Source of the DNA: Candidatus Poribacteria bacterium
Lineage (GTDB): Bacteria; Poribacteria; WGA-4E; WGA-3G
Direction of reading: 5' to 3'
Assembly (NCBI GenBank): GCA_026706025.1
Contig: JAPOZO010000032.1
Span: 1 to 64,000 of the forward strand
Length of the DNA: 64,000 bases
A model generated the notes under the pieces. That model saw only the letters and a program-made list of their open reading frames with translations, was not told the origin of the DNA and made no database searches. The position numbers and the translations under genes were made by a program. Numbering within the stretch: position 1 is the stretch's first letter; every line of letters begins with the position of its first letter. Shown piece after piece: positions 1 to 64,000 of the stretch.

Positions 1-256
1 AAAAATAGAGTGGAGACGGCTTTTTGTAAAGATATCCGGGGCCTTCTTGCGCAATACTAAATAAATCCGTCCGAGATCTTAAGGTATTCAGAGATTTTGT
101 GGTAGCATCATGATATTTCTGCATACGCACAGGGTGTTCCTCAATATGGATCATCACGTTAATCAACATCAAAACGAAAAGCAATGCTGTCGCAAGTGCA
201 AACCGGAGGCTATTAAGGTTGTCATACAGTTCGCGTTTTGTAATATGCCAAATCAT
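1..256 (-). CDS. ABC-2 type permease, N-terminal part (runs off the window)
   Basis: An open frame of 85 residues begins at an ATG at 256 and reads leftwards off the window without a stop. It starts MIWHITKRELYDNL and has one strong membrane segment at about residues 17-37. The start is plainly paralogous to the permease at 406-1914 (shared RELxDNLxxLRFAxA). I infer a second ABC-2 family permease subunit, with its ATPase probably beyond the left edge. Its start lies 5 bases beyond a repeat element that fills the gap to the upstream gene, so the two are probably co-transcribed. Confidence 0.75.
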   Translation of the reverse strand, partial: MIWHITKRELYDNLNSLRFALATALLFVLMLINVMIHIEEHPVRMQKYHDATTKSLNTLRSRTDLFSIAQEGPGYLYKKPSPLYF

Positions 257-260
257 TTTT

Positions 261-403
261 AGTTGTCAGTTATCAGTACGGATTACTGCGTAATCCTTTC
301 AGTTGTCAGTTACAGGTTTGTGGTATTCAATACACCTATGACTACCACGGGGTTTAACTGAAAACTGGGCTGAAAGCGAACGCAGTAAGCGTACTGACGA
401 CTC
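261..403 (-). repeat. CAGTTATC-type intercistronic repeat element
   Basis: The gap between the stop at 406 and the start at 256 is filled by an element with AGTTGTCAGTTATCAGTACG at one end, a second AGTTGTCAGTTAC copy at 300-312, CTGAAAACTG in the middle and GTACTGACGACT at the other end. A 6-bp stem GGATTA/TAATCC with loop CTGCG lies at 280-296. Related elements lie at 60675-60795 and 62114-62169, in the same orientation relative to the flanking genes. Confidence 0.7.
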
Positions 404-405
404 TC

Positions 406-1914
406 CTATACTTCGCTTCTTTGGAAAATCAGAAATATTATCAAAAAAAGAAAAAGGCTCATTATTAGTAGCAGGAGTAAATCCGGGAGGGCTCGCATCG
501 CATTTATATCCACACCACTTCTCTGAAAAGAAAACTGAGGAAAATTTTCCCAATCCACCGATCCCTTGTCAGCAGAAAACCACCGTCGATCCCCGAACGC
601 GTTTATATCGTAGAGATAGTCAACCACAGTCCTCCGGTACTTTCGCGTCGCCTCGTAAAAATCTCTGAGCCCAAATAGGTCTGTACCCGCCCACGCTTGC
701 GTCGCAGCGTCATACATCCCGACAGGCGAGATCCTCAAAAAGATGCGATCAACTATCGCTGGCTGAACGAAAACAGATTCAAGTGCCTGTTTTCGCACAA
801 GCCACGCACGTTCCGCAGTGTCGATGGTCTTTGGCACCGTGAAGCGGTAATAGTTCTGCACGTGCGGCACCTGTGCTTCAAATTTATCATCAAGTTTCTC
901 TATGTTTGAACCAGCAACATAGGTGTATAGAAGTATTGATTGTATTTTATGCCATACCTCATAGTTGAAACCTGAACCACCTACCATACCAAAATGTGGA
1001 TCTTCCCCTGGAATTGGATCATTAGCAAGGAACCCCTTACGTTCGCGGTCGAATTCCTCCCATATCTGTTCAATATGATTAAAAGCGGATCCCAAACGCT
1101 CTTGAGAAGGCTCCGCTGGGTTAATCGCGACAAGAATCACATTCGGATATACGAATACCAAAAATCCCCAGACAAACATCGCAAGCATTAGCGCAGTACC
1201 TGTTTTGCGGGTTATTACTGAAATCAACATGCCGATGAGGTAGAAAACCGAAAGATACGCAATTGAACTCAAGACAATTCCACCAATACGAAGAAAATCA
1301 TCAACCTTTAGTGATACAATGGACGATGTCATTAGCAATATCATAACTAAGAGAAGACTTATCAAAAGCGGCACCAGCAAACATATCATTGCACTCATGT
1401 ATTTCGCCAATAAGATTTTACCACGACTTACCGGATGCGTTAAGACAAGGCGCAACGTGCCGCGCTCACGTTCTCCCGCAAGTGCATCGTAGGCAAAAAT
1501 AAGTGCCGTAAGGCTCAAAACCACCTCAAAGATAAAGGTAATATCAATCGATGAGAAGAGATTCAGAAACGGATTCGTTGATCCATACTTCTGACCATCC
1601 CATAGTGTGGGCACATAACTATAAAATACAAATACTTCGTTATTCAACCGCTTATCCAAGCCAACATTGAAAATACTCAACAGATTAGGTGGACGGACAA
1701 CATCCCAACTTACCCCCGAATAGGTATCTCTTTCCTGCATTTGCTCGTGATTCGATTTAACAGCAGCACTGTAACTTGCTAACCGCCGATCATAATCCTT
1801 AATCAGCACAATGGTACTTGCAACAACAAGCAGCAGCATAATGAAAACAGCTGCTGCAAATCGGAGCGTCATTAGATTGTCAAGGAGTTCTCGACGGATG
1901 AGTATTGTTAGCAT
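406..1914 (-). CDS. ABC-2 type transporter permease
   Basis: A 502-residue integral membrane protein with about six hydrophobic segments: one at residues 17-37, four in the middle and one at the extreme C-terminus. Between segments 1 and 2 lies a long extracytoplasmic loop. The stretch AGERERGTLRLVLTHPVSRG is the signature of ABC-2 permeases that act with a separate ATPase in export of small molecules or envelope components. AGGAA precedes the ATG. It lies upstream of the paralogous permease fragment at 1-256, suggesting a heteromeric permease pair. The substrate is not evident. Confidence 0.85.
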   Translation of the reverse strand: MLTILIRRELLDNLMTLRFAAAVFIMLLLVVASTIVLIKDYDRRLASYSAAVKSNHEQMQERDTYSGVSWDVVRPPNLLSIFNVGLDKRLNNEVFVFYSYVPTLWDGQKYGSTNPFLNLFSSIDITFIFEVVLSLTALIFAYDALAGERERGTLRLVLTHPVSRGKILLAKYMSAMICLLVPLLISLLLVMILLMTSSIVSLKVDDFLRIGGIVLSSIAYLSVFYLIGMLISVITRKTGTALMLAMFVWGFLVFVYPNVILVAINPAEPSQERLGSAFNHIEQIWEEFDRERKGFLANDPIPGEDPHFGMVGGSGFNYEVWHKIQSILLYTYVAGSNIEKLDDKFEAQVPHVQNYYRFTVPKTIDTAERAWLVRKQALESVFVQPAIVDRIFLRISPVGMYDAATQAWAGTDLFGLRDFYEATRKYRRTVVDYLYDINAFGDRRWFSADKGSVDWENFPQFSFQRSGVDINAMRALPDLLLLLIMSLFLFLIIFLIFQRSEV

Positions 1915-1950
1915 CGTATTCCTCTAAAGTTTCAACAACAGGACAACAGG

Positions 1951-2886
1951 TTAAGGTGCTTCCATCGCACCTGCCTCCAAGTATTTGAGTGGACTTTCGA
2001 CGATGTAATCCCCTGAGTCTTCAAGGAACTGTTGAACCAGGAAGGTATGTCCGGCACCGATAATCAGTAGAATCCGGTCATCATCAGATTCGGTGATGCG
2101 CGTCAGGTTCACAAAGATTTTGAGGTTCCGCGCATACCAAATATGGGCAAGCCAATTGGCACCCGGATATTGGTCGCCAAGTCCAATACGGGCACTGTGT
2201 AAGTACGCTCGTTGGCTCGCGCGGATCCTTTCAGGCTGGTTGATGCGTATATACATATCGGTTATCGGCTCATATTTCTCAGATTCAATCCAGACCTTAC
2301 CATCCTTATCTCGTGTAACTTTTCCTGGATCTGTCGGATGGGATCCAAACAAGTGTTGCTGATTATGCTTTTTCGCAAACGCATCACGGTCTATCAAATC
2401 ACTATCAATACCACCTTTAAAGATTGGATCTTCTTTACTACTTCGGAAATGATCGACGCAGTATACCTTCAAATGCCCGAGTTGTTTTGCTAATCGATAA
2501 CCGATCTGGTCCCCTTCATTACGTTTAAGTTCATAGGTTCCTTTCAGATAACCTTGATACACTGCATTGATTTCAGCATTCCGTGAAAAATCTATCTCAA
2601 GTGCTATCTTGGTAGGACTAAACGTTTTGAGTTGTTCGACCAACTGCTTGATTTCGCGTTGGCGTTTGGGTGCGAGCACATCATCCATTTTTGTATTGAA
2701 CCCATCCATTCCAGGATTTGCCAAGTGCTTACTGCCGAGAATCATAATCGTCGGTTTTTTCATTATTTGCGGAACATCCTTTGTAGATTGGTTAGTCTGA
2801 TCATCGTTTGCAGCTATGCCGACTGCAAATAACACAGCGGTGAGTAATGTCAGTAAATAGAATTTGTATTTCGCTGAGATTTTCAT
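1951..2886 (-). CDS. DUF5694 (TraB/GumN-like) exported protein
   Basis: A 311-residue protein with a cleavable-looking signal peptide (MKISAKYKFYLLTLLTAVLF, then a hydrophobic run to about residue 25). The body has the layout of DUF5694 proteins: IMILGSKHLANPG near residue 48, a KIALEIDF strand, and IIGAGHTFLVQQFLED near the C-terminus. The family is distantly related to TraB/GumN (ChaN-like fold), some of whose members are proteases, but no function is established for this one. A strong GGAGGAG ribosome site precedes the ATG. It is likely periplasmic. Confidence 0.7.
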   Translation of the reverse strand: MKISAKYKFYLLTLLTAVLFAVGIAANDDQTNQSTKDVPQIMKKPTIMILGSKHLANPGMDGFNTKMDDVLAPKRQREIKQLVEQLKTFSPTKIALEIDFSRNAEINAVYQGYLKGTYELKRNEGDQIGYRLAKQLGHLKVYCVDHFRSSKEDPIFKGGIDSDLIDRDAFAKKHNQQHLFGSHPTDPGKVTRDKDGKVWIESEKYEPITDMYIRINQPERIRASQRAYLHSARIGLGDQYPGANWLAHIWYARNLKIFVNLTRITESDDDRILLIIGAGHTFLVQQFLEDSGDYIVESPLKYLEAGAMEAP

Positions 2887-2976
2887 AGAACCTTCTCCTC
2901 CGAACTCACGTTAATATATAACCACACATTATATGCGTAATAGGCAGAACATATGTTGTCCTGCCTATGCGTTGTT

Positions 2977-3303
2977 TTATTTACTCTTGGAATTCTGGCG
3001 GGCGTACTTTAGATATTCCAGATTCTGTAGGTGCCGTTCAGCTTCTTCCAGTTGAGAATGGATCTCCTGTAAATCCCCAACAATTTGCTTTAAATCCAAA
3101 TCCACCTGACGATAGATCTGTTGACCTCTATTTGGTTTATACCCGAACGTTTTCAGGCAATATGAGGTACCCAACCAGACACACGCGAGTGTAGTGATAG
3201 TTGTCGTCCCCGTAACTATTGCTACAATAGCAATAAACGCAGCAGTAAACTTAAAAATAAAGAAACATACCAGCACAAGAAAAATCAGTAGTAACACCAA
3301 CAT
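2977..3303 (-). CDS. Small membrane protein with C-terminal coiled coil (paralog 1)
   Basis: A 108-residue protein with two hydrophobic segments (about residues 2-25 and 25-50), then a charged heptad-rich tail (DLDLKQIVGDLQEIHSQLEE). A GGAGGAG ribosome site sits 6 bases before the ATG. It is related to its neighbour at 3319-3555 through a shared TLxCVWxGxSY stretch followed by a coiled coil. The architecture resembles PspB/PspC-style small membrane proteins, but no family is recognised. The two genes are 15 bases apart and probably co-transcribed. Confidence 0.65.
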   Translation of the reverse strand: MLVLLLIFLVLVCFFIFKFTAAFIAIVAIVTGTTTITTLACVWLGTSYCLKTFGYKPNRGQQIYRQVDLDLKQIVGDLQEIHSQLEEAERHLQNLEYLKYARQNSKSK

Positions 3304-3318
3304 ACCTGTTCTCCTCCG

Positions 3319-3555
3319 TTACTCACTCTCGCCTTTAGCGATTCTAATGAGTCGTTTCACTTCCTTTTTAAGAACAGTAATCTCTTGTTGAACGTCGTTC
3401 ACCTGCTGCTGCAGTGCAGCTATCTCACGTTGGGACGCTCCTTTTGTCAATCCATCTCTTTTTTTTACATAGGAAATACCCATCCAGACGCATCCGAGCG
3501 TTATGACCATGATGCTTCCAGATATAATAGCAATAATCAGAACAGCTGATCCCAT
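3319..3555 (-). CDS. Small membrane protein with C-terminal coiled coil (paralog 2)
   Basis: A 78-residue protein. The start is taken as the ATG at 3555 because GGAGG lies 8 bases upstream; an in-frame TTG at 3570 overlaps that ribosome site. One membrane segment (LIIAIISGSIMVITLGCVWM) is followed by a basic linker and a coiled coil (residues 41-70). It shares the TLGCVWMGISY stretch with the downstream paralog, so the pair arose by tandem duplication. PspB-like layout is a guess only. Confidence 0.65.
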   Translation of the reverse strand: MGSAVLIIAIISGSIMVITLGCVWMGISYVKKRDGLTKGASQREIAALQQQVNDVQQEITVLKKEVKRLIRIAKGESE

Positions 3556-3984
3556 TTTCAGTGCCTCCAACTTTTGAATAAAATGTGGTCTTATTTTATT
3601 AGAGTCAACAAAACGCGAAAGGATAGTAAAAAATGGAAATCAAATTGCGCAGCGGCATGTATCTCGAAAATTATGGCAGAATATTAGAATGGCTTGGACA
3701 TCAGAAAATTGGGGGGATTATATGCAGGCTGAGCATTTATAGTAAAACCTATAATTAATTGGGGACTCCCAAACAGTCTGAATACCTATAACAGGCATTC
3801 AGACTGGCACAAACTAACAGTTTTGCGGCGTACTTGAAGAAACACCCAAGCAAAAACCCCAGATGCGACGTGCATCATACTACAAAGATGTCCACCTATT
3901 TATGGGCTTCACTATAAACTTCATCAACCGCACCAAAGGAGGGAAGCAGGTTGCTTTTCTCGAAGCATCTATATATTTTTTATT
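3556..3984. other. Intergenic region with hairpin and repeat remnants
   Basis: No convincing gene. It holds a single copy of the TATAGTAAAACCTATAATTA sequence resembling the end of the element at 6414-6533 (around 3739-3760), a perfect hairpin at 3774-3806, and a fragment of the CCCAAGCAAAAAC dispersed repeat at 3837-3860. It separates the recombinase from the two small membrane genes. Confidence 0.6.
3774..3806. repeat. Perfect 10-bp inverted repeat
   Basis: Arms CAGTCTGAAT (3774-3783) and ATTCAGACTG (3797-3806) enclose a 13-base spacer. There is no T-run, so it is not a typical terminator. It lies 180 bases beyond the 3' end of the tyrosine recombinase gene; a recombination-site role is possible but unproven. 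Confidence 0.55.
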
Positions 3985-4770
3985 CTACTGATAAGGATCA
4001 TTTTTGATTGACAGGTGCTTTTGCGCTTCTGTGGAGCGTTGAAAAGATTGTTCCGATCCATCTTTTTGAAGCAGGCGAGCCACGTCATACCCTCTACGGA
4101 GCAATTCCATGAAAAGTGCGTCATCTGAAGCATCATTGACCGAACTTAACGTTTTCGTACTTACGTTAAGTTCAGAATGGATTGACATCGCTTCTGAGGC
4201 ATCCCGGACGCTGGCGTAATTCACCCCTAAGTATCGCTGTGTCGTCACCACGCTCTTATGCCCTAACATCTCTTGCACGGCATAAATGTCATTCGTCTGT
4301 TCATAAAGCCGCTGCGCGTAAGACTTCCGTAGGGAATGCGTGCCCAGTTTTCCATTTAACCCCGCCGCTCCAAAGGCTTCCTTCAGTGCATTGTGCGCTG
4401 CTATTCTCGTCATAGGCTTTGAGCCTTGTCCATTCCGTGACGGAAACAACGGACGGATCGGATTGGCATCGCTATATATTTCTGTATGCCAAGCAATAAG
4501 ATCTTCAATCGCCTGCCTGCCATCTATGTTCACAGGTACAGCTCTGGATACTTCACTGCCTTTCACGATACTCAGATCAAACAGTAAATCTTTAACAGGG
4601 CTGCCATTCTGCCACACATCGTCCACTTTCAAAGCAACCAACTCGCTAATCCGTCCGCCGACGGATACGCCTAACATAAACAAACACCGATTCCGAATGG
4701 CAAAGGTACCGCTAAAAGCCTCCGATACTTTCCGGATTTCGGTATTATCTAATGGTCTTGTACCTTTCAT
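3985..4770 (-). CDS. Tyrosine recombinase, catalytic domain only
   Basis: A 261-residue phage-integrase-family protein. All catalytic residues are visible: R40 (GGRISEL), K70 (VKGSE), H145 and R148 (HSLRKS), H171 (LGHKS) and the nucleophile Y180 (TQRYLG). The protein starts directly at the catalytic domain; the N-terminal SAM-like core-binding domain found in XerC/D and most integrases (about 90-100 residues) is missing. An AAGGAG site supports the ATG at 4770. A C-terminal extension of about 80 residues has no recognisable domain. It may be a stand-alone resolvase-type enzyme or the surviving half of an integrase. Confidence 0.85.
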   Translation of the reverse strand: MKGTRPLDNTEIRKVSEAFSGTFAIRNRCLFMLGVSVGGRISELVALKVDDVWQNGSPVKDLLFDLSIVKGSEVSRAVPVNIDGRQAIEDLIAWHTEIYSDANPIRPLFPSRNGQGSKPMTRIAAHNALKEAFGAAGLNGKLGTHSLRKSYAQRLYEQTNDIYAVQEMLGHKSVVTTQRYLGVNYASVRDASEAMSIHSELNVSTKTLSSVNDASDDALFMELLRRGYDVARLLQKDGSEQSFQRSTEAQKHLSIKNDPYQ

Positions 4771-4858
4771 ATAAGAAACTCCTTATTTTTATGCGTACAT
4801 ACACTTAATAAAACGAAATAAAAACTGTGTCGGTTTCTAAACACCATCCAGACGTGTG

Positions 4859-6274
4859 CTAAAGCAAAGTGGGTCTTCTCTGTGATGGTGTCGTGCAAAG
4901 TTCACATACTAACTGTTCCAAAATGCACGTAGCATCTGAATTGCTCGTCTTCAATTGCGCATCTGCATCTAAACTTTTTTCGAGGGCAGTGACTAACTCA
5001 TCAACCGTAAAAGCGTTGAGCGTCTGAAATATTTTGTAAGCAACATAAGGGTTCTGCTTCAGAATATTATGCGTAGCGGTTTTAGGTAAGGCACTTCCCG
5101 CCTCTTCGGCAAGCGGCTGGAATATATTTGCTGTAAAATCACGAAATGGCATCCGGCTGTGGACGTTTCGGAGCTCCTTTCTTTCAGCGATGAGCTTCGC
5201 TTGGAGCGCAAACCGGAATTGACGGGCGATCGTTGAGTTGACTGGGATAGGTTCTTGGCCGCTTGCTAACACCTCATGAAGACTCTTCAACGCCTGCCCC
5301 ATTGCGCGTTTCCCGATCGCATCAGTAAGATCAAAAATACTGTCATACGCATTCTGTGTCACCATGTTCCGGACATCCTGTTCGTCAATTTGGGTTTTGT
5401 CGCCAACAAAATTGACGATTTTGTTGATGGCTTCAGCAACAGTGTGCATATCGCCGCCGGTTCGAGTCCGTAGTAGAGAGAACGCTCGCGGTGTAATCTG
5501 CTTACCATATTCAGTAAATTTGTCGGAAACCTTTTTATAGAGCGGGTCTCGGTTCAACGACGGTCCAGCCTCGACAGGCTCGAAAGACCGATAACGCCCG
5601 ACAGTTTCAATGGCTTTAACAACTCTGTTCCGCTCATTCACGGAACCTTGTACCGTAAATATCAGAACACTATTTTTCGGCAGATCGCCTTGAAGCCATT
5701 CAAGTAGTATGGCTATGTCATCGGTATCATCAACTTCTGTAGTGTATGTATCAAGTTGTTGGGCAATACCAGGCAAACGTTCCAGAAAACCGCGCTCTTC
5801 ATCGGTGAGTTTCGTACCCACTTCATCAATGAGGGAATCAACGGCATTTGCGTAGTTAAAATTATTTTCGGCGATCTGTTGTGGACTCACATCTAAAAGG
5901 TTTGCCAATGTAGAGATAGATTTTTGTGGGTCTGTAATTTCAACTTTGAATGCATTTCGGATGATTGTTATCGGTGTCGTCCGTTGCTGAACCTTAAAGA
6001 AAGGCGCGTCTCGGACAACCACGACTCTCCAATCTGACATGACTGGATAGAGATCTGCTTGGCTCAAAATTTCTCGAATTGTTATATTAGTATCCTCTAA
6101 AAAAGTGAGATTAAAATCGCGCGTATCAGGTGTAAGCAAATGATCAAGCATCTGTTTGAGGGTTCCCTCAATAAGAAAACTTTCCTCACCACAGAGCAGA
6201 TACACGGGTGAAACTTTATTCGCTTGGATTTCTCGGAGGATATTTGGCGGTGGATTTGCGGGTCTTTGCTTCAT
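4859..6274 (-). CDS. holA: DNA polymerase III subunit delta
   Basis: The clamp-loader delta subunit, which opens the sliding clamp. The N-terminal PVYLLCGEESFLIEG motif (near residues 23-37) and the C-terminal ARQFRFALQAKLIAERK region are typical of HolA. At 471 residues it is about 130 longer than E. coli delta, mostly from an insertion at about residues 95-185 between the VVVRDAPFFK strand and ILLEWLQGDLPKNSVLIF. I chose the ATG at 6274, 8 bases after AAGGAAA, rather than the ATG at 6280, which nearly abuts the ribosome site. Confidence 0.88.
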   Translation of the reverse strand: MKQRPANPPPNILREIQANKVSPVYLLCGEESFLIEGTLKQMLDHLLTPDTRDFNLTFLEDTNITIREILSQADLYPVMSDWRVVVVRDAPFFKVQQRTTPITIIRNAFKVEITDPQKSISTLANLLDVSPQQIAENNFNYANAVDSLIDEVGTKLTDEERGFLERLPGIAQQLDTYTTEVDDTDDIAILLEWLQGDLPKNSVLIFTVQGSVNERNRVVKAIETVGRYRSFEPVEAGPSLNRDPLYKKVSDKFTEYGKQITPRAFSLLRTRTGGDMHTVAEAINKIVNFVGDKTQIDEQDVRNMVTQNAYDSIFDLTDAIGKRAMGQALKSLHEVLASGQEPIPVNSTIARQFRFALQAKLIAERKELRNVHSRMPFRDFTANIFQPLAEEAGSALPKTATHNILKQNPYVAYKIFQTLNAFTVDELVTALEKSLDADAQLKTSNSDATCILEQLVCELCTTPSQRRPTLL

Positions 6275-6413
6275 CAACATTTTCCTTTAGGTATAGTTTA
6301 GGAGGGGATTGGGTGTATATGCCAGTATGTTAGGTTTGATGTATTTTCGGATACCGACCTTTGATTTTCAATACCGTTCAACCCAACCTGCGGCACCCCT
6401 AACAAGTATAGTT

Positions 6414-6533
6414 TATAGTAAAGCCCATAATTATTTGGACACGCAGTTGCTCGTAGGGGCTGGGTGACCCAGCCCCTACTACGCGCGGGCGACGTTATCG
6501 TGGAGTGTCAACTTATTTTCGTGCTTTACTATA
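6414..6533. mobile_element. MITE-like element with terminal inverted repeats
   Basis: A 120-bp element in an otherwise gene-free stretch (6275-6638). Its ends are TATAGTAAAGCCC at the left and GTGCTTTACTATA at the right; 22 of 29 terminal bases match when one end is inverted. Inside is a perfect 12-bp hairpin (6453-6464 with 6468-6479, loop TGA). The TA at each outer edge fits the TA target duplication of IS630/Tc1-mariner elements, which is inference. A related single end is seen near 3739. Confidence 0.6.
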
Positions 6534-6638
6534 ATAAACAACCCTACAGCACACAAACAGAGGTTTGTTGCGGTCACTTCTCTATAGGTCAAATGGTTTA
6601 GGATAGGGTTAGGGCAAACTGCCGCCAGATGGAATCGC

Positions 6639-6821
6639 TCAGGTAGCGTTATCGCTGGCAGACTCTTTTTGAGTCCCAGCGGTAGCAAACGCGGAGAAGC
6701 GTTTCTTGGTGTCCTGCGCACCACAACTGGGGCATTTCGGAAGTTTCTCGGTATTACCTATGCGCGCAAGCACTTCAAACTCAGTCTCACAGTCGTTGCA
6801 ATGGTATTCAAAAATTGGCAT
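6639..6821 (-). CDS. FmdB-family zinc ribbon protein
   Basis: A 60-residue protein starting MPIFEYHCNDCETEFEVL, the hallmark of the FmdB regulatory-protein family. The four zinc ligands are C8, C11, C30 and C33. AGGAAA precedes the ATG. It starts 9 bases after the stop of the large CARDB protein gene on the same strand, so the two may be co-transcribed. The family's role is uncertain, with suggested regulatory or zinc-carrying functions. Confidence 0.85.
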   Translation of the reverse strand: MPIFEYHCNDCETEFEVLARIGNTEKLPKCPSCGAQDTKKRFSAFATAGTQKESASDNAT

Positions 6822-6830
6822 CGTTTTCCT

Positions 6831-9266
6831 CTAAGCCGCCGCGGGCTTAATGATTATCTTTACCTTTGTTCCTTTAGGTGGAATTACATCGGTATTGACA
6901 CGATACGTCCGGTCATCGGTACCGGTAGGCAAGGGATGATTGAAAAGAGAATCTGGATCGCGGTAGACGGCAATAATATTATGGAACAGTTGAGATGTCA
7001 ACTGATTATTTTTTATCCGTCCACCTGTAAAGACCCATGGTGTTTTTTGCATCGGTTGATCTGTGAAAGCGTTCCATACCAATTCGCGCGCGCGTCGTGA
7101 AATTACTTCATCGCCTTGGTCCCATTGTACCCAGATTTCAACGGGTGCCCCTACTGGAATGCGTGGATCACCTTCAACCTCGAGATTCCTGCCGGGTTCC
7201 AACTCCAAAGCAGCAAGTACTGTAAGTATATGGACAGGCTCTGCATCAATAATCAAGATGCTCTCATGTGTTTTTCCGAGCTTACCGCAGGCAAAAAATT
7301 CAATATTGGCATCCCCACCGACGATGTTAATTTCACCTGGCAGTGTTACCTCACGTTTACTGATGTCCAAAACAACATTGCCGAGTCGATGAACGTTTTC
7401 ACCAATTTTCTCAGGTTTCATCGACAGAACATCCGTCGCCGCGGTAGATTGTGGATAGACAGTAAGTGTTTCTGAAGCGGTATTGTCACTTTCATCCGTA
7501 TCTGTGAGGTCTATGCGTGCGACAAGTTCTATCTCACCTTCAGTTTCAGGTGCCCAGTCCGCCGAAACGACAGTCTCCCCTAATTTAGGTGTCCAAAGCA
7601 CCTCGGCTGTGGTAACCTTTTCGTCATTTACATAAAAATCTACGTTAAGAATCCCATCAAGAGGTGCTCCAGTATTACGGAGGGTCGCGCTGAGACGAAC
7701 GGCTTCGCCGACGCGCGGAGAAGGCGGTGAAAACCGAAGGCTTCGCGGGACTATCCCGATATTCGGTTCCGTTGGCCCCGCGAGCGCATGACTCAAGGAC
7801 ATCACGGCAAAACAGGTCGATAGAAAATCGCTCTCAGATCCACGCCATCTCCCGTCAGGCTCTTGTTGTGCCACCAGCATCTGTGAAATCTCAGTGTACC
7901 AATCGTAGCCAGCAAAAGCGTCTACAGTGGGCGGGATGTCGCAGAACCGTTGCAACGAGAGTAGATAATAATAAAGCCATGAGTTAGAGCCTGGGTTCCG
8001 AGTCAAAGTCCAATGCTTTTTCACCCATGCCATGCCTTTTTGGACCTGTGGATCCCCAACAGGAACACCACACGCCCGAAGTGCCCATAGTCCAGTTGCG
8101 GTCATACTGCCGTAGACCCCGATCGCCCAAGGCGAACCGTCGTCAACTAAGTTATAGAGCCATCCGCCTGTCTCGGTTTGGTTTCGGCGAATCCACTGCT
8201 CGGCGCGTATCCATGTATCTCGTGGAATATCAAGACCCCACTGCTTCGCAGCATAGAGCGCGTAGATCACCATGTTCATGTGTGCCCCATCGGCAGTAAA
8301 ACCGTAACCCCAACCCCCATCATCCCTCGGATCAGCAAACTCACTACCACTGACCGGGAGTTGCTTTTTGATTAATTGGTTCACAGCAAATTGGGTACGT
8401 TCTCTGTGCGCTTCGTCTTGGATTGCTACCAGGACTGGCACAATGACTGCATATTGGTAAACGGCGAATTCATTCCAATCCCGCGTCAATAGAAACTCTA
8501 AACCTTTCTTAACGGACGGGTGCGAAGGTGTGTGCCCCGTTGCGAGCAAGGTTTGCAATGCCAGTGCCGTCTCCTGTGTTTGATCTTCACCGAAATTCCA
8601 TACAGCACCCGGAACGAAGTTTTCAGCCAACCCTTTCAGACTCGCCTGACAGGTAATGCAGATTAAGATGAGTTGGTTTTCAGTACCACATTGTAAACAG
8701 GTCCGGCTATGCTTTCCCTGCTGCGCCACTATCCAATCAACGCCTTTCGTTATGGCGTTCTGGATTTGTTCGGACGTGACAGAAGGGAACGTCCGCGACT
8801 GCGCCACAATCGCTGCCTGCGCAACGTTATTTTCCGCATCCGCTTCCGCAATATGTTTGGGACCTGAAGGGTTAACAACAGCGTAAATTTCCGTCTTGCC
8901 AGGGGACGGTTGCCACTGCGCTTTCACCGTGCCGGTTTCTTTAGGTTTTAGTTCTATGATCACATCCTTACAGACGATTTGGAGCGGTTGCGTCGCCGGA
9001 TCTCCCTCGTAAAGCTCAACAACGAGATCCTCGTTCATCGTCGGGGTGCCATCGCCAATGTTCTTCACCTCAACCGAAATGGTAATCTCTTCACCTTCAA
9101 CAGGTGTAGGATTGGAAAAGGTAATACTGTTAATATCAACACGGAAATCTGGTAGCTGGGCGAATCCACTCGTGGCACACAATCCAACAACAAAAATTCC
9201 GATTGCAAATTTTAACAGGAGGCTCTGGCAACTTATAGGCCGTGTCAAAATGCGATACTTAATCAT
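6831..9266 (-). CDS. Secreted CARDB / terpenoid-cyclase-toroid protein with embedded zinc ribbon
   Basis: 811 residues with a signal peptide (hydrophobic run near residues 18-36, ending FAQ). Residues 38-155 form a CARDB adhesion domain. C190, C193, C203 and C206 form a small zinc-ribbon-like insert. Residues 215-500 carry prenyltransferase/squalene-cyclase-like toroid repeats (GGWGYGFTADG, GGWLYNLVDDG). A second CARDB-like domain (about 510-610) follows, then a C-terminal beta domain. It is probably a cell-surface or periplasmic binding protein; no catalytic role can be assigned. Such proteins are frequent in Planctomycetes-like and poribacterial genomes. Confidence 0.75.
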   Translation of the reverse strand: MIKYRILTRPISCQSLLLKFAIGIFVVGLCATSGFAQLPDFRVDINSITFSNPTPVEGEEITISVEVKNIGDGTPTMNEDLVVELYEGDPATQPLQIVCKDVIIELKPKETGTVKAQWQPSPGKTEIYAVVNPSGPKHIAEADAENNVAQAAIVAQSRTFPSVTSEQIQNAITKGVDWIVAQQGKHSRTCLQCGTENQLILICITCQASLKGLAENFVPGAVWNFGEDQTQETALALQTLLATGHTPSHPSVKKGLEFLLTRDWNEFAVYQYAVIVPVLVAIQDEAHRERTQFAVNQLIKKQLPVSGSEFADPRDDGGWGYGFTADGAHMNMVIYALYAAKQWGLDIPRDTWIRAEQWIRRNQTETGGWLYNLVDDGSPWAIGVYGSMTATGLWALRACGVPVGDPQVQKGMAWVKKHWTLTRNPGSNSWLYYYLLSLQRFCDIPPTVDAFAGYDWYTEISQMLVAQQEPDGRWRGSESDFLSTCFAVMSLSHALAGPTEPNIGIVPRSLRFSPPSPRVGEAVRLSATLRNTGAPLDGILNVDFYVNDEKVTTAEVLWTPKLGETVVSADWAPETEGEIELVARIDLTDTDESDNTASETLTVYPQSTAATDVLSMKPEKIGENVHRLGNVVLDISKREVTLPGEINIVGGDANIEFFACGKLGKTHESILIIDAEPVHILTVLAALELEPGRNLEVEGDPRIPVGAPVEIWVQWDQGDEVISRRARELVWNAFTDQPMQKTPWVFTGGRIKNNQLTSQLFHNIIAVYRDPDSLFNHPLPTGTDDRTYRVNTDVIPPKGTKVKIIIKPAAA

Positions 9267-9365
9267 AATACACCCCGAATTTATCCATCAGAAAAGTTGT
9301 AATCATACCCGCGAGTGGTCTCACAAGTAGACGAACGTAACGACGCAACCTGTGATGGTTCTGGA

Positions 9366-10334
9366 TTAGTTCCCTTCCCAAAATCCGACCGAAACAGAGG
9401 AAGGTTGCGGAATAGGATTCGCGAAGAGTTTTGTTCCATTTGTAGAGAATTTACTGACTTCACCTGTGAATGTTGCGCCGAGCATGTCTGCGACCCAAAT
9501 ACCGTTATCTGAAGGTGAGAGACTTATCCCGACAACAGCCATACCTGCAGCAAATTCATTCATTTTTGTCCCATCTGCTGATAAGTTCAGCAGCATTGAC
9601 TGCCCTGAAACTACCCATACACTACCATCCTTTGGGTTGACCCGCGGCGAAGTCGGACTCGGCATATCAAGCTTTACGAGTTGCTGACCGGTTGGTGAAA
9701 TCCGAATGAGTGCGTTAAATTGGCTGTCAGCGACCCATGCGTTTCCCTCGTAGTCAACAGCTACACCCGCCTTTGGTTCTCGCATTGTCGGACCGGTTGC
9801 GATTTGATTGCCGTTTGCATCGTAACGATTGATGGGACCGCGTGCATCTGCTATCCATACACTGCCATCCTTTGGATTCACAGCGACATTGAATCGACCG
9901 GTTTCTACGTTCGGATTACCACCCTGTGGGATTACCTGCGCGAGAATCTGTTTTCCGTCACTTGACAACTTCGACACCCCGTTGAGCCATGCCACCCAGA
10001 CGGTGCCGTCTGATGGATTCACAGCGATCATGTTTGGACGTTCAATCACGGGTGCTTGCGTAAATGATTCCTCCGGGGGTTGGGCATCCTGATCGTACCT
10101 GAAGACAGCATTTGATGCAGAAATAGCGATCCAAGCGACACCGTTGGTAGGATTCACTTCCGCAGCACTCGCTTGCGCCAGATTCGGAATGACCGTCGGA
10201 TCGGCGTTGCCATTTGCATGCAATTTGTAAACTGTATCGCCACCACTTACAACCCAACATTCACCGTTATATTGCCCATAACTGGTAGCAACACACATCA
10301 CAAAGAGCATCGCCACCCAAAACATTCTTTTCAT
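9366..10334 (-). CDS. Exported NHL/Vgb-like beta-propeller protein
   Basis: 322 residues with a signal peptide (MKRMFWVAMLFVMCVATSYG). The body is built of repeats of the form VNPxDGSVWVAD about 40-50 residues apart, as in NHL and virginiamycin-B-lyase-like propellers. The ATG at 10334 is preferred because GGAG lies 9 bases upstream; the ATG at 10343 touches it. It is probably a periplasmic or secreted scaffold. No catalytic residues can be named. Confidence 0.75.
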   Translation of the reverse strand: MKRMFWVAMLFVMCVATSYGQYNGECWVVSGGDTVYKLHANGNADPTVIPNLAQASAAEVNPTNGVAWIAISASNAVFRYDQDAQPPEESFTQAPVIERPNMIAVNPSDGTVWVAWLNGVSKLSSDGKQILAQVIPQGGNPNVETGRFNVAVNPKDGSVWIADARGPINRYDANGNQIATGPTMREPKAGVAVDYEGNAWVADSQFNALIRISPTGQQLVKLDMPSPTSPRVNPKDGSVWVVSGQSMLLNLSADGTKMNEFAAGMAVVGISLSPSDNGIWVADMLGATFTGEVSKFSTNGTKLFANPIPQPSSVSVGFWEGN

Positions 10335-11003
10335 AAGGTGCATCTCCTATTTTACCCTATATTTTTGTTTAACTTAAAGCTTATGGAATAGCGTCCATTT
10401 TTTAAATGTTAGCATATTTCTGTGTAATTTTCAAGGAATTTGTACATTCACACTCCGAGCTCTCCTCGCCGTTCATTAACCCGACGCTCATATCTCTTCG
10501 TACCACAACCCTTCTCATTTAAACCCTGCTTCCATCCTGTCTATGTCCAACACCTTTTGATTGATTCTCCTGTTGCTTAGATGTAGCAAATTCCGTGCCA
10601 ATTTGAACAATACCATACTGACGCGGTTCTCTACAAAATACAGAGAATGCACTGCACAAAATGGGGCATTCTTTAGACTCGGTTGCACGAAATGGGGCGC
10701 ACTTGATAACGAGTTTTCAACGTAGAAGCGCGAAGTTGTAAATTATAGATTTCCCTGTAAACTTTTTTGTCATGTTGAGCGTTTAGGTTTTCAGGGTGTC
10801 GAACTCACGTTGTAAAACTTAGGATTTTGACTTTTTCTAAAATTATGCACCCTTTTTAGTGTGAGATCGCGTCATTAACAGTTAAATGGAAGTTATCGGA
10901 TTGGATTCAGTAATTTTTTTGAAACTTTTTTTCTTTTATGGTGTCTAATGCAAATGAGGATGTAAACTTACAGATTAAGGGAGAAGATCAGGAGGAAATC
11001 AGA
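10335..11003. other. Long divergent intergenic region
   Basis: About 670 bases between the minus-strand propeller gene and the plus-strand exported protein. No supported gene. It contains two near-identical 15-mers, TGCACAAAATGGGGC (10653-10667) and TGCACGAAATGGGGC (10684-10698), 31 bases apart, and A/T-rich tracts towards 10930. It presumably carries both divergent promoters, but I cannot place them confidently. Confidence 0.5.
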
Positions 11004-11741
11004 ATGAAACGTACACATTTCTATTGGCTTACTTTTCTGGTGGTACTTCTATTCGTTGGCATAAGTATGGTAAGCATGGCTGAAGATGCGGTTGTCTTGA
11101 AAATAGAGATTTCCGATGTTGTCAGTAACGCCGATGCGCGGCAGATTCGGCGATTGTTGGAACCGTGGGCAGATCCAAAGGACGTTACTTTCAGTACACC
11201 TGTTGACAAACATGGCAGAAAGCGGCATTTCACGACTGTCGTGGAAATCAAAGCGAGACAAGGTGTCACCAAGTACAGCGAAACACATACGTTTGATGTG
11301 TATAACATCATGCGGCAGCTTAACGATTCGCGCTTCCGGGGCCGCCATGGGCTCGGGGGTGCCCGTGTCCTTAAAACCGATGCGACTATCCGCGGCAACA
11401 TGTTTGCACACCCCGGCTTCGCTCGGAGTTATATCCGAAACGTTCCGTCATGGCGACGCTGGCGGCCGGAGACCTCTAATATCATGCATGCGTTGACTAC
11501 AGAAAACCAAGGACAGAATTTCGTTTTCGACGCGAACCCTGAGTTCGATCAGATGCGGACAGATGTTGGAACGACTGGTAAACCGGTTGAAGTACGAGGT
11601 ACAGTCACCGGATTTGACGGTCCCTATCCAATTATATCGGTGCAGAAATACGATGTCGGCTATCACCTGAAGAACAACGCATCTGAAACGGGAGAGGAAG
11701 CCAAGGAAAAGCCGACTTACGACTATCTTGAAAATCGGTAA
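11004..11741 (+). CDS. Exported protein of unknown function
   Basis: 245 residues from the ATG at 11004, chosen because AGGAGG lies just upstream and a signal peptide follows at once (MKRTHFYWLTFLVVLLFVGI). The mature part opens with a strand-rich section (VVLKIEISDVVSNADARQIR), has a basic, Arg/Gly-rich centre and ends with a small beta domain (EVRGTVTGFDGPYPIISVQK) that could be an OB-like fold. I recognise no family. Its stop is 9 bases from that of the convergent thrC gene. Confidence 0.6.
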   Translation: MKRTHFYWLTFLVVLLFVGISMVSMAEDAVVLKIEISDVVSNADARQIRRLLEPWADPKDVTFSTPVDKHGRKRHFTTVVEIKARQGVTKYSETHTFDVYNIMRQLNDSRFRGRHGLGGARVLKTDATIRGNMFAHPGFARSYIRNVPSWRRWRPETSNIMHALTTENQGQNFVFDANPEFDQMRTDVGTTGKPVEVRGTVTGFDGPYPIISVQKYDVGYHLKNNASETGEEAKEKPTYDYLENR

Positions 11742-11750
11742 CGATTCCCT

Positions 11751-12902
11751 TTATGCCTGATAGCCACCGGTATTAAATAAGACGACGCGTTCGGATGGAT
11801 CAATCATTTCGTTGGCGGCGAGTTGTTTGAGTGCAGCGACGGTTGCTGCACCTTCGGGACATGTCAAGAGTCCTTCGGTGGTAGGCAGCAGTTGCATTGC
11901 CTCACGGATAGCATCGTCCGTGACGGCAATTGCGGCACCGTTGCTTTTACGAATCGCCTCTAAAATGAGGAAATCACCAATCGCTTGTGGTACGCGCAAA
12001 CCGCTTGCAACGGTCTGTGCGTCCTGCCATGGTGTTGCTTCAGTCGCTCCTTCTTCCCACGCTTTCACAATCGGCGCGCAACCTGTGGATTGTACCGCGA
12101 TAAAACGCGGTCTCTTTTCGCCGATCCACCCGATCGCCTCTAACTCTGCGAAACCTTTCCACATCCCGACAATACCCGTACCACCCCCAGTAGGGTAGAT
12201 GATGACATCTGGGAGTTCCCAAGCAAACTGCTCCGCAAGTTCAAACCCCATCGTCTTTTTGCCTTCCACGCGGTACGGTTCTTTGAGCGTTGACACGTCA
12301 AACCATCCTTCATCGGTCTTCCGTTCCGCGACAATTCTGCCAGCATCGTTGATCAAGCCATCAATCAACGTGACATTTGCGCCCGCGAGTTGACACGTCT
12401 CTTTGTTGAAAGCGGGTGTATCCTGTGGCATAAAGATATGTGCAGTCATACCTGCGGCGGCGGCATAAACCGCGAGAGCTGTAGCGGCATTGCCTGCAGA
12501 CGGGATCGCCAGTTGCGTCAATCCGAGGGATTTCGCCTTGGATACTGCCATTGCTAAGCCGCGCGCCTTGAAACTACCCGTGGGCAATCGCGACTCGTCT
12601 TTCACCCATACCTCCGTGAGACCAAACTTTGCCCCCAACCTTTTCGCGTGGATGAGCGGTGTCATTGTCTCGCCGAGCGTTACTATGTTCTTGGAGTCGG
12701 TTATAGGTAGGAGTTCTCTATAACGCCAGAGTGATGGAGGTCTTGACAGCAGGGCATTGTGGGTCCATGTCCGTGATAGTTGTTCAAGGGCGTAACGGGC
12801 AAGTAACGGTTTCCCGCAAGCCGTACAGACGTTCTGCGGTGCTGCGTGGGAATAGGTTTCACCACACTTGCTACATTCAAGGTGCTGGAGATAGTTTTGC
12901 AT
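11751..12902 (-). CDS. thrC: Threonine synthase
   Basis: A 383-residue PLP-dependent enzyme that converts O-phosphohomoserine to threonine. It is of the class with an N-terminal zinc ribbon (C10, C13, C26, C29). The PLP lysine is K112 in PTGSFKARG; the phosphate-binding loop is YPTGGGTGIVGMWKG. SAGNAATALAVYAAAAG matches the usual SSGNAA-type substrate loop. Its stop is nearly back-to-back with the plus-strand gene ending at 11741. A very short membrane protein gene lies just upstream on the same strand. Confidence 0.9.
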   Translation of the reverse strand: MQNYLQHLECSKCGETYSHAAPQNVCTACGKPLLARYALEQLSRTWTHNALLSRPPSLWRYRELLPITDSKNIVTLGETMTPLIHAKRLGAKFGLTEVWVKDESRLPTGSFKARGLAMAVSKAKSLGLTQLAIPSAGNAATALAVYAAAAGMTAHIFMPQDTPAFNKETCQLAGANVTLIDGLINDAGRIVAERKTDEGWFDVSTLKEPYRVEGKKTMGFELAEQFAWELPDVIIYPTGGGTGIVGMWKGFAELEAIGWIGEKRPRFIAVQSTGCAPIVKAWEEGATEATPWQDAQTVASGLRVPQAIGDFLILEAIRKSNGAAIAVTDDAIREAMQLLPTTEGLLTCPEGAATVAALKQLAANEMIDPSERVVLFNTGGYQA

Positions 12903-12910
12903 ATTTTTAC

Positions 12911-13084
12911 TTAACAGCGTAGAACGGAAGGCGGATTTTTTGTAACCCTATACGACTGAAACAAAAACGGCCACCGCAGAATTTTTTTTCTTTGACTGGG
13001 TGTCATTCCTGACAAATCCTTAACGAGCAAGATTATAGCCAAGCACGTGAGAACAACGAAACCGATAATTTTTAAAACTTCCAT
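12911..13084 (-). CDS. 57-residue single-pass membrane protein
   Basis: A short frame between thrC and the carbamoyltransferase gene. The ATG at 13084 follows AAAGGAGATGCTAA, a near-ideal ribosome site. The protein starts MEVLKIIGFVVLTCLAIILL, a clear membrane segment, and continues with a basic tail (SQRKKILRWPF). Its stop is 8 bases before thrC begins, so all three genes may be one transcript. No family is recognised. The good ribosome site and hydrophobic N-terminus make it likely to be real. Confidence 0.6.
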   Translation of the reverse strand: MEVLKIIGFVVLTCLAIILLVKDLSGMTPSQRKKILRWPFLFQSYRVTKNPPSVLRC

Positions 13085-13124
13085 TTAGCATCTCCTTTTG
13101 AAAAATACCTGCCGACCGTTTTGC

Positions 13125-14063
13125 TTAGGCGTGTGCAAGCAATCTGAGAAGGATGGCTTTCATGCTATGGAGCCGGTTTTCGGACTGCTCAAAGATAATT
13201 GAACGTTCATCGTTGACGAGTTCGCCTGTGATTTCATATCCGTGATGCGCGGGAAGGCAGTGCATAATCTTGCCCGCGTATCCTTTCAGCAGCTCGGCGT
13301 TCAATTGATACGGCATCATCTTTTTTAACCGACGCTCCCGTTCTTCTGCGAAAGTAGGATCCGTGAAAAATTCCATGTCTACCCACGTATCGGTATAAAC
13401 GATATCGCTTTCGGCGACAACGCTTTCCAGAGCACTACCGACATTGATACTTCGCGTATCCAGCACTTTATAAAGACCTTTCCGAGCGGCTGCATCCCAC
13501 AATTCTTTATCAACAGCAGCGGGGTTCACCTCCGGCGCGACGACAGTCACCTCAATGCCGACCTTCATACCGGCGGCAATCAGCGAATTACAGACGTTGT
13601 TATGCACACCGATGAAACACAATTTGACCCCTTCCAGTCTACCGAGGTGTTCCTGTATCGTCATAAGATCGCCCAATGCTTGCGTCGGATGATATTTATC
13701 GCAACAGCCGTTAATGACCGGTACTGTTGCGGCAGTGGTGGCTTCAACGAATTCAGCGTGCTTCAAGAAGCGAGCCAAGATAATATCGACATAAGCAGAG
13801 AGGACGCGCATTTCATCGCCGAGGTCGGCTAATGCGAAGTTTGTCGTGCGCCAGTCGAGGTAGTGGGCGTGTCCACCGAGTTGTGTAATACCGATCTCGC
13901 CTGCACAGCGCGTGCGCGTGGAGGTTTTTTGGAAAAGCAGGCAGAGGCTCTTTCCACCTACAGCGTGTCTATATTTTTCGGGATATTTTTTTATATTTAG
14001 ACTGTCTTCGACTGTCTCAAGAATATCTATTTCTGACCAAGGATTTAGTGTAATTAGGTGCAT
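13125..14063 (-). CDS. Ornithine/N-acylornithine carbamoyltransferase-like protein
   Basis: 312 residues from the ATG at 14063, which has GGAGG at the right distance; an upstream in-frame ATG at 14096 lacks one. Carbamoyl-phosphate residues are present: STRTR (48-52), HPTQ (125-128) and HCLPAH (268-273). The ornithine-binding DxxxSMG motif is replaced by DTWVDME (225-231), followed by an inserted acidic/basic loop. True argF enzymes keep SMG; acetyl- and succinyl-ornithine transcarbamylases do not. The fold assignment is secure, but the amino-acceptor is uncertain. Confidence 0.8.
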   Translation of the reverse strand: MHLITLNPWSEIDILETVEDSLNIKKYPEKYRHAVGGKSLCLLFQKTSTRTRCAGEIGITQLGGHAHYLDWRTTNFALADLGDEMRVLSAYVDIILARFLKHAEFVEATTAATVPVINGCCDKYHPTQALGDLMTIQEHLGRLEGVKLCFIGVHNNVCNSLIAAGMKVGIEVTVVAPEVNPAAVDKELWDAAARKGLYKVLDTRSINVGSALESVVAESDIVYTDTWVDMEFFTDPTFAEERERRLKKMMPYQLNAELLKGYAGKIMHCLPAHHGYEITGELVNDERSIIFEQSENRLHSMKAILLRLLAHA

Positions 14064-14160
14064 AATTACCTCCACAGTGAGTCTTTGAACACTCACACGC
14101 GGTTTCTTTTTGGTTGCAAATCAGGCAATTGTGTCATACAGTGGTAAATAAGAAAGCATA

Positions 14161-14189
14161 ATTATACCTAACTTTTAAAGGAATGTCAA
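14161..14189 (-). promoter_or_regulatory. Consensus sigma-70 promoter for the carbamoyltransferase gene
   Basis: On the minus strand TTGACA (14189-14184) and TATAAT (14166-14161) are separated by exactly 17 bases. Both hexamers are perfect consensus. It lies about 100 bases upstream of the start at 14063. Confidence 0.85.
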
Positions 14190-14216
14190 ATGTTTTCTGC
14201 GTGCAGCGAATGGGTT

Positions 14217-15287
14217 TCACTGTCTGTTCCACGGAATTTCAACACCCAACTCATCCGCGAGCTGCTCAAGTGCTTGCAACGGTTCCTTGTGAAGTGGAAT
14301 CCCGTTTTCAAGGCGTTCTTGCGTCAATTCCGACTCAATCTCGCCGGGTAAGGTAACGCGCGTAAAGCCGGCGCGTGGCATCGCTTGGCGTGTCATCCGA
14401 ATTTGCCGATCAATTTCAGCCTGGAACTCTGAAACAGTGGTGAAACTGGCGATGTTAATTGCAAAGAAAAAGTGCGACGATACGCGCTTTTCCAGCGGCG
14501 CGTCTCCGGGCTGAAACCGTTTGTTAATGCCCATCAATCCACCGCTCAACGGACCGCACAAAACATCCATAACGATTGCGAGCGCAGAACCTTTCGGACC
14601 TGCAGCAGGTAAGATAACCGCGACTTGCCCCGGATCATCGGTTTCGTTACCGTCCGCGTCGAGTGCCCATCCCAACGGGATTTTCTCTTGGTATAACCTC
14701 GCAGTACCGATCCGCCCAGCGGCAGCAGCACCGCACGCCATATCTAACACAATCGGCGGTTCTTCACCAGCAGGGATAGCATAAGAAAACGCATTATTGC
14801 CGATCGAGACGCTCCTCGCACCGAAGACGGCGGTATTCACACCGAGTCCGTTGGTCGTCGCGAAACCGATCATATCGTGCGGAAGGGCGCGCATGGCGTG
14901 GCTTGAGGCAGCTCCGAAGTGGTTGCTATTCCGAACAATCGCCACACCCATCGAGGCGGACTTCGCCTTTTCGATAGCGATATTCATTGCCCGAATACTC
15001 ACGAGATGCCCCAACCCGCGGTCGCCATCCAATAGAACAGAGGCAGGGTTATCCGCAAGCGTCTGGAGTTGTGGATTGGGATTAATGTTCCCGCTGATGA
15101 TACCCCGGACATAACCGGGCACGCCGCGTGTCGCGTGTGAGTGAACGCCACGTAAGTCCATAAGGACCTGCATTTCCGCAATGGTATCCGCATCGGATTG
15201 CGCAACGCCAACTTTCTGGTAAAGCGCGCTACAGACGCTCTGCAACGCTGTTGCGTTCACAATTCGTTCTTGTTCGTGTCGATTCAT
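14217..15287 (-). CDS. Malate/L-lactate dehydrogenase family (Ldh2) oxidoreductase
   Basis: A 356-residue member of the NAD(P)-dependent malate/lactate/ureidoglycolate dehydrogenase family, which has its own fold distinct from Rossmann LDHs. Family signatures are DLRGVHSHATRG near residue 44, AIVRNSNHFGAASSHAMRA near 115 and FGARSVSIGNNAFSYAIP in the middle. A TAGGAGG site supports the ATG. Possible substrates include malate, lactate, sulfolactate or 2,3-diketogulonate; the sequence does not decide. A downstream promoter belongs to the next gene. Confidence 0.88.
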   Translation of the reverse strand: MNRHEQERIVNATALQSVCSALYQKVGVAQSDADTIAEMQVLMDLRGVHSHATRGVPGYVRGIISGNINPNPQLQTLADNPASVLLDGDRGLGHLVSIRAMNIAIEKAKSASMGVAIVRNSNHFGAASSHAMRALPHDMIGFATTNGLGVNTAVFGARSVSIGNNAFSYAIPAGEEPPIVLDMACGAAAAGRIGTARLYQEKIPLGWALDADGNETDDPGQVAVILPAAGPKGSALAIVMDVLCGPLSGGLMGINKRFQPGDAPLEKRVSSHFFFAINIASFTTVSEFQAEIDRQIRMTRQAMPRAGFTRVTLPGEIESELTQERLENGIPLHKEPLQALEQLADELGVEIPWNRQ

Positions 15288-15755
15288 GGTTATAGCCTCC
15301 TATCACGATTTTAGTGCTATCATCTTAGCAAACCCGTTTTAAAAAAGCAAATTTCAGAGGCATTTACAAAGCACTATAGAAACTGAGGGCGGGCAGGATT
15401 AATTTGAAGTTCTCGCTTTTGTCATCAATCTTCTGGGCACGCTGCTGCGCCGCAAGGACGGTATCAATAATCCAAGTTGCTACCTTTTGTTGTTTTGGGT
15501 AATAACACTATAAAGGATATCCCATGGATTTACAAGTAGCAATTTGGGTTATGATAATCTAATTCTTTGCGTTGTTTTCTATATTTTTTAAAATGACATT
15601 GAATTTTGTAAAATAATATGAAATAATATATTATTATGGAACACAGATTCCTAAAGATTGGTATAGTAAAATGGGTGCAGTTTATTCAAACGCACGTAAC
15701 TTAACACGAAACTCACGTAAAAGTGAGATTCATTTCTCTTAGGAGATTGAACAGC
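15288..15755. other. Intergenic region with a possible gene relic
   Basis: No complete gene. On the minus strand 15507-15364 is an open stretch of 47 codons ending in a stop, lacking a start codon and ending KSENFKLILPALSFYSAL. It has protein-like composition and may be the tail of a decayed gene. The rest is A/T-rich, with CTCAC-GTAAAA-GTGAG just upstream of the next gene's ribosome site. Confidence 0.35.
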
Positions 15756-16457
15756 ATGAAAATGATGATGGTATTCGCAGGATTTGTGTTGATGATAGCC
15801 TATTGTGTTATCGGAAACCCGATCAATATGGCAGAGGCGGAGGAAGTCTTGGGAACAGGAACGGAATCCCTGTTAGGAGGAGACCTAACCGACCCCGAAG
15901 ACGATGGTGACCCTGAAGCAGATGAGGGTTACAACGCCACTTTCACAGCCAACGAGGAACCCGGATTCGCGGGCGGTGAATTCTCGTTTAACGTTTTCGA
16001 TAACATCCTTGGCCCCGGCAATGACAAATGGTGCTGCGGACGTGGGGGCGGCATTCCAGAGGAAGGTCTACACATAACCGCTGAGTTTGAGGAGCCGTAC
16101 GGATTGACCCACTTCACGGTATCTTCAGCGAACGATGTCCCTGCAAGGGATCCTACAGTGTGGGAAGTTCAGGGGTCGAACGATGGCGAGGATTTCACGA
16201 CGATCTATTCTCACGACGGGGATAGCTTTTGGACTGAGCGGCTGCAAGTCGTTCTTTTTGAGGCAGGTGAAGATTTCGACGTTCAAGAAGTCGGGTATCG
16301 TTTTTTTCGGCATGTCACTTTTGACACCGCATCGAACCCGGCTGGTGCGTACTTTCAAATTGGCGAAATTGAGTACTTCGGCGATGCTAATCTTACCGCT
16401 GTAGACCCTAAAGCCAAGCTCACGACCACATGGGGACACCTCAAAAACGCCCGATAA
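15756..16457 (+). CDS. Exported discoidin (F5/8 C)-like protein with TTTWGxLK tail
   Basis: 233 residues from the ATG at 15756, which follows AGGAGA and opens a signal peptide (MKMMMVFAGFVLMIAYCVIG). The mature protein is acidic. About residues 75-205 look like a galactose-binding/discoidin beta-sandwich (FEEPYGLTHFTVSSANDVPA, WEVQGSNDGEDFTTIY, YRFFRHVTF, FQIGEIEYFG). It ends in KLTTTWGHLKNAR, nearly the same tail as the unrelated propeller at 49444-50358. I infer carbohydrate or surface binding and a C-terminal targeting signal. Confidence 0.7.
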   Translation: MKMMMVFAGFVLMIAYCVIGNPINMAEAEEVLGTGTESLLGGDLTDPEDDGDPEADEGYNATFTANEEPGFAGGEFSFNVFDNILGPGNDKWCCGRGGGIPEEGLHITAEFEEPYGLTHFTVSSANDVPARDPTVWEVQGSNDGEDFTTIYSHDGDSFWTERLQVVLFEAGEDFDVQEVGYRFFRHVTFDTASNPAGAYFQIGEIEYFGDANLTAVDPKAKLTTTWGHLKNAR

Positions 16458-16602
16458 GCACAAATACTGGACATTTTCTAAACCGGAAACCTGAATCGAG
16501 TAATAACTGGGTTTGGGTTTCCGTTTTCCATATCCGCACAAATGTCCAAAACCCTTCCCTAATTGCGATGTTCTGCTGGTCGGCTCTTTATTTGGGTCGG
16601 AA

Positions 16603-16762
16603 GATCGCGAGCGACAAGAAATACGCAGAAATACGCAGAAATACGCAGAAACACCCTATCAAATACCCCTATCAAACATCCCAAGCAAAAACACTCGTTC
16701 CTACAAAGATATATCCCGATTTTTTCAACATCGCGAGCACAGCTCGCTCCTACAAAGATATA
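16603..16762. repeat. Dispersed repeat copy: GCGAGCGACAAGAA ... CACTCGTTCCTACAAAG
   Basis: The fullest copy of a repeat family seen six times in the window. It begins GATCGCGAGCGACAAG, carries three tandem copies of the 10-mer GAAATACGCA, then GAAACACCCTATCAAA and CCCAAGCAAAAACACTCG, and ends with two TCCTACAAAGATAT copies. It lies in a gene-free stretch (16458-16898) and has no open frame of its own. Confidence 0.75.
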
Positions 16763-16775
16763 CTTCACCTTTTGC

Positions 16776-16805
16776 TTGACTTTACGTAAAAAGTTGTGGT
16801 ATTAT
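16776..16805 (+). promoter_or_regulatory. Sigma-70-like promoter for the DUF1592 gene
   Basis: TTGACT (16776-16781) and TATTAT (16800-16805) are 18 bases apart, about 95 bases before the start at 16899. A repeat copy ends 14 bases upstream. Confidence 0.6.
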
Positions 16806-16898
16806 TACTCTATACAGTAACCAAGCCATAAACAGATACAAGCAATTACCCATAAGTAAGGAAATAAACCCTATTGTGTATCTTGCGGGAGTCTATCT

Positions 16899-19340
16899 AT
16901 GATCTCGTTCAATCGTATCCCACAATGCCTCTGCCTAACATTGATATTGATCCTCATTGCCTTCGCCGCTAAAACGGGTGAAGAGACACCTTCCGGTTTT
17001 GCGCAAGAGGGTCTCCCATTCTTGAAAAAATACTGCTTCAACTGTCACGCTGGCGATGAACCTGCAGCAGAACTTGCGCTCAACGCATTTTCAGATGATC
17101 TGTCGCTCATTGAGAACCGTGATGTCTGGGACAGGGTCTTAGATATGGTAACGACAGGCTATATGCCACCATCGGAGAGTGAGCATCAACCAACGATGAA
17201 AGCATCTGATGCCTTTGTTGCGCATATTGAGGCGATTTTTGAACACGCAGACCGTACGGCAAAACCGGATCCAGGGCAAATAACTGTCCGCCGCCTCAAT
17301 AAAGTCGAATACAAAAATACCGTTCGAGACCTGCTCGGTGTTGATTTCGATCCCACCGAAAACTTCCCAGCGGATGATGTCGGACACGGATTTGATCATA
17401 TCGGTGATGTACTGACAATGTCGCCGCTTCTGATGGAACGCTATCTTGAAGCGGCAGAAGCGATCGCGACGCGTGTCATTTTAGTGGATCCGCCACCGCC
17501 CTCGAAACGCTACCAAAGAGGGTCGCGCCTTAATCCACGCCACGATGATGTTCCTGATCAACGTTTCCGACTGCTCGACCCAAAGGCGACAGAGGCGTGG
17601 AAATCTGGCCCCTTTATGACAGGTGCAACCTTTTTCAAGATGTTCCCTGATGAAGAAATCATCTACAAGGCAACCCTCTACGCTGAGACTGATAGTGAAA
17701 CACCCGTTGAAGTCGCCCTATTTATTCAGGGTGAGGCGTTAGCGGAAGTTTCTCCGCCAGAAGCACTCGCACGATTGGTCGGCGTGGATCCAGCAGCGGA
17801 TAACGGGATTAAGATTCTAAAAACCTTTGAGATTACCTCCCGCGACCCGAAAAAGACACAGACTGTTGAGTATCTTGTTAGTGGTATCCCGAACATCGAG
17901 AATGCAGGGATTGCGATGGTTAAACCGACAGACGGTGAACCGTCGGCGAAACTACAGATTCGGACACTCTGGGCGGAAGGTCCGTTGGACACTCGCCCCG
18001 ACACCCAACTCGAAATTTTGGCATGCACACCGGATATTCCGCAAATAGAGCAGACGCGTGAAGTGTTGACTCGTCTGCTTCGCCGTGGTTACCGTCGCCC
18101 GCCAACTGAAACCGAAATAGAGCAGCTCGTGCAGTTTGTAGGCGCGATTCAAGCCGATGGTGCGAAGTGGGAAGCAAGCATTCAGGAAGCGATTAAAGTT
18201 ATCCTCTGTTCACCGAAGTTCTTATTTCGGTTGGAGTTAGATGACCGTCCGCAAGGTCCAGAGCCATACGCGATTGACGAATTCCAGCTTGCCTCACGAC
18301 TCTCCTATTTCTTGTGGCGGAGTATGCCGGATGATGAACTCTTTGAACTCGCATCGCAAAACCAGTTGACTGCGAATCTTGAAGCAGAAGTTAAACGGAT
18401 GTTGGCGGACCCGAAAGCGACAGAAATGGCACGCGACTTTGGCACGCAGTGGCTACAAATTCAACGGTTGGCAACAGTTACCCCTGATCGTGAACGATTT
18501 CCGCACTTCCGTCGTAGGTGGCTAACCGCGATGCTAAAGGAGACAGAACTCTTCCTCGAATCCATCTTCCGTGAGGATCGGAGCGTCCTTGATTTACTTG
18601 ACGCAGATTATACCTTCCTTAACCAAGAATTGGCAAACCACTACGGTATTGCTGACACCAAGGGGAACTGGAAATATCAGGAAAAAACTGTACCGGGTGG
18701 TGAAGCGATTAAGGGCAGTGCGTTTCGGCGCGTTGCATTGCAAGGCACCTCACGCGGCGGTATACTTACCCACGCGAGTGTCCTAACAGTGACATCTAAC
18801 CCAACTCGTACTTCGCCTGTCAAACGCGGACGTTGGGTTTTGGAGCAGATACTCGGTACACCGCCGCCGCCGCCACCGCCCGATGTCCCAGAATTAGAAG
18901 AAGATAAGGCAGAGACTTCGGCAACAACCTTGCGAGAACTGCTCGAACAGCACCGAGAAGACCCTGCTTGTGCTAATTGTCACGCGAAAATGGACCCGAT
19001 CGGATTCGCGCTCGAAAACTATAACGCTATCGGTGCATTTCGGAAAAAAGATGGCGGCTCGGAGATTGATACAACTGCCGTACTTCCAGATGGCACCACT
19101 TTTGACGGTATAGCAGACCTGAAGCAGATACTTAAAGACAGAAAACCGGAATTTGTGCGATGCCTGACAGAGAAGATGTTGATCTACGCTTTAGGTAGAG
19201 GCTTGGAATATTACGACCGACCCACTGTTGACCAAATCGTAGCACAACTTGAAGCCGAAGGTTACAGAAGTTCTGTACTGATTACTGAAATTGTTAAAAG
19301 TGATCCCTTCCGTTTGCGACGTGGTACCAAGGATAATTGA
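16899..19340 (+). CDS. DUF1592 domain protein with cytochrome c-type motif
   Basis: 813 residues with a signal peptide. In order: a planctomycete cytochrome-type CFNCH haem motif (residues 46-50); DUF1587 (VRRLNKVEYKNTVRDLLG); DUF1595 (RRGYRRPPTETEIEQLV); DUF1592 (SRLSYFLWRSMPDDELFELA); DUF1588 with a proline run (GTPPPPPPPDVPE) and a second CANCH motif; and DUF1585 at the C-terminus. Such proteins are normally encoded next to a DUF1552 protein; here the likely partner starts at 25658. The family occurs in Planctomycetes, Verrucomicrobia and Poribacteria; its biochemical role is unknown. It is probably periplasmic. Confidence 0.92.
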   Translation: MISFNRIPQCLCLTLILILIAFAAKTGEETPSGFAQEGLPFLKKYCFNCHAGDEPAAELALNAFSDDLSLIENRDVWDRVLDMVTTGYMPPSESEHQPTMKASDAFVAHIEAIFEHADRTAKPDPGQITVRRLNKVEYKNTVRDLLGVDFDPTENFPADDVGHGFDHIGDVLTMSPLLMERYLEAAEAIATRVILVDPPPPSKRYQRGSRLNPRHDDVPDQRFRLLDPKATEAWKSGPFMTGATFFKMFPDEEIIYKATLYAETDSETPVEVALFIQGEALAEVSPPEALARLVGVDPAADNGIKILKTFEITSRDPKKTQTVEYLVSGIPNIENAGIAMVKPTDGEPSAKLQIRTLWAEGPLDTRPDTQLEILACTPDIPQIEQTREVLTRLLRRGYRRPPTETEIEQLVQFVGAIQADGAKWEASIQEAIKVILCSPKFLFRLELDDRPQGPEPYAIDEFQLASRLSYFLWRSMPDDELFELASQNQLTANLEAEVKRMLADPKATEMARDFGTQWLQIQRLATVTPDRERFPHFRRRWLTAMLKETELFLESIFREDRSVLDLLDADYTFLNQELANHYGIADTKGNWKYQEKTVPGGEAIKGSAFRRVALQGTSRGGILTHASVLTVTSNPTRTSPVKRGRWVLEQILGTPPPPPPPDVPELEEDKAETSATTLRELLEQHREDPACANCHAKMDPIGFALENYNAIGAFRKKDGGSEIDTTAVLPDGTTFDGIADLKQILKDRKPEFVRCLTEKMLIYALGRGLEYYDRPTVDQIVAQLEAEGYRSSVLITEIVKSDPFRLRRGTKDN

Positions 19341-19342
19341 CG

Positions 19343-20404
19343 ATGCGAACTATCAGTAATTTCGTTCTGTTTGCTATCATAATTCTACAACCGAGTTGTT
19401 ATATATCTGGTTATCAAACAGTTAATAAAAATCCGACTTCACAGCGGGAGAAAAAATACGCTTCTCACTTGGCGTTGGAGGAAAAGTATTCTGTATATTT
19501 AGATTCGACCTGGACGACAAAAGATGCTGCTGCGCTTTTAAAGGTTTTTAAATCCATGCCGTTAGGTCTGAATCTACAGTTTTCCAGATGGCATATAAGT
19601 GATGAAGACTTAGAAAACGGTATTAAAATCGAATCGAGAGATAAGTTAAAACTCGTTACGATGAGTAGAAATATCTTTCCTGTTGAGGGATCTGAAGAGA
19701 TTTTGTCGCCGGACAAGGACCTATATTATGCTGTCGTTCAATACATAACAGAGAATGGGACAAATAGAGCCGTAATAGAATTAATAATGCAAAACAGGTA
19801 TGGTATAGATGTTCCCTCTCATGCTGCATTACCGCAGCGTACCAAAAACAATACAGCAAAAGGTTATTCGGATTTTGGAAATGACGATCTGATGCTGATT
19901 ATGTCCGTCCTTGAAGCCTTCCCTCAAGCATTACATAAAACACCCCAATTAAAGTATATAGTTCGCAGAATTGATGGCATTGATGACGAGGATAGAGGCA
20001 TCAGTTCGGCAATGATAAGTCGCGGTTATATAACGTTTGCTGAATCTATTTTTCTTCGCGATCCGTATCATCGTCATGATACGCGTAAAATAATTGCTCA
20101 CGAAAAGGCACATTTTTTATGGTGGTATGTTTTTAATGAACAACTTAAATTGGATTGGGCGAAACTTGGGGGTTGGTTCCGAGATTCAAGTGAATCCGGC
20201 TGGTCAACGACTCAAGAACGATCAGCGTTTGTAACAGATTACGCTTATACAGAAAATCCAGATGAGGATATGGCAGAAAGTATCGGATTCTATTTTGTGT
20301 ATCCCGATAAACTCCGCTCCTGTTGCCCTGAGAAATATGAATTTATTCATAATCGGATTATGCTGACGTATAGCAAACTTTATACGCCGTCTAATCTGAT
20401 GTAA
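19343..20404 (+). CDS. Putative HExxH metallopeptidase-like lipoprotein
   Basis: 353 residues from the ATG at 19343, directly after the previous stop; an in-frame TTG at 19337 overlaps that gene. A short hydrophobic leader ends in QPSC, an imperfect lipobox. HEKAH (residues 253-257) is a zinc-peptidase HExxH motif, and an acidic stretch (ENPDEDMAESIGFYF) about 60 residues later could give the third zinc ligand, as in gluzincins. No named family is recognised. It is A/T-richer than its neighbours, suggesting later arrival. Confidence 0.55.
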   Translation: MRTISNFVLFAIIILQPSCYISGYQTVNKNPTSQREKKYASHLALEEKYSVYLDSTWTTKDAAALLKVFKSMPLGLNLQFSRWHISDEDLENGIKIESRDKLKLVTMSRNIFPVEGSEEILSPDKDLYYAVVQYITENGTNRAVIELIMQNRYGIDVPSHAALPQRTKNNTAKGYSDFGNDDLMLIMSVLEAFPQALHKTPQLKYIVRRIDGIDDEDRGISSAMISRGYITFAESIFLRDPYHRHDTRKIIAHEKAHFLWWYVFNEQLKLDWAKLGGWFRDSSESGWSTTQERSAFVTDYAYTENPDEDMAESIGFYFVYPDKLRSCCPEKYEFIHNRIMLTYSKLYTPSNLM

Positions 20405-20439
20405 GGATACACTTTGAAAAAAGCGACGGAAGCACACCC

Positions 20440-20838
20440 ATGAGAAAATACAGAATATGGCACGAAATACTAATGGAACAACTTTCTGCCAGGGATGACG
20501 CAATTGATTATCTTCAAGTGACATTGGAAGAGTACCAAGTGGACGGCGATACCTCATTTTTTCTCAGTGAGATCCGTACCGTTGTAGAAGCACAAGGGGG
20601 TGTCTCCAAACTTGCCGAGAAAATCAATATTGAGCCACAGGTACTATCAGACATGCTCACCAGTAAAGTCGCACCACGGCTCGATACGTTCAGCACCATT
20701 CTCCGGGCACTTGGGTGTCGGCTGTCAATTGAACCGATAGCGACTGCGAGCCCAAATTCTGAAGTTAAGGATAAGGATCATCCAATTGGGCAGCGGAAGC
20801 CTACGCGCGAGCGTCTTTCAGTCGCCACGGACGCATAA
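20440..20838 (+). CDS. Orphan HigA-like antitoxin / XRE-type regulator
   Basis: A 132-residue protein with the layout of addiction-module antidotes of the HI1420 type: an N-terminal YLQVTLEEYQVDGD segment, then a helix-turn-helix (GGVSKLAEKINIEPQVLSDM) and LDTFSTILRALGCRLSIEP. It is a paralog of the antitoxin at 22274-22591. No toxin gene lies next to it, and its C-terminus carries about 30 extra basic residues. It may be an orphan antitoxin or a solo regulator. Confidence 0.7.
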   Translation: MRKYRIWHEILMEQLSARDDAIDYLQVTLEEYQVDGDTSFFLSEIRTVVEAQGGVSKLAEKINIEPQVLSDMLTSKVAPRLDTFSTILRALGCRLSIEPIATASPNSEVKDKDHPIGQRKPTRERLSVATDA

Positions 20839-20884
20839 GTCTTGTGACGCGGGAAAAATCGGCTTGTCAAAGGAAAATTATTGC

Positions 20885-21860
20885 ATGAAAAAACTATGCC
20901 TTTCAATTTTTTTTATGCTATTTCTCGGACTTCATCAGAATTTGATCCCGACGCGCTTACGTATCAAGAAACTGAATACGGGAATTATCTATCTGAAGGC
21001 GTACCCGTTCAGCCTATTGTGAATCAGCATTCAGGAACAGTTCAACTCGCTGCGCTTTCCTTACCTGGTATCGGTAGTAACGGTGATGGAACCCTTGCGA
21101 CTATCAAATTTAAAGTAAACGCAATTAAAGGTTCTAAACTATCTTTACGAGATGTTATTTTATCTAACAATGAAGGCAATAAATCTTATGCATGGATTGA
21201 AGGCACACAGTTATTAAATAGTGCTATCGCAGAAGGTTGCGCGACCTTCAACATCAAAGATGTGAATAAGGATTGTGTTATTAATATCCAAGATTTAGTG
21301 CTTGTTGCTACTCATTTTGGAAAAGGTGGGAAAATGTAGCAGATGTTAATTCTGATGGAAGCGTGGATATCATAGACCTTGTATTGGTCGCCGGAGCCTT
21401 TGGAGATACGGCGACCGCGCCAGGAGTCTATGCGGATACGCACGAGATGCTCACGACAGCCGATGTGCAACAATGGTTGCGTGCGGCACATAAAGTCAAT
21501 TTGGCAGATTCCATGTTCCAACGGGGTATACTGACGCTTGAACAACTGCTAACCGTATTAATCCCTAAAAACACTGCCCTTCTGCCGAACTACCCAAACC
21601 CGTTTAACCCGGAGACGTGGATACCCTATCAGTTGGAGAAACCAACAGAGATCACTCTGTCTATCTATTCTGTAGATGGTATTTTGATTCGTACGTTGGC
21701 GTTAGGATATCAGCCTGCTGGTATCTACCAAAGTCGAGACCGTGCAGCGTATTGGGATGGGACGAATGAAGTAGGTGAACCAGTGGCAAGCGGTGTCTAC
21801 TTTTATACGCTGTTGGCGGGTGATTTCAGGGCTACCCACAGAATGTTGGTAATAAAGTAG
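20885..21860 (+). pseudogene. Broken secreted cohesin/dockerin protein with PNPFNPET C-terminal module
   Basis: Three reading frames together spell one former protein. Frame 1 (from 20885, with AAAGGA upstream) encodes a signal peptide, MKKLCLSIFFMLFLGLHQN. Frame 2 (about 20938-21339) encodes a cohesin-like domain starting in mid-domain (EFDPDALTYQE) and the first dockerin-type repeat DVNKDCVINIQDLVLVATHF. Frame 3 (about 21330-21860) holds the second repeat DVNSDGSVDIIDLVLVAGAF and the C-terminal module (LLPNYPNPFNPETWIPYQL ... GVYFYTLLAGDF). The second shift is explained by one missing G in the run near 21328. The front of the cohesin domain is deleted. Confidence 0.8.
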
Positions 21861-21956
21861 CGTGTGTTCAATACGGAAAATAGATAGAGATATTGAGTTC
21901 GCCGAAACAACGGCAACTCTCTTGAGGATTTTTCGCTTTCGGTGTATAATTGTTTT

Positions 21957-22277
21957 ATGGATATAGGGATTTACAAGGATGAAAATGGGAATGAGCCATT
22001 TGAGCAATGGCTTTCTTCAATCAGAGATAATCCAACTTGGGCGCGGATTGATAACCGCCTTAAACGGGTCCGGTTAGGTCTGTTAGGCGACCATCGTTCA
22101 ATAGGCGACGGTGTGTTTGAACTCCGTTTGGATTTCGGTCCTGGCTACCGGATATATTTTGGTAGAATCGGGAGTGAACATATTTTGCTTCTAACAGGCG
22201 GAACTAAAAATTCGCAGCAGAGGGACATTGCGATAGCAAAACGATACTGGCAGCATTTTAAGGAATCAATACGATGA
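21957..22277 (+). CDS. RelE/ParE-family toxin (HigB/HI1419-like)
   Basis: 106 residues from the ATG at 21957; an in-frame GTG at 21942 is possible. It has the HI1419-type pattern: EPFEQWLSSIRD, then IDNRLKRVRLGLLGDHRSIG, then GVFELRLDFGPGYRIYFGR and a final HILLLTGGTKNSQQRDIAIA. This family cleaves mRNA at the ribosome in related systems. The stop overlaps the ATG of the antitoxin gene by 4 bases (ATGA), as in most toxin-first modules of this type. No clear ribosome site precedes it. Confidence 0.85.
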   Translation: MDIGIYKDENGNEPFEQWLSSIRDNPTWARIDNRLKRVRLGLLGDHRSIGDGVFELRLDFGPGYRIYFGRIGSEHILLLTGGTKNSQQRDIAIAKRYWQHFKESIR

Positions 22278-22591
22278 GAAAATATAAGAACTACGAAGAG
22301 GGCCTCAAGGTGCGGTTGGCAGATTCGGCGTATGCGAAAGAATATCTTACCGTAGCACTTGAGGAATATGAGGAAGATGGTAATATTGAAGCGTTTTTGC
22401 TTGCAGTCAGAGATGTCGCAAACGCTCAAGGCGATTTATCAAAATTAGCGGAGCACACCCAACTGAGTCACGAGAGTATTTACAAGGCGTTATCCGAAAA
22501 TGGGACTCTGCAATTTGACACAATTGGTCCAATTCTGCGTGGACTCGGTTTTAAGTTTTCAATAGAGTCACTTGAGAACAGCCCACAATGA
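22274..22591 (+). CDS. HigA-like antitoxin, partner of the upstream toxin
   Basis: A 105-residue antidote protein: YLTVALEEYEEDGN, then a helix-turn-helix (GDLSKLAEHTQLSHESIYKA) and LQFDTIGPILRGLGFKFSIE. It is translationally coupled to the toxin by an ATGA overlap. It is paralogous to the orphan at 20440-20838, so a module may have duplicated across the pseudogene and lost one toxin. It would bind the toxin and probably the module's own promoter. Confidence 0.85.
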   Translation: MRKYKNYEEGLKVRLADSAYAKEYLTVALEEYEEDGNIEAFLLAVRDVANAQGDLSKLAEHTQLSHESIYKALSENGTLQFDTIGPILRGLGFKFSIESLENSPQ

Positions 22592-22628
22592 TTTGCGTGT
22601 GGCTCATAATTTTCAGATGGAAATACGC

Positions 22629-23669
22629 ATGAACACATCAAAACAACTTTCACGTCGAACATTTTTACGAGGTCTGGGTGTCAGTGCTGTTCTACCGGTA
22701 CTCAATCCCCTGACCGCTTTGGCAGATATTCCCTCAAAAGAGGGGCCGATTACCCGTTACCCTGATCCAGCGGTTGAAGTTATCGACCCGCGTTTTGCGC
22801 AATATAAAATCGGGAACGCCGTTGTGGAACGCCTGTGGACAGGTGCGCGTTGGTCTGAGGGTCCCGTCTGGTTTGGTGATGGTGGGTACCTCCTCTGGAG
22901 CGATATTCCGAACAACCGTATTCTGAAGTGGCAGGAAGCCACCGGTAAAGTAAGCGTCTATCGTAAACCCTCTAACTACACCAACGGTCATACGCGCGAT
23001 CGGCAAGGTCGGCTCATCAGTTGTGAACACGGTACACGCAGCGTCACTCGCACCGAATACGACGGAACGGTTACTGTCCTGATTGATAACTTTGAAGGCA
23101 AACGGTTCAACGCCCCGAATGATGTGGTCGTCCATCCGGATGGGCATATCTGGTTTACGGATCCGGGATACGGTATCCTGTTCAATTATGAAGGGCATAA
23201 AGCACCGTTTGAATTGCCGACTTCTGTCTATCGTCTCAACCCTGTCACTGGGAAAGCGACTGTTGTGACGGAAGAGCTTGAAAGACCGAACGGCATCTGC
23301 TTCTCGCCTGACTACGAGAAGCTCTATATCGCGGACACAGGGGCACCTAAAAATATCACTGTCTTCGATGTGGTAGATGGTGAACGGTTAAATAATAAAC
23401 AGGTATTCCATGAGATGGCACCCGGTGCCGCTGACGGGCTTCGGTGCGATACTGATGGTAATGTCTGGACAGGTACGGGTTGGGTCGGTGAAGACTACGA
23501 CGGTGTGCACATCTTCGCACCGGACGGAACGCTTATCGGTAAGATTCACCTCCCAGAAATTTGTTCCAACATCTGTTTCGGCGGTGTGAAACGTAACAGA
23601 CTCTTTATGACAGGTAGCCAATCTTTGTACTCGGTTTATGTTGAAGCGCAAGGCGCACCACTGTTTTAA
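22629..23669 (+). CDS. SMP-30/gluconolactonase-family protein with Tat signal
   Basis: 346 residues from the ATG at 22629. It begins with a twin-arginine leader (MNTSKQLSRRTFLRGLG) ending near ALA. The body is a six-bladed propeller of the SMP-30/gluconolactonase family: ARWSEGPVWFGDGGYLLWSD, APNDVVVHPDGHIWFTDPGY, RPNGICFSPDYEKLYIADTG and AADGLRCDTDGNVWTG carry the usual metal-site Glu, Asn and Asp. It probably hydrolyses a sugar lactone in the periplasm. The first 36 bases are identical to those of the DUF1552 gene at 25658. Confidence 0.88.
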   Translation: MNTSKQLSRRTFLRGLGVSAVLPVLNPLTALADIPSKEGPITRYPDPAVEVIDPRFAQYKIGNAVVERLWTGARWSEGPVWFGDGGYLLWSDIPNNRILKWQEATGKVSVYRKPSNYTNGHTRDRQGRLISCEHGTRSVTRTEYDGTVTVLIDNFEGKRFNAPNDVVVHPDGHIWFTDPGYGILFNYEGHKAPFELPTSVYRLNPVTGKATVVTEELERPNGICFSPDYEKLYIADTGAPKNITVFDVVDGERLNNKQVFHEMAPGAADGLRCDTDGNVWTGTGWVGEDYDGVHIFAPDGTLIGKIHLPEICSNICFGGVKRNRLFMTGSQSLYSVYVEAQGAPLF

Positions 23670-24011
23670 CGCGTCCCTCTCATACAGATAACCTACCCTA
23701 CGCAGTGAGTGATCAGCTCGCTGCGTCCCTCCTATGTTGACAAGTAGCAGCTGAACGTCCATGTTCAAATAGGTTCGATCATTATCCATCAACAGTCTTT
23801 ATCCCTCGTTTAAAACCGTTCAGTTTGCTACAGCAGCACATTTTTTTATCAAATTTTGAAAAAAAATGAAGTTTACCCTAAACTTTTCCAGTTTCATCTC
23901 TATAATTAATAGGATAGACGGGCATAAATCGGTAATCAGTGAATAGATTATTGATGCATCTAATATGTTTAACCTTGGAGGAGAGACAATTCAAGCAAAA
24001 GGGGGAAGCTC
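23670..24011. other. Intergenic region
   Basis: No gene is supported. A hairpin (ACGCAGTGAG at 23701-23710 with CTCGCTGCGT at 23718-23727, one G-T pair) follows the SMP-30 gene but lacks a T-run. A/T-rich DNA around 23850-23910 with TATAAT at about 23900 may hold the promoter of the STAS gene; its -35 box is unclear. Confidence 0.4.
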
Positions 24012-24380
24012 ATGACAACTATAATGCACTTGAAAGGTGGCGTTCCGATTTTAAAACCATATGGGAAACTCATAGGCGTTGCAGCGTCGCAATTTCGAGA
24101 AAAACTTATTTCTCAGATGGATGCCTCTGATATGTCAGGCATTCTCATCGACTTCAAACGGGTTAATAAGATTGACAGTGCGGGCCTCGGAACATTGGTA
24201 GAGGCGTATATTGTAGCGAGGCGGAAAAAAGGGCGTATCGGTGTTATCAATGTAGGTATGAACATCAAAAGCCTGATTATCCGAACCCGTCTTATTAATA
24301 TCTTTGAGCATTTCGACAATGAGGATATTGCAGTCGCAATACTATCAAACCGTGTTAACCTGCCTGCGCAGGATGAATAA
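24012..24380 (+). CDS. STAS-domain anti-sigma factor antagonist
   Basis: A 122-residue SpoIIAA/RsbV-like protein. The phosphorylatable serine is S56 in KIDSAGLGTLVEAY. The order of strands and helices (ILKPYGKLIG, GILIDFKRV, GRIGVINVG, LIIRTRLINIFEHFDNE) matches the whole domain. A GGGGG-rich ribosome site precedes the ATG. In partner-switching systems such proteins free a sigma factor from its anti-sigma kinase; a sigma factor gene lies 158 bases downstream. No kinase is seen nearby. Confidence 0.9.
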   Translation: MTTIMHLKGGVPILKPYGKLIGVAASQFREKLISQMDASDMSGILIDFKRVNKIDSAGLGTLVEAYIVARRKKGRIGVINVGMNIKSLIIRTRLINIFEHFDNEDIAVAILSNRVNLPAQDE

Positions 24381-24538
24381 CAGCTTACTACCACATTATA
24401 AGAGAATGGAATCACTTAATGCTAAAAACTTTACACACCGACCGCTAAGATAAACTTGATTTTTTACTTTGAATGTTTTAAAATAAATATATGTAGCCGG
24501 GAATTGCCTCTCATCAATTGAAAATGGAGGGTAAACAG

Positions 24539-25177
24539 ATGGCTTTGAAATGTCAATCAGGTGATATAAAATGTCCAGCGTACAAACATCAGGGCATTTT
24601 CCAACCGGATAATAAAACCGTAAAATCACTTTTGCCAGATTTGAAGTGCTGTGCGGCGTGTATGTCGTCTGCGCCACCGAAACGTCCTGATCTCCGCGAT
24701 GATATGTTACAAATTGCTTCTTTAACGCTTGTTGAAAAGGGACCTAAGTTCAACCCATCGCATGAAAGTGGTGCAAGTTTCGGAACTTTCATCCGCCCTC
24801 GGATCTGTGGGGCTTTGATGGATGCAAAAGGTAAGGAGCTCAGCCATAGCAATCGTGAGCTTCTCAATTGGAATCCGCACACCGGCATTGATGATGGAAC
24901 GAATCAGTATGTCGCGCGGTTAGGTACGGCTCTAAACCTGCATGCTGACTTTGAGGATGAACTCGTCCGAGACATCAGTTTTGCATCCGCCTTGCCTACA
25001 CTTTTAAAGGTGTTGACCCCCCGCGAACAAGCCGTTTTCGCTTGTCTTCGTGAGGATCAACGGAATTGTGAGATTGCCGAAATTTTGCAGCTTTCCGAGT
25101 CGCGCGTCAGCCAACTGGTGAGACAAGTGACCGTCAAACTGACAAACGCGGCGCAAGAACTGGGTTTAGCAGACTAA
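24539..25177 (+). CDS. Sigma-70 family factor with Cys-rich N-terminus
   Basis: 212 residues from the ATG at 24539; GGAGGG lies 8 bases upstream and overlaps an earlier in-frame ATG. Residues 1-47 hold six cysteines, including KCQSGDIKC and LKCCAAC, and look metal-binding. A region 2-like segment follows (DLRDDMLQIASLTLVEKGPK through GTFIRPRICGALMD), and region 4 (LTPREQAVFACLREDQRNCE, then a helix-turn-helix ILQLSESRVSQLVRQ) ends it. It is probably a group 3-type alternative sigma factor linked to the STAS gene upstream. Confidence 0.8.
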   Translation: MALKCQSGDIKCPAYKHQGIFQPDNKTVKSLLPDLKCCAACMSSAPPKRPDLRDDMLQIASLTLVEKGPKFNPSHESGASFGTFIRPRICGALMDAKGKELSHSNRELLNWNPHTGIDDGTNQYVARLGTALNLHADFEDELVRDISFASALPTLLKVLTPREQAVFACLREDQRNCEIAEILQLSESRVSQLVRQVTVKLTNAAQELGLAD

Positions 25178-25224
25178 CTTCTTGGGAGGCGTTATCTTGA
25201 AAATAGAAATGCTTCAAACGTAGA

Positions 25225-25280
25225 GGCGGTTGTTGATACCGGCAGTGATGTTGGATCGCAATCGCCTTTTTATATTTTCT
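25225..25280 (+). terminator. Probable terminator after the sigma factor gene
   Basis: GGCGGTTG (25225-25232) pairs with CAATCGCC (25259-25266, one G-T pair) and is followed by TTTTTATATTTTCTTTTT. The 26-base loop is long, which lowers confidence. Confidence 0.5.
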
Positions 25281-25346
25281 TTTTGACGCTATAGCCCTGA
25301 TATATCTAATGTAGTGCTATGTCATGCCAAAGTTGAAGGGGACAAA

Positions 25347-25440
25347 GATCGCGAGCGACAAGAAATCCGCAGAAATCCGCAGAAACACCCTATCAAAGAC
25401 CCCAAGCAAAACCCCCAGCAAAAACACTCGCTCCTACAAC
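25347..25440. repeat. Dispersed repeat copy: GCGAGCGACAAGAA ... CACTCGCTCCTACAA
   Basis: Same family as 16603-16762. It begins GATCGCGAGCGACAAG, has two GAAATCCGCA units, then GAAACACCCTATCAAA, and ends CACTCGCTCCTACAACAAG. It lies in the gene-free stretch 25178-25657, which otherwise holds a terminator and a promoter. Confidence 0.75.
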
Positions 25441-25563
25441 AAGAGCGGTGTGGGACTGGAAATTGATACGGAAAATAAATAGGATCGCCTATCATTTCAA
25501 ACATGACAAAGCAGTAGGTGGATCTTAGCAAATTAGAACCAGGCATTTCCTTGAAACAAAGAC

Positions 25564-25592
25564 TTGACATTGATGTAAAAATATAATATAAT
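25564..25592 (+). promoter_or_regulatory. Perfect-consensus sigma-70 promoter for the DUF1552 gene
   Basis: TTGACA (25564-25569) and TATAAT (25587-25592) are separated by 17 bases, 66 bases before the start at 25658. The DUF1552 gene therefore has its own promoter, away from its usual DUF1592 partner. Confidence 0.88.
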
Positions 25593-25657
25593 TTATGCAT
25601 ACATAAAATTGAGGTTTCTTGCTTTTAAGTGATAGGTGACATCACGAAGGAAAAGCT

Positions 25658-27001
25658 ATGAACACATCAAAACAACTTTCACGTCGAACATTTCTACAGG
25701 GTTTAGGCGTTACCATTGCTCTACCGTGGTTGGAAGTGATGGGACCTGTTACATCGTGGGCAGCGGCATCCGCAGGTGCAACACAAACAGTACCGAACCG
25801 GATGGCATTCCTCTATGTGCCGAACGGAAAGATTATGGAGGATTGGACCCCGAAACAGGTAGGTGCTGACTACGCGCTTACTGATATTCTGAAACCGTTA
25901 GAGAATGTAAAGGACAAAACACTGGTACTCAGTGGTCTAACGGCTGATAAAGCACGCGCCAACGGCGATGGTGGGGGTGACCACGCCCGAGCGATGGCAG
26001 CCTTCCTGACAGGCGCGCAACCCCGTAAAACTGACGGCTCTGATATTCATGCCGGCATTTCTGTTGACCAAGCGGCAGCATCACACATCGGCACACAGAC
26101 CCGTCTTCCGTCACTGGAGCTCGGAATTGATCCGGGTTACAGATCAGGAAACTGCGATTCCGGCTATAGCTGCGTCTACTCTGCAACGCTGTCGTGGCGT
26201 TCCGCAACGCAGCCGCTTCCGAAAGAGGTTAACCCGAAACTCGCCTTTGAACGCCTATTCTCGACCATGCCGGACACCGAACGGGCCCAACGCGATCAAC
26301 AGCGAAAAAGTATCCTCGACTTTGTTATGCAGGACTCAAAGGATTTGATCCGTCAAGTCAGCGGGAACGATGTGCGTAAACTTGATGAGTACTTCTCCGC
26401 TATCCGGGACATAGAACTGCGAATTGACGCAGCCGAGAAGTTCCCAGCGATCGAAAGACCCGATTACATCGCACCTGAAGAAATTCCTAAAGACTTCCAA
26501 GAGCACGTCCGACTCATGATGGACCTGATTGTACTCGCCTTCCAGACAGATGTGACGCGTGTTGTGACTTTTACGTTAGCAAATGAAGGGAGCAATAAGT
26601 CGTATCCGGCTGTCAATGTCACTGATGGGCATCACTACCTGTCGCATCACCGTGGTGACGAGGAGAAGGTGGCGAAAATCCGTAAAATCGACGTCTTCCA
26701 CATGCAGCAGTTGGCATACTTCTTGGAAAAACTGGACGCAACTGCTGAAGCGGACGGTTCGCTGTTAGACCATTCAATGATTTTGTATGGCAGTGGAAAC
26801 GCAGATGGCAACCGACACAGCCATCACGACCTCCCAATTCTGCTCGCAGGTAACGGGTGTGGCACGCTTAAAAGTGGTCGCCATATCCGCTATCCAAAAG
26901 AGACACCGCTCAATAATCTCTGGATGTCAATGCTCAACCGTATGGATGTCAATTTAGCACAAATAGGCGATAGCACTGGTAGTTTGCCCGATCTTTCCTA
27001 A
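25658..27001 (+). CDS. DUF1552 domain protein with Tat signal
   Basis: 447 residues. The leader MNTSKQLSRRTFLQGLG has the twin arginines at 9-10. The body is DUF1552: RMAFLYVPNGKIMEDWTPKQ, then GGGDHARAMAAFLTGAQP, SLELGIDP and a C-terminal HDLPILLAGNGCGTLKSGRH. DUF1552 proteins are usually encoded directly after a DUF1592 protein; here they are 6.3 kb apart. AAGGAA precedes the ATG. The role is unknown. It is expected to be exported folded to the periplasm. Confidence 0.9.
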   Translation: MNTSKQLSRRTFLQGLGVTIALPWLEVMGPVTSWAAASAGATQTVPNRMAFLYVPNGKIMEDWTPKQVGADYALTDILKPLENVKDKTLVLSGLTADKARANGDGGGDHARAMAAFLTGAQPRKTDGSDIHAGISVDQAAASHIGTQTRLPSLELGIDPGYRSGNCDSGYSCVYSATLSWRSATQPLPKEVNPKLAFERLFSTMPDTERAQRDQQRKSILDFVMQDSKDLIRQVSGNDVRKLDEYFSAIRDIELRIDAAEKFPAIERPDYIAPEEIPKDFQEHVRLMMDLIVLAFQTDVTRVVTFTLANEGSNKSYPAVNVTDGHHYLSHHRGDEEKVAKIRKIDVFHMQQLAYFLEKLDATAEADGSLLDHSMILYGSGNADGNRHSHHDLPILLAGNGCGTLKSGRHIRYPKETPLNNLWMSMLNRMDVNLAQIGDSTGSLPDLS

Positions 27002-27026
27002 AGCTACGATTTCCCATGTACTTGCT

Positions 27027-27058
27027 GGCGAGGTTCCTAACCTCGCCATTTTTTTTTC
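27027..27058 (+). terminator. Rho-independent terminator after DUF1552 gene
   Basis: A perfect 9-bp stem GGCGAGGTT/AACCTCGCC (27027-27035 with 27039-27047), loop CCT, followed by nine Ts. It lies 25 bases after the stop codon at 27001. Confidence 0.92.
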
Positions 27059-27467
27059 GCTGTGCCTCTGCGCAATCCGACCTATGTACTAACTTGGTGT
27101 TTACAGTGCATTTTCAGACCACATCATAGGTGTCAATTTAGTAGATTTTCAGTGGGGTTCCTCTTGAAGTCCCGTAGGTTGGGTTGAACGGCACTGAGGA
27201 GTGGACTGTTGACAGGTCAAACACCTCTGAAAGTCAATATCCGGCCATATCTATTCCTGAACGTAGTGAAACCCAACTTTACACTGTCAGTGTTCCGGGA
27301 ACTTCATAGGCAAAACGTTGGGTTTCACTCGGTCTCTGGTGGCGGTTGTTTCTCTGGAGAAAGTTGTGTTTTTCTCTAATTTGGCGGGTTTCGGTGACAT
27401 CCGTTCAACCTTGGGGAAACACCCAAGCAAAAACACCTACGGGACTGAAAGTTTTCGCGAAGTATCC

Positions 27468-27489
27468 GGTGCGGTTAGGAAACCGCACC
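27468..27489. repeat. REP-like palindrome, copy 1
   Basis: Arms GGTGCGGTT and AACCGCACC around AGGA, followed by TACCG. The 27 bases from C27467 on (palindrome plus TACCG) are identical to the copy at 34499-34520. Confidence 0.75.
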
Positions 27490-27816
27490 TACCGACCTGG
27501 GATATTCGGTTTCCTATAACTCTTTTCTTAGATTGACCCCTACCGTTCTTGAAACGCCACATGGAGATAGCAAACAACTGAATAATTTTATCATATTGTG
27601 AAATATAAATCACATCGAACGCCTACGAATTTTCACCCTACCCCCAACATTTTCCCGACAACCTATCTCGGATACAAGCACCCAACCCTTCGGATGCGCT
27701 TGGAAGTATCACACTAACCCCTCAAAATTCAGGTGTCAGATTTTCGGAATATAAAGCGCACAAACCCATATATCGTGTAGGTTTATCGTCAAATATCATT
27801 ACTTTGGCAAAACTAT

Positions 27817-27841
27817 ATTGATAATGGGTTTCATTATCAAT
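27817..27841. repeat. Perfect 10-bp palindrome ATTGATAATG/CATTATCAAT
   Basis: Ten-base arms with a 5-base spacer (GGTTT). The half-site TGATAATG resembles Fur-family operators, but both flanking genes end here, so an operator role is not supported by position. It may be a transcript-end hairpin of the minus-strand gene. Confidence 0.5.
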
Positions 27842-27906
27842 AAGTATAAATGGTGTAAATTTAGATGCGGTTAATTTTAGAGGGACCTTATAGGTGGAAA
27901 AGTGAA

Positions 27907-29811
27907 TTACCAGTCCTTAAATGGAAAGATACGTGTTTCTGTTGCCATGCCGTAGAAACTCCACAGACTGCCCGCAACGAACTCGCCAAGGATCAAACCG
28001 AGGAAGAAAGGTGCCGCCTTTCGGTGTAATTGCAAGCCACCCTGCTTAATAATCAGCCATTTTGCGATTGTGCTAATCATCAGTGAGATCCAGAGCCAGT
28101 TCATACACCAATCCGCTGCCCCCGAGACAGCATAACCGACAGCATGGAAGGGCCACCAAAAGAATCGCATCCGTAGAAACATTAGAAGAAACGTGAACCC
28201 CATGCCGATACCCATAAATGTCACTTCAGGGATGTTCGGGTTTGTTGGGAAATTGAGCTGCTGTTGGAGCCGGTTGAAAGGATGGTGTGCGAAACTTCCC
28301 GATGACCCAAAGCGGTAAACATCATGCAGATATGCCCAGAATGAGCCAATAGAACCCACAAGCACTGCCAAAAGCATCACCCACACCAAGGGTTTCGGGT
28401 TAAATCGCGCCCGTGAAGCGAGTTGGAAACCCTCCAATTGATGCGGCATCGGATGGCTGCGGTGTGCGCGATTGAAGAAAAACAGAAAAGAGAGTGCTGT
28501 CAGATTAGCCCCCCCCATGCCACGTGACCCTAAAATCGCAGGTAGGGCGTAATCGGGTCCCATAAAGTGTAAGTCATGCGCAGGCGCGCCGGATTCCACC
28601 CGCATGCGCGTGATCCCCGTTGACAGGGCAAAATACATGACAAAAAAGACGATACCGAGCGAAATGCTGATGCCTATCTTCACAGAAAACGCTATAAGAT
28701 AGATGCATCCTAACACAATACCGATGATCGCGGCACGATACCGCATCGGTTCAACCGATTCGTCGAGACTTGAGCGTCCTGTGGCGACTTGCTTGAAGAC
28801 CTCAGCGAGGTATTTACGGCTTGCCCATACCGCGAAAATAGCAAGGCCGAGATATGCCCCCAAGGATTGCTGCCGGTCATAAGGGAATCCCGGTAAACCT
28901 CGCACCCCGATGATTGCACCACCGACGCGCTGCATCTTGCGAAACAGATAAAAGAACCAACAGGAAAAGGACAAATCCAACGGCATGAAGAATCCGAGTC
29001 CAATGACAAATGGATAGATAGAAAAAGGGGTCCACCCGATGGCATTCCACGGTTTATCAGTGAAAAAGTGGCTGATATTCCGAAACCGAACGCCGACGAT
29101 AGGAATTGTCGGGAAGAGATAACTAAGTCCGTTAATAAGGTTTAGGAGTGAAACGAGAATAAACGCTGTCCAAAATACCCGACCGCGAAAGAAGTTTGCG
29201 CCACTGTCCCGCGTCATTTCCAACGGCAGTTGGATAATCGGATAGGCGAGTTTCTCGCGTTCTGTCCACTGTTTGCGTAGTACAACGTTGATGCAGAGCA
29301 TAACAAAGACAAGCACTAAAATAAAGCTCGTCCACCACAATGTCGGTCCTAACCATGCCCGTAAAATCTCTGTGTCATAAACCGTGGATTGTCCTTCGTA
29401 AAACCCCTCCAAAACTCGTTTATCTTGGACTGTTCCCCATGTCGGTATGTACCGGTGCAGCAATTCTCGCCACTCGTTTTCAGGCGTATCGAACCAGAAG
29501 ACGTGTCCGATCATCGGGATAAGCACCTGTGCGTGGTCGTGTGATGCAATAGCACTCGCCATACAAAGCATCACATAGATAACAAGGAGTTCGCCGTGTG
29601 TCAATGCCCACTGCCGTTTTACTCGCCGAAGCAGCAGGTTAAAGAGCGTAATAATAAAAAGAAAAAAGACTGCATTGAAAAAGAGCGACATCGTCGTCGG
29701 AAAGAGACCCCACCAGACCATTTCCGTATACATAATCCAATAGCAGTTAATCGGGATCAGGATAAGTGCTAATGTAACTGATTTTAGGGTGACACCGCGG
29801 GTTAGAGCCAT
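27907..29811 (-). CDS. Polytopic membrane protein, DUF6785-like
   Basis: A 634-residue protein with about a dozen or more membrane segments, starting MALTRGVTLKSVTLALILIP. Recognisable stretches are HGELLVIYVMLCMASAIASH, the loop REKLAYPIIQLPLEMTRD and RMRVESGAPAHDLHFMGPDY. The pattern fits the DUF6784/DUF6785 proteins common in Planctomycetes-like and poribacterial genomes, distantly reminiscent of oligopeptide transporters. AGGAG precedes the ATG. It is the last gene of a minus-strand operon, 40 bases after the UnbV/ankyrin gene. The substrate is unknown. Confidence 0.75.
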   Translation of the reverse strand: MALTRGVTLKSVTLALILIPINCYWIMYTEMVWWGLFPTTMSLFFNAVFFLFIITLFNLLLRRVKRQWALTHGELLVIYVMLCMASAIASHDHAQVLIPMIGHVFWFDTPENEWRELLHRYIPTWGTVQDKRVLEGFYEGQSTVYDTEILRAWLGPTLWWTSFILVLVFVMLCINVVLRKQWTEREKLAYPIIQLPLEMTRDSGANFFRGRVFWTAFILVSLLNLINGLSYLFPTIPIVGVRFRNISHFFTDKPWNAIGWTPFSIYPFVIGLGFFMPLDLSFSCWFFYLFRKMQRVGGAIIGVRGLPGFPYDRQQSLGAYLGLAIFAVWASRKYLAEVFKQVATGRSSLDESVEPMRYRAAIIGIVLGCIYLIAFSVKIGISISLGIVFFVMYFALSTGITRMRVESGAPAHDLHFMGPDYALPAILGSRGMGGANLTALSFLFFFNRAHRSHPMPHQLEGFQLASRARFNPKPLVWVMLLAVLVGSIGSFWAYLHDVYRFGSSGSFAHHPFNRLQQQLNFPTNPNIPEVTFMGIGMGFTFLLMFLRMRFFWWPFHAVGYAVSGAADWCMNWLWISLMISTIAKWLIIKQGGLQLHRKAAPFFLGLILGEFVAGSLWSFYGMATETRIFPFKDW

Positions 29812-29851
29812 TAAGTTCTCCTACTGTTTCCTCAATCTTGACTGGCATTGC

Positions 29852-31984
29852 CTATTTTATTGCCGTTTTGAGCATCTCCACAATTTTAGGATACCCTTGT
29901 GATTCCGCAAGCGTCAACGCCGTGTCGCCCCGCCTATTTTTTAGGGTGGCATCGGCACGATTTTCAAGTAAAAGCCGAACGATATTTGCATGTCCGCGCC
30001 ACGCCGCATACATCAACGCTGTTTCACCGTTACCGTTTTGCGTATTTACTGCTGCGCCTTTTTCAAGCAATCGTTCGGTGATCTCCAGATTTCCTGTCTT
30101 GTTGATAACAAAAATCAGCGATGTATTACCGTTGGCATCCGTTACGTTCACATCTGCTCCATTTTCAATGAGGAACGTCACTGCATTGATGTCTCCTTTT
30201 TCGGCTGCAATGCGTAAAGGGGACCGCCCTACAGCATCTTTTAGGTTTACATCTATGCTTGTGCCGCGAAGGGCTGCAATATTTTCTGTCCATACTGCTT
30301 TGAAAAGCCTATCCTCGGGTGTATCGGAAAATTCGGAAATGACGTGTTCCTGATTAATGGGAAGATTTTCAAAGACTTGCACAACGCCGCTCTGCCACCG
30401 CAGCTCAAGTCTATCAACAGTTGTATTTGCCCCTAAGCCAAAATAGCACCGAGCGTCGCGGGTGGACATGTAACTCGATCCTGGATTTACCTCCCGCGTC
30501 TGTGTCTGTTCACCAGCCACCATAGTGATACGCGTGCCGATCCCGTCTCGATTGCTAATCACACCAACAGTTTTAACCGACACCCAATTATTTTGCGTTT
30601 GCGTTTCATTTCGCAATAAAGTTACGGGACCACTATTTTGTGTAACGAGTATGTCAACATCGCCGTCGCTATCATAATCACCGAAGAGTGTGCCTCGGCT
30701 CACCGCAAGGCGTTGAAAATAGCCGCCTGCGCTCTCTGAAATTTCTTGGAATGTGCCGTCTCCGTTATTACGGAACAGTTGATCGGGTTGGCGATACGTA
30801 AGGATATCGTGTGTGTCTTCAATGTTATCAATGATATGTCCATTGGCAATGAAAAGATCTAACCATCCATCACTATCCGCATCAAAGAGCCCCGTCCCAA
30901 ACCCGACATACAAATAACTCTCTTTTCCGAGATGTGCCTCATAAATTACATCCGTGAAGGTGCCATCGCCGTTGTTCCGATAGAGGGCATTAGTCTCGTA
31001 GGAGAGGTTCGTGACAAAAATATCAAGCCAACTGTCGCTGTTATAGTCCCCGATGGTAACACCCATACCGGCTTGCGCTACCCCGTTGAAACTGTAAGCA
31101 CATCCGGCGAGGAGCGAGATTTCGCTGAATGTGCCATCGCCGTTATTATAAAAGAAATCGTTTCGGGTGTCGTCGTTTGCCACGTAAAGATCAGGCGCGC
31201 CGTCGTTGTTAAAGTCCGCTGAGACGACCCCTAAACCTTTCCCGTGAAACATGCCACCGACTCCACCAACACCCGCCGCTTGACTAACATCTGTAAAGGT
31301 GCCGTCCCCGTTGTTATGATAGAGTCTATCAGGCGCGCCTTCAAATAACGACGGATGGCAATAGGTGTGTATTCCGTCTTCTCCACACGGCAGGTAAGTA
31401 ACATCAAGCGAATACACAAGATAGTTGACAACAAACAGATCAAGATACCCATCGGAGTTGTAGTCGAAAAAACAAGCACTGCTGCTCCATCCTGGGTCGC
31501 CGACACCTGCAGAGCCCGTCACATCCGTAAAGGTACCGTCGCCATTGTTGCGGTAGAGCACGTTCGCCCCGAAATTGGTTACATAAAGATCTACGTTGCC
31601 GTCGTTGTTATAATCTGCACATGTCGCTCCCTGTCCATAGTTGCCAAGATTTGCCACCCTTGCAGCCGTTGTGATGTCAGTAAAAGTGCCATCACGATTG
31701 TTGCGATAGAGTGCGCTCGTCGCCTGTTTTGCTGATGGTGATTTGTCCCAATAACCGCTGTTGACGAGATAGATGTCAAGAAATCCGTCGTTATCTGCAT
31801 CAAAGAACGCGCCGCCAGCACCGAGGGTTTCAGGCAAATGGTACGCGCCTTCAGCACCGTTGACGTGTCGGAAATTGATGCCCGCTTTTTCGGTTATATC
31901 AACGAATTGGATCGCCTCAGCACCTAACAAGGGTGATATACATACAAGGCATATAACCAAAAGGAGTGTGTTTTTACTTTTCAT
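29852..31984 (-). CDS. FG-GAP/VCBS - UnbV - ankyrin fusion protein
   Basis: 710 residues from the ATG at 31984 (an upstream ATG at 31999 would add five residues). A signal peptide (MKSKNTLLLVICLVCISPLL) leads into about seven FG-GAP/VCBS repeats with Asp-rich calcium loops (DYNNDGNVDLYV, DFNNDGAPDLYV) and recurring LYRNNGDGTFTDV. An ASPIC/UnbV domain (about 470-560; GIGTRITMVAGEQTQTREV) follows. The last 140 residues are four ankyrin repeats (GRSPLRIAAEKGDINAVTFL, GETALMYAAWRGHANIVRLL). ASPIC/UnbV with ankyrin is an uncommon combination. The start overlaps the end of the FGE-like gene by 11 bases. Confidence 0.85.
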   Translation of the reverse strand: MKSKNTLLLVICLVCISPLLGAEAIQFVDITEKAGINFRHVNGAEGAYHLPETLGAGGAFFDADNDGFLDIYLVNSGYWDKSPSAKQATSALYRNNRDGTFTDITTAARVANLGNYGQGATCADYNNDGNVDLYVTNFGANVLYRNNGDGTFTDVTGSAGVGDPGWSSSACFFDYNSDGYLDLFVVNYLVYSLDVTYLPCGEDGIHTYCHPSLFEGAPDRLYHNNGDGTFTDVSQAAGVGGVGGMFHGKGLGVVSADFNNDGAPDLYVANDDTRNDFFYNNGDGTFSEISLLAGCAYSFNGVAQAGMGVTIGDYNSDSWLDIFVTNLSYETNALYRNNGDGTFTDVIYEAHLGKESYLYVGFGTGLFDADSDGWLDLFIANGHIIDNIEDTHDILTYRQPDQLFRNNGDGTFQEISESAGGYFQRLAVSRGTLFGDYDSDGDVDILVTQNSGPVTLLRNETQTQNNWVSVKTVGVISNRDGIGTRITMVAGEQTQTREVNPGSSYMSTRDARCYFGLGANTTVDRLELRWQSGVVQVFENLPINQEHVISEFSDTPEDRLFKAVWTENIAALRGTSIDVNLKDAVGRSPLRIAAEKGDINAVTFLIENGADVNVTDANGNTSLIFVINKTGNLEITERLLEKGAAVNTQNGNGETALMYAAWRGHANIVRLLLENRADATLKNRRGDTALTLAESQGYPKIVEMLKTAIK

Positions 31985-32834
31985 ATGAGGGAGTTGCATC
32001 TTTCGCGAGACGGAATCCGATGAAACTGGTACCGATCGACGGATGCTGCCCGAAGCGTACGGAACACCTCGCTATCATTTCTGGATTTAACCACGAACCG
32101 CCTTTCACAACACGCCGACTCCCAACCGTGGGTCCCTTCGGGTTTCGATCAGGACTGTGATAGTAGAAATTTTCTGAATACCAGTCAGCCACCCATTCCC
32201 AGACATTACCTGCCATATCGTGTGCCCCGTAAGGACTTACGCCTGTAGGATAAGTTCCAACGGGTTTTAGGTGTGCCCCAGACTGTTTCCAAACGTTTGC
32301 ATGAACGGTTGTGCCTTTAATCCGTTGCGTGAAGGTATTTCCCCAGGGCCACCGTCGAGTAGTCGTTCCGCGAGCGGCTTTTTCCCATTCTGCTTCAGTG
32401 GGCAACCGCATACCTCGCCACGCTGCATAAGCAGTAGCAGCATCCCATGAGACCCCGATGACAGGGTAGTTCGGCTTTGTCGCTGCGATCTCGGGCCAAG
32501 TGCCGAACGCGCCTTCATAACTAATGGGTGTATGTTCACTGCTGGTTCCACCGCTTTCAAGCCAAAACAGATAATATTCAGCGTTGGTTACCTCGGTTTT
32601 ACCTATATAGTAGGCATCCAGATAGACTTTATGCGCTGGTGCTTCATTCGGAAGGTCGTCATCACTGCCCATTATGAAAGTACCAGCAGGGATGAGGCAC
32701 AGATCAGATTCAGCCAAGACATAAGGTAAGAACCCCACAATTATGAAAAGTAGGATTAGGAATTTTGCCCATCGATAGACAAGTGAATATGTCCTGGCGG
32801 TTGTTTTATTTCGACTTTGATGTAAGACGCTCAT
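31974..32834 (-). CDS. FGE/SUMF1-fold protein lacking the catalytic cysteines
   Basis: 286 residues from the ATG at 32834, which overlaps the TPR gene end; an ATG at 32882 overlaps it further. An N-terminal membrane/signal segment (FLILLFIIVGFLPYVLA) is followed by a complete formylglycine-generating-enzyme fold: LIPAGTFIMGSDDD, KTEVTNAEYYLFW, GMRLPTEAEWEKAARG, DMAGNVWEWVADWY, RRVVKGGSWLNPE and FIGFRLA. In active FGE the GGS motif is followed by the two catalytic cysteines; here those positions read GGSWLNPEMIARC, with no such pair. It is therefore probably not a sulfatase activator. Confidence 0.85.
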   Translation of the reverse strand: MSVLHQSRNKTTARTYSLVYRWAKFLILLFIIVGFLPYVLAESDLCLIPAGTFIMGSDDDLPNEAPAHKVYLDAYYIGKTEVTNAEYYLFWLESGGTSSEHTPISYEGAFGTWPEIAATKPNYPVIGVSWDAATAYAAWRGMRLPTEAEWEKAARGTTTRRWPWGNTFTQRIKGTTVHANVWKQSGAHLKPVGTYPTGVSPYGAHDMAGNVWEWVADWYSENFYYHSPDRNPKGPTVGSRRVVKGGSWLNPEMIARCSVRFGQHPSIGTSFIGFRLAKDATPSYEK

Positions 32835-33966
32835 ATTTTTTATAGGTTTTCTCGGCTTCTGCATGGGCACCAGCGAGTTCATACGCCTTAGAGAGATTCA
32901 GATAGAAGCGTGGTTCGGAAGGTTTTAAGTGGATAGCGGTTTGGTATTGTTCTATCGCTTTAGGATACTGTTCTAACATCAAGTAAGCACCACCGAGACT
33001 GTTACGGTAAGTCGCGACGTTTGGTTTCTGCTGAATGACTTTCTGATACATCACCGCCGCTTGCTTATAGTTCTGCCGTTGAAACTGAACATAACCGAGT
33101 GCTTCATAGCCGCGCGTCTCTTGTGGTGCGAGTGTGACATAACGTTCCAAAGCTTGCGTTGCATCACGCCAAAGCTGCCGCTTCAATTGGATTCTACCCA
33201 GTCGGTACCACGCCTCGGCATCGGTAGCGTTTTGCTGCACAAATCGCTTAAGATGCGTCAACTGCTCTTCCTCAATAGATAGCACCTCGAAACGTTGTAA
33301 ACTCTTCTGTGCTACTTCTGTTTCCCCAATACGACGGTACGCGGTGCCCAAACTAAAATATGCCTTCGCGTGGAACGGCTCAATTTCAATTAGTTTCTTG
33401 AAAGTATCAATAGCAGATTGCCACGCGCCTTGTTGAAGGAAAGCAGTACCGAGCGTGTAGCGCGCCGCTTGTGATGTAGGATCCAGTTTAATAGCGTGTT
33501 GAAGTTCACGAATAGCAGCATCGGTTAGATTATCACGAAAATAGGCGATACCTAATAGAGTCCGCGTCCGCGCATGATCGGCATCTATAGCGACTACTTT
33601 CTGTAGGACTTGTGTCGCCTGCGTGGTGTCCCCTAAGTGAGTGAGTAGCACATCACCGAGTTCATAATATGCCTCAATATAGTTTTCATCTGCGATTGTC
33701 GCCCGTTGAAATGCTTCAGCCGCGGCATGGATTTCCTCGGCACCTTTATAAATCAATCCCAAAATGCAGTGCGCGTCCGCTATCGATCCATCAAGTTCGA
33801 CTGCTTTCTCTAAAGCAGTTCGCGCTTTCTCTTGTTCTCCATGTGTGAGGGCGCGCACTCCTGCATCATACAACCGTGCCGCTTCGGGGTGAAACCGTGG
33901 CGCGGCAATTGCGAGCAGCGCGTGGAGAAATATGAGAGGCGTGAAGGTGTATTTGAATAGTTTCAT
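32806..33966 (-). CDS. Exported TPR-repeat protein
   Basis: 386 residues from the ATG at 33966 (an alternative ATG lies at 33990). A signal peptide (MKLFKYTFTPLIFLHALLAI) precedes about nine 34-residue TPR units, for example AARYTLGTAFLQQGAWQSAI, AKAYFSLGTAYRRIGETEVA and PRFYLNLSKAYELAGAHAEA. It is probably a periplasmic scaffold. Its 3' end overlaps the FGE-like gene and its start is close to the 110-residue membrane protein gene, so all form one operon. Confidence 0.85.
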   Translation of the reverse strand: MKLFKYTFTPLIFLHALLAIAAPRFHPEAARLYDAGVRALTHGEQEKARTALEKAVELDGSIADAHCILGLIYKGAEEIHAAAEAFQRATIADENYIEAYYELGDVLLTHLGDTTQATQVLQKVVAIDADHARTRTLLGIAYFRDNLTDAAIRELQHAIKLDPTSQAARYTLGTAFLQQGAWQSAIDTFKKLIEIEPFHAKAYFSLGTAYRRIGETEVAQKSLQRFEVLSIEEEQLTHLKRFVQQNATDAEAWYRLGRIQLKRQLWRDATQALERYVTLAPQETRGYEALGYVQFQRQNYKQAAVMYQKVIQQKPNVATYRNSLGGAYLMLEQYPKAIEQYQTAIHLKPSEPRFYLNLSKAYELAGAHAEAEKTYKKYERLTSKSK

Positions 33967-33997
33967 ATCATCCAGAAATATAACTGACATTGGAAAG

Positions 33998-34330
33998 TCA
34001 AACTTCTTCAGGTTTCGATTCCGTTTTCCGTTTCAATAACCAGCTGAAAAAAAATAAAGCACCTACAGAAGGAATCACGATAGTAAGCAGCAGCCAACCA
34101 CTATCAATAAAACGCCCAAAGAAAAAAACAGACACAGACAGGATTAGAAAGCCTTTAGCCGGAAAACGCCAAGAAGTATCATTCCGCTTTAGTAGCCATT
34201 CCACTAAAGACAACACACAGTAGAAAACAAAAACGACAACAAGCAGAAACCAAAGACTATCAAAAAAACGCGCACACATGAGACCAAGCCCAAACGGGAT
34301 TGCAACGTCTTTACTTGAAAACCATTTCAT
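33998..34330 (-). CDS. Small four-helix membrane protein with internal duplication
   Basis: A 110-residue protein. The two halves match each other: ARFFDSLWFLLVVVF ... WLLKRN and GRFIDSGWLLLTIVI ... WLLKRK, each giving two membrane segments. It ends in a charged tail (TESKPEEV). An AAAGGGTG site lies before the ATG. It is the first gene of the minus-strand operon with the TPR, FGE-like, UnbV and DUF6785-like genes. No family is recognised. Confidence 0.65.
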   Translation of the reverse strand: MKWFSSKDVAIPFGLGLMCARFFDSLWFLLVVVFVFYCVLSLVEWLLKRNDTSWRFPAKGFLILSVSVFFFGRFIDSGWLLLTIVIPSVGALFFFSWLLKRKTESKPEEV

Positions 34331-34498
34331 AGTTCATCACCCTTTCAAATGTGGGCAGATTTCCTAAACAGATCGTTGAGGCATCAATTTGGGTCTATTT
34401 TATTATGAGATACGCGTAATGTCAAGCGGAATCTATTTTCTTTTTAGAGGTATTTAGTTTTAAGAAATTATAGAGTTTCTCGTCTTTTTTCAGGATTC

Positions 34499-34520
34499 GG
34501 TGCGGTTAGGAAACCGCACC
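34499..34520. repeat. REP-like palindrome, copy 2
   Basis: Identical to the copy at 27468-27489: GGTGCGGTT and AACCGCACC around AGGA, then TACCG. It lies in the 369-base divergent gap 34331-34699. That gap also has TTAGAT and TATAAT 18 bases apart (34593-34622), a weak promoter candidate for the next gene. Confidence 0.75.
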
Positions 34521-34699
34521 TACCGGGCCTGAGGAATCCAAAATTGGACTAAAAACCGAGAACTGAATGGCTTTACGGAAATACCGTTTTAATTAGATTT
34601 AGGCATCAAAATCTGCTATAATTTCATAATAGGTAATTCCACTCGGTTATATTTTCTTTCATTTTTAACGTTATCGTTGTGTTCTTTGAGGAGAAAACG

Positions 34700-35077
34700 A
34701 TGGACGGTAAACACCTACCCTGGCACCTACCTTTGACAGATTGGTGTATCGGAGCAATGGTTTTATTCGCAACCACTGGCACTGTCATCCTATGCCGATT
34801 TTTGTTACGGAAGTGGCAATCATGGCGGATTCAACGGTTTCTGGACCAACGGACAGCCCTGGCATCTCCGGGCGATCAGAAACTGACAACTTACGATAAA
34901 CAGGTCCTAACGAAAAAGGCTCGGCAATCCGGAAACGAACGTTTGGAAAAAAGTTTCGCTTTCCAAGGGAATGCTGATCTTTATGTTGCCATCGGACTTT
35001 TCGGTCTGGCGATGATTGCTTTGGTCGTGTTAGCTGTCGCCAACGGCTTCCATAAGCACGGCGGTCCCTTCTGGTAG
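34700..35077 (+). CDS. Small membrane protein of unknown function
   Basis: 125 residues from the ATG at 34700, chosen because GAGGAG lies 6 bases upstream. Two membrane segments (WCIGAMVLFATTGTVILCRF near residues 16-35 and VAIGLFGLAMIALVVLAVAN near 96-115) flank a basic cytoplasmic-looking middle with many Lys/Arg/Gln. I recognise no family. It lies 50 bases upstream of the alcohol dehydrogenase-like gene. Confidence 0.55.
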   Translation: MDGKHLPWHLPLTDWCIGAMVLFATTGTVILCRFLLRKWQSWRIQRFLDQRTALASPGDQKLTTYDKQVLTKKARQSGNERLEKSFAFQGNADLYVAIGLFGLAMIALVVLAVANGFHKHGGPFW

Positions 35078-35126
35078 CATCTAATCCGAGTCATACCGTT
35101 TATATCATTAAAAAGTGGAGATCTTC

Positions 35127-36143
35127 ATGAAAGTCGTTGCAAAATTCGGTCCCGAAAGCGCGGGATTAATCGACAAACCAGACCCGGTTGCTAAGGGTGA
35201 GTTCGTTGTCGTCAAAATTCATTCAGCACCTATGTGTACGGAATACAAAGGTTTCAAAAATGAAGGTGAGAGCGACAGTTTCGGACACGAAGCCGCTGGT
35301 GAAGTGGTGGAAATCGCACAGGAGGGCACTGTCAAGGTAGGCGACCGTGTTGTCGTGATGCCACACTACCCCTGTGGAAAGTGTTATCTCTGCTTGGCAG
35401 GCGAATATGCTCACTGCCCAAACGACCATAGATCCCCAAACATTCCCGAACAGACTGGCGTGACAGCAACTTATGCACAGTACATCCTTAAAAAGGACTG
35501 GCAACTGGTGCCTATTCCAGAAGATCTCTCCTATCATCATGCCGGAATGGCGTGTTGCGGGCTTGGATCGACATTTAATGCAATGCGGTTAATGAATGTC
35601 AACGCGCTTGATACCGTCCTCATCACAGGGATGGGACCTATTGGACTTGGTGGTGTGATTAATGCCGTGTACAGAGGTGCGCGCGTCATAGCTGTTGAAA
35701 GCCACCCATATCGCGCAGCCCTCGCTAAAAAACTCGGCGCAGCCGAAGTTGTCAATCCACAAGACGAGGATGCCGTCAATCAGATTCGGGATTTGACCAG
35801 TGACAGAGGCGTTGACAAAGGTGTGGAGTGCTCAGCAGCTCCGGCAGCAGTCCAATTATTGATTGATGCGTCGCGCCCGAAAGGACATATCTCCTTGATC
35901 GGTGGCATTCGTGAAGTGGCAATTCAGAGCTGGGGGGTTCTTATCAATCACGGCTTGACCTTACACGGCACACGGCATTATAACCTCGTAGACACACCTG
36001 CTATGATGCGGATGATTACACAAGTGAAGGATCAACTGGATACATTCATCACACACACCTTCCCTATGAGCCAGATTCAGGAGGCATGGGCATTGCAGTA
36101 TACCCATAACTGCGGGAAAGTTGTTCTTGATGCATGGAAATAG
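35127..36143 (+). CDS. Zinc-dependent alcohol dehydrogenase (MDR family)
   Basis: 338 residues from the ATG at 35127, preceded by TGGAG. The medium-chain dehydrogenase fold is clear. C37 and H54-E55 (FGHEAAGEV) are the expected catalytic zinc ligands, C83, C86, C89 and C97 the structural zinc site, and GMGPIGLGGV the NAD(P) loop. The substrate is likely a sugar alcohol or polyol, given the Gfo/Idh/MocA and sulfatase genes around it, but this is inference. Confidence 0.88.
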   Translation: MKVVAKFGPESAGLIDKPDPVAKGEFVVVKIHSAPMCTEYKGFKNEGESDSFGHEAAGEVVEIAQEGTVKVGDRVVVMPHYPCGKCYLCLAGEYAHCPNDHRSPNIPEQTGVTATYAQYILKKDWQLVPIPEDLSYHHAGMACCGLGSTFNAMRLMNVNALDTVLITGMGPIGLGGVINAVYRGARVIAVESHPYRAALAKKLGAAEVVNPQDEDAVNQIRDLTSDRGVDKGVECSAAPAAVQLLIDASRPKGHISLIGGIREVAIQSWGVLINHGLTLHGTRHYNLVDTPAMMRMITQVKDQLDTFITHTFPMSQIQEAWALQYTHNCGKVVLDAWK

Positions 36144-36239
36144 AAGGTGCTATCCAATTCAGGAGTTACGCAAATTGAGCAAATATCGAACATTGAGACG
36201 TAAAAAACCAGTAACTTTCGCCCTTTAAACCCCCTAAAT

Positions 36240-36255
36240 CCCCCTTATCAGGGGG
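36240..36255. repeat. Hairpin CCCCCT/AGGGGG downstream of the dehydrogenase gene
   Basis: A 6-bp stem with loop TATC within a longer AAACCCCCTAAATCCCCC stretch. The flanking AAAT and ACTTT can extend the pairing with a bulge. It lies about 100 bases after the stop at 36143 and may act as a terminator or be a dispersed palindrome; the T-run is weak. Confidence 0.5.
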
Positions 36256-36319
36256 ACTTTAAGAGAGAATGCGTAAGTTCTACAATTAATTTGTCCCGTT
36301 TTGATGAAAGAGGACCGCT

Positions 36320-37372
36320 ATGAATGCTATGACAAACAACCTACCCCTCTCAACACCATTAGACATTCGTCTCGGTCTCACAAATGCAAGTGATGTCGCG
36401 TTCCCTTTACGTTGGGGCATTCTCGGTGCTGGTAGAATCTCAGGGATGTGGGTAGAGGCTTTACACGCCTGCAAAGGCGCGACTGTAACCGCTGTCGCAG
36501 CGCGCGAAATAGACCGCGCAAAAGAATTTGCAAAACAATACGGGGTCCCTACCGCCTACGGCGATTACCGAGAAATGGTAGCAGCTGATGATGTAGACAT
36601 TATATACATTGGAACGATCAACAGATTGCACAAGGAACACACGCTGCTTGCGATTGCAGCAGGTAAACATGTCCTATGTGAAAAACCGTTTGCCGAGAAT
36701 ATCTCTGAAGCGCGGGAAATGTACGCTGCCGCTGAAGAGAAAGGCGTGATGCTGCAGGATGGTGTCTGGACCCGCTTCTTCCCGGCGGTGGAACACGCTC
36801 GAACCGAGATTGAGAATGGTACTATCGGTGAAGTCGTCCTCGTCCAGTCAGATTTTTTCGACCCGATTTATACGATCCAAGCTGTCCCACTCGGCTTCGG
36901 CGCGGCTGCTGTACCGACAGCAATCGTTGCGACAGGTAGATATGCGCGTGGTGCGATTGTAGAATTTGGTGAAGATAAGTGCGCAGTGCTGACATTTCCA
37001 CCCCGGAACTCAGAGTTACCAGAGGTGACAGAGCTCGTCGGCACAAAAGGACGCATTACGCTCGAACGTCCGGCACACTGTCCGACGCGTCTCTCTATCC
37101 GAATCCCGCCACCAAATGGCGTGCCTTCTCAGTACAGAACAGAAAATGCCCCTGCTCCACTCCACACCTTCGAGTATCCGTTACCGAGGACAGTGCGCAT
37201 GCGAAATGCCTCCCCAAATCAACACGGTTTCTTGTACCAAGCCGAAGCGATTCACCGCTGCCTTGCTGCAGGTCTGCATCAGTGTCCACAATACGGCAAA
37301 GAAGAATCGTTACACGCCATGCATCTGTTAACGGAGATTTACAAGGCAAACCCACCTATACCGCGGCGTTAG
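36320..37372 (+). CDS. Gfo/Idh/MocA family oxidoreductase
   Basis: A 350-residue NAD(P)-dependent sugar oxidoreductase. The Rossmann loop is WGILGAGRISGMWVEAL (residues 34-50), the family EKP motif is in HVLCEKPFAENISEA and the C-terminal alpha/beta domain follows. About 30 extra residues precede the Rossmann fold. AGAGGA lies before the ATG. Such enzymes oxidise or reduce sugars, inositols or dihydrodiols; the sequence closest resembles the trans-dihydrodiol dehydrogenase-like branch (inference). Confidence 0.88.
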   Translation: MNAMTNNLPLSTPLDIRLGLTNASDVAFPLRWGILGAGRISGMWVEALHACKGATVTAVAAREIDRAKEFAKQYGVPTAYGDYREMVAADDVDIIYIGTINRLHKEHTLLAIAAGKHVLCEKPFAENISEAREMYAAAEEKGVMLQDGVWTRFFPAVEHARTEIENGTIGEVVLVQSDFFDPIYTIQAVPLGFGAAAVPTAIVATGRYARGAIVEFGEDKCAVLTFPPRNSELPEVTELVGTKGRITLERPAHCPTRLSIRIPPPNGVPSQYRTENAPAPLHTFEYPLPRTVRMRNASPNQHGFLYQAEAIHRCLAAGLHQCPQYGKEESLHAMHLLTEIYKANPPIPRR

Positions 37373-37541
37373 TGGCATTCTGCCGGTAATAGATAGGCTT
37401 TCGTCGATTTCAATTGCGTATGCCCCGCGGGATTAGCCGCTGCCACCAAGGTATCCGTTTTAGGTTTGTTTGGTTAAATAGACGCTGCTCAGGCGAAATT
37501 GGAAACTGGAAGAACTGCAAACAGGAGATACAAAAAAATTA

Positions 37542-37570
37542 TTGACATTCTTAAAGTTGTGTTGTATACT
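37542..37570 (+). promoter_or_regulatory. Strong sigma-70 promoter for the antitoxin-like gene and sulfatase
   Basis: TTGACA (37542-37547) and TATACT (37565-37570) are 17 bases apart. It lies 95 bases before the start at 37665, within the 292-base gap after the Gfo/Idh/MocA gene. Confidence 0.82.
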
Positions 37571-37664
37571 CAATCTATCAATTGGATAATATCAGTTGTC
37601 TGTGTCCACCACATTCATCATTATTGTTTGAGGTGCTTTGCACGCACTGAAACTGAGGTGAATC

Positions 37665-37895
37665 ATGTTAAAAACCGTTGAAGCTACAATTGATGAACAA
37701 GGCAATGTAAAATTAGTGGAACCGGTTGCGTTGCCAAAACCTGCCCGGGCGTTCGTAACGATTTTCAGCGAGGAGCTCAATGTTCCTGAAACTGCCCTGC
37801 TAAGTGAAGCAGCGCTTGCTGAGCACTGGCTTCGTCCGGAGGAGGATGCCGCGTGGGCCCACTTACAGCATTTAGACCCAGAGAAATCGTCTTAA
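37665..37895 (+). CDS. Antitoxin-like small protein without a toxin
   Basis: A 76-residue protein: MLKTVEATIDEQGNVKLVEP, then RAFVTIFSEE and ETALLSEAALAEHWLRPEED ending AWAHLQ. The layout matches small proteins often encoded just before PemK/MazF-type toxins in cyanobacteria and other bacteria, with a beta-strand DNA-binding front and an acidic toxin-binding tail. No toxin gene follows; the next gene is a sulfatase 21 bases on. GAGGTG precedes the ATG. It is an orphan or repurposed regulator. Confidence 0.7.
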   Translation: MLKTVEATIDEQGNVKLVEPVALPKPARAFVTIFSEELNVPETALLSEAALAEHWLRPEEDAAWAHLQHLDPEKSS

Positions 37896-37916
37896 TCCAC
37901 TTTCTATAGTAAAAAT

Positions 37917-39245
37917 ATGAACAAACCAAATATAATCTATATCCACTCACACGACACGGGACGGTATGTGCAACCTTACGGGCATGCGATTCCGACACCG
38001 AATATACAGAAACTCGCGGAAGAGGGTGTCGTGTTCCGAAACTCGTTTTGTGCAAACCCGACCTGTTCGCCATCGCGAGCGGCACTCCTCACGGGACAGT
38101 GGGCACATAGCTGCGGTATGGGCGGATTGGCAAACCGCGGTTGGAGTCTTCCGGTACCGGAGCACCTCATAACCTACACCTTGAATCAAGCCGGCTACAC
38201 CACCGCCTTGGCAGGATTCCAGCACGTCGTGCGAGATTTAAAAGAGACAGGTTACCAACGACTTTTATCTCAAGGCACCGTGCGCGCAGGTGCCGAAGAA
38301 CGCGCACGCGACTTCATCGCTGAGAAACATGATGCGCCCTTCTTCTTAGATGTCGGGTTTGGTGAGACACATCGCCGAGCGAAAGGGTTTGATCCGCCAC
38401 CAGAGGGCGAACCGAAGACGGATCCGCGCTATGTCAAACCGCCAGCACCGTTCCCTGATACGCCTGTAACCCGACAAGATATGGCAGAATACATAGATGC
38501 AGCCCGGACGCTTGATAGGAAAATGAGTGTGGTTTTTGACGCACTTGAGGAAAACGGAATCGCTGAAAACACGCTCGTGATATGCACGACTGACCACGGA
38601 CTCGCCTTCCCCCGAATGAAATGCCATCTCAGTGATCACGGTATCGGTGTGATGCTCATCGTCCGCGGTCCCGGCGGTTTTGATGGTGGGCAAGTCGTGG
38701 ATGGTCTGGTTAGTCAAATTGATCTGTTCCCCACTATTTGCGAATTGGCAGGTATTGATGCGCCTGCGTGGCTGCAAGGCACTTCCCTTCTACCGTTAGT
38801 TCGCGGCGAAGCGGACGATATTCGTGACGCTATTTTTGCTGAAGTCAACTATCACTGCTGTTATGAACCGCAGCGTGCTGTCCGGACCAAGCGGTGGAAA
38901 TACATCCGACGCTATGACAATGCGGAAAAGTGGGCATTGCCGAACTGTGACGATAGCATCAGCAAAACCTTTATGATGGAGCACGGTTGGGGTGATGATC
39001 CGGTTGAATCGGAGCGGTTGTACGATGTCGTGTTTGATGCGTCAGAGGCGCATAACCTTGCAGAGGATCCCAATTATGCGGATGTCCTGGTAGAGATGCG
39101 AGACCGTTTAGAGCAGTGGCGCGCAGAGACGGATGACCCGGTGAGCGAGAACCAGATTATGGTGCCGCCAGAGACGGCTGTGCTGAACGATCCGACAGAC
39201 GTGTCACCGGGTGATAAGCACTATCCGGCGCGCGAAATGGTGTAG
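37917..39245 (+). CDS. Sulfatase (Cys-type), N-sulfatase-like branch
   Basis: 442 residues. The formylglycine site is C50 in NPTCSPSRAALLTG. The first metal motif reads HSHDTGRYVQPYG rather than the common DDxG, as in heparan-N-sulfatase-like sulfatases, and TTDHGLAFPRMKCHLSDHGI supplies the C-terminal-side metal and substrate residues. There is no signal peptide, so it is probably cytoplasmic. A short gap to the antitoxin-like gene suggests co-transcription. Sulfated sugars from host or algal glycans are plausible substrates (inference). Confidence 0.9.
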   Translation: MNKPNIIYIHSHDTGRYVQPYGHAIPTPNIQKLAEEGVVFRNSFCANPTCSPSRAALLTGQWAHSCGMGGLANRGWSLPVPEHLITYTLNQAGYTTALAGFQHVVRDLKETGYQRLLSQGTVRAGAEERARDFIAEKHDAPFFLDVGFGETHRRAKGFDPPPEGEPKTDPRYVKPPAPFPDTPVTRQDMAEYIDAARTLDRKMSVVFDALEENGIAENTLVICTTDHGLAFPRMKCHLSDHGIGVMLIVRGPGGFDGGQVVDGLVSQIDLFPTICELAGIDAPAWLQGTSLLPLVRGEADDIRDAIFAEVNYHCCYEPQRAVRTKRWKYIRRYDNAEKWALPNCDDSISKTFMMEHGWGDDPVESERLYDVVFDASEAHNLAEDPNYADVLVEMRDRLEQWRAETDDPVSENQIMVPPETAVLNDPTDVSPGDKHYPAREMV

Positions 39246-39261
39246 TCCCACTAAAAAGAGC

Positions 39262-39297
39262 TATGTTCGGGTGGGCATAGAGACCTGCCCGAACATA
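39262..39297. terminator. Bidirectional hairpin between convergent genes
   Basis: Perfect 10-bp arms TATGTTCGGG and CCCGAACATA enclose 16 bases. It lies between the stop of the sulfatase (39245, plus) and the stop of the ThuA gene (39320, minus). No long T-run is present. Confidence 0.6.
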
Positions 39298-39319
39298 CGA
39301 AACGAATTGTCCGGGTTGC

Positions 39320-39955
39320 CTAAAGCCGATTGCCTGCCCATAGCGCGCCTCGGCGGATGACCGTCTGAAAACTCTGATTCTCAAGTACTGCCATATCGTG
39401 CCCGAGCGCGAAGTAGAAGACCCTACCCTCACCGTAGGTATGGTGAAACGCCATGACGTGCGTTTCATCTTTCGTCTCATCGTAGGCGTGCATCAGATGG
39501 TGTGATGTATCAGGATTATGCTTCAGGTAGTAGAGTTCATCTGTCGCCTCAAAATCAGATAAACCTTCAGTAATCGGATGATTCGGATCGCCGACATTAA
39601 CGGTGAAGTCCATATACGGACTGTGCCCGTCGAAGAACCCGTTGAGCATACCGTGGTAGCCTTCTGCTTCCCTGAACGAAGCGGCCGCGGTATGTAGTCC
39701 AAAGAATCCACCGCCTGTTCGGATATAGTTGAGCAGCCCATTCTCTTGTGCGGCTGTGAGTTCCCCAACATCGGTGTAGAAAAGCACAGTGTCATATCCT
39801 TCAAGTCCATCTGCGAGCACATTGTAGTCCTGTGAGAAATCGGCTTCAATGGTGTCGGTGTTGTTCAGCATAGATGTCAGGAACTGCCCGTTTCCGGCAT
39901 GATCGTGGTATATTCCTTCGGTTCCGACAAATATAAGTAATTTAAGAGTCTCCAT
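39320..39955 (-). CDS. ThuA-domain protein
   Basis: A 211-residue glutamine-amidotransferase-like fold of the ThuA (trehalose utilisation) family: LLIFVGTEGIYHDHAGNG, YDTVLFYTDVGELTAAQENG, GGGFFGLHTAAASF, then YMDFTVNVGDPNHPITEGL, and GEGRVFYFALGHDMAV. These proteins often accompany Gfo/Idh/MocA oxidoreductases in sugar catabolism, as here. It starts 10 bases after the stop of the upstream dehydrogenase gene, so the two are co-transcribed. Confidence 0.92.
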   Translation of the reverse strand: METLKLLIFVGTEGIYHDHAGNGQFLTSMLNNTDTIEADFSQDYNVLADGLEGYDTVLFYTDVGELTAAQENGLLNYIRTGGGFFGLHTAAASFREAEGYHGMLNGFFDGHSPYMDFTVNVGDPNHPITEGLSDFEATDELYYLKHNPDTSHHLMHAYDETKDETHVMAFHHTYGEGRVFYFALGHDMAVLENQSFQTVIRRGALWAGNRL

Positions 39956-39965
39956 TTCGTCTCCC

Positions 39966-40997
39966 TTAATTGTTGGGCATCACGAGAACTTTGACAGATC
40001 CGTGTTCATCGCGCCCTGCAGCGACAGCGAATGCCTCGTTAATATCGTCTAAGTCAAACCGGTGCGTGACGAGCGGGGTCGGATCAAGTTTACCAGCGGC
40101 GAGTAGATCAATAGCGACTTGGAATTCGGTTTTCCCACCGCGCCTGCCGTAACAGAAGGACCAGATGACTGTCAGCTCTCGGCTCCGTGCGAATCGCTCT
40201 GAAAAAGTGAGCGGTGTTCGGTGTCCACCGACCATACAGACACGTCCGCGTTTCGCTGCAATCTCTGTCGCTTGTTCCAATGTGTTCGCTGTGCCACCGA
40301 CTGCTTCAAAAACGACATCAGCCCCGCGTCCGTCGCTCCAGTCCTTGATAGCCTCTACAGCGTCTGTTTTATCTACATTGATGGGCACAGCACCCACCGC
40401 ATCGTAGGCAATCTGTATCGGTCCATCCGGCTTTCCTAACATAGCGATAGAGGTCGCGCCTGCGACATCTGCTACCTGCGCAATTGTCAATCCCACGGGA
40501 CCACTACCGATAATAGCGACGCGATCGCCGGGTGATACCATTGCTCTGTTGACAGCATGTACCGCCACTGCGTAGACTTCTGCCAATGCGCCACCTTCAG
40601 GAGAGACGCTTTCCGGCAATGAATATACGTTTGCCATCCGTGCGACCATAAACTCTGCGAAACCGCCGCCACCGTGCCGTAAATTTCCGCAGATATTATA
40701 GTAGCCGTTATAGCATTCCGGGCAATTGTTACACGGGCTAATCGGTTCAACCGCCACACGCGCGCCCTTGTCATATTCCGTAACATCTTTGCCCGTATCA
40801 ATAATAAGTCCTGCCAATTCATGTCCGCCAATGCGTGGGGATAAAGGCTTTTCTGGTGGGTGATGGTACCCGTGCAGATCACTGCCACAGATCCCTGATG
40901 CTTCTACTTGGACCAGGACTTGCCCTTCTTCGGGTGTAGGGTCTGGTACCGTTTCAACCCTTATGTCTTTTCCACCGTAAAATTGTGCAGCTTTCAC
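39966..40997 (-). CDS. Zinc-dependent alcohol/polyol dehydrogenase (MDR family)
   Basis: A 343-residue medium-chain dehydrogenase. C37 and H59-E60 (GGHELAGL) form the catalytic zinc site; C89, C92, C95 and C103 the structural site; GSGPVGLTIAQVA is the cofactor loop. It resembles threonine/sorbitol dehydrogenases. A GAGGAGAC site precedes the ATG. With ThuA downstream it probably acts in sugar or polyol oxidation. It is not closely similar to the MDR enzyme at 35127. Confidence 0.88.
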   Translation of the reverse strand: MKAAQFYGGKDIRVETVPDPTPEEGQVLVQVEASGICGSDLHGYHHPPEKPLSPRIGGHELAGLIIDTGKDVTEYDKGARVAVEPISPCNNCPECYNGYYNICGNLRHGGGGFAEFMVARMANVYSLPESVSPEGGALAEVYAVAVHAVNRAMVSPGDRVAIIGSGPVGLTIAQVADVAGATSIAMLGKPDGPIQIAYDAVGAVPINVDKTDAVEAIKDWSDGRGADVVFEAVGGTANTLEQATEIAAKRGRVCMVGGHRTPLTFSERFARSRELTVIWSFCYGRRGGKTEFQVAIDLLAAGKLDPTPLVTHRFDLDDINEAFAVAAGRDEHGSVKVLVMPNN

Positions 40998-41090
40998 AAC
41001 AGTCTCCTCGAAAATTAGTAGTCTGTTTGGAATATAGCACAGACAGTGAAATGTGTCAACGGGTTATTCAAGGAACAGTTGTCAGTTAAG

Positions 41091-41140
41091 GATAGCGAGC
41101 GACAAGAAGTACCCAAGCAAAAACACTCGCTCCTACCATA
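41091..41140. repeat. Dispersed repeat copy: GCGAGCGACAAGAAG ... CACTCGCTCCTACC
   Basis: A short form of the 16603-16762 family: GATAGCGAGCGACAAGAAG is joined directly to CCCAAGCAAAAACACTCGC. A lone CAGTTGTCAGTTAAG, the start motif of the other repeat family, lies just upstream (41077-41090). Confidence 0.7.
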
Positions 41141-41176
41141 AGAGGGTGTTGATGCATCGCAGATTAGAAAAACCTC

Positions 41177-41206
41177 TTGACTTCTAAGCCCAAAATGCAT
41201 TAAAAT
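41177..41206 (+). promoter_or_regulatory. Sigma-70 promoter for the Gfo/Idh/MocA gene
   Basis: TTGACT (41177-41182) and TAAAAT (41201-41206) are 18 bases apart, 34 bases before the start at 41240. Confidence 0.65.
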
Positions 41207-41239
41207 CAAAAGCATACAATACGTAACGAGGAGATGGAA

Positions 41240-42298
41240 ATGAGAACAGTTAAATTAGGATTGATTGGGGCGGGTGGTATTGCCCAGGCGCACTGCGGCA
41301 CACTTGCAGATATCAAAGGTGCTGAAATTATTGCCGCCGCCGACCTTGTCCCTGCAAACCTGGAGCGCGCAAAAGAACGGTGGGGTATCAAACGCACGTT
41401 CAACGATTATAACGAGATGCTCAAAATGGACGAGATTGAGGCGGTCTACGTCTGCACTCCAACAGGTGTACACGCTGCACCAACAGTGGCTGCGCTGAAC
41501 GCAGGCAAACACGTTTTCTGTGAGAAGCCGATGGAGGCGACGTTGGACGCTGCCGCTTCAATGTGGCATGCCGCAAAAGAAAACGATAAAATATTGATGG
41601 TCGGTTTGAAACTCCGTTATTCGCCACAGGTAATCAAGGCAAAAGAGATCGTTGATGCTGGCACGCTCGGCGATATCTACTACGTTGAGACCGTCGCGGA
41701 TCGGCGGCGCGGGAACCCCGGTGGTAGTTTTATCCGAAAGGCGACAGCGGGTTTAGGCGCGTCTGCGGACATCGGTGTGTATGCGCTTGATACTGCTCTC
41801 TATCTGATGGGACACCCGAAACCTGTCGCAGTCTCTGGTATCACCTCTAACTACCTGAGTCTGCACAATACATGGAACCCTGCTCTTAAAGAGACTGAGG
41901 TCGAAGATTTTGGTGTCGGTTGGGTGGTCTTCGAGAACGGGGCGCGTATGGTATTCAAGACGTGCTGGTGCATGAACATGGATTCACTCGGCGGGACGAT
42001 TTTCCTCGGCAAAAAAGCGGGATTACGTCTCGGTATTGGCGAAGTCCGTGGCCCAGAGGAAGGCGTACGCGTCTATGGCGATAAAGACGGTGAGATTTTT
42101 GATCAAGAGTTCACTAATTTTGAATCGGTAAGTGTATTCCACGAAGAAGATTCGGCGTTTATTGACGCTGTCCGTGAAGGAAAACCTTCGCCGATTGATC
42201 CGTACGGCGTTATGCTTACCAACGTTATCATCCAAGGCGTTATTGATTCTTCAAATGCAGGCGGACGCGAAGTCGCGGTGACAGTGCCAACACTGTAG
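41240..42298 (+). CDS. Gfo/Idh/MocA family oxidoreductase
   Basis: 352 residues from the ATG at 41240, which has GAGGAG at a workable distance (the ATG at 41234 abuts it). LGLIGAGGIAQAHCGTL is the Rossmann loop, FCEKPMEATLDAA the EKP motif, and RKATAGLGASADIGVYALDT the conserved C-terminal catalytic stretch with GxxxDxGxxxxD. It oxidises or reduces a sugar with NAD(P). It is distinct from the gene at 36320. The RDD-PspA cluster begins 125 bases downstream. Confidence 0.9.
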   Translation: MRTVKLGLIGAGGIAQAHCGTLADIKGAEIIAAADLVPANLERAKERWGIKRTFNDYNEMLKMDEIEAVYVCTPTGVHAAPTVAALNAGKHVFCEKPMEATLDAAASMWHAAKENDKILMVGLKLRYSPQVIKAKEIVDAGTLGDIYYVETVADRRRGNPGGSFIRKATAGLGASADIGVYALDTALYLMGHPKPVAVSGITSNYLSLHNTWNPALKETEVEDFGVGWVVFENGARMVFKTCWCMNMDSLGGTIFLGKKAGLRLGIGEVRGPEEGVRVYGDKDGEIFDQEFTNFESVSVFHEEDSAFIDAVREGKPSPIDPYGVMLTNVIIQGVIDSSNAGGREVAVTVPTL

Positions 42299-42389
42299 CG
42301 AACACAATATCATGGTGCGAGGTGGTTGTGCCTTGCACCTTCTTCTGCACGCTATTTCGCTATCCTTTTTCGCCTTTGCTGACTCTACA

Positions 42390-42407
42390 TATATGTACGT
42401 ACATATA
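42390..42407. promoter_or_regulatory. Perfect 18-bp palindrome upstream of the RDD-PspA cluster
   Basis: TATATGTACGTACATATA is exactly its own reverse complement. It ends 16 bases before the ATG at 42424, just ahead of the AGAGGT ribosome site. Its place suggests an operator for a dimeric repressor controlling the cluster; the regulator is not identified. It is the only such site I noticed in the window. Confidence 0.55.
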
Positions 42408-42423
42408 ACAGAGGTTTTTCAGG

Positions 42424-43602
42424 ATGAAGTTTATTGAGGTTGCGGGTAAAAAACTCAAATTGGGATCACGATTTGCGCGGTTATTTGCGTTTCTTATAGA
42501 TGGAATGCTCGTAGCAGGTGTGCTGTCAATTTTGGCTTTTCTGTTTGATGCAATGGGTTCCGGTATTGGCCCGAGTCTTATTCGGATTGGATTGCTCAGT
42601 GCATTGCTGTGGACCCTGGGTCCTAAAACTAAAGTAGATGAAGATGTATTCCCTCTCGTGCAAATGTCTATAATTGGTCTTTTCGGACCGTGGCTGAACT
42701 ATAGTTTAGACACTCTACTCTGGGGCAGTGCAGCAATAGGGGCAGCTATTCTGCTTTTTATGGATGGCTTCGGTGATGGGCAAGGTCCCGGCAAGAAGCT
42801 GCTGTCCCTACAAGTGCTTCGATTGAAAAATGGTAAACCCTGCTCCTTTAAAGATTCTTTTGTTCGCCGTCTGACCAGCATCTTTCAACCCCTGGATTCC
42901 TTCTGGACTTTTGGCAAACAACGGCAGCGGATGGGAGATAAGTTAGCGGAGACGGTTGTGGTAAAGCTTGATCCAGTGCCAGAAGTTTTGGAAACCGAAA
43001 CCGAAGATCCTGAGAAAATTTTAGAGAACGCTATCGTTGAGATGACAAACCGGCTTTCAGATGCACGCCAGAAAGTTGATGCCTCTGTAGGTGTTGAAAA
43101 ACTGTTTAAGAATGCTTATGAAGGTGCTATCGCCCAAGCGGAAAACTGGCAAGAGCGTGCTATTATTAACCTCAAGGCGGGACGAGAGGATTTGGCAAGG
43201 GAAGACCTCGGAAAACGTAACGAATACCAGCGATTGGCAGACCAGTACAAAAAGCAAGGGGAAGAACAGGAACAGGTTGTCCAAACTCTTAGCGACCTCC
43301 TTGAGCATCTCCAGCAGAAAACCATGGAAGCGGAAGGGCAAAAGGCGACTGTCGTCGCACAACACAGAAATATCGATGCCGAAGTGCATCTCCGCGAGAT
43401 GCTGAAAGAGATAGAAAACAATCAAGCATTTGAGACACTTGCGAATATGGAGAAAAAAGCGACGGAGGCAGCCACTTTGGCAAAGGCGGCTGCTGAAACC
43501 GATGTCGCATATCAAAATGCGGCACTGGAGCGTGAATTTTCGGGTTATGCCGAAGAAGCGTCGCTTGATAAAGACCTCACTGAATTGAAAGCCAAATTAT
43601 AG
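42424..43602 (+). CDS. RDD-PspA fusion protein, paralog 1
   Basis: 392 residues. Residues 1-182 are an RDD-family membrane domain: SRFARLFAFLIDGMLV, membrane segments near 22-42, 52-66 and 83-113, then GPGKKLLSLQVLRLKNGKP and RMGDKLAETVVV. Residues 195-392 are a PspA/IM30 (ESCRT-III superfamily) coiled coil: EDPEKILENAIVEM, NWQERAIINLKAGREDLARE (the GREDLAR signature at 253-259) and a long Glu/Lys-rich helix. The N-terminal amphipathic helix of PspA is replaced by the RDD domain. It is probably an inner-membrane-anchored ESCRT-III-like filament subunit; the function is inferred. Confidence 0.85.
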   Translation: MKFIEVAGKKLKLGSRFARLFAFLIDGMLVAGVLSILAFLFDAMGSGIGPSLIRIGLLSALLWTLGPKTKVDEDVFPLVQMSIIGLFGPWLNYSLDTLLWGSAAIGAAILLFMDGFGDGQGPGKKLLSLQVLRLKNGKPCSFKDSFVRRLTSIFQPLDSFWTFGKQRQRMGDKLAETVVVKLDPVPEVLETETEDPEKILENAIVEMTNRLSDARQKVDASVGVEKLFKNAYEGAIAQAENWQERAIINLKAGREDLAREDLGKRNEYQRLADQYKKQGEEQEQVVQTLSDLLEHLQQKTMEAEGQKATVVAQHRNIDAEVHLREMLKEIENNQAFETLANMEKKATEAATLAKAAAETDVAYQNAALEREFSGYAEEASLDKDLTELKAKL

Positions 43603-43659
43603 CAATAAAAGTTCATCCGGCGGGCACCGTCCAAACACAAAAGATTTTAGGATTCACAG

Positions 43660-44739
43660 ATGAAGTCTATCAAAATTGCAGGAAAAAAATTCAAATTAGC
43701 ATCCCGCCTGACACGGTTATATGCTTTCTTCATAGATGTCGCACTGATTGGTGCCGCACAATCAGTTTTAGCATTTTTTCTTTCGTTGGTAGCAGTCCTG
43801 TTTCTCCATCAAAACTCTTGGTCAATTGGAATTGGATTCATCCCCTTTGTCGCTCTGTTCAGTCTTGCTTTGTGGATATTCGGTCTGTTTTTTATGGATG
43901 GCTTCAGAAAGGGGCAGGGCATAGGAAAGAAGTTGTTGTCGCTACAAGTACTTCGTTTGAAAGATGGCAAACCGTGTACTTTCAAAGACGCTTTTCTTCG
44001 CCGTTTCGCGGGTCTCCTGCAACCCTTTGACTTACTCTGGTTCCTTGGTAAAAAACAGCAACGCCTTGGAGATAAGTTCGCAGAGACGGTTGTTGTGGAA
44101 TTTGAACCGGAACCGGAACAGCTTGAAGCTGAAACCGAAGACCCAGAGCAGGTTTTAGAGAATGCCATGGTTGAAATGAAAAACCGTCTCACAGAGGCGA
44201 GCGAGAAGGTTGATGCCTCTATTGGGGTTGAAAAACAGTTTCAAGATGCTTACGAAGGCGCGGTTCTGCAAGCGGATCGGTGGCAAGACCGCGCTGTTAT
44301 CTCTCTGAAAGCAGGACGTGAGGATTTGGCACGCGAAGATTTGGAAAAACGGAATGAATACCGGCGACTGGCAGACGACTATAAAACGCAGTGGGAAGAA
44401 CAGAAACAGATCGTCCGATCACTGAGCGATCTCTTGGAGCATCTCCAACAGAAGATGACGGAGGCACAAGGTCAAAAAACGGCGATCGTCGCGAAACACA
44501 GAAACGTTGATGCGGAAACCCATTTGCGAGAGATGCTGAAAGAGATACAAGACAGTAAGGCATTTGAGACGCTGGCAAAGATGGAGCAGGACGCGACGGA
44601 GGCAGCCACTTTGGCGAAAGCTGCAGCTGAGGTAGATGTTGAATACCAAGATACGGAATTAGCGCGTGAATTCGCGGGTTACGCTGAAGAAGCATCACTC
44701 GACAAGGACCTTGCTGAATTAAAAGCAAAAGTTCAGTAG
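43660..44739 (+). CDS. RDD-PspA fusion protein, paralog 2
   Basis: 359 residues with the same two-part layout: an RDD domain (SRLTRLYAFFIDVALIGAAQ, LWIFGLFFMDGFRKGQGIGK, QRLGDKFAETVVV) and a PspA part from EDPEQVLENAMVEM through SLKAGREDLAREDL (signature at 219-225) to the C-terminal SLDKDLAELKAKVQ. It is shorter than paralog 1 in the second membrane loop. The PspA halves are more alike than the membrane halves, so the soluble part is under tighter constraint. It lies 57 bases after paralog 1. Confidence 0.85.
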   Translation: MKSIKIAGKKFKLASRLTRLYAFFIDVALIGAAQSVLAFFLSLVAVLFLHQNSWSIGIGFIPFVALFSLALWIFGLFFMDGFRKGQGIGKKLLSLQVLRLKDGKPCTFKDAFLRRFAGLLQPFDLLWFLGKKQQRLGDKFAETVVVEFEPEPEQLEAETEDPEQVLENAMVEMKNRLTEASEKVDASIGVEKQFQDAYEGAVLQADRWQDRAVISLKAGREDLAREDLEKRNEYRRLADDYKTQWEEQKQIVRSLSDLLEHLQQKMTEAQGQKTAIVAKHRNVDAETHLREMLKEIQDSKAFETLAKMEQDATEAATLAKAAAEVDVEYQDTELAREFAGYAEEASLDKDLAELKAKVQ

Positions 44740-44767
44740 AGAGAAAAAAGCCGAAAGGAGTTTCATA

Positions 44768-45073
44768 GTGTTTATTGAGATCATCAATCCGGACGAAAGG
44801 TATAAGAACTCTTACCGAGGGATGGTGAATATTGAGTATGTCCATCAGATTAAAATAATTAGGGGGCGACATCGTCAGTATGAGTTACACATTAATCTGT
44901 CAAACTCGCCCAGCATAGAACTGATCGGGACAAAAGAAGAATGCGAACAATTCTACGCGGAACTGAAAGCGGTATTGAAAACGCACAAACAATTGTCCAC
45001 AGCCGATACGCTTATTTTCCCGCCACAATTGCCATCAAAACCGTCAGCGGACGCGGCTGAAGAAGAGGTCTGA
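44768..45073 (+). CDS. Small PH-like protein inside the RDD-PspA cluster
   Basis: 101 residues with a GTG start: AAAGGAG lies 7 bases before it. The first 75 residues look like a compact beta/alpha fold (MFIEIINPDERYKNSYRGMV, YELHINLSNSPSIELIG, KEECEQFYAELKAVL) similar in rhythm to a small PH-like domain; the tail is proline- and acid-rich (LPSKPSADAAEEEV). No membrane segment. The spacing of 28 bases to paralog 2 implies one transcript. I do not recognise the family; an adaptor role is speculation. Confidence 0.65.
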   Translation: MFIEIINPDERYKNSYRGMVNIEYVHQIKIIRGRHRQYELHINLSNSPSIELIGTKEECEQFYAELKAVLKTHKQLSTADTLIFPPQLPSKPSADAAEEEV

Positions 45074-45169
45074 CCCTATCTTATTTTCCTTCTGAAACCG
45101 ACTCGTAGCACTCATTAACATCTTTTTTAGCAAGAGCAGATTCTCATAGAAAAGAAGGAGTTTCCAACG

Positions 45170-46285
45170 ATGTCCATTATTAAGGTTGCAGGAAAAAAGT
45201 TTCAATTGGCATCCCGATGGGCGCGACTGGGCGCGTTTTTATTAGACGTAGGGTTTTTGGGTCTCTGCCAAGCCATTTTGATTCTTAGCGGTTTTGTGCT
45301 ATTTGAGATTTTTGATAGTTTTAGAAGTTTTCATGACGCATCAAACATGACCTCGGTTAGTGTCGGGACTCTAAGTTTTATTCTGTGGGGATTCGGTCTG
45401 TTTTTCATGGATGGTGTGAAAAAAGGGGGTGGGTTTGGAAAGCGGCTTTTATCTCTACAGACAACCCGTTTAGAGGATGGAGAACCGGCGAATTTTAAAG
45501 ATGCCTTCGTTCGTCGTTTTGCGGGCATATTCCAACCCGTTGACTGGCTGTTTGCCACCGGAAAAGAGAAACAGCGGATGGGCGATAAACTTGCCAAGAC
45601 CGTTGTTGTTAAGTTAGACACAAAACAGGTTGAATTTGTGACTGAAGATGAAACTGAGTCTGCGGTTAAAAATAGAGCCGCAACAACCGATCTGGAAAAG
45701 GTATTAGGCGATGTCATCCATGAAATCACAAATCGGTTTTCGGAAGCAAAACAGAAGGTTGATGCCTCCATTGGCATTGAAAAACAGTTTCAAAACGCGC
45801 ACGAGGGAGCGATTGCACAGGCAGCACGGTGTGAGGAACGAGCAGCCATTGCTCTTCAAGCCGGACGAGAGGATCTCGCACGGGAAGATTTGGCACAACG
45901 GAATGAATACCGACGACTCGCAAGCAGCTATAAATCCCAATGGAATGAACAGAAACGGGTTGTGACACATCTTACAACGCTCTTTGAAACGCTGCAGCAA
46001 AAAACCGAGGAGACAGAAAGAAAAAGGGATCAGGTCATCGCACAGCACACAAATGTTGATGCTCACGAACATCTGCATCAAGCGTTGACAGAACTCCAAG
46101 ATAGCAAAGCTTTCGAGATTCTGAGGCAAGTAGAGCAAAACGTCACCGAAGCTGCCGCCTTAGCACGCGCGGCTTCTGAGGTGGACGTAGCGTTCAAAGA
46201 TGTGAAACTGCATCGTGAATTCTCAAACTATGCAGAAGACGCATCCATTGACAAAGACCTCGCCGAATTAAAGGCGAAATTATAA
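45170..46285 (+). CDS. RDD-PspA fusion protein, paralog 3
   Basis: 371 residues. RDD domain: SRWARLGAFLLDVGFLGLCQ, LWGFGLFFMDGVKKGGGFGK, QRMGDKLAKTVVV. PspA part: LEKVLGDVIHEITNRFSEAK, ALQAGREDLAREDLAQRNEY (signature at 232-238), then a long coiled coil ending SIDKDLAELKAKL. This is the most diverged of the three; the linker carries an extra acidic/basic stretch (DETESAVKNRAATTD). AAGGAG precedes the ATG. The small PH-like gene separates it from paralog 2. Confidence 0.85.
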   Translation: MSIIKVAGKKFQLASRWARLGAFLLDVGFLGLCQAILILSGFVLFEIFDSFRSFHDASNMTSVSVGTLSFILWGFGLFFMDGVKKGGGFGKRLLSLQTTRLEDGEPANFKDAFVRRFAGIFQPVDWLFATGKEKQRMGDKLAKTVVVKLDTKQVEFVTEDETESAVKNRAATTDLEKVLGDVIHEITNRFSEAKQKVDASIGIEKQFQNAHEGAIAQAARCEERAAIALQAGREDLAREDLAQRNEYRRLASSYKSQWNEQKRVVTHLTTLFETLQQKTEETERKRDQVIAQHTNVDAHEHLHQALTELQDSKAFEILRQVEQNVTEAAALARAASEVDVAFKDVKLHREFSNYAEDASIDKDLAELKAKL

Positions 46286-46329
46286 TAGGCGCGATGTTTT
46301 ATCGCCATCCCTACTCAGGAACCACCATA

Positions 46330-47802
46330 ATGGACACACATACTTCTCCAAACATTGTCTTTATCATGGCAGACGATATGGGATACGGTGATGTCGGCTG
46401 CTATAACCCAGACTCGAAGATTCCGACTCCAAATATGGATAAACTCGCGCAGGAAGGTATCCGCTTTACGGATGCACATTCTCCGTCCGCTGTCTGTACA
46501 CCGACACGATATGGCGTTCTAACAGGTCGATATTGTTGGCGGAGCCGTCTTAAGCACGGCGTGCTTTACGGGTACGAACCGCCGCTTATTGAACCCGAAC
46601 GCTTGACAGTCGCTGGATTACTGAAAGACGCGGGTTACAACACCGCCTGCGTCGGCAAATGGCATCTCGGACTCGGGTTTTCGACGATGCAAGGGTACGA
46701 CTTCGATTTCAATGCCCCACTGCCGTGGTCAAATGCCGGACGTGAACTCGAAGAGCATATTGATTTCACTGCACCACTCACGGGTGGTCCTGTGGATATT
46801 GGGTTTGACTATTTTTACGGGAATTCCGGCTGCCCGACCTGCCAACCGCCTTACGGTTTTATTGAAAACGACACATTTGTCGAAATTCCGAGCGTCTATC
46901 ATGAAGTACCAGAGTTTACAAGCCGTCCCGGTATGATGACACCAGGGTGGGCGCACAAAGATGCGGATCCTATTATAGCAGAGAAAGCCGTCGAATATAT
47001 TGAAGAACAAGCCGATGCGGATGTCCCTTTCTTCCTCTATCTGACCCCTTCCGCACCGCATGAACCTTGTACAGAGGCTGTTGTACCAGACTTCGCACGT
47101 GGACGGAGCAGTGCTGGTCCCCGTGGTGATATGGTATGGCTTGTGGATTGGATGGTGGGTGAAGTCATGGATGCGTTAGAACGCACCGGCAAAACCGATG
47201 AGACGCTCATCTTTGTCACGAGTGATAATGGCGCACTGCCCGGTGACAGGATTCAGGGAGCTAACAGCCCAATGCCGTATCATCTCTACGATCATAAATC
47301 TTGCGGTGACTGGCGTGGTTACAAGGCACATATCTGGGAGGGTGGTCATCGCGAACCCTTGATTGCGCGTTGGCCCGGTGTCGTCGCACCGAATACCGAA
47401 ACCGATACGTTAACCTGTCTCACCGATCTGATGGCGACTTGCGCAGCTATTGTCGGGACAGAAGTGCCAGACGACGCAGGACAGGACAGTTGCAACATTT
47501 TGCCCGCGTTACTGGGTGAAAAGATAGAAAGCCCATTGCGGGAAGCTATTGTGCATCATTCCAGCACAGGTGTTTTCTCTATCCGGCACGGTGATTGGAA
47601 ATTGATCTTGGGAACACAAGGTTCCGGTGGCTGGCCCCCACCTCGCGATGGCGGTCCCCAACCGGATACGCCGGGGCAACTGTATCATATCTACGACGAT
47701 CCGGGTGAAACGAATAACGTATGGGAAATGTATCCAGAAATTGTGGAACGCCTGACAGCGTTGCTGGAGAGATTTCAGCAGGAGGGGCACAGTCGGATGT
47801 GA
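46330..47802 (+). CDS. Sulfatase (arylsulfatase-type)
   Basis: 490 residues from the ATG at 46330. The metal motif is IMADDMGYGDVGCY (D15-D16), the formylglycine site C56 in SAVCTPTRYGVLTG, and CVGKWHLGLGF carries the active-site Lys/His. SDNGALPGD is the C-terminal metal site. There is no signal peptide. It is of the type with CTPTR instead of CxPSR, common among planctomycete and poribacterial arylsulfatases. It needs conversion of C56 by an activator not found in this window. Confidence 0.92.
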   Translation: MDTHTSPNIVFIMADDMGYGDVGCYNPDSKIPTPNMDKLAQEGIRFTDAHSPSAVCTPTRYGVLTGRYCWRSRLKHGVLYGYEPPLIEPERLTVAGLLKDAGYNTACVGKWHLGLGFSTMQGYDFDFNAPLPWSNAGRELEEHIDFTAPLTGGPVDIGFDYFYGNSGCPTCQPPYGFIENDTFVEIPSVYHEVPEFTSRPGMMTPGWAHKDADPIIAEKAVEYIEEQADADVPFFLYLTPSAPHEPCTEAVVPDFARGRSSAGPRGDMVWLVDWMVGEVMDALERTGKTDETLIFVTSDNGALPGDRIQGANSPMPYHLYDHKSCGDWRGYKAHIWEGGHREPLIARWPGVVAPNTETDTLTCLTDLMATCAAIVGTEVPDDAGQDSCNILPALLGEKIESPLREAIVHHSSTGVFSIRHGDWKLILGTQGSGGWPPPRDGGPQPDTPGQLYHIYDDPGETNNVWEMYPEIVERLTALLERFQQEGHSRM

Positions 47803-47807
47803 GAAGG

Positions 47808-48185
47808 CTATACGTCGTCCGCCTCAAAGGGGAGGATACGTACCCGTGTGCGGTCTTCAGTGATAGTAAGTAACGCTCCCCTTTCTAGGACTGATTCGTG
47901 TTGATGAAGAATATCTATTAACGCGGGGCCCAGGTTCCACGGTAGAGCATTCTGAACGCGGGCTTGAATCACACTAGGTTTTTGAGCGTAGGTAGTTGCA
48001 AGTAGTATTCCAAAATCAAGATCTTGCGTAAACACGACATAATCATTTTCACGGGCCCAAGCCATAATGGTGTTATCTGACGCGTGCGGTTCCCCTATAT
48101 CCTGCCAGTGTACTGCGTGCCATCCGTGTTGTTCAAAAACGGGAACCCATTTCATAGAAAGGTTCATATCAATCAGTATTTTCAT
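47808..48185 (-). CDS. DUF5615 PIN-like toxin
   Basis: 125 residues from the ATG at 48185. MKILIDMNLSMKWVPVFEQH and then VVFTQDLDFGILLA are the two acidic strands of the DUF5615 PIN-like fold (D6, and D90-range DLD residues). HWQDIGEPHASDNTIMAWA is the usual middle segment. The gene overlaps the end of the DUF433 gene by 17 bases and forms a type II toxin-antitoxin-like module with it. RNase activity is inferred from the PIN fold. Confidence 0.88.
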   Translation of the reverse strand: MKILIDMNLSMKWVPVFEQHGWHAVHWQDIGEPHASDNTIMAWARENDYVVFTQDLDFGILLATTYAQKPSVIQARVQNALPWNLGPALIDILHQHESVLERGALLTITEDRTRVRILPFEADDV

Positions 48186-48426
48186 AGATATCCAGTGGCA
48201 CTTCAATCTCTTGAACTCGCCACGCAGCATAAGAAAGGGACTGACGAATATCTTCCTCTTCCAAATAGGGGTAGGCATCCAAAATCTCGGCATTGGAACA
48301 ACCAGAGGCAACCAAACCAACTATCATCCCAACAGTGACCCGCATCCCACGGATACAAGGCTTGCCACCCATGACTTGTGGATTGAATGTTATCCTGTCA
48401 AGTTTTTGCATTTTTCTTTTTCCCAT
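48169..48426 (-). CDS. DUF433 antitoxin
   Basis: An 85-residue DUF433 protein: LDRITFNPQVMGGKPCIRGM, RVTVGMIVGLVASGCSNAEI and LDAYPYLEEEDIRQSLSYAA. This is the standard partner of DUF5615 toxins and probably binds DNA through its helix-turn-helix-like C-terminal half. Its 3' end overlaps the toxin start. A second in-frame ATG five codons on is possible. Confidence 0.88.
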   Translation of the reverse strand: MGKRKMQKLDRITFNPQVMGGKPCIRGMRVTVGMIVGLVASGCSNAEILDAYPYLEEEDIRQSLSYAAWRVQEIEVPLDIYENTD

Positions 48427-48602
48427 TGATCTTGCACAAGATGCTAACGGTTTTACAACGTCAGAAATCTAAAGAATAGTGGAATTATACCCTCAAATAA
48501 ACGAAAAGTCAAACAAATATAGGGAATGCAACCAAACGACTTTGTTGGATGAAGTCCCTTGTGCTTCAGTCCGACAAACGCTTTACATAAGGAGTTACGG
48601 CT

Positions 48603-49439
48603 ATGGAGAGCACTACGATGCTTGATTCACTTTTCCGATTATCAGGTCCGTCGCAAGCAGATATCGACTCTTTCCACAACGACGGCTATATCGCTTATCC
48701 GGACGTGCTAACGGACGATGGCAGAGAAGGGCTGATTGAGGAGATTACACAGCATTTTGAACCGACACGTCAGTACATTGAAACGTTGAATAACGGGGAT
48801 GAACCCGAACGCCCCTATTTCATCCGTCCGTGGAATGATCGCGGTAAATATAGCGATCAACTTATTGATGATCCTTTTATTACAGCACTGATATGCGCGA
48901 CCATTGGTGAGGCGTACCACTTTTGTCACTCCGCACTTAACATAGCACCCCGCGGGGTCGGTCCTCTCGGTTTTCACCAAGACCACCACCATTGGAAGCA
49001 TGAGAATCCGATTAATTTCGCTGAACGCGATAACTACTATATACAGATTTTGTACTATCCAAATGGCTTCACACGTGGCGATCGAAACCTCAAAGTTATT
49101 CCGGGTAGCCATAAGGTCGCGCCGACGAGAGAGGCAACGCCAGAACGGATGCTCGCAGGCGACTATGACAAAGAAGCCGGACGTAAATTGGAAGAGAAAC
49201 GGTTGGAATTACCGCCGGGGAGTATGGTCTATATAGATGCCCGGATCTTCCACGCCGTTGAGGCAAAGCCTGTGGATTCGCCGCAGCTCTATCGTATCTT
49301 CAACATCGACATCTTCAAGGAAGCAGGCCCGCCGCACCGTTACACGCAAGAAATCCCTGTGGAATGGATAGAACACGCCACCCCGCATCGCCAGAAGTTA
49401 TTTGATCGTGAAGCGTATACAGAAGGGTGCTGGAGCTAA
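48603..49439 (+). CDS. Phytanoyl-CoA dioxygenase (PhyH) family protein
   Basis: A 278-residue Fe(II)/2-oxoglutarate oxygenase. The iron ligands are H125 and D127 (GFHQDHHH) and H217 (ARIFHAVEA); R231 probably binds 2-oxoglutarate. AAGGAG lies 11 bases before the ATG. PhyH-family proteins are strongly expanded in Poribacteria and act on varied small molecules, so the substrate cannot be read from sequence. It stands alone between the toxin module and a convergent propeller gene 4 bases away. Confidence 0.9.
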   Translation: MESTTMLDSLFRLSGPSQADIDSFHNDGYIAYPDVLTDDGREGLIEEITQHFEPTRQYIETLNNGDEPERPYFIRPWNDRGKYSDQLIDDPFITALICATIGEAYHFCHSALNIAPRGVGPLGFHQDHHHWKHENPINFAERDNYYIQILYYPNGFTRGDRNLKVIPGSHKVAPTREATPERMLAGDYDKEAGRKLEEKRLELPPGSMVYIDARIFHAVEAKPVDSPQLYRIFNIDIFKEAGPPHRYTQEIPVEWIEHATPHRQKLFDREAYTEGCWS

Positions 49440-49443
49440 CGTC

Positions 49444-50358
49444 CTATTTCAGTTTCAATTGCCCCCAAGTTGTTGTTAGCAACTGTGCTTGAGGTTGAAC
49501 GGGTAACGCTGCAGGGTCAAACCAATCCGCCTCATAATTGCCGTCCCCTGTTAATTGTTTTGACTTGCGGCTACCTAAATCGAATGTGAAGATTCCATCT
49601 GAAATATAAAGCACCTTGTCTCCGAGTGGAGACCAAGCCGGAGAAGACCCCGTTACCAATTTCTTCAATCCAGTGCCATCACGATCCAGAACATAGACCC
49701 CTTTCTGCGACCAGAGAAAGGCCATTTTGCTGCCATCTGGCGACCACGCAGCGTGGATCAATGTTGCGGGTTCATCGACTTCAAACAGCGTCGTCTCTTC
49801 GTGGGTGTTGACATTTATGATACGGAGAGCAGTTCGTCCAATATTGTGTGGGAGTCTGTAAGTAAATACGATCTCTGAACCGTCGGGCGACCAAGCGGGA
49901 AAGCCTGCAATACGTCCAGATGATACAACATGTGCTTCAGTGCGTTCATCTATATCCGCAATATAGATCGCCTCACTGAGTGCCCGATGATATGCCACCT
50001 TCTTACCATCTGGTGACCAAGTCGGGAACTCTCTATAGGCTACATCTTTCAACACCTTCCGCACATTTTTTCCATCAGCGTCCATGATATAGATGTCGCG
50101 AATGCCGTGTCGGTCAGAGTGAAAAGCGATATGCTCACCCGTGGGAGACCAAACAGGCGAACCGTCGCGGGCACCATTGAGCGTCAAGTTCTTTTGTTGA
50201 GTTCCATCAACATTCATTATATAAATCTCAGCATCACCATCGCGGGTAGATGTAAACACGATTTTAGATGTTTTCGGGGCTTCTGCTATTACGGAAACGA
50301 CACCGTTGGACAAAAGAAGACTGATGCAACAAAACAGCGTAAAAATTTTAGTGTTCAT
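49444..50358 (-). CDS. Exported TolB-like (PD40) propeller with TTTWGxLK tail
   Basis: 304 residues with a signal peptide (MNTKIFTLFCCISLLLSNGV). Six to seven PD40/WD40-like blades follow, with repeated AWSPDGSK or WSPDGKKVAY stretches as in TolB and DPP6-type propellers. After the last blade (LTGDGNYEADWFDP) a short linker leads to QLLTTTWGQLKLK, almost the same ending as the discoidin-like protein at 15756-16457. It is probably secreted or surface-bound; its partner is unknown. Confidence 0.8.
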   Translation of the reverse strand: MNTKIFTLFCCISLLLSNGVVSVIAEAPKTSKIVFTSTRDGDAEIYIMNVDGTQQKNLTLNGARDGSPVWSPTGEHIAFHSDRHGIRDIYIMDADGKNVRKVLKDVAYREFPTWSPDGKKVAYHRALSEAIYIADIDERTEAHVVSSGRIAGFPAWSPDGSEIVFTYRLPHNIGRTALRIINVNTHEETTLFEVDEPATLIHAAWSPDGSKMAFLWSQKGVYVLDRDGTGLKKLVTGSSPAWSPLGDKVLYISDGIFTFDLGSRKSKQLTGDGNYEADWFDPAALPVQPQAQLLTTTWGQLKLK

Positions 50359-50489
50359 AGTATTGCCTCTCTCAGGTTCAAAGTCCTTTATAATATTTGG
50401 TTTTTAGGTAGGAAATAAGGTTTGATTTGCATAGCAATGCCTCTAATTTATACCAATTTTAACACACTTCTCAGCTTTTTGCAATCCTA

Positions 50490-50518
50490 TTGACTTAAAT
50501 CGGAGTTTGAAGTACAAT
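50490..50518 (+). promoter_or_regulatory. Sigma-70 promoter, sulfatase copy A
   Basis: TTGACT (50490-50495) and TACAAT (50513-50518) are 17 bases apart, 25 bases before the start. The same arrangement recurs before the next sulfatase, showing that promoter and gene were duplicated together. Confidence 0.8.
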
Positions 50519-50542
50519 CATTACCAAAAACTGGGAGTTGCA

Positions 50543-52153
50543 ATGAACACATCAGACCGTCCGAACATTCTTTGGATCTCGTTAGAGGATACAACACCGC
50601 GCTTCGGTTGCTACGGGGACACGCTTGCGCGTACACCGAACGTTGACCGGCTCGCTGCAGGCGGGTGTCGGTTTCCAAATGCCTTTTCAACAGCCGGCGT
50701 CTGTGCACCCAGTCGTTCCGCTATTATCACCGGTATGTATCAGACTTCCATTGGAACACATCACCATCGGACCACGCATACAGACCCAAGTACACCTGAC
50801 CTACCGACGCCGTATTCTGCTGTTCCGCCACCTTATGTGAAAACCTTCACTGAATATCTGAGAGGGGCAGGCTATTATTGCACCAACAATAGTAAAACAG
50901 ACTATCAGTTTACACCTCCTATCACAGCGTGGGATGACAATAGCAATCAAGGACACTGGCGAAATCGTGCGGAAGGGCAACCCTTCTTTTCCGTTTTTAA
51001 CCCAACCGTTACACACGAAAGCGGTATGTGGGAAAAGGAAGATCGTCCACTGACCACGAATTCGGATGACGTGGAATTACCACCTTATTTACCAGATACA
51101 CCTAAAGCCCGTGCTGCATTGGCTCGACAGTACGATAACCTCGCCACTGCTGATACACGTGTCGGAGAGTTGTTAGATCAACTCGAAGAGGACGGCCTCG
51201 CTGAAAATACCATTGTCTTTATTTGGAGCGACCACGGTGAAGGACTTCCGCGCGGTAAACGTTGGCCCTATGATGCGGGGATTCAAATTCCGTTGATTGT
51301 GCGTTGGCACGAAGCACTTAATCCAGGGAGTGAAAGTGATCAATTGGTGAGTTTGATTGACCTCGGTCCCACTGTGCTTTCGTTATGTGGTGTTCAAGCA
51401 CCGCAGCACCTACATGGACAACCCTTCCTTGGCCCCGAAAAAGTAGAACGTGAATATATTTTTGCGACGCGCGACCGCCTTGATTTATCGTATCACATGC
51501 TGCGTGCTGTGCGGGATAAAAAGTATAAATACATCCGAAATTATTACCCCGAAAAGCCGTATCTCCGCTGGGATCCTTACCGCAATAGCCATCCGGTGAT
51601 GCAGGAGATGTGGCGACTTCACACCGAAGGCAAATTAGAGGGGGATCAATTGGTCATGTTCCAATCACCGTGCCCCACTGAGGAGCTCTATGATGTGGAA
51701 AATGACAAGTATGAACTCAACAACTTAGCAGAGAATGCAGCACATGCAAATGTGCTTAAGCGGATGCGAGAAACGTTGGGAGAATGGCAAACTGAATTCG
51801 GGGATATGGGGTATATATCCGAAGAACAGATGGTGGCGAAATGGTATCCTAACGGCACACAACCCCAAACGGCACCACCACTTTTCATTCCGATTAACGC
51901 GTCTAACCCTGGTATGGAACCTACTCATGAAGATGGAGAATGGGACGCACCGCTGCTTCTGCAACTCCATTGTTCAACACAAGGTGCCTCAATTGCGTAT
52001 ACAACCGAACCAGGTGAAGATGTCCGATGGCAGTTGTATACAGAACCTTTGCGTTTACCGAAAGGTGAAACTGTTATAAGAGCAAAAGCAATTCGGATCG
52101 GTTACAAAGAGAGCGATGAAAAATCTCTAAAATTCACAGTTTCAGACAACTAA
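50543..52153 (+). CDS. Sulfatase with C-terminal chitobiase-like domain, copy A
   Basis: 536 residues from the ATG at 50543, with GGGAG upstream. SLEDTTPRFGCYGD gives the first metal site, C54 in AGVCAPSRSAIITG the formylglycine site, and WSDHGEGLPRGKRWPYDAG the second metal site. The last 70 residues (LHCSTQGASIAYTTEPGED, LRLPKGETVIRAKAIRIGYK) are a CHB_HEX_C-type beta domain. No signal peptide. It has a close tandem paralog downstream (copy B). Confidence 0.92.
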   Translation: MNTSDRPNILWISLEDTTPRFGCYGDTLARTPNVDRLAAGGCRFPNAFSTAGVCAPSRSAIITGMYQTSIGTHHHRTTHTDPSTPDLPTPYSAVPPPYVKTFTEYLRGAGYYCTNNSKTDYQFTPPITAWDDNSNQGHWRNRAEGQPFFSVFNPTVTHESGMWEKEDRPLTTNSDDVELPPYLPDTPKARAALARQYDNLATADTRVGELLDQLEEDGLAENTIVFIWSDHGEGLPRGKRWPYDAGIQIPLIVRWHEALNPGSESDQLVSLIDLGPTVLSLCGVQAPQHLHGQPFLGPEKVEREYIFATRDRLDLSYHMLRAVRDKKYKYIRNYYPEKPYLRWDPYRNSHPVMQEMWRLHTEGKLEGDQLVMFQSPCPTEELYDVENDKYELNNLAENAAHANVLKRMRETLGEWQTEFGDMGYISEEQMVAKWYPNGTQPQTAPPLFIPINASNPGMEPTHEDGEWDAPLLLQLHCSTQGASIAYTTEPGEDVRWQLYTEPLRLPKGETVIRAKAIRIGYKESDEKSLKFTVSDN

Positions 52154-52179
52154 ATGCCCCTGAATGCTTAGACACCCTA

Positions 52180-52208
52180 TTGACTTAAACCGCTGTTTGA
52201 GGTACAAT
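52180..52208 (+). promoter_or_regulatory. Sigma-70 promoter, sulfatase copy B
   Basis: TTGACT (52180-52185) and TACAAT (52203-52208) are 17 bases apart, 24 bases before the start. The spacer differs from copy A at only a few bases. Confidence 0.8.
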
Positions 52209-52231
52209 CTTGTCAAAAACAGGGAGTCGTA

Positions 52232-53842
52232 ATGAACATATCAGACCGCCCGAACATTCTTTGGATCTCGTTAGAGGATACAACACCGCGATTCGGTTGT
52301 TACGGAGACCCAATCGCTCGCACCCCGAATATTGACCGCCTCGCTGCAGGCGGGTGTCGGTTTCCGAATGCGTTTTCAACTGCTGGGGTCTGCGCCCCGA
52401 GCCGTTCTGCAATCATTACCAGTATGTACCAGACCTCCATCGGTACGCACCATATGCGGACACGGCATACGAACCCGAACACCCCCGACATGCCGACACC
52501 GTATTCCGCAGTGCCGCCCCCTTATGTCAAGACTTTCACCGAATATCTCCGAGGCGCGGGCTATTACTGCACGAATAATAGCAAAACCGACTACCAGTTT
52601 ACACCCCCCATCACGGCGTGGGATGAAAGCGACAACACCGCACACTGGCGAAATCGCGACGCAGAGCAACCCTTCTTTTCGGTCTTCAATCCAGGTGTTA
52701 CGCACGAAAGCGGTATGTGGGAACGAGAGAATCGCCCGTTGACCACAACCACGAATCCAGACGATGTGCAGTTACCACCCTATCTGCCCGATACGCCGAA
52801 AGCGAGGCAGGCATTGGCGCGCCAATACGATAACCTCGCGACCGCCGACGCACGCGTCGGTGAACTGTTGGATCAGCTAGAAGAGGATGGGCTTGCTGAG
52901 AACACTATTGTCTTTCTCTGGAGCGATCACGGCGAAGGACTTCCACGCGGTAAACGATGGCCCTACGATGCAGGTATCCGTATCCCCTTGATTGTCCGAT
53001 GGCCCGGCACCCTGAGTCCAGGCAGTACCACTGAACAACTGGTGAGTTTGATTGACCTCGGCCCCACGGTGCTTTCACTCTGTGACGTGCAGGCACCCCA
53101 GCACCTGCAGGGACAACCGTTTCTCGGTCCACAGACGATTGAACGCGATTACATCTTTGCGACACGCGACCGTTATGACGAATCCTACGATATGATGCGC
53201 GCTGTGCGAGATAAGCGGTATAAATACATCAAAAATTATTACCCTGAAAAGCCGTATCTGCTTTGGATTCCGTATCGCAATCGGCATCCAGTCATGCAGG
53301 AGATGTGGCGGTTGTATGCCGCGGGTGAATTAGAGGGGGATCAGGCGGTTATGTTTCGTTCGCCGCGTCCGGCTGAAGAGCTCTACGATACCGAAAATGA
53401 TAAGTATGAACTCAACAATTTGGCAGAAGACGCTGAACACCAAGATGTGCTGGAACGGATGCGCCGGACACTAACAGCGTGGCAATCCGAATTCGGCGAT
53501 ATGGGAAATATACCTGAAGAACAGATGGTTGCAACGTGGTATCCTGATGGTACGCAACCGCAAACGGCGGCTCCGATTTTTATTCCGATTAACGCCGAAC
53601 ATCCGGGCACAGAAGTAGCACATAGAGTTGGTGAATGGGCGGCTCCGCTTATTTTACAACTTCACTGCTCCACGCAAGGGGCATCCATTGCCTATACGAC
53701 GGAGCAAGGAGACGATGCCCGTTGGCGGTTGTATACCGATCCGCTACGTCTACCAAAGGGCGAAACAAGCGTCCGCGCGAAAGCGATTCGCATCGGCTAT
53801 AGTGAAAGTGAAGAGAAAACGATTCATCTTAAGGTCTTATAA
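52232..53842 (+). CDS. Sulfatase with C-terminal chitobiase-like domain, copy B
   Basis: A 536-residue tandem paralog of copy A, similar along its full length: SLEDTTPRFGCYGDPIAR, C54 in AGVCAPSRSAIITS, WSDHGEGLPRGKRWPYDAG and the same C-terminal CHB_HEX_C-like domain. Differences cluster in loops and near the active-site GM/SM position after the sulfatase signature, so substrates may differ slightly. It has its own promoter. A lactonase gene follows 14 bases after the stop and is probably co-transcribed. Confidence 0.92.
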   Translation: MNISDRPNILWISLEDTTPRFGCYGDPIARTPNIDRLAAGGCRFPNAFSTAGVCAPSRSAIITSMYQTSIGTHHMRTRHTNPNTPDMPTPYSAVPPPYVKTFTEYLRGAGYYCTNNSKTDYQFTPPITAWDESDNTAHWRNRDAEQPFFSVFNPGVTHESGMWERENRPLTTTTNPDDVQLPPYLPDTPKARQALARQYDNLATADARVGELLDQLEEDGLAENTIVFLWSDHGEGLPRGKRWPYDAGIRIPLIVRWPGTLSPGSTTEQLVSLIDLGPTVLSLCDVQAPQHLQGQPFLGPQTIERDYIFATRDRYDESYDMMRAVRDKRYKYIKNYYPEKPYLLWIPYRNRHPVMQEMWRLYAAGELEGDQAVMFRSPRPAEELYDTENDKYELNNLAEDAEHQDVLERMRRTLTAWQSEFGDMGNIPEEQMVATWYPDGTQPQTAAPIFIPINAEHPGTEVAHRVGEWAAPLILQLHCSTQGASIAYTTEQGDDARWRLYTDPLRLPKGETSVRAKAIRIGYSESEEKTIHLKVL

Positions 53843-53856
53843 GGAGATTAATAATA

Positions 53857-54951
53857 ATGGCACAACAGAACAGCCAAGACTATTTCGTTTACGTCGGCAC
53901 CTATACAGATGGAAACAGCGAAGGGATTTACGTCTACCGCTTAGACGGCGCGACGGGTGCCTTGGAATATAGCAGCAAAATAACAGGCGTTGAGAATCCA
54001 TCGTTTGTAGAGATACACCCGAGCGGACAATATCTCTATGCTGTCAACGAACTTAACGAGTTTGAAGGCAAAGATAGTGGTGCTGTCACGGCATTTTATA
54101 TTCATAAAGAGACAGGAGAGATTAGCTATCTCAACCAACGCGCGACCGGCGGTGGTGCCCCGTGCCATCTAAGTGTGGATTCGACTGGTAAATGTCTGCT
54201 CGTGGCGAATTACGGTGGTGGCAGCGTCACTGCTTTCCCGATTGCGTCGGACGGTAGGCTGGGTGAAGCCTCCGATTTCGTGCAGCATCAGGGATCCAGC
54301 GTCAATCCACAACGACAGATGGAACCGCACGCGCACGCGATCATGATTGATCCGGGTAATCGTTACGCTTTTTCACCCGACCTCGGGCTTGATAAAGTGC
54401 TCATCTACCAATTAGATGCGAAAAACGGGAAACTCACGCCTAATACGCAACCGTGGGCGCGTGTGCAGCCCGGTGCGGGACCTCGGCATTTCGATTTCCA
54501 TCCGAACGGTCAATATGCTTATGTAATTAACGAGATAGATTCTACATTCACTGCTTTCCGGTACGACGCGAAAGCCGGAACACTCACTGAATTCCAAACG
54601 ATTTCCACACTCCCCGATGATTTCGACGGCACCAGTCATTGTGCCGATATCCACGTCCATCCTTCCGGGAAGTTCTTGTACGGGTCAAATCGTGGGCATG
54701 ATAGTATTGCAATCTGCGCGATTGATGCGGAAACGGGAATGTTGAGTTCTATCGGCTTTGAATCTACACAAGGGCAGGCACCTCGAAACTTCGGGCTGAA
54801 TCCAGAAGGCACCTTCCTCTTTGCGGCAAATCAGCGGACGGATACAGTTGTTACGTTCACTATTGACGCTGAAACGGGTGAGTTGAACGCGACTGGCGAT
54901 GTAGCGGAGGTGCCGACACCTGTCTGTTTGAAGATGTTGGCGTGTGGTTAG
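53857..54951 (+). CDS. Lactonase-family protein (YbhE/Pgl-like)
   Basis: A 364-residue seven-bladed propeller of the 6-phosphogluconolactonase/YbhE family: YFVYVGTYTDGNSEGIYVYR, NPSFVEIHPSGQYLYAVNEL, GGGAPCHLSVDSTGKCLLVA, PHAHAIMIDPGNRYAFSPDL and GPRHFDFHPNGQYAYVINEI. It opens lactones made by sugar dehydrogenases. There is no signal peptide, so it is cytoplasmic. AAGGAG precedes the ATG. Lying directly after a sulfatase, it may act on the desulfated, oxidised sugar. Confidence 0.9.
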   Translation: MAQQNSQDYFVYVGTYTDGNSEGIYVYRLDGATGALEYSSKITGVENPSFVEIHPSGQYLYAVNELNEFEGKDSGAVTAFYIHKETGEISYLNQRATGGGAPCHLSVDSTGKCLLVANYGGGSVTAFPIASDGRLGEASDFVQHQGSSVNPQRQMEPHAHAIMIDPGNRYAFSPDLGLDKVLIYQLDAKNGKLTPNTQPWARVQPGAGPRHFDFHPNGQYAYVINEIDSTFTAFRYDAKAGTLTEFQTISTLPDDFDGTSHCADIHVHPSGKFLYGSNRGHDSIAICAIDAETGMLSSIGFESTQGQAPRNFGLNPEGTFLFAANQRTDTVVTFTIDAETGELNATGDVAEVPTPVCLKMLACG

Positions 54952-54964
54952 TTCTTTACGTTGA

Positions 54965-54988
54965 TGGGCGGGCACTGAAACCCGCCCA
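54965..54988. terminator. Bidirectional hairpin between convergent genes
   Basis: Perfect 8-bp arms TGGGCGGG and CCCGCCCA with an 8-base loop, between the stops at 54951 (plus) and 54995 (minus). G/C-rich, without a long T-run. Confidence 0.65.
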
Positions 54989-54994
54989 AACACA

Positions 54995-56599
54995 TTAGCG
55001 CTCGTGGCGACGCTGTCTACGAAGTTCTTGGAGTTTATCCCATGGATAGATAAGACAGCGATCCGCCCAATCTCGATAAAGTCCAGTGAGTTCTTCAAGT
55101 TTCTGTGGATGCTTAGCGGCGAGATCGTTAATTTCCGTCCGTTCCGCTTCCAGATCGTAGAGTTCCCAATCACCGGGAAACTTACAGACGAGTTTCCAGT
55201 TATCTTGTCGGACTGCACAATTACCCTCATGTTCCCAATAGAGTACGTCTTTACCGTTACTCTTTCCATCAAAAATCGGCATTAAGCTTGTTCCCTCTAA
55301 CGGCAAAATAGGTTTTCCATCGTGTTCTTCAGGATAAGTCGCGCCTGAAACCTCAAGGCATGTTGCCATGATATCTGGCAGTTGTCCGGGTTGATGCCGT
55401 AATTCTCCGGCAGCCTTTATGGCATCTGGCCAATGCGCTATTAGCGGCGTAGCAATTCCGCCTTCATGTACCCAATGTTTGTACAATCGGAAAGGGGTAT
55501 TAGATAGGTTTGCCCACGGCACGCCGTAACTCTGATAAGTCGTCTCCGGCCCCGGCATGATGGTGGGGTCGTTGCCCCGATAGACGGGTTGACCATCAGA
55601 AGTCGTATCGGTACTGATGAGTGAACCCTTGTCCCGTATTGCCGGGGGGCCACCGAGTTCTTCCGCGCAACCACCGTTATCGGCTAAAAACAGGATGAGC
55701 GTGTTATCGAGCTGTCCCGTCTCCTCCAGCGTGTCAATAATTTGTCCAATGCCTGCATCCATCCGGGTGATTTGTGCAGCGTAGACTTCCATGCGACGTT
55801 GATTCCACTCCTTATATTCTGCTTCGGTCCAAGGTAGTTGGGAGGAATCACGTGCTGTGAGCTGCCAGGACTCATCTAAAATTCCCATCTCCCGCATCCG
55901 TGAGAGTCGTTCTTCTCGGAGTTCGTCCCATCCAGCGGCAAAACGTCCGTTGTAGCGTGCAATATCTTCTTCGTGGGCGTGCAAGGGCCAATGTGGTGCC
56001 GTGTAAGCGACATAGGTAAAGAATGGACGTTCCGGTGTCTTTTCAGTATGATTTCGGATATACGTCGCCGCTTCATGGCTAACAGCATCCGTGAAGAAAT
56101 AGCCTTCAGGGAGTTCATCGTGCTGGATACGCGTGTTATTTCGCGTGAGTGTATTCGGCTTCCAGAAGTTTGCGGCACCGGTGATAATACCGTAGTACTC
56201 GTCAAATCCGCGTTGGCAGGGCCAACTGTGTTTGGGGCCATCGGGGCCAGCGTGGCGCGAGATATGCCATTTGCCGCTCATATACGTGCCGTAGCCTTCT
56301 GAACGAACTGCATCGGCAATAGTAATACAGCGGTCATTAAGGTCCCCACGATAGCCCTCAAGTCCGTCGTTGCCCATCATGTGTCCGACACCTGTCTGGT
56401 GTGGATGCAACCCTGTAAGCATGGAGGCACGGGATGGACAGCAGCGTGCGGTATTGTAAAACTGCGTAAACCGCAGCCCGCCAGTGGCGAGCCGGTCAAG
56501 ATTTGGCGTGTGGACTTCGCCCCCGTAGCAGCCTAAGTCGGAAAAACCCATGTCGTCGTTGAGAATGAGGACAATATTCGGTTTACTATTTTCGTTCAT
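54995..56599 (-). CDS. Sulfatase (arylsulfatase A-like)
   Basis: 534 residues from the ATG at 56599, preceded by GAGGTGC. LNDDMGFSDLGCYGG carries the metal Asp pair (D15-D16); the formylglycine site is C53 in ARCCPSRASMLTGLHP, here a CCPSR form. SGKWHISRHAGPDG and LADNGGCAEELGG complete the active site. It is longer than the other four and has the long middle region typical of arylsulfatase A-type enzymes. No signal peptide. It is divergent from the phosphatidyltransferase gene. Confidence 0.92.
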   Translation of the reverse strand: MNENSKPNIVLILNDDMGFSDLGCYGGEVHTPNLDRLATGGLRFTQFYNTARCCPSRASMLTGLHPHQTGVGHMMGNDGLEGYRGDLNDRCITIADAVRSEGYGTYMSGKWHISRHAGPDGPKHSWPCQRGFDEYYGIITGAANFWKPNTLTRNNTRIQHDELPEGYFFTDAVSHEAATYIRNHTEKTPERPFFTYVAYTAPHWPLHAHEEDIARYNGRFAAGWDELREERLSRMREMGILDESWQLTARDSSQLPWTEAEYKEWNQRRMEVYAAQITRMDAGIGQIIDTLEETGQLDNTLILFLADNGGCAEELGGPPAIRDKGSLISTDTTSDGQPVYRGNDPTIMPGPETTYQSYGVPWANLSNTPFRLYKHWVHEGGIATPLIAHWPDAIKAAGELRHQPGQLPDIMATCLEVSGATYPEEHDGKPILPLEGTSLMPIFDGKSNGKDVLYWEHEGNCAVRQDNWKLVCKFPGDWELYDLEAERTEINDLAAKHPQKLEELTGLYRDWADRCLIYPWDKLQELRRQRRHER

Positions 56600-56731
56600 A
56601 AAATAAGCACCTCTTCTGTTTTTATAATTTGGTGTTGTTTTTGGCAATCCAATATGCTATTATAAAAAAATAGACCCAAAACCCGAATAGAAATGACCCA
56701 CGGAAATCCAGATCCGCAAAGGAGTAAAACC

Positions 56732-57334
56732 ATGATTGCGAATTTGATTACGCTCTTCCGCCTGATTCTCGCCTTTGTTGTGATTTCCCTCTTTGGATAT
56801 CACATATACTTAGACATTTTGCTTGTTGTGCTAATCGGTTTTATCCTATTCCTTGATGCGGTTGACGGTTATGTTGCTCGCAAACTGAATCAGACTTCCG
56901 ATTTTGGTGCGTTGTTTGACATCATCGGCGACCGAATTGTCGAATGCATCTTCTGGGTTTACTTCGCTGTAGTTGGGTTGATCCCATTCTGGATTCCAGT
57001 GATCGTGATTGCGCGAGGGTTTTTCACAGACGGCTTGCGAAGTGCTGCCTTTGCGCAAGGCAAAACAGCCTTCGGTGAGAACACTATGATGTCTTCCAAA
57101 TGGACCCGTGCCCTTACGAGTTCACGCATAAGCCGTAGTATCTACGGCATTGCGAAAGCTGTTGCTTTCATCTATCTTGGTGGTGTTATTGCCTTCACGA
57201 ATTCTGGCATTCATCCGGAATTAATCGTCGGTCTGGAATTAGCAGGCGTAATACTCTCTGGTGTAACTGTCGCTATGTGCCTTATTCGCGGACTTCCTGT
57301 TCTGGTTGACGGTTGGAAGTATGTCAAAGAGTAA
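56732..57334 (+). CDS. CDP-alcohol phosphatidyltransferase family protein
   Basis: 200 residues from the ATG at 56732, preceded by AAAGGAG. It has four to six membrane helices and the complete family motif: D45-G46, A49-R50, G59, D63 and D67 (DGYVAR ... GALFDIIGD). It joins a CDP-activated lipid to an alcohol at the inner membrane. It could be a PgsA-like phosphatidylglycerophosphate synthase, but other acceptors such as inositol or glycerol are possible. Confidence 0.88.
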   Translation: MIANLITLFRLILAFVVISLFGYHIYLDILLVVLIGFILFLDAVDGYVARKLNQTSDFGALFDIIGDRIVECIFWVYFAVVGLIPFWIPVIVIARGFFTDGLRSAAFAQGKTAFGENTMMSSKWTRALTSSRISRSIYGIAKAVAFIYLGGVIAFTNSGIHPELIVGLELAGVILSGVTVAMCLIRGLPVLVDGWKYVKE

Positions 57335-57354
57335 CACCATCAGCAGCGCAGCCG

Positions 57355-60075
57355 TTATTTTAGTGACATCTGATTATCGCCGCCTGTATTTAGCAACACA
57401 CGACTGCCATCTTCGCCCGCAAGTGCCGTAAACAGTGATCTTGCTGCTGAATACGCAGCTGCTGAAAGTATGCGATTTTTAAGGGTAAACATGAGCTGAT
57501 AAGTGATCACATTCCCAACCTGCCTGTACTGCCGAGTCAACTCCGCATTTTCTGTAGCGTGGTGAATATCGTTTGGCAGTGTAGCCGTCCATCCATCTGG
57601 AATTTGGATGCGGATTGCCTTTTCGATTTGCATCGGATAACCTAAGTCCAATGAATAGGTGCGTTGTTCGTTAGCAAAGGTTCCAGCGTAGTCGGCGAAC
57701 TCATCAATAGGTAAGGGTAATAGCATATCGTTTCCCACCGACGTTCCATAATTCTCAACATGGAAACCGAGATTAATTGTCACCGGCACGTTTAAATCAC
57801 GAAGGTTGGACATCTCGGCCCACGCCACCTGGATGCCCGGAAATTGCTGGCTGAGTTCAGTCGTTAAGGTAGTTTTCAGGGCATTGGGATGTATCTGCTG
57901 GTATGCCCATCGGGTATTTAGATCATACTGTCCATTTGTCTGGATGTAAAGCGTGCCTTGCAGACTACCATCGTTGTCTAACGTCAATTCTGTTGTGCTG
58001 AGAAGTCGGTTGGCTTCTGATGGATAAATAGGTATCTCCACAAACTTGCCGTGTGTATCGGAGATAAGAAACCCTGTGCGCCCTTGCACGTTATATGGGA
58101 GGTCCCCATAACTACAGGTTGCAGCTGTAGGATCCAACCATATATAAGTATTTGTGCTGGTAGGAATTGCGGCGATCATGTGGTTAAACTGGCTGAGCGA
58201 AGGTAGTGTAGTATCAACGCGTTCGTGCGGTGCGACACTCACAAGGACCGGGTAGGCTTTGATACCCGCCAAATCGAGCATTGAAATCAGGAGTGTCGTT
58301 TTATCTTTGCAATCCCCGTATTGCATTTGAAAAACCTCGGTGGCAGGCGAAGGTTGGTAAGCACTCCGTCCAAGTTCAATACCGACGTACCGGATGTTTG
58401 TGGTGACAAAATGATAGATCGCGCGTATTCTCGCCGCCTCCGTCGTCAGATCGCTGGTTAGCTGCTGGACTTTTGCTTCAATATCGGTATCGGGGGCATA
58501 TCTCCCTTTCGCGAGGTCTTTATACCACGCATAGACACTGTCCCAATCCTCAATTGAGGAATAGCGCAAACGTGGTACGATGTCGTTAATGTGTGGCATG
58601 CCTTCTTCCAACGTCAGCGCGGGCATCTCGCCGTACTTCCATATATAGATGAGCGTATCATTTTCTGTATGGGATATTACAGGCACCTGTGAATTTGGCT
58701 CGTTAGCAACTCCCCATTGAAGGTGCCACGCTTTGGGTATCTGAAGCGCGAAGGTGGTTTCCAGTGTTGCCTCTGTTGCCTGAAAATTATATCCGCCAGT
58801 AATCCATGTTTCTCCTCCTGGCACTTTATCTTCGAGCGTTACCTGGTACTCGATGCAGACTCCCGGTGCGAGACCAACCATAGAGATGACCTTCCACATA
58901 GCGTCAGAATAGAGGTTTTGAGCCAACAAACCGGGCGGCGTTACGTCGTTAAAGGCTTCATCGGGTGGTTGCAGGATCGTTCCATCCGCTGTGATTGTTC
59001 TTGCGATGTTTACCTCTATATTCTGCGCAGCAGGTTGGTAAGGGATAGCAATATCCCCGTATCTCTGAATACCCCTTTCGGTGAGGATTTTAACAACTTG
59101 GTGTGTTGTGTAACGCGACTGTCCTGTCGGCAAAACGTCGTGGCTGAAATGGTTAAATAGCACCAGCGTATCAGCGTCAGGATAGTCGCTCGCGTCAGGG
59201 GCATTCGCGATAATATGCTCAACATCCGGCGTCAGGAGGGTGACAGGCGGTACATCGGTAACCTGCCTCGAACCGAGATTCAGTTGTGCGAGTGCTTGGA
59301 GTCGTGTCAAGGCGAGGAGGTTATCCGGATCAATTTCCAAAATTCGTTGGTATTGCAGTTGTGCCTCAAAGTACCGCTGTTGCTCTTCATAGATTGCAGC
59401 GAGTTGTTCTCCTGCCCAAGTATCCTTCGGAAATAGCCGAATGGACTCCCGTAATTCAGCGATTGCTTCACCAAGTTTACCTTGTCCGAGATAGATTAAC
59501 CCCAAGTAATTGTGTAAATTTTCGCTTTCTGGACGTTCACACTTCGGATCAAGCGATAGTGCTTTGTGGAGGACCTCCACCGCCTCATCATAGCGTTCGA
59601 GTTGTTTATAGGCTAAACCGAGATGGTTTAATGCATAGAGGTTATCTCCTGAAACTCCGAGAACCCGCTCATAGTATTCAGCAGCAGCGGCGTAGTCGAT
59701 TAATTTCTCAGAAAGGTATCCAGCGTATTTTAGAGCCGTGATATTCTTCGGCTTAAGAGCCAAAAAAGCAACAAATGCGTTCCTCGCGTTCTCGTATTCC
59801 TGAAGTTGATAGTATATTTCCGCTATTTTGCGTTGGATCTCGCTGGCATTCGGTCGGAGCGTAATAGCCGTTTCGTAAGCAGCAAGTGCTGCACGCAGGT
59901 CACCCTGTTTTAGTTCATTATTGCCTGTCTCAATCAGCTTCTGCCACTGCCGGCCGCGCTCCACCACCGGGTCAACTATTGGTGGTGGAGATGAATTTTG
60001 CGAGAAGATTGTGCATCCGGTGATAAGAAAAAGTAGACTTAACAGCCAAAATGTATGGTTTTTATGAAACATCAT
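57355..60075 (-). CDS. TPR - DUF3857 - transglutaminase-like lipoprotein
   Basis: 906 residues from the ATG at 60075 (starts at 60078 and 60072 are equally in frame). A lipobox (LFLITGC) marks a lipoprotein. Residues 50-265 hold about six TPR units (ALKYAGYLSEKLIDYAAAAE). A DUF3857 domain follows (about 310-490). A transglutaminase-like domain contains the catalytic Cys in QYGDCKDKTTLLISML, with His in FNHMIAAI and Asp in YIWLDPTA. A C-terminal beta domain ends it. It is probably an envelope protein that modifies or crosslinks; the partner is unknown. Confidence 0.9.
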   Translation of the reverse strand: MMFHKNHTFWLLSLLFLITGCTIFSQNSSPPPIVDPVVERGRQWQKLIETGNNELKQGDLRAALAAYETAITLRPNASEIQRKIAEIYYQLQEYENARNAFVAFLALKPKNITALKYAGYLSEKLIDYAAAAEYYERVLGVSGDNLYALNHLGLAYKQLERYDEAVEVLHKALSLDPKCERPESENLHNYLGLIYLGQGKLGEAIAELRESIRLFPKDTWAGEQLAAIYEEQQRYFEAQLQYQRILEIDPDNLLALTRLQALAQLNLGSRQVTDVPPVTLLTPDVEHIIANAPDASDYPDADTLVLFNHFSHDVLPTGQSRYTTHQVVKILTERGIQRYGDIAIPYQPAAQNIEVNIARTITADGTILQPPDEAFNDVTPPGLLAQNLYSDAMWKVISMVGLAPGVCIEYQVTLEDKVPGGETWITGGYNFQATEATLETTFALQIPKAWHLQWGVANEPNSQVPVISHTENDTLIYIWKYGEMPALTLEEGMPHINDIVPRLRYSSIEDWDSVYAWYKDLAKGRYAPDTDIEAKVQQLTSDLTTEAARIRAIYHFVTTNIRYVGIELGRSAYQPSPATEVFQMQYGDCKDKTTLLISMLDLAGIKAYPVLVSVAPHERVDTTLPSLSQFNHMIAAIPTSTNTYIWLDPTAATCSYGDLPYNVQGRTGFLISDTHGKFVEIPIYPSEANRLLSTTELTLDNDGSLQGTLYIQTNGQYDLNTRWAYQQIHPNALKTTLTTELSQQFPGIQVAWAEMSNLRDLNVPVTINLGFHVENYGTSVGNDMLLPLPIDEFADYAGTFANEQRTYSLDLGYPMQIEKAIRIQIPDGWTATLPNDIHHATENAELTRQYRQVGNVITYQLMFTLKNRILSAAAYSAARSLFTALAGEDGSRVLLNTGGDNQMSLK

Positions 60076-60123
60076 CACTCTCCAAGGAGGAGATCCATCC
60101 TTTAGGTTGTGGCACTTTGTCCT

Positions 60124-60651
60124 CTAATAATTCTGGTAGCCAACCTCTTGCAGACGCGCTGCTTTCTCGGCGACACCATCACTCAACTTCGCTTTATACG
60201 CCAACAATTTTGCATCAAGTTCAGGGAATTGGAGTGCCAGAATTTGAACAGCAAATAGCCCTGCATTTCTCGCACCACCGGAGCCGATTGCCATTGTTCC
60301 GACAGGAATACCCGGCGGCATCTGGACTGTAGCATACAGCGCATCTACCCCGTCAAGCGGTCCGCCGTCAATCGGCACACCGATGACCGGTAGCGTCGTG
60401 TGTGCTGCGATGACACCTGCAAGATGTGCGGCACGTCCGGCACCAGCGATAATTACCTGTCCCCCTTCCGCTTTAATCCTCTCTGTCCACGCTGTTGTCC
60501 GTTCTGGTGAGCGGTGTGCGGAAGAGATCGTTATCTCGAACGGGATCTCAAATTCTTCTAAAACCTTTGCGGCTTCTGCCATTTTTTCCAAGTCGGAATC
60601 GCTTCCCATCACGATACCGACAAGGGGAGTCTTTTGTTCTTGAAGCGACAT
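60124..60651 (-). CDS. purE: N5-carboxyaminoimidazole ribonucleotide mutase
   Basis: The 175-residue class I PurE of purine synthesis, which moves the carboxyl group of N5-CAIR to give CAIR. GSDSD (16-20), SAHR (44-47) and AGAGRAAHLAGVIAAHT are the active-site motifs, and GGPLDGVDALYATVQMPPG is the conserved loop. No purK is seen in the window. A CAGTTATC-type repeat ends 24 bases upstream of the start, so its transcription may come from the MBL-fold gene. Confidence 0.95.
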   Translation of the reverse strand: MSLQEQKTPLVGIVMGSDSDLEKMAEAAKVLEEFEIPFEITISSAHRSPERTTAWTERIKAEGGQVIIAGAGRAAHLAGVIAAHTTLPVIGVPIDGGPLDGVDALYATVQMPPGIPVGTMAIGSGGARNAGLFAVQILALQFPELDAKLLAYKAKLSDGVAEKAARLQEVGYQNY

Positions 60652-60674
60652 ATCTGTATCTGTACCTCTTTTAG

Positions 60675-60795
60675 AGTTGTCAGTTATCAGTTATCAGTTA
60701 TCAGTTACAAGAGGTTTTGGATAATTTCAAGGTCTCTTTCTGAAAACTGAAAGATTTTTTTCGCAGAAAAAAATCGTACTGATGACTAATAACTA
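60675..60795 (-). repeat. CAGTTATC-type intercistronic repeat element
   Basis: Four TCAGTTA units (AGTTGTCAGTTATCAGTTAT onward, 60675-60708) lie at one end. CTGAAAACTGAAAG, a perfect 9-bp hairpin GATTTTTTT/AAAAAAATC with loop CGCAG (60753-60775) and CGTACTGATGACTAATAACT lie at the other. The element starts at the stop codon of the MBL-fold gene and ends 24 bases before purE. Confidence 0.75.
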
Positions 60796-61584
60796 TTGAT
60801 AAATAATATGAGAATTTCTCTCAATAATCAATGGTTCGGGACCGCCTGACGGAAACTGTGCTGCCCACTCGTTCGGATCATAATCACGGGTAACGAAACA
60901 GGCACGATGCACCGGAACTGCATGCTTCAGTCCGATCCGCGTCGCCATTTTGACGCACCCATCATAGAACGGAAATTCACCCTCAGTTGGGTGGTTCGTC
61001 AGAAAACCGATGTCCGGTTTATGTGCTGCCACTGCTGAAATTAGTGCGTCGTGTTCTGCGAAATTATTGATTGGATCGCCGCTGAAGTAAAGTGTTACGC
61101 CATTACTGACAATCACATATCCCAAATGCGTCACATCAGGTGGTGCTATGTCAGCAGAAGCATCGCCGTCAGGCGGTTTGGCATAGACGGCATGTACGGT
61201 GAGACCGTTGAGTGTCGTAGATTCTCCGGCACAGACCTCCGAGATGTTCGCAGCGGCGACATCTGTTTCAGCGAAAATTTGACGCACACTCTCTTCGGGC
61301 CCCACAAACTGTATCGCATTGGAAGTTTCCCACATCCGACGTATAGATTCTGGGCAGGTGTGATCTCCATGTGCGTGTGTCAAGAGCACAAAATCAGTTG
61401 GAAGTGCCGATTCATCGAGCGGCGGCTCGGTATGAATAAAACGGTCAGCGGGACGTTCCCGCGGAAAATAAGGGTCAATTTGGACAATGGTCCCAGTTGG
61501 ATTCTTTAAGGCAAAACTGCTCTGTTCAAACCAGTGAACAGCAACGGATCCTTCCGGCACCTTCAATTCAACAAGTGGATGCAT
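60793..61584 (-). CDS. MBL-fold metallo-hydrolase (UlaG-like)
   Basis: 263 residues from the ATG at 61584, preceded by AAGGAAAG. A longer in-frame start at 61701 would translate a dispersed repeat and is rejected. The metal site HAHGDH (H70, H72, D74, H75) is intact, followed by LYFSGDP and a late HRACF. It belongs to the UlaG-like lactonase branch rather than beta-lactamases. The stop codon lies inside the edge of the downstream repeat element. Confidence 0.87.
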   Translation of the reverse strand: MHPLVELKVPEGSVAVHWFEQSSFALKNPTGTIVQIDPYFPRERPADRFIHTEPPLDESALPTDFVLLTHAHGDHTCPESIRRMWETSNAIQFVGPEESVRQIFAETDVAAANISEVCAGESTTLNGLTVHAVYAKPPDGDASADIAPPDVTHLGYVIVSNGVTLYFSGDPINNFAEHDALISAVAAHKPDIGFLTNHPTEGEFPFYDGCVKMATRIGLKHAVPVHRACFVTRDYDPNEWAAQFPSGGPEPLIIERNSHIIYQ

Positions 61585-61648
61585 ACTTTTAACTTTCCTT
61601 GCGGTTCGGTCAGGCGAGATTCTTATTTGACGTTCCAAGGCGTAATCT

Positions 61649-61702
61649 GAAGAAATCCGCAGAAACACCCAAGTAAATACCCCAAGCAAAAACCCCTCCA
61701 TT
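61649..61702. repeat. Dispersed repeat copy: GAAATCCGCAGAAACACCC ... AAGCAAAAACCCC
   Basis: A partial copy of the 16603-16762 family: GAAGAAATCCGCAGAAAC, then CCCAAGTAAATACC and CCCAAGCAAAAACCCCTCC. It lies between the VanZ and MBL-fold genes. Confidence 0.65.
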
Positions 61703-61712
61703 ACATTACGGA

Positions 61713-62099
61713 CTACGGTTTTTTAGTACTAACTTTCGTTTTTTTATAATAGAGATAGACCGCCAGCACTCCGGCGATTGATCCAAGCACATCTGCCACC
61801 CAATCTGCAAAGGTAGCGTATCTACCGGGGACGAATGTCTGATGCCATTCATCGCTCGCGCCATAGAGAATTGAGAGCACCGCTGCAACAAGCCATATAA
61901 GTTTTGATGGTATTATCGCGGGTTTCGCCTTTACGAAGGCTATGGCGAGTAGTCCACCCAGTATGGCATATTCAATAAAATGGTAGAGTTTGTCAATCGT
62001 CAGCCACTCAAATTCCGGCATCGGCAGCTGCGATTGCTCCAAAGACGAGACCGAAAAAATAAGTGCCATGTACAGCAGAGACAGGATCCAGTATCTCAT
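61713..62099 (-). CDS. VanZ-like membrane protein
   Basis: A 128-residue VanZ-family protein with four membrane segments. Conserved residues include the Lys-His pair in IDKLYHFIEYAILGGLLAIA and the SDEWHQTFVPGR stretch that is the family's best mark. VanZ-like proteins lie in the membrane and affect glycopeptide or lipid traits in some bacteria; its job here is unknown. A repeat element sits between its start and the upstream stop. Confidence 0.9.
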   Translation of the reverse strand: MRYWILSLLYMALIFSVSSLEQSQLPMPEFEWLTIDKLYHFIEYAILGGLLAIAFVKAKPAIIPSKLIWLVAAVLSILYGASDEWHQTFVPGRYATFADWVADVLGSIAGVLAVYLYYKKTKVSTKKP

Positions 62100-62113
62100 G
62101 GTTTTAAGAGTGC

Positions 62114-62169
62114 CAGTTGTTAGTTGTCAGTTTTAACTGAAAACTGATAACCGATAACTGATAACTATT
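62114..62169 (-). repeat. CAGTTATC-type intercistronic repeat element, short form
   Basis: CAGTTGTTAGTTGTCAGTTT, then AACTGAAAACTG and ATAACCGATAACTGATAACT. It spans from the stop codon of the dehydratase gene (62165-62167) to 15 bases before the VanZ start. The hairpin part of the longer copies is absent. Confidence 0.7.
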
Positions 62170-64000
62170 TCAAAGCATTGAGGATCGCGTCTACGTCGTA
62201 GACGCAGCCGCCCCATGTGCCACCACCGACGGATTGTAGTGCTGCCCAGAGTCGCGTATCATCTGGTAACGCTTCGTCCGGCGAGAGATCGGGTCGCGCC
62301 TGACGTTCCGCTAACACGCGTTCACCGACTTCAGCACCGAAATTCTCGCTGCCATGCCCGACCAAATTAATACTCCCCTCAAGTCGTCGGGTATCAATCT
62401 CAATCTGAATTGTGTCACCATCAAGCACTTTGCCGATCGGACCCCCAGCGAGTGCCTCCGGTCCGACGTGTCCGATACATGCACCCGTTGAGACGCCAGA
62501 GAACCGGGCATCCGTAATCAAGGCGATGTCTTTACCGAATGAAAGGTGTTTCAATGCTGCTGTTATCTGATAAACTTCCTCCATGCCTGTCCCTTGCGGA
62601 CCGCGACAACACAGCACCATAATGTCTCCCGGTTGGATCTTAACTTCTCCCTGACCTTTAAGGGTCTGTATTGCATCGGATTCCCGGACAAAGACCCGTG
62701 CCGGTCCCGTCATCCGATACACACCGTCGGCATCAACGACGCTCGGGTCAATCGCAGTGCTTTTAATGACGGATCCCTCTGGTGCGAGGTTCCCACGCGG
62801 AAATGTGACAGTGCTCGTCAATCCTGCTGCTTCAGCGGCATCTGGATTTAGAATTACGGCGTCGGCGGGTACGTTATCCCGATCTTCCAGAATTTCTCGG
62901 ACACGCGCGCGCCGTTCAGAGGCTGCCCACCAATCGAGGTTACTACCGAGAGTTTCGCCTGTTGCGGTGAGTACGTCTTCGTTGAGGCATCCTAATTCTC
63001 GCAGATGGAGCATTACTTCAGGCACGCCGCCTGCAAGGAAGACTCGGACTGTTGGATGCCCAACGGGTCCGTTGGGTAGGACATCGACAAGCCGCGGGAC
63101 GCTCTGATTCACCTCAGTCCAATCATCTATCGTCGGCCGTTGGAGTCCTGCAGCATGTGCAATCGCGGGGATATGCAACAAGAGGTTTGTTGAACCGCCA
63201 AACGCGGCATGCACGACCATGGCGTTCCGAATCGCTGCCGGTGTAACGATATCGTTCATCGTCAACCCTTTTGCAGCCAGATTCACGACAGCGCGTGCAG
63301 AACGGAGTCCCATATCCGACCAGATATTCTGACCAGACGGTGCTAATGCCGTATGTGTTAAGCTCATTCCCAACGCTTCACCGACAACTTGTGAAGTCGC
63401 CGCAGTTCCCAAAAATTGACAGCCACCGCCGGGAGTTGCACAAGCACGACATCCCATGTCCGCTGCGTCTTGGAGGCTAATTTCACCGTGTGCGAAACGG
63501 GCACCGATTGTCTGGATTTTCCCAGCATCTTCGCCTGTCGTAGGTGGTAATGTCACACCCCCTGGAACAAGGACTGCGGGAAGTTCCCGCATGGCGGCGA
63601 GTGCCATCATCATCGCAGGCAACCCTTTATCGCAGGTGGCAACACCGACAACGCCTTTCCGTGTGGGTAGGGAACGGATGAGTCGGCGGAAGATCTGTGC
63701 TGCGTCGTTCCGGTAAGCGAGACTGTCCATCATGCCGACGGTGCCTTGTGTGCGTCCATCGCACGGATCGGAGCAGTAGCCTGCAAACGGAATCGCCGCG
63801 AGGTTCTTCAATTCGTGCGCGACCGCCTGCATGAGAAGCCCGACTTCCCAATGTCCGGTATGATATCCAAGCGCAATAGGGCTGCCGTCAGGCGCACGGA
63901 TACCGCCTTGTGTGCTGAGAATCAGGAATTCCTCGCGTCGCAGCTCGGTTGGAGCCCAGCCCATGGCGGCGTTGTGGGTCAAGCCAAATACGTCGCCACT
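62165..64000 (-). CDS. D-xylonate dehydratase, YjhG/YagF type (5' end beyond the window)
   Basis: The frame stays open to the right edge, reading [20 protein letters not shown], so the true start lies outside; an apparent TTG start at 63982 is an artefact. It belongs to the IlvD/Edd iron-sulfur dehydratases and follows E. coli YjhG/YagF closely: [39 protein letters not shown] and [20 protein letters not shown] supply the cluster cysteines, with [20 protein letters not shown] near the end. It converts D-xylonate or a related sugar acid to the 2-keto-3-deoxy acid. Confidence 0.92.

Follow-up and report, generated by a model that had tools for sequence, protein, structure and literature searches.

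RDD-PspA fusion proteins in one family of Poribacteria and their predicted anchoring to the membrane

Results

Gene layout of the fusion locus

The window analysed here, a 64,000-nucleotide stretch of a Candidatus Poribacteria genome, carries three adjacent forward-strand genes that each fuse an RDD membrane domain to a PspA/IM30 domain. Copy A (positions 42424–43602; 392 aa) has its RDD at 42466–42948, which is longer and has an additional hydrophobic insert, and its PspA/IM30 domain at 42997–43596. In copy B (43660–44739; 359 aa) the two domains lie at 43699–44082 and 44122–44730, and in copy C (45170–46285; 371 aa), the deepest split among the paralogues, at 45209–45598 and 45689–46279. Between copies B and C, a frame with a GTG start encodes a small protein of 101 aa (44768–45073, forward strand). 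The conserved upstream neighbour encodes a Gfo/Idh/MocA oxidoreductase (41234–42298), while a sulfatase gene that is probably co-transcribed with the fusions follows downstream (46330–47802); both were identified with Pfam and lie on the same strand.

The first-pass annotation had described three adjacent fusions, and the searches agree with it: each open reading frame is present, and each protein scores above the Pfam cut-offs for both domains. RDD (PF06271) reached 45.3, 51.8 and 48.6 bits (cut-off 24.1), and PspA_IM30 (PF04012) reached 80.4, 69.6 and 67.8 bits (cut-off 33.9). Scores against the NCBIfam PspA equivalog TIGR02977 were 66.4, 63.5 and 49.9 bits, below its cut-off of 242.95. Trees and dN/dS values further characterised copies A and C, as did an AlphaFold2 model and Foldseek for copy B. 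Artefacts of frame calling or assembly were ruled out by intact genes in dozens of genomes and by dN/dS values of 0.06–0.21. Scanning the fusion locus for promoters and terminators returned hits at chance level only. A hairpin noted at 42314–42339, between the Gfo/Idh gene and copy A, is unsupported.

The RDD domain

Five Arg/Asp residues of the RDD are invariant in 58 fusions (R19, D26, D80, R135 and D138, copy B numbering). Some RDD members are reported to have a role in cation/H+ antiport or protein complexes, and RDD is also reported to have a conserved site within the membrane that faces the cytoplasm (PMC12419801). The fusions share PF06271 and the conserved Arg/Asp residues with family members including SppI/YteJ of Bacillus subtilis and the RDD antiporter of Halobacillus, in which two transmembrane helices are likewise certain and a third is doubtful. 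Unlike these proteins, the RDD of the window is fused to PspA. Its description as a three-helix domain is uncertain: hydropathy and the model give two transmembrane helices, but the third hydrophobic segment is short, weak and amphipathic.

A PspA core without alpha0

PspA is normally a soluble protein of bacterial membrane repair and is related to the ESCRT-III machinery. PspA/Vipp1 and ESCRT-III are thought to act by reversible membrane recruitment through alpha0 and a basic hairpin. As the first-pass annotation had proposed, alpha0 is missing from all three fusions, where the match to the PspA profile begins at position 17–23 of 220. The AlphaFold2 model of copy B, built from 58 fusions, passes from the last RDD strand (residues 143–147) to alpha1 (162–217) without an intervening helix, and in the junction alignment the end of the RDD and an acidic linker occupy the place of alpha0. 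The EDPxK..IxEM motif is good in the first two copies but degenerate in the third (TDLEKVLGDVIHEI). Judged from sequence and model, each fusion has the RDD membrane domain at its N-terminus, followed by an acidic linker and a PspA alpha1–alpha5 core that lacks alpha0.

Besides alpha1, the copy B model contains alpha2-3 (221–281), alpha4 and alpha5. Its confidence is low to moderate (pTM 0.35; RDD 48–79, linker 37, alpha4-5 43–59), with the hairpin at a pLDDT of about 70–94. The expected ESCRT-III/PspA-like hairpin was recovered, as the top structural matches of the model are Vipp1 and PspA (Foldseek E 1.1e-6 to Vipp1; VIA-align Z 13.1 over 135 residues). On its own a helical hairpin also aligns with numerous unrelated coiled coils at Z 10–12; the identification as PspA comes from the sequence match. 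Model and residue conservation both support an ESCRT-III-like alpha1-alpha2/3 hairpin and an alpha5, the placement of alpha4-5 being of low confidence. F197 and L200, named as interface-3 residues of Vipp1 (PMC11919738), align with F338, invariant in the 58 fusions, and with Y341, conserved in at least 90%. The fusion and canonical consensus sequences are most alike in alpha5 (58%) and alpha2-3 (51%). The parts that would form a polymer, the hairpin and alpha5, are retained at the sequence level. The fusions thus have the alpha1–alpha5 core, the hairpin and the F197/L200-equivalent positions in common with PspA/Vipp1 (IM30) of the ESCRT-III superfamily. They differ from it in carrying an RDD for alpha0, an acidic hairpin and scores far below the TIGR02977 cut-off.

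The net charge of the alpha1-3 hairpin ranges from -13 to -3 in 78 fusions (-9 in copy A), whereas 15 canonical proteins from Poribacteria have values of +1 to +5. A positive hairpin is the second membrane-binding device of PspA/IM30 (PMC12636044). With alpha0 absent and the hairpin acidic, both known membrane-binding devices are lost or weakened. Not every PspA has a positive hairpin, since that of Escherichia coli PspA is near-neutral (-1); the loss of a positive hairpin therefore carries less weight as evidence than that of alpha0. Removing alpha0 leaves PspA able to form rods but unable to tubulate membranes (PMC12358876). The core can therefore polymerise without alpha0.

Distribution, origin and selection

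The fusion is present in 56 of the 59 genomes of one Poribacteria family. The 26 genomes from other Poribacteria lack it and carry ordinary PspA with an amphipathic alpha0. All fusions form a single clade nested inside poribacterial PspA (stem branch 1.19), which indicates that the fusion arose once, out of the poribacterial PspA lineage. The closest sequence relatives are the canonical PspA proteins of sister families (for example L087 and L081), which unlike the fusions are soluble, with an amphipathic alpha0 and a net positive hairpin. No RDD gene was detected within a few kb around canonical poribacterial PspA. An origin of the fusion from a neighbouring RDD gene in the same operon was rejected, as none was detected next to the canonical pspA loci of other families. 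An apparent unfused intermediate, with RDD and PspA in separate frames (L078/G064), was discarded because its linker sequence points to a fused gene that has undergone a frameshift. A phage or defence origin was also set aside, as comparison of the fusions with PHROG, PADLOC and phage sequences gave no significant hit. A scan of 84,980 species for near relatives found 44 loci, all in Poribacteria, and no RDD-PspA fusion appeared in plasmid and phage records; differently built fusions could escape both searches.

Canonical PspA is gone from the fusion-bearing family. One divergent soluble PspA with an amphipathic N-terminus remains, remote from the fusions (stem branch 2.26) and in an unrelated ABC-transporter context.

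The paralogues of the fusion fall into separate orthologous groups in the tree. Among loci with both flanks on the contig, and counting a few broken copies, 7 carry one copy, 19 two, 10 three and 2 four. The idea that the fusion is always multicopy therefore did not hold in related genomes. Two of the family's species have a clean empty site where the cassette has been lost, and broken or frameshifted copies occur in several genomes; the fusion system is therefore dispensable.

These losses, along with the long stem branch, are what would be expected of a degenerate remnant, in which the PspA domain lost membrane remodelling after the fusion and the genes are decaying duplicates. We regard this as very improbable. 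For all three window copies dN/dS against orthologues is low (0.06–0.21), at 0.13–0.19 in copy A and 0.06–0.09 in copy C; dozens of columns are invariant across 58 fusion sequences, and nearly every genome of the family carries the fusion. As judged from dN/dS, the fusions are under purifying selection.

A conserved metabolic neighbourhood

Among the 43 loci whose contig extends to a downstream gene, a sulfatase-cluster gene, in most loci the sulfatase, comes directly after the last copy in 41, usually 2–42 bp away and across genera. Gfo/Idh lies upstream of the fusion in 33 loci. Pfam assigns the neighbours of the fusions in the window to Gfo/Idh, sulfatase, PhyH, ADH and ThuA, and the same clusters recur in related loci. 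Canonical PSP partners (pspB/C, SPFH, PspAA or similar) were absent from the Pfam-identified neighbours in the window and related loci.

Such a constant setting raises the question of whether the fusions serve a sulfated-sugar catabolic operon, as a membrane platform or as a transporter-like RDD with a coiled-coil enzyme scaffold. One RDD protein is reported to be a cation/H+ antiporter (PMC7568657), which would suit this role. We nevertheless find it improbable: the Gfo/Idh-sulfatase-PhyH string stands without the fusion at the clean empty site in the two species, Gfo/Idh there adjoining the sulfatase, and Gfo/Idh and sulfatase also occur without it in another family. Because the same operon string exists without the fusion, the cassette looks inserted into a metabolic operon. 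We also know of no precedent for a PspA scaffold for soluble enzymes. The neighbourhood counts against a PspA-type scaffold too, the sulfatase operon partner being no known PSP component.

The small protein reported inside the cluster is real and constrained (dN/dS 0.08–0.11), but it is a genus-restricted passenger and not integral. It was rejected as a core component, since it occurs in 29 of 85 genomes of the phylum, all in one genus, and in roughly half of these it is encoded on a contig other than that of the fusion. Its predicted fold is weakly PH-like, with PH/PTB/FERM-F3-like matches only at a Foldseek E of about 0.05 and a Z of about 6.

Discussion

With moderate confidence, we propose that the fusions are membrane-anchored PspA/ESCRT-III-type scaffolds that replaced soluble, positively charged PspA in one poribacterial family. 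Their sequences are best read as a PspA-type scaffold that would be held to the membrane in cis by the RDD, not peripherally. Permanent anchoring, as the first-pass annotation had it, is the most natural prediction from the RDD fusion and the loss of alpha0. The RDD would cross the membrane twice with both ends cytoplasmic, placing the PspA hairpin on the inner face. There, subunits could stack as they do in Vipp1/PspA, their hairpins packed side by side and alpha5 crossing over the tip of the hairpin. If every subunit is anchored, the polymer would be a fixed lattice on the membrane, in which regulation could act on assembly but not on membrane binding. Instead of tubulating membranes as a rod, such a lattice may stabilise or organise them. 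The RDD may in addition bind a ligand or lipid, which would turn the anchor into a sensor.

Polymerisation, hetero-filaments and membrane remodelling are what we infer from these features. Where they occur together, paralogues A, B and C could mix, and the divergent soluble PspA may join them as well. It is a tentative suggestion, which we hold to be doubtful, that the three co-assemble on the inner face as an anchored hetero-filament and take over the family's membrane remodelling or internal organisation. The multi-subunit nature first ascribed to the system is not general; given the single-copy loci and the clean absences, a hetero-filament is possible and not required. If it does form, the ESCRT-III recruitment step would be abolished and assembly alone would control remodelling.

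The persistence of a divergent soluble PspA in the family also fits a different role, which we think unlikely, in which the fusion is a membrane receptor whose RDD senses a lipid or ion and whose coiled coil docks and regulates that protein. The analogy would be with YdjG/H and YdjI for Bacillus subtilis PspA, or with PspB/C in E. coli. B. subtilis PspA depends on the membrane proteins YdjG/H, together with YdjI, for its arrival at the membrane (PMC8581546), the conserved intramembrane site reported for RDD faces the cytoplasm (PMC12419801), and the alpha5 and hairpin of the fusions could co-assemble with soluble PspA. On the other hand, the fusions keep the full alpha1–alpha5 core including self-assembly residues, exceeding the needs of a docking site, and the soluble paralogue is remote in both sequence and gene context. 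Co-occurrence does not discriminate, as one of the two fusion-less species has a weak soluble PspA match and the other none at threshold.

An anchored scaffold would resemble the B. subtilis PspA-YdjG-YdjH-YdjI system, in which PspA owes its membrane attachment to integral membrane proteins (PMC8581546), with the difference that anchoring there is in trans through separate proteins and here through a fused domain. That known PspA proteins are soluble is true of the characterised ones, but a Nostoc sp. MS1 plasmid protein (WP_224096111.1; one plasmid record only) combines a PspA core with hydrophobic segments of its own. Unlike the fusions, it keeps an alpha0-like N-terminus, and its Gly-rich hydrophobic insert has no Pfam match and is not an RDD. 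This different construction suggests that anchored PspA probably evolved more than once. According to the available part of a comprehensive PSP survey (Ravi et al. 2024, PMC11237479), PspA fusions are rare (<2%) and involve NlpC/P60, PspAA or tandem PspA, and a Snf7-RND transporter joins the ESCRT-III superfamily to a membrane protein; RDD is named nowhere in that part of its main text. No paper treating RDD together with PspA was found in the literature searched.

Recruitment would be separable from polymer action, an open question for ESCRT-III, if membranes are still protected or shaped by the anchored form, and the fusions would be ready-made tools for separating the two. The single-origin replacement, the soluble relatives in sister families and the clean losses in two species provide natural controls. 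The fusion family lives in sponges, and its anchored PspA would be a natural test of how PspA-type proteins grip membranes.

Three RDD-PspA fusion genes

Three adjacent forward-strand ORFs in the window (copies A, B and C; 42424-43602, 43660-44739 and 45170-46285) each encode an RDD membrane domain (PF06271) and a PspA_IM30 coiled coil (PF04012), as the first-pass annotation had read from the sequence. In a Pfam profile search both domains scored above Pfam's curated cut-offs in all three ORFs, with E-values of 1e-11 to 1e-13 for RDD and 1e-18 to 2e-22 for PspA_IM30. Pairwise identity among the three is 56-65%. The amphipathic helix described at first pass as missing is indeed absent: the alignment to the PspA profile starts at profile position 17-23 in each protein, leaving the region of alpha0, the N-terminal amphipathic helix of ordinary PspA, uncovered. 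Considering that its near relatives among 84,980 scanned species were Poribacteria without exception, the window is part of a Candidatus Poribacteria genome.

Membrane binding of PspA/IM30 has been attributed to alpha0 and a positively charged alpha1-3 hairpin (PMC12358876, PMC12636044), and PspA without alpha0 still forms rods and does not tubulate membranes (PMC12358876). The fusions lack alpha0 and have a net negative hairpin (-13 to -3 in 78 sequences), a range that does not overlap that of canonical poribacterial hairpins (+1 to +5 in 15 proteins). Against its closest relatives the fusion hairpin is plainly shifted in charge, yet a negative sign is not unique to it, since the E. coli PspA hairpin scores -1. 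Assembly elements are retained. Vipp1 interface 3 residues F197 and L200 align with fusion F338, which is invariant, and Y341, which is at least 90% conserved; fusion and canonical consensus are closest in alpha5 and alpha2-3.

Predicted structure

We ran AlphaFold2 on 58 fusions. The RDD side of the model (copy B numbering) comprises a beta hairpin, long helices 16-49 and 54-81 and short helices 108-129. Residues 149-161 form a disordered link to alpha1 (162-217), alpha2-3 (221-281), alpha4 and alpha5. Most of the hairpin was modelled with good confidence (pLDDT ~70-94) and the remainder with moderate or low confidence; the pTM of 0.35 means that the model does not fix the relative position of the domains. 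The modelled hairpin is PspA/Vipp1-like: the best 17 Foldseek matches were all Vipp1/PspA, followed by Asgard ESCRT-IIIB, CHMP1B and Snf7 with weaker, non-significant scores. VIA-align against Vipp1 gave Z 13.1 over 135 residues, although unrelated coiled coils also score Z 10-12.

Of the three RDD helices initially proposed, the two long ones are supported as transmembrane; the third segment is weakly hydrophobic and amphipathic. Its hydropathy, 0.29-0.98, is below the 1.8-2.0 of two further RDD proteins from Poribacteria, and its hydrophobic moment (0.44-0.58) is close to the canonical alpha0 value (0.46-0.48); a position on the membrane surface is therefore possible. The first RDD helix is preceded, and the second followed, by basic residues, consistent with both RDD ends being cytoplasmic.

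Distribution and origin of the fusion

A whole-genome search of 85 poribacterial genomes for the same fusion, counting intact and broken copies, recovered it from 56 of 59 genomes in a single family and from no genome among the 26 belonging to other families. PspA in those other families lacks RDD and typically opens with an amphipathic alpha0, e.g. MGFFNRVSTIFKSNVNAALDQAEDPEK, while the sole other PspA in the fusion-bearing family is a divergent soluble protein. The fusion has therefore replaced canonical PspA in this family. That the fusions act as a receptor for soluble PspA seems unlikely to us.

The gene for the divergent soluble PspA (locus L099:4175-4843, G000:C72, and relatives) overlaps an ABC-transporter ATPase gene, with a DNA methylase and another putative ABC component as neighbours. 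A 312-aa coiled-coil protein (L100:3777-4715, G000:C84), with a sub-threshold PspA match of 28 bits, is possibly a further distant PspA-like protein. Other poribacterial families encode a very divergent additional PspA type (L105:944-1669, L107:3854-4573), near a second type and on the same strand.

In a maximum-likelihood tree of PspA domains, the sampled fusions formed a single group among poribacterial PspA (support 100/100) on a long stem of 1.19 changes per site; support for its exact sister was weak. Positional equivalents from different genomes cluster together in the fusion tree, where copy C is the deepest split. The dN/dS values of 0.06-0.21 indicate purifying selection on the copies. 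Where the contig spans both flanks of a locus, one, two, three and four fusions were counted at 7, 19, 10 and 2 loci, respectively, with a few broken copies included, so the fusion is not always multicopy. At L078:5977-7058 (genome G064), the RDD and PspA parts overlap in different frames, a linker frameshift that is either real or an assembly error.

The main text of a broad PSP survey puts tandem or fused forms at <2% of PspA homologues, names NlpC/P60 and PspAA as fusion partners, mentions a Snf7-RND fusion and does not include RDD (PMC11237479). A search of the open literature found no paper treating Poribacteria together with PspA. The first-pass annotation likewise knew of no description of this architecture. 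A Nostoc sp. MS1 plasmid (NZ_AP023445.1, L123:1545-2666) encodes WP_224096111.1, a 373-aa protein annotated PspA/IM30, in which an alpha0-like start precedes ~110 residues of Gly-rich hydrophobic sequence and the PspA core. By hydropathy it looks like an independently anchored PspA with a membrane segment of its own; unlike the fusions, it has an alpha0-like start. The next gene has weak nuclease-domain matches (NucS_C, Shedu SduA_C).

The small protein within the cluster

The small protein noted inside the cluster (44768-45073, forward strand, between copies B and C) has 101 aa, is strongly conserved and had no family match. It is limited to the window's genus (29 genomes) and under purifying selection (dN/dS 0.08-0.11), with a predicted fold that is weakly PH-like. 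Although present in the cluster here, it lies elsewhere, including on other contigs, in about half of its carriers. It is a passenger or optional partner.

Genomic context and proposed role

The fusion genes lie between a Gfo/Idh oxidoreductase gene and a sulfatase gene. In 41 of the 43 loci that could be tested, the gene directly downstream belongs to the sulfatase cluster; this is the main unexplained fact, and the fusions might accordingly serve the adjacent sugar operon. We consider this reading less likely than the receptor, as the same metabolic string occurs without the fusion genes. At clean empty sites in two species (genomes G072 and G066; L141:4168-4239, L142:4244-4307), the sulfatase gene comes directly after Gfo/Idh, ~60-70 bp away, where nearly all other family members have RDD-PspA genes. 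This argues that the fusion genes were inserted into the metabolic string.

Several sulfatase genes (37917-39245, 46330-47802, 50507-52153) occur within a ~15-kb part of the window and belong to what looks like a sulfated-glycan catabolic region. On the reverse strand, a DUF5615 PIN-like gene and an overlapping small ORF (48169-48426), together spanning 47808-48426, recur as a pair in many of the loci (clusters c7/c8) and are possibly a toxin-antitoxin pair.

What was once described as membrane compartments in Poribacteria is now read as protein microcompartments (PMC3909097, PMC5087111); we therefore do not claim a link between the fusion and internal membranes. A conserved intramembrane RDD site facing the cytoplasm has been reported (PMC12419801), as has antiporter function for one RDD member (PMC7568657). 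We suggest that the fusions probably form a membrane-anchored PspA scaffold. RDD would fix each subunit in the membrane, and the cytoplasmic PspA cores would build an ESCRT-III-like lattice that is permanently membrane-located. Control would then fall on assembly, and RDD might additionally sense a lipid or ion.

Follow-up and report, generated by a model that had tools for sequence, protein, structure and literature searches.

The STRR sequences of cyanobacteria consist of 7-bp tandem units, and MITEs are short, non-coding sequences with inverted ends and high copy number. Heptamer repeats of the TAACTGA type have been described in Beggiatoaceae, Cyanobacteria and Bacteroidetes (MacGregor 2015, PMC4679880) and noted in Thiomargarita (PMC4853749); in PMC4679880 they are nearly all direct repeats, the exception being a single inverted set of 170, found in BOGUAY. 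REP, BIME and REPIN sequences are high-copy extragenic palindromic mosaics, many of them near stop codons (PMC3733652, PMC12306157, PMC3116915). We found no description of TAACTGA-type repeats in Poribacteria in the open-licence literature, and the word "Poribacteria" does not occur in the text of PMC4679880. Short palindromic intergenic repeats are common, yet their dynamics are hard to observe.

The window analysed here, a stretch of 64,000 nucleotides, is part of contig C32 of a 6.27-Mb genome (G000) of Candidatus Poribacteria, a sponge symbiont. Three sites in it (260-403, 60675-60797 and 62114-62169) carry copies of one high-copy inverted repeat family, with arrays at the positions given in a preliminary description of this DNA. 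The element whose downstream gene is purE (TIGR01162; 60124..60651, minus strand) has a heptamer array (AGTTATC)n at 60675..60709 of the plus strand, adjacent to purE; on the minus strand, which is transcribed, this array forms the 3' TAACTGA arm. The other parts, all assigned to the minus strand, are a central stem-loop AAGAG...CTCTT delimited by sequence and fold (60707..60746), a module B hairpin CAGTACG-stem-CTGCG-stem-CTTTCAG (60747..60781) and the opposite arm with the element end AATAGTTATTAG (60775..60797). The short element comprises one arm at 62114..62132 (plus strand) and a second arm with its end at 62134..62169 (minus strand), both recognised by sequence, and the longer element (260..403, assigned to neither strand; sequence and fold) carries module B hairpins in both arms, at 274-302 and at 370-396. 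The CTGCG hairpin previously reported for the two longer elements is thus present. No part of the window matches Rfam at the gathering threshold. A separate family of short repeats is represented by perfect decamer arrays, AGAAATACGC and AGAAATCCGC, at 16617-16651 and 25361-25385.

The preliminary description placed these elements at or near minus-strand stop codons and 5 to 24 nt before the next start, and the codon positions agree. TAG 60793-60795, the stop of the minus-strand gene at 60793-61701, is part of the element's own end; TAG 62165-62167, the stop of a minus-strand dehydratase gene, is likewise supplied by the end of the short element; and the stop at 406-408 lies three bases past the 260-403 element. 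The next start follows after 24 nt (purE, 60651), 14 nt (62099) and 5 nt (255).

Elements of this family are built of two inverted arms of the heptamer AGTTATC (reverse complement TAACTGA), with ends AATAGTT...AACTATT and inserted sub-modules. Along the transcript, a full element reads AATAGTTATC(AGTTATC)n-AGTTAAAGAGG-centre-CCTCTTTAACT(GATAACT)n-ATT, with a central stem-loop between the opposed arms (one early part of this reading of the layout used a looser heptamer unit than the later counts). Of 77 elements in tandem gaps of G000, 66 open on the 5' side with a sense unit and 73 close on the 3' side with an antisense unit, which makes them inverted repeats. The single orientation claimed earlier had caught one arm only, since units of both orientations are present in every element. 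The ends follow AAT-RGTT at both edges and do so alike in tandem, convergent and divergent gaps; they are therefore a property of the element and not of stop codons.

Two sub-modules, B and C, are located within the arms. Module B has the form CAGTACG-stem-loop-CTTTCAG, of which the CTGCG loop is one version among several. In 1.60 Mb of G000 the pattern has 128 matches, of which 44 have stems of 4 bp or longer; there are 32 stem/loop combinations, a few of them evidently due to chance. The loop is TGC in 9 of the 44 hairpin matches, and TAC, TTCA, TCC and others occur. Module C, TGCCTCGCAGTGAGAG, has 57 matches in the same 1.60 Mb, compared with 2 for a reversed control, and in 5 matches it is nested within a module B loop. 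At one locus (G000:C63:73564-73867), an element and its flanking sequence stand in three tandem copies with a period of about 101 bp.

The family is abundant. The 19-mer CAGTTATCAGTTATCAGTT has 486 matches with up to two mismatches in G000 and none for a reversed-pattern control, and 1.60 Mb (25%) of the genome holds 136 arrays, compared with none in a block-shuffled control. These arrays form 104 clusters, mostly intergenic: 94 lie in gaps (80 tandem, 10 divergent and 4 convergent), 7 inside called genes and 3 at edges. Across 40 genomes (G000 and 39 relatives), all 24 members of the genus that were searched are positive, with 43-486 matches each, and outside the genus 2 of 16 further genomes of the same order or class are positive with 6 matches each. 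Public records contain at least 80 matches to the module B composite, and among the matches listed all 80 are from Poribacteria. The repeat also occurs on an IMG/VR contig (IMGVR_UViG_2740892559_000001), which is 78,675 long, as is the Poribacteria record PYJC01000177; this contig either bears a prophage or is misclassified.

The distribution across gap classes bears on the idea that the elements are transcription terminators or attenuators, for which the stable hairpins at 3' ends speak. Convergent gaps are under-used (4 of 94 gap elements vs 125 of 1120 gaps, p 0.03), no terminator-like site is called inside the 60675-60795 element, and elements occur within runs of co-functional genes such as prcB-prcA and ilvN-ilvC, all of which make this explanation highly improbable. 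Use of tandem and divergent gaps does not differ significantly from expectation by gap count (865 tandem, 130 divergent, 125 convergent); per base pair, divergent gaps are under-used (p 0.0008).

Placement within tandem gaps is close on both sides. In G000, 77 of 949 tandem gaps hold an element, with a median of 6 nt from stop to element and 18 nt from element to start, the start positions being approximate because genes were called with a simple purpose-made, non-standard caller. Defining as flush those elements that lie no more than 15 nt from the stop and no more than 30 nt from the next start, we count 41 of 77, compared with 20.6% (gap-uniform) or 1.8% (length-weighted) expected (binomial p 3e-10 vs 20.6%). 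In the closed genome G005 the medians are 6 nt on the stop side and 21 nt on the start side, and 9 of 25 elements are flush, compared with 21.1% or 1.7% expected; this count alone is not significant against the gap-uniform null (p 0.08). The set used for the arm-pairing tests described below was left out of these placement counts because it included 80 loci picked for holding module B. Flush placement beyond chance is thus confirmed genome-wide in G000. This bears out the distance to stop codons asserted in the preliminary description, whereas the orientation bias asserted with it does not hold. Nor is there a clear sign of the proposed insertion aimed at transcript ends, since the element ends are the same in every gap class and the element's own TAG serves as a flush stop in only 7 of 77 cases. 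Stops supplied by the elements were also considered as a cause of the stop bias and are insufficient (TAG in 31 of 77 vs 238 of 793, p 0.07).

At the other side of the gap, the 3'-most unit presents TAACTGA in sense in 73 of 77 elements and faces the next start at a median of 18 nt. Together with a Bernardetia array that reaches almost to a start codon, this arrangement would suit sites at which a translational regulator binds, the role put forward for the Beggiatoaceae repeats (PMC4679880). We consider such a role improbable: Shine-Dalgarno-like motifs are equally common at genes with elements (38/77) and at others (321/646), and the arm units at the purE gap vary between species, with AGTTATA and AGCCGTC types.

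Another explanation is a selected RNA hairpin, in which a stop-adjacent mRNA stem would cause ribosome stalling or release, shield the upstream transcript or uncouple the two cistrons, as is reported for E. coli REPs near stops. In its favour, 49 of the 77 elements start no more than 15 nt past the stop, and folding of the three window elements is far stronger than that of shuffled sequences (z -5.9, -4.6 and -6.9). Across species, 27 of 30 purE gaps were folded (3 without an anchor were left out), and several are no better than about z -2. Pairing between the arms points away from such selection. The two arms of an element pair less well with each other than do arms exchanged between elements (14.6 vs 17.0), with 5000 of 5000 permutations higher in the combined set; permutations as low numbered 3 of 5000 in G000 alone, 0 of 5000 in the other loci and 44 of 5000 in G005 (n=5). 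With swapped arms as the reference, G-U pairs show no excess over A-C (p 0.55), and these two results together speak against selection on an RNA stem, which bears on the putative role in mRNA processing between cistrons suggested in the preliminary description. The poor pairing is what one would expect if long perfect DNA palindromes are avoided, or if assembly is biased against them, and the avoidance of perfect arms may be partly an assembly effect. A test by best palindromic extension (13.7 vs 11.9 of 21) was discarded, since picking the best own pairing biases it; choice-free repeats gave the opposite result.

A run of genes at G000:C63:386039-393299 matches models for pup_AAA, Dop, UBact, proteasome beta and alpha, and PafA, all but UBact under curated cut-offs. 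Each of its 4 non-overlapping gaps holds an element both in G000 and in its closest relative, G015, with differing interiors, and an element-free gap about 3 kb past the last of these is 92% identical between the two genomes. Full occupancy of this run counts in favour of hairpin selection; overall, we regard a selected RNA hairpin as possible but unlikely.

Comparison of orthologous gaps indicates that positions and contents follow different histories. Between G000 and G005, after dropping gaps longer than 600 bp in either genome, 14 of 111 gaps are occupied in both, 16 in one only and 81 in neither (odds ratio 18, p 2e-7). One gap, C63_71, was a false positive with DnaA-box-like words seen by eye, resembling an origin, and was removed before both this count and the identity comparison. 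Between G000 and G015, 8 of 8 element gaps are occupied in both genomes at a content identity of 0.44-0.73, compared with 0.87-1.00 in 5 element-free gaps; these 13 gaps are a non-random sample, since they come from the loci of one purE search and one 20-kb query, and the G015 assembly is fragmented (880 contigs), with a run of N in one compared gap. In the more distant G005, element gaps of 60-600 bp in both genomes have a median identity to G000 of 0.63 vs 0.74 for element-free gaps, an excess divergence that is not significant (p 0.22). In G005, the gap that corresponds to G000:C63:211165-211319 contains an inverted array built from another unit, of the GGAAGATT type; slots of this kind thus seem to be taken up by other repeat families as well.

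The contents of the G015 gaps resemble other loci. In 8 of 8, the best match in G000 is a locus other than the orthologous slot, by margins of 5 to 142 bits that are small for several (e.g., 82.5 vs 78.3); the gap at 391715-391844, for example, scores 193 bits to C52:141532-141735 and 51 bits to its orthologous slot. An edge segment of 31-59 nt is still 92-100% identical to the orthologous slot in 5 of the 8. The purE gap, readable in 30 of 30 species, has by-eye counts of heptamer-type arms on both sides in 24, on one side in 1 (G017) and on neither in 5 (G002, G008, G013, G023 and G042). Sister species with 97-98% identical purE (G022/G012 and G000/G015) have different elements with conserved edges. 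These comparisons suggest that slots persist while their contents are overwritten by other copies, probably by ectopic recombination via the shared arms. The proteasome/UBact run is the clearest case. The nearest copies at different G000 loci mostly share 77-89% identity along stretches longer than 100 bp, so recent whole-element copying has not been caught in the act.

Persistence of slots despite sequence change could itself reflect hairpin selection. A related reading, in which permanent intercistronic slots are rewritten from other slots and kept because each must hold some hairpin of any sequence, strikes us as rather doubtful.

Searches for a mobilising agent gave no candidate. No clean empty site with a target duplication was seen among the G000-G005 pairs read, and neither an autonomous parent nor a mobilising enzyme was found. 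Among those listed, 13 array pairs (some overlapping) flank 1-2 genes, and none of the encoded proteins looked like a transposase when judged by eye or, in some cases, by family scans. Y1 transposase genes are present also in genera that lack the heptamer element. Of five Y1_Tnp matches in G000, the two inspected are flanked by other palindromes, one with a heptamer element about 0.5 kb downstream. These two, at G000:C10:109380-110240 and G000:C56:16200-17000, are RAYT-like Y1 transposase genes amid GTAG-type palindromes of their own, unrelated in sequence to the heptamer elements. XisH, suggested by the co-occurrence described by MacGregor, is unsupported as a partner: it occurs in 3 of 24 genus members (none of them G000) and 4 of 16 other genomes (7/40 overall).

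The explanation that we favour, and hold to be reasonably probable, is that a non-autonomous modular inverted repeat spread within the genus and is tolerated in intercistronic gaps, with slots inherited and interiors overwritten by other copies. Under this explanation, a non-coding element, REP/BIME- or MITE-like, would have spread through one genus of Candidatus Poribacteria and settled in intercistronic gaps, where it would be tolerated between one gene's stop and the start region of the gene that follows. An occupied slot would then be inherited and its interior repeatedly overwritten, as the orthologous edges and the interiors resembling other loci suggest. The shared heptamer arms could provide the homology for ectopic gene conversion or template switching. 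Hairpins in the polycistronic mRNA would for the most part be a by-product, and those close to stop codons may act as REPs do. Gaps that are orthologous, flanked by genes of 85-99% identity and yet visibly swapped in content make conversion between dispersed copies, slot inheritance, and function versus tolerance directly testable.

The elements are an abundant modular family of inverted repeats, a variant of known heptamer and REP-like repeats. With MITEs they share short length, lack of coding sequence, inverted ends and high copy number (PMC4853749), but no parent insertion sequence or target duplication was found in our searches and the content is rewritten in place. Like REP, BIME and REPIN sequences, they are high-copy extragenic palindromic mosaics, many of them stop-proximal; unlike these, they have heptamer arms and are under-represented in convergent gaps, and no dedicated RAYT was found. 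The GTAG/CGTC foot of REPs was not seen in heptamer elements, where the foot of module B is, by sequence, GTACG...CTTTC. E. coli REPs within 15 nt of a stop stall ribosomes, according to earlier work cited in PMC12306157, and this stalling is the best analogy for a possible effect of the elements.

The likeness to cyanobacterial heptamers drawn in the preliminary description is right, both from PMC4679880 and from plasmid arrays: cyanobacterial plasmids and a Bernardetia plasmid carry TAACTGA-type arrays at gene ends. The cyanobacterial repeats are also 7-bp tandem units, some of exactly the same sequence, and 2 of 6 plasmid examples lie within 3 nt of a stop, whereas only 1 of 6 has both orientations by a strict test. 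Compared with the TAACTGA direct repeats, the heptamer is identical, tandem (at least two adjacent units), intergenic and at gene ends, with units facing the next start. The scarcity of ribosome-binding sites between repeat and start that would be expected of direct repeats of this kind is not seen: 37 of 77 Poribacteria elements have a Shine-Dalgarno-like motif between element and start, and the Poribacteria element adds paired inverted arms and extra modules. With these observations, the range of TAACTGA heptamer repeats comes to include Poribacteria, where they are inverted and modular.
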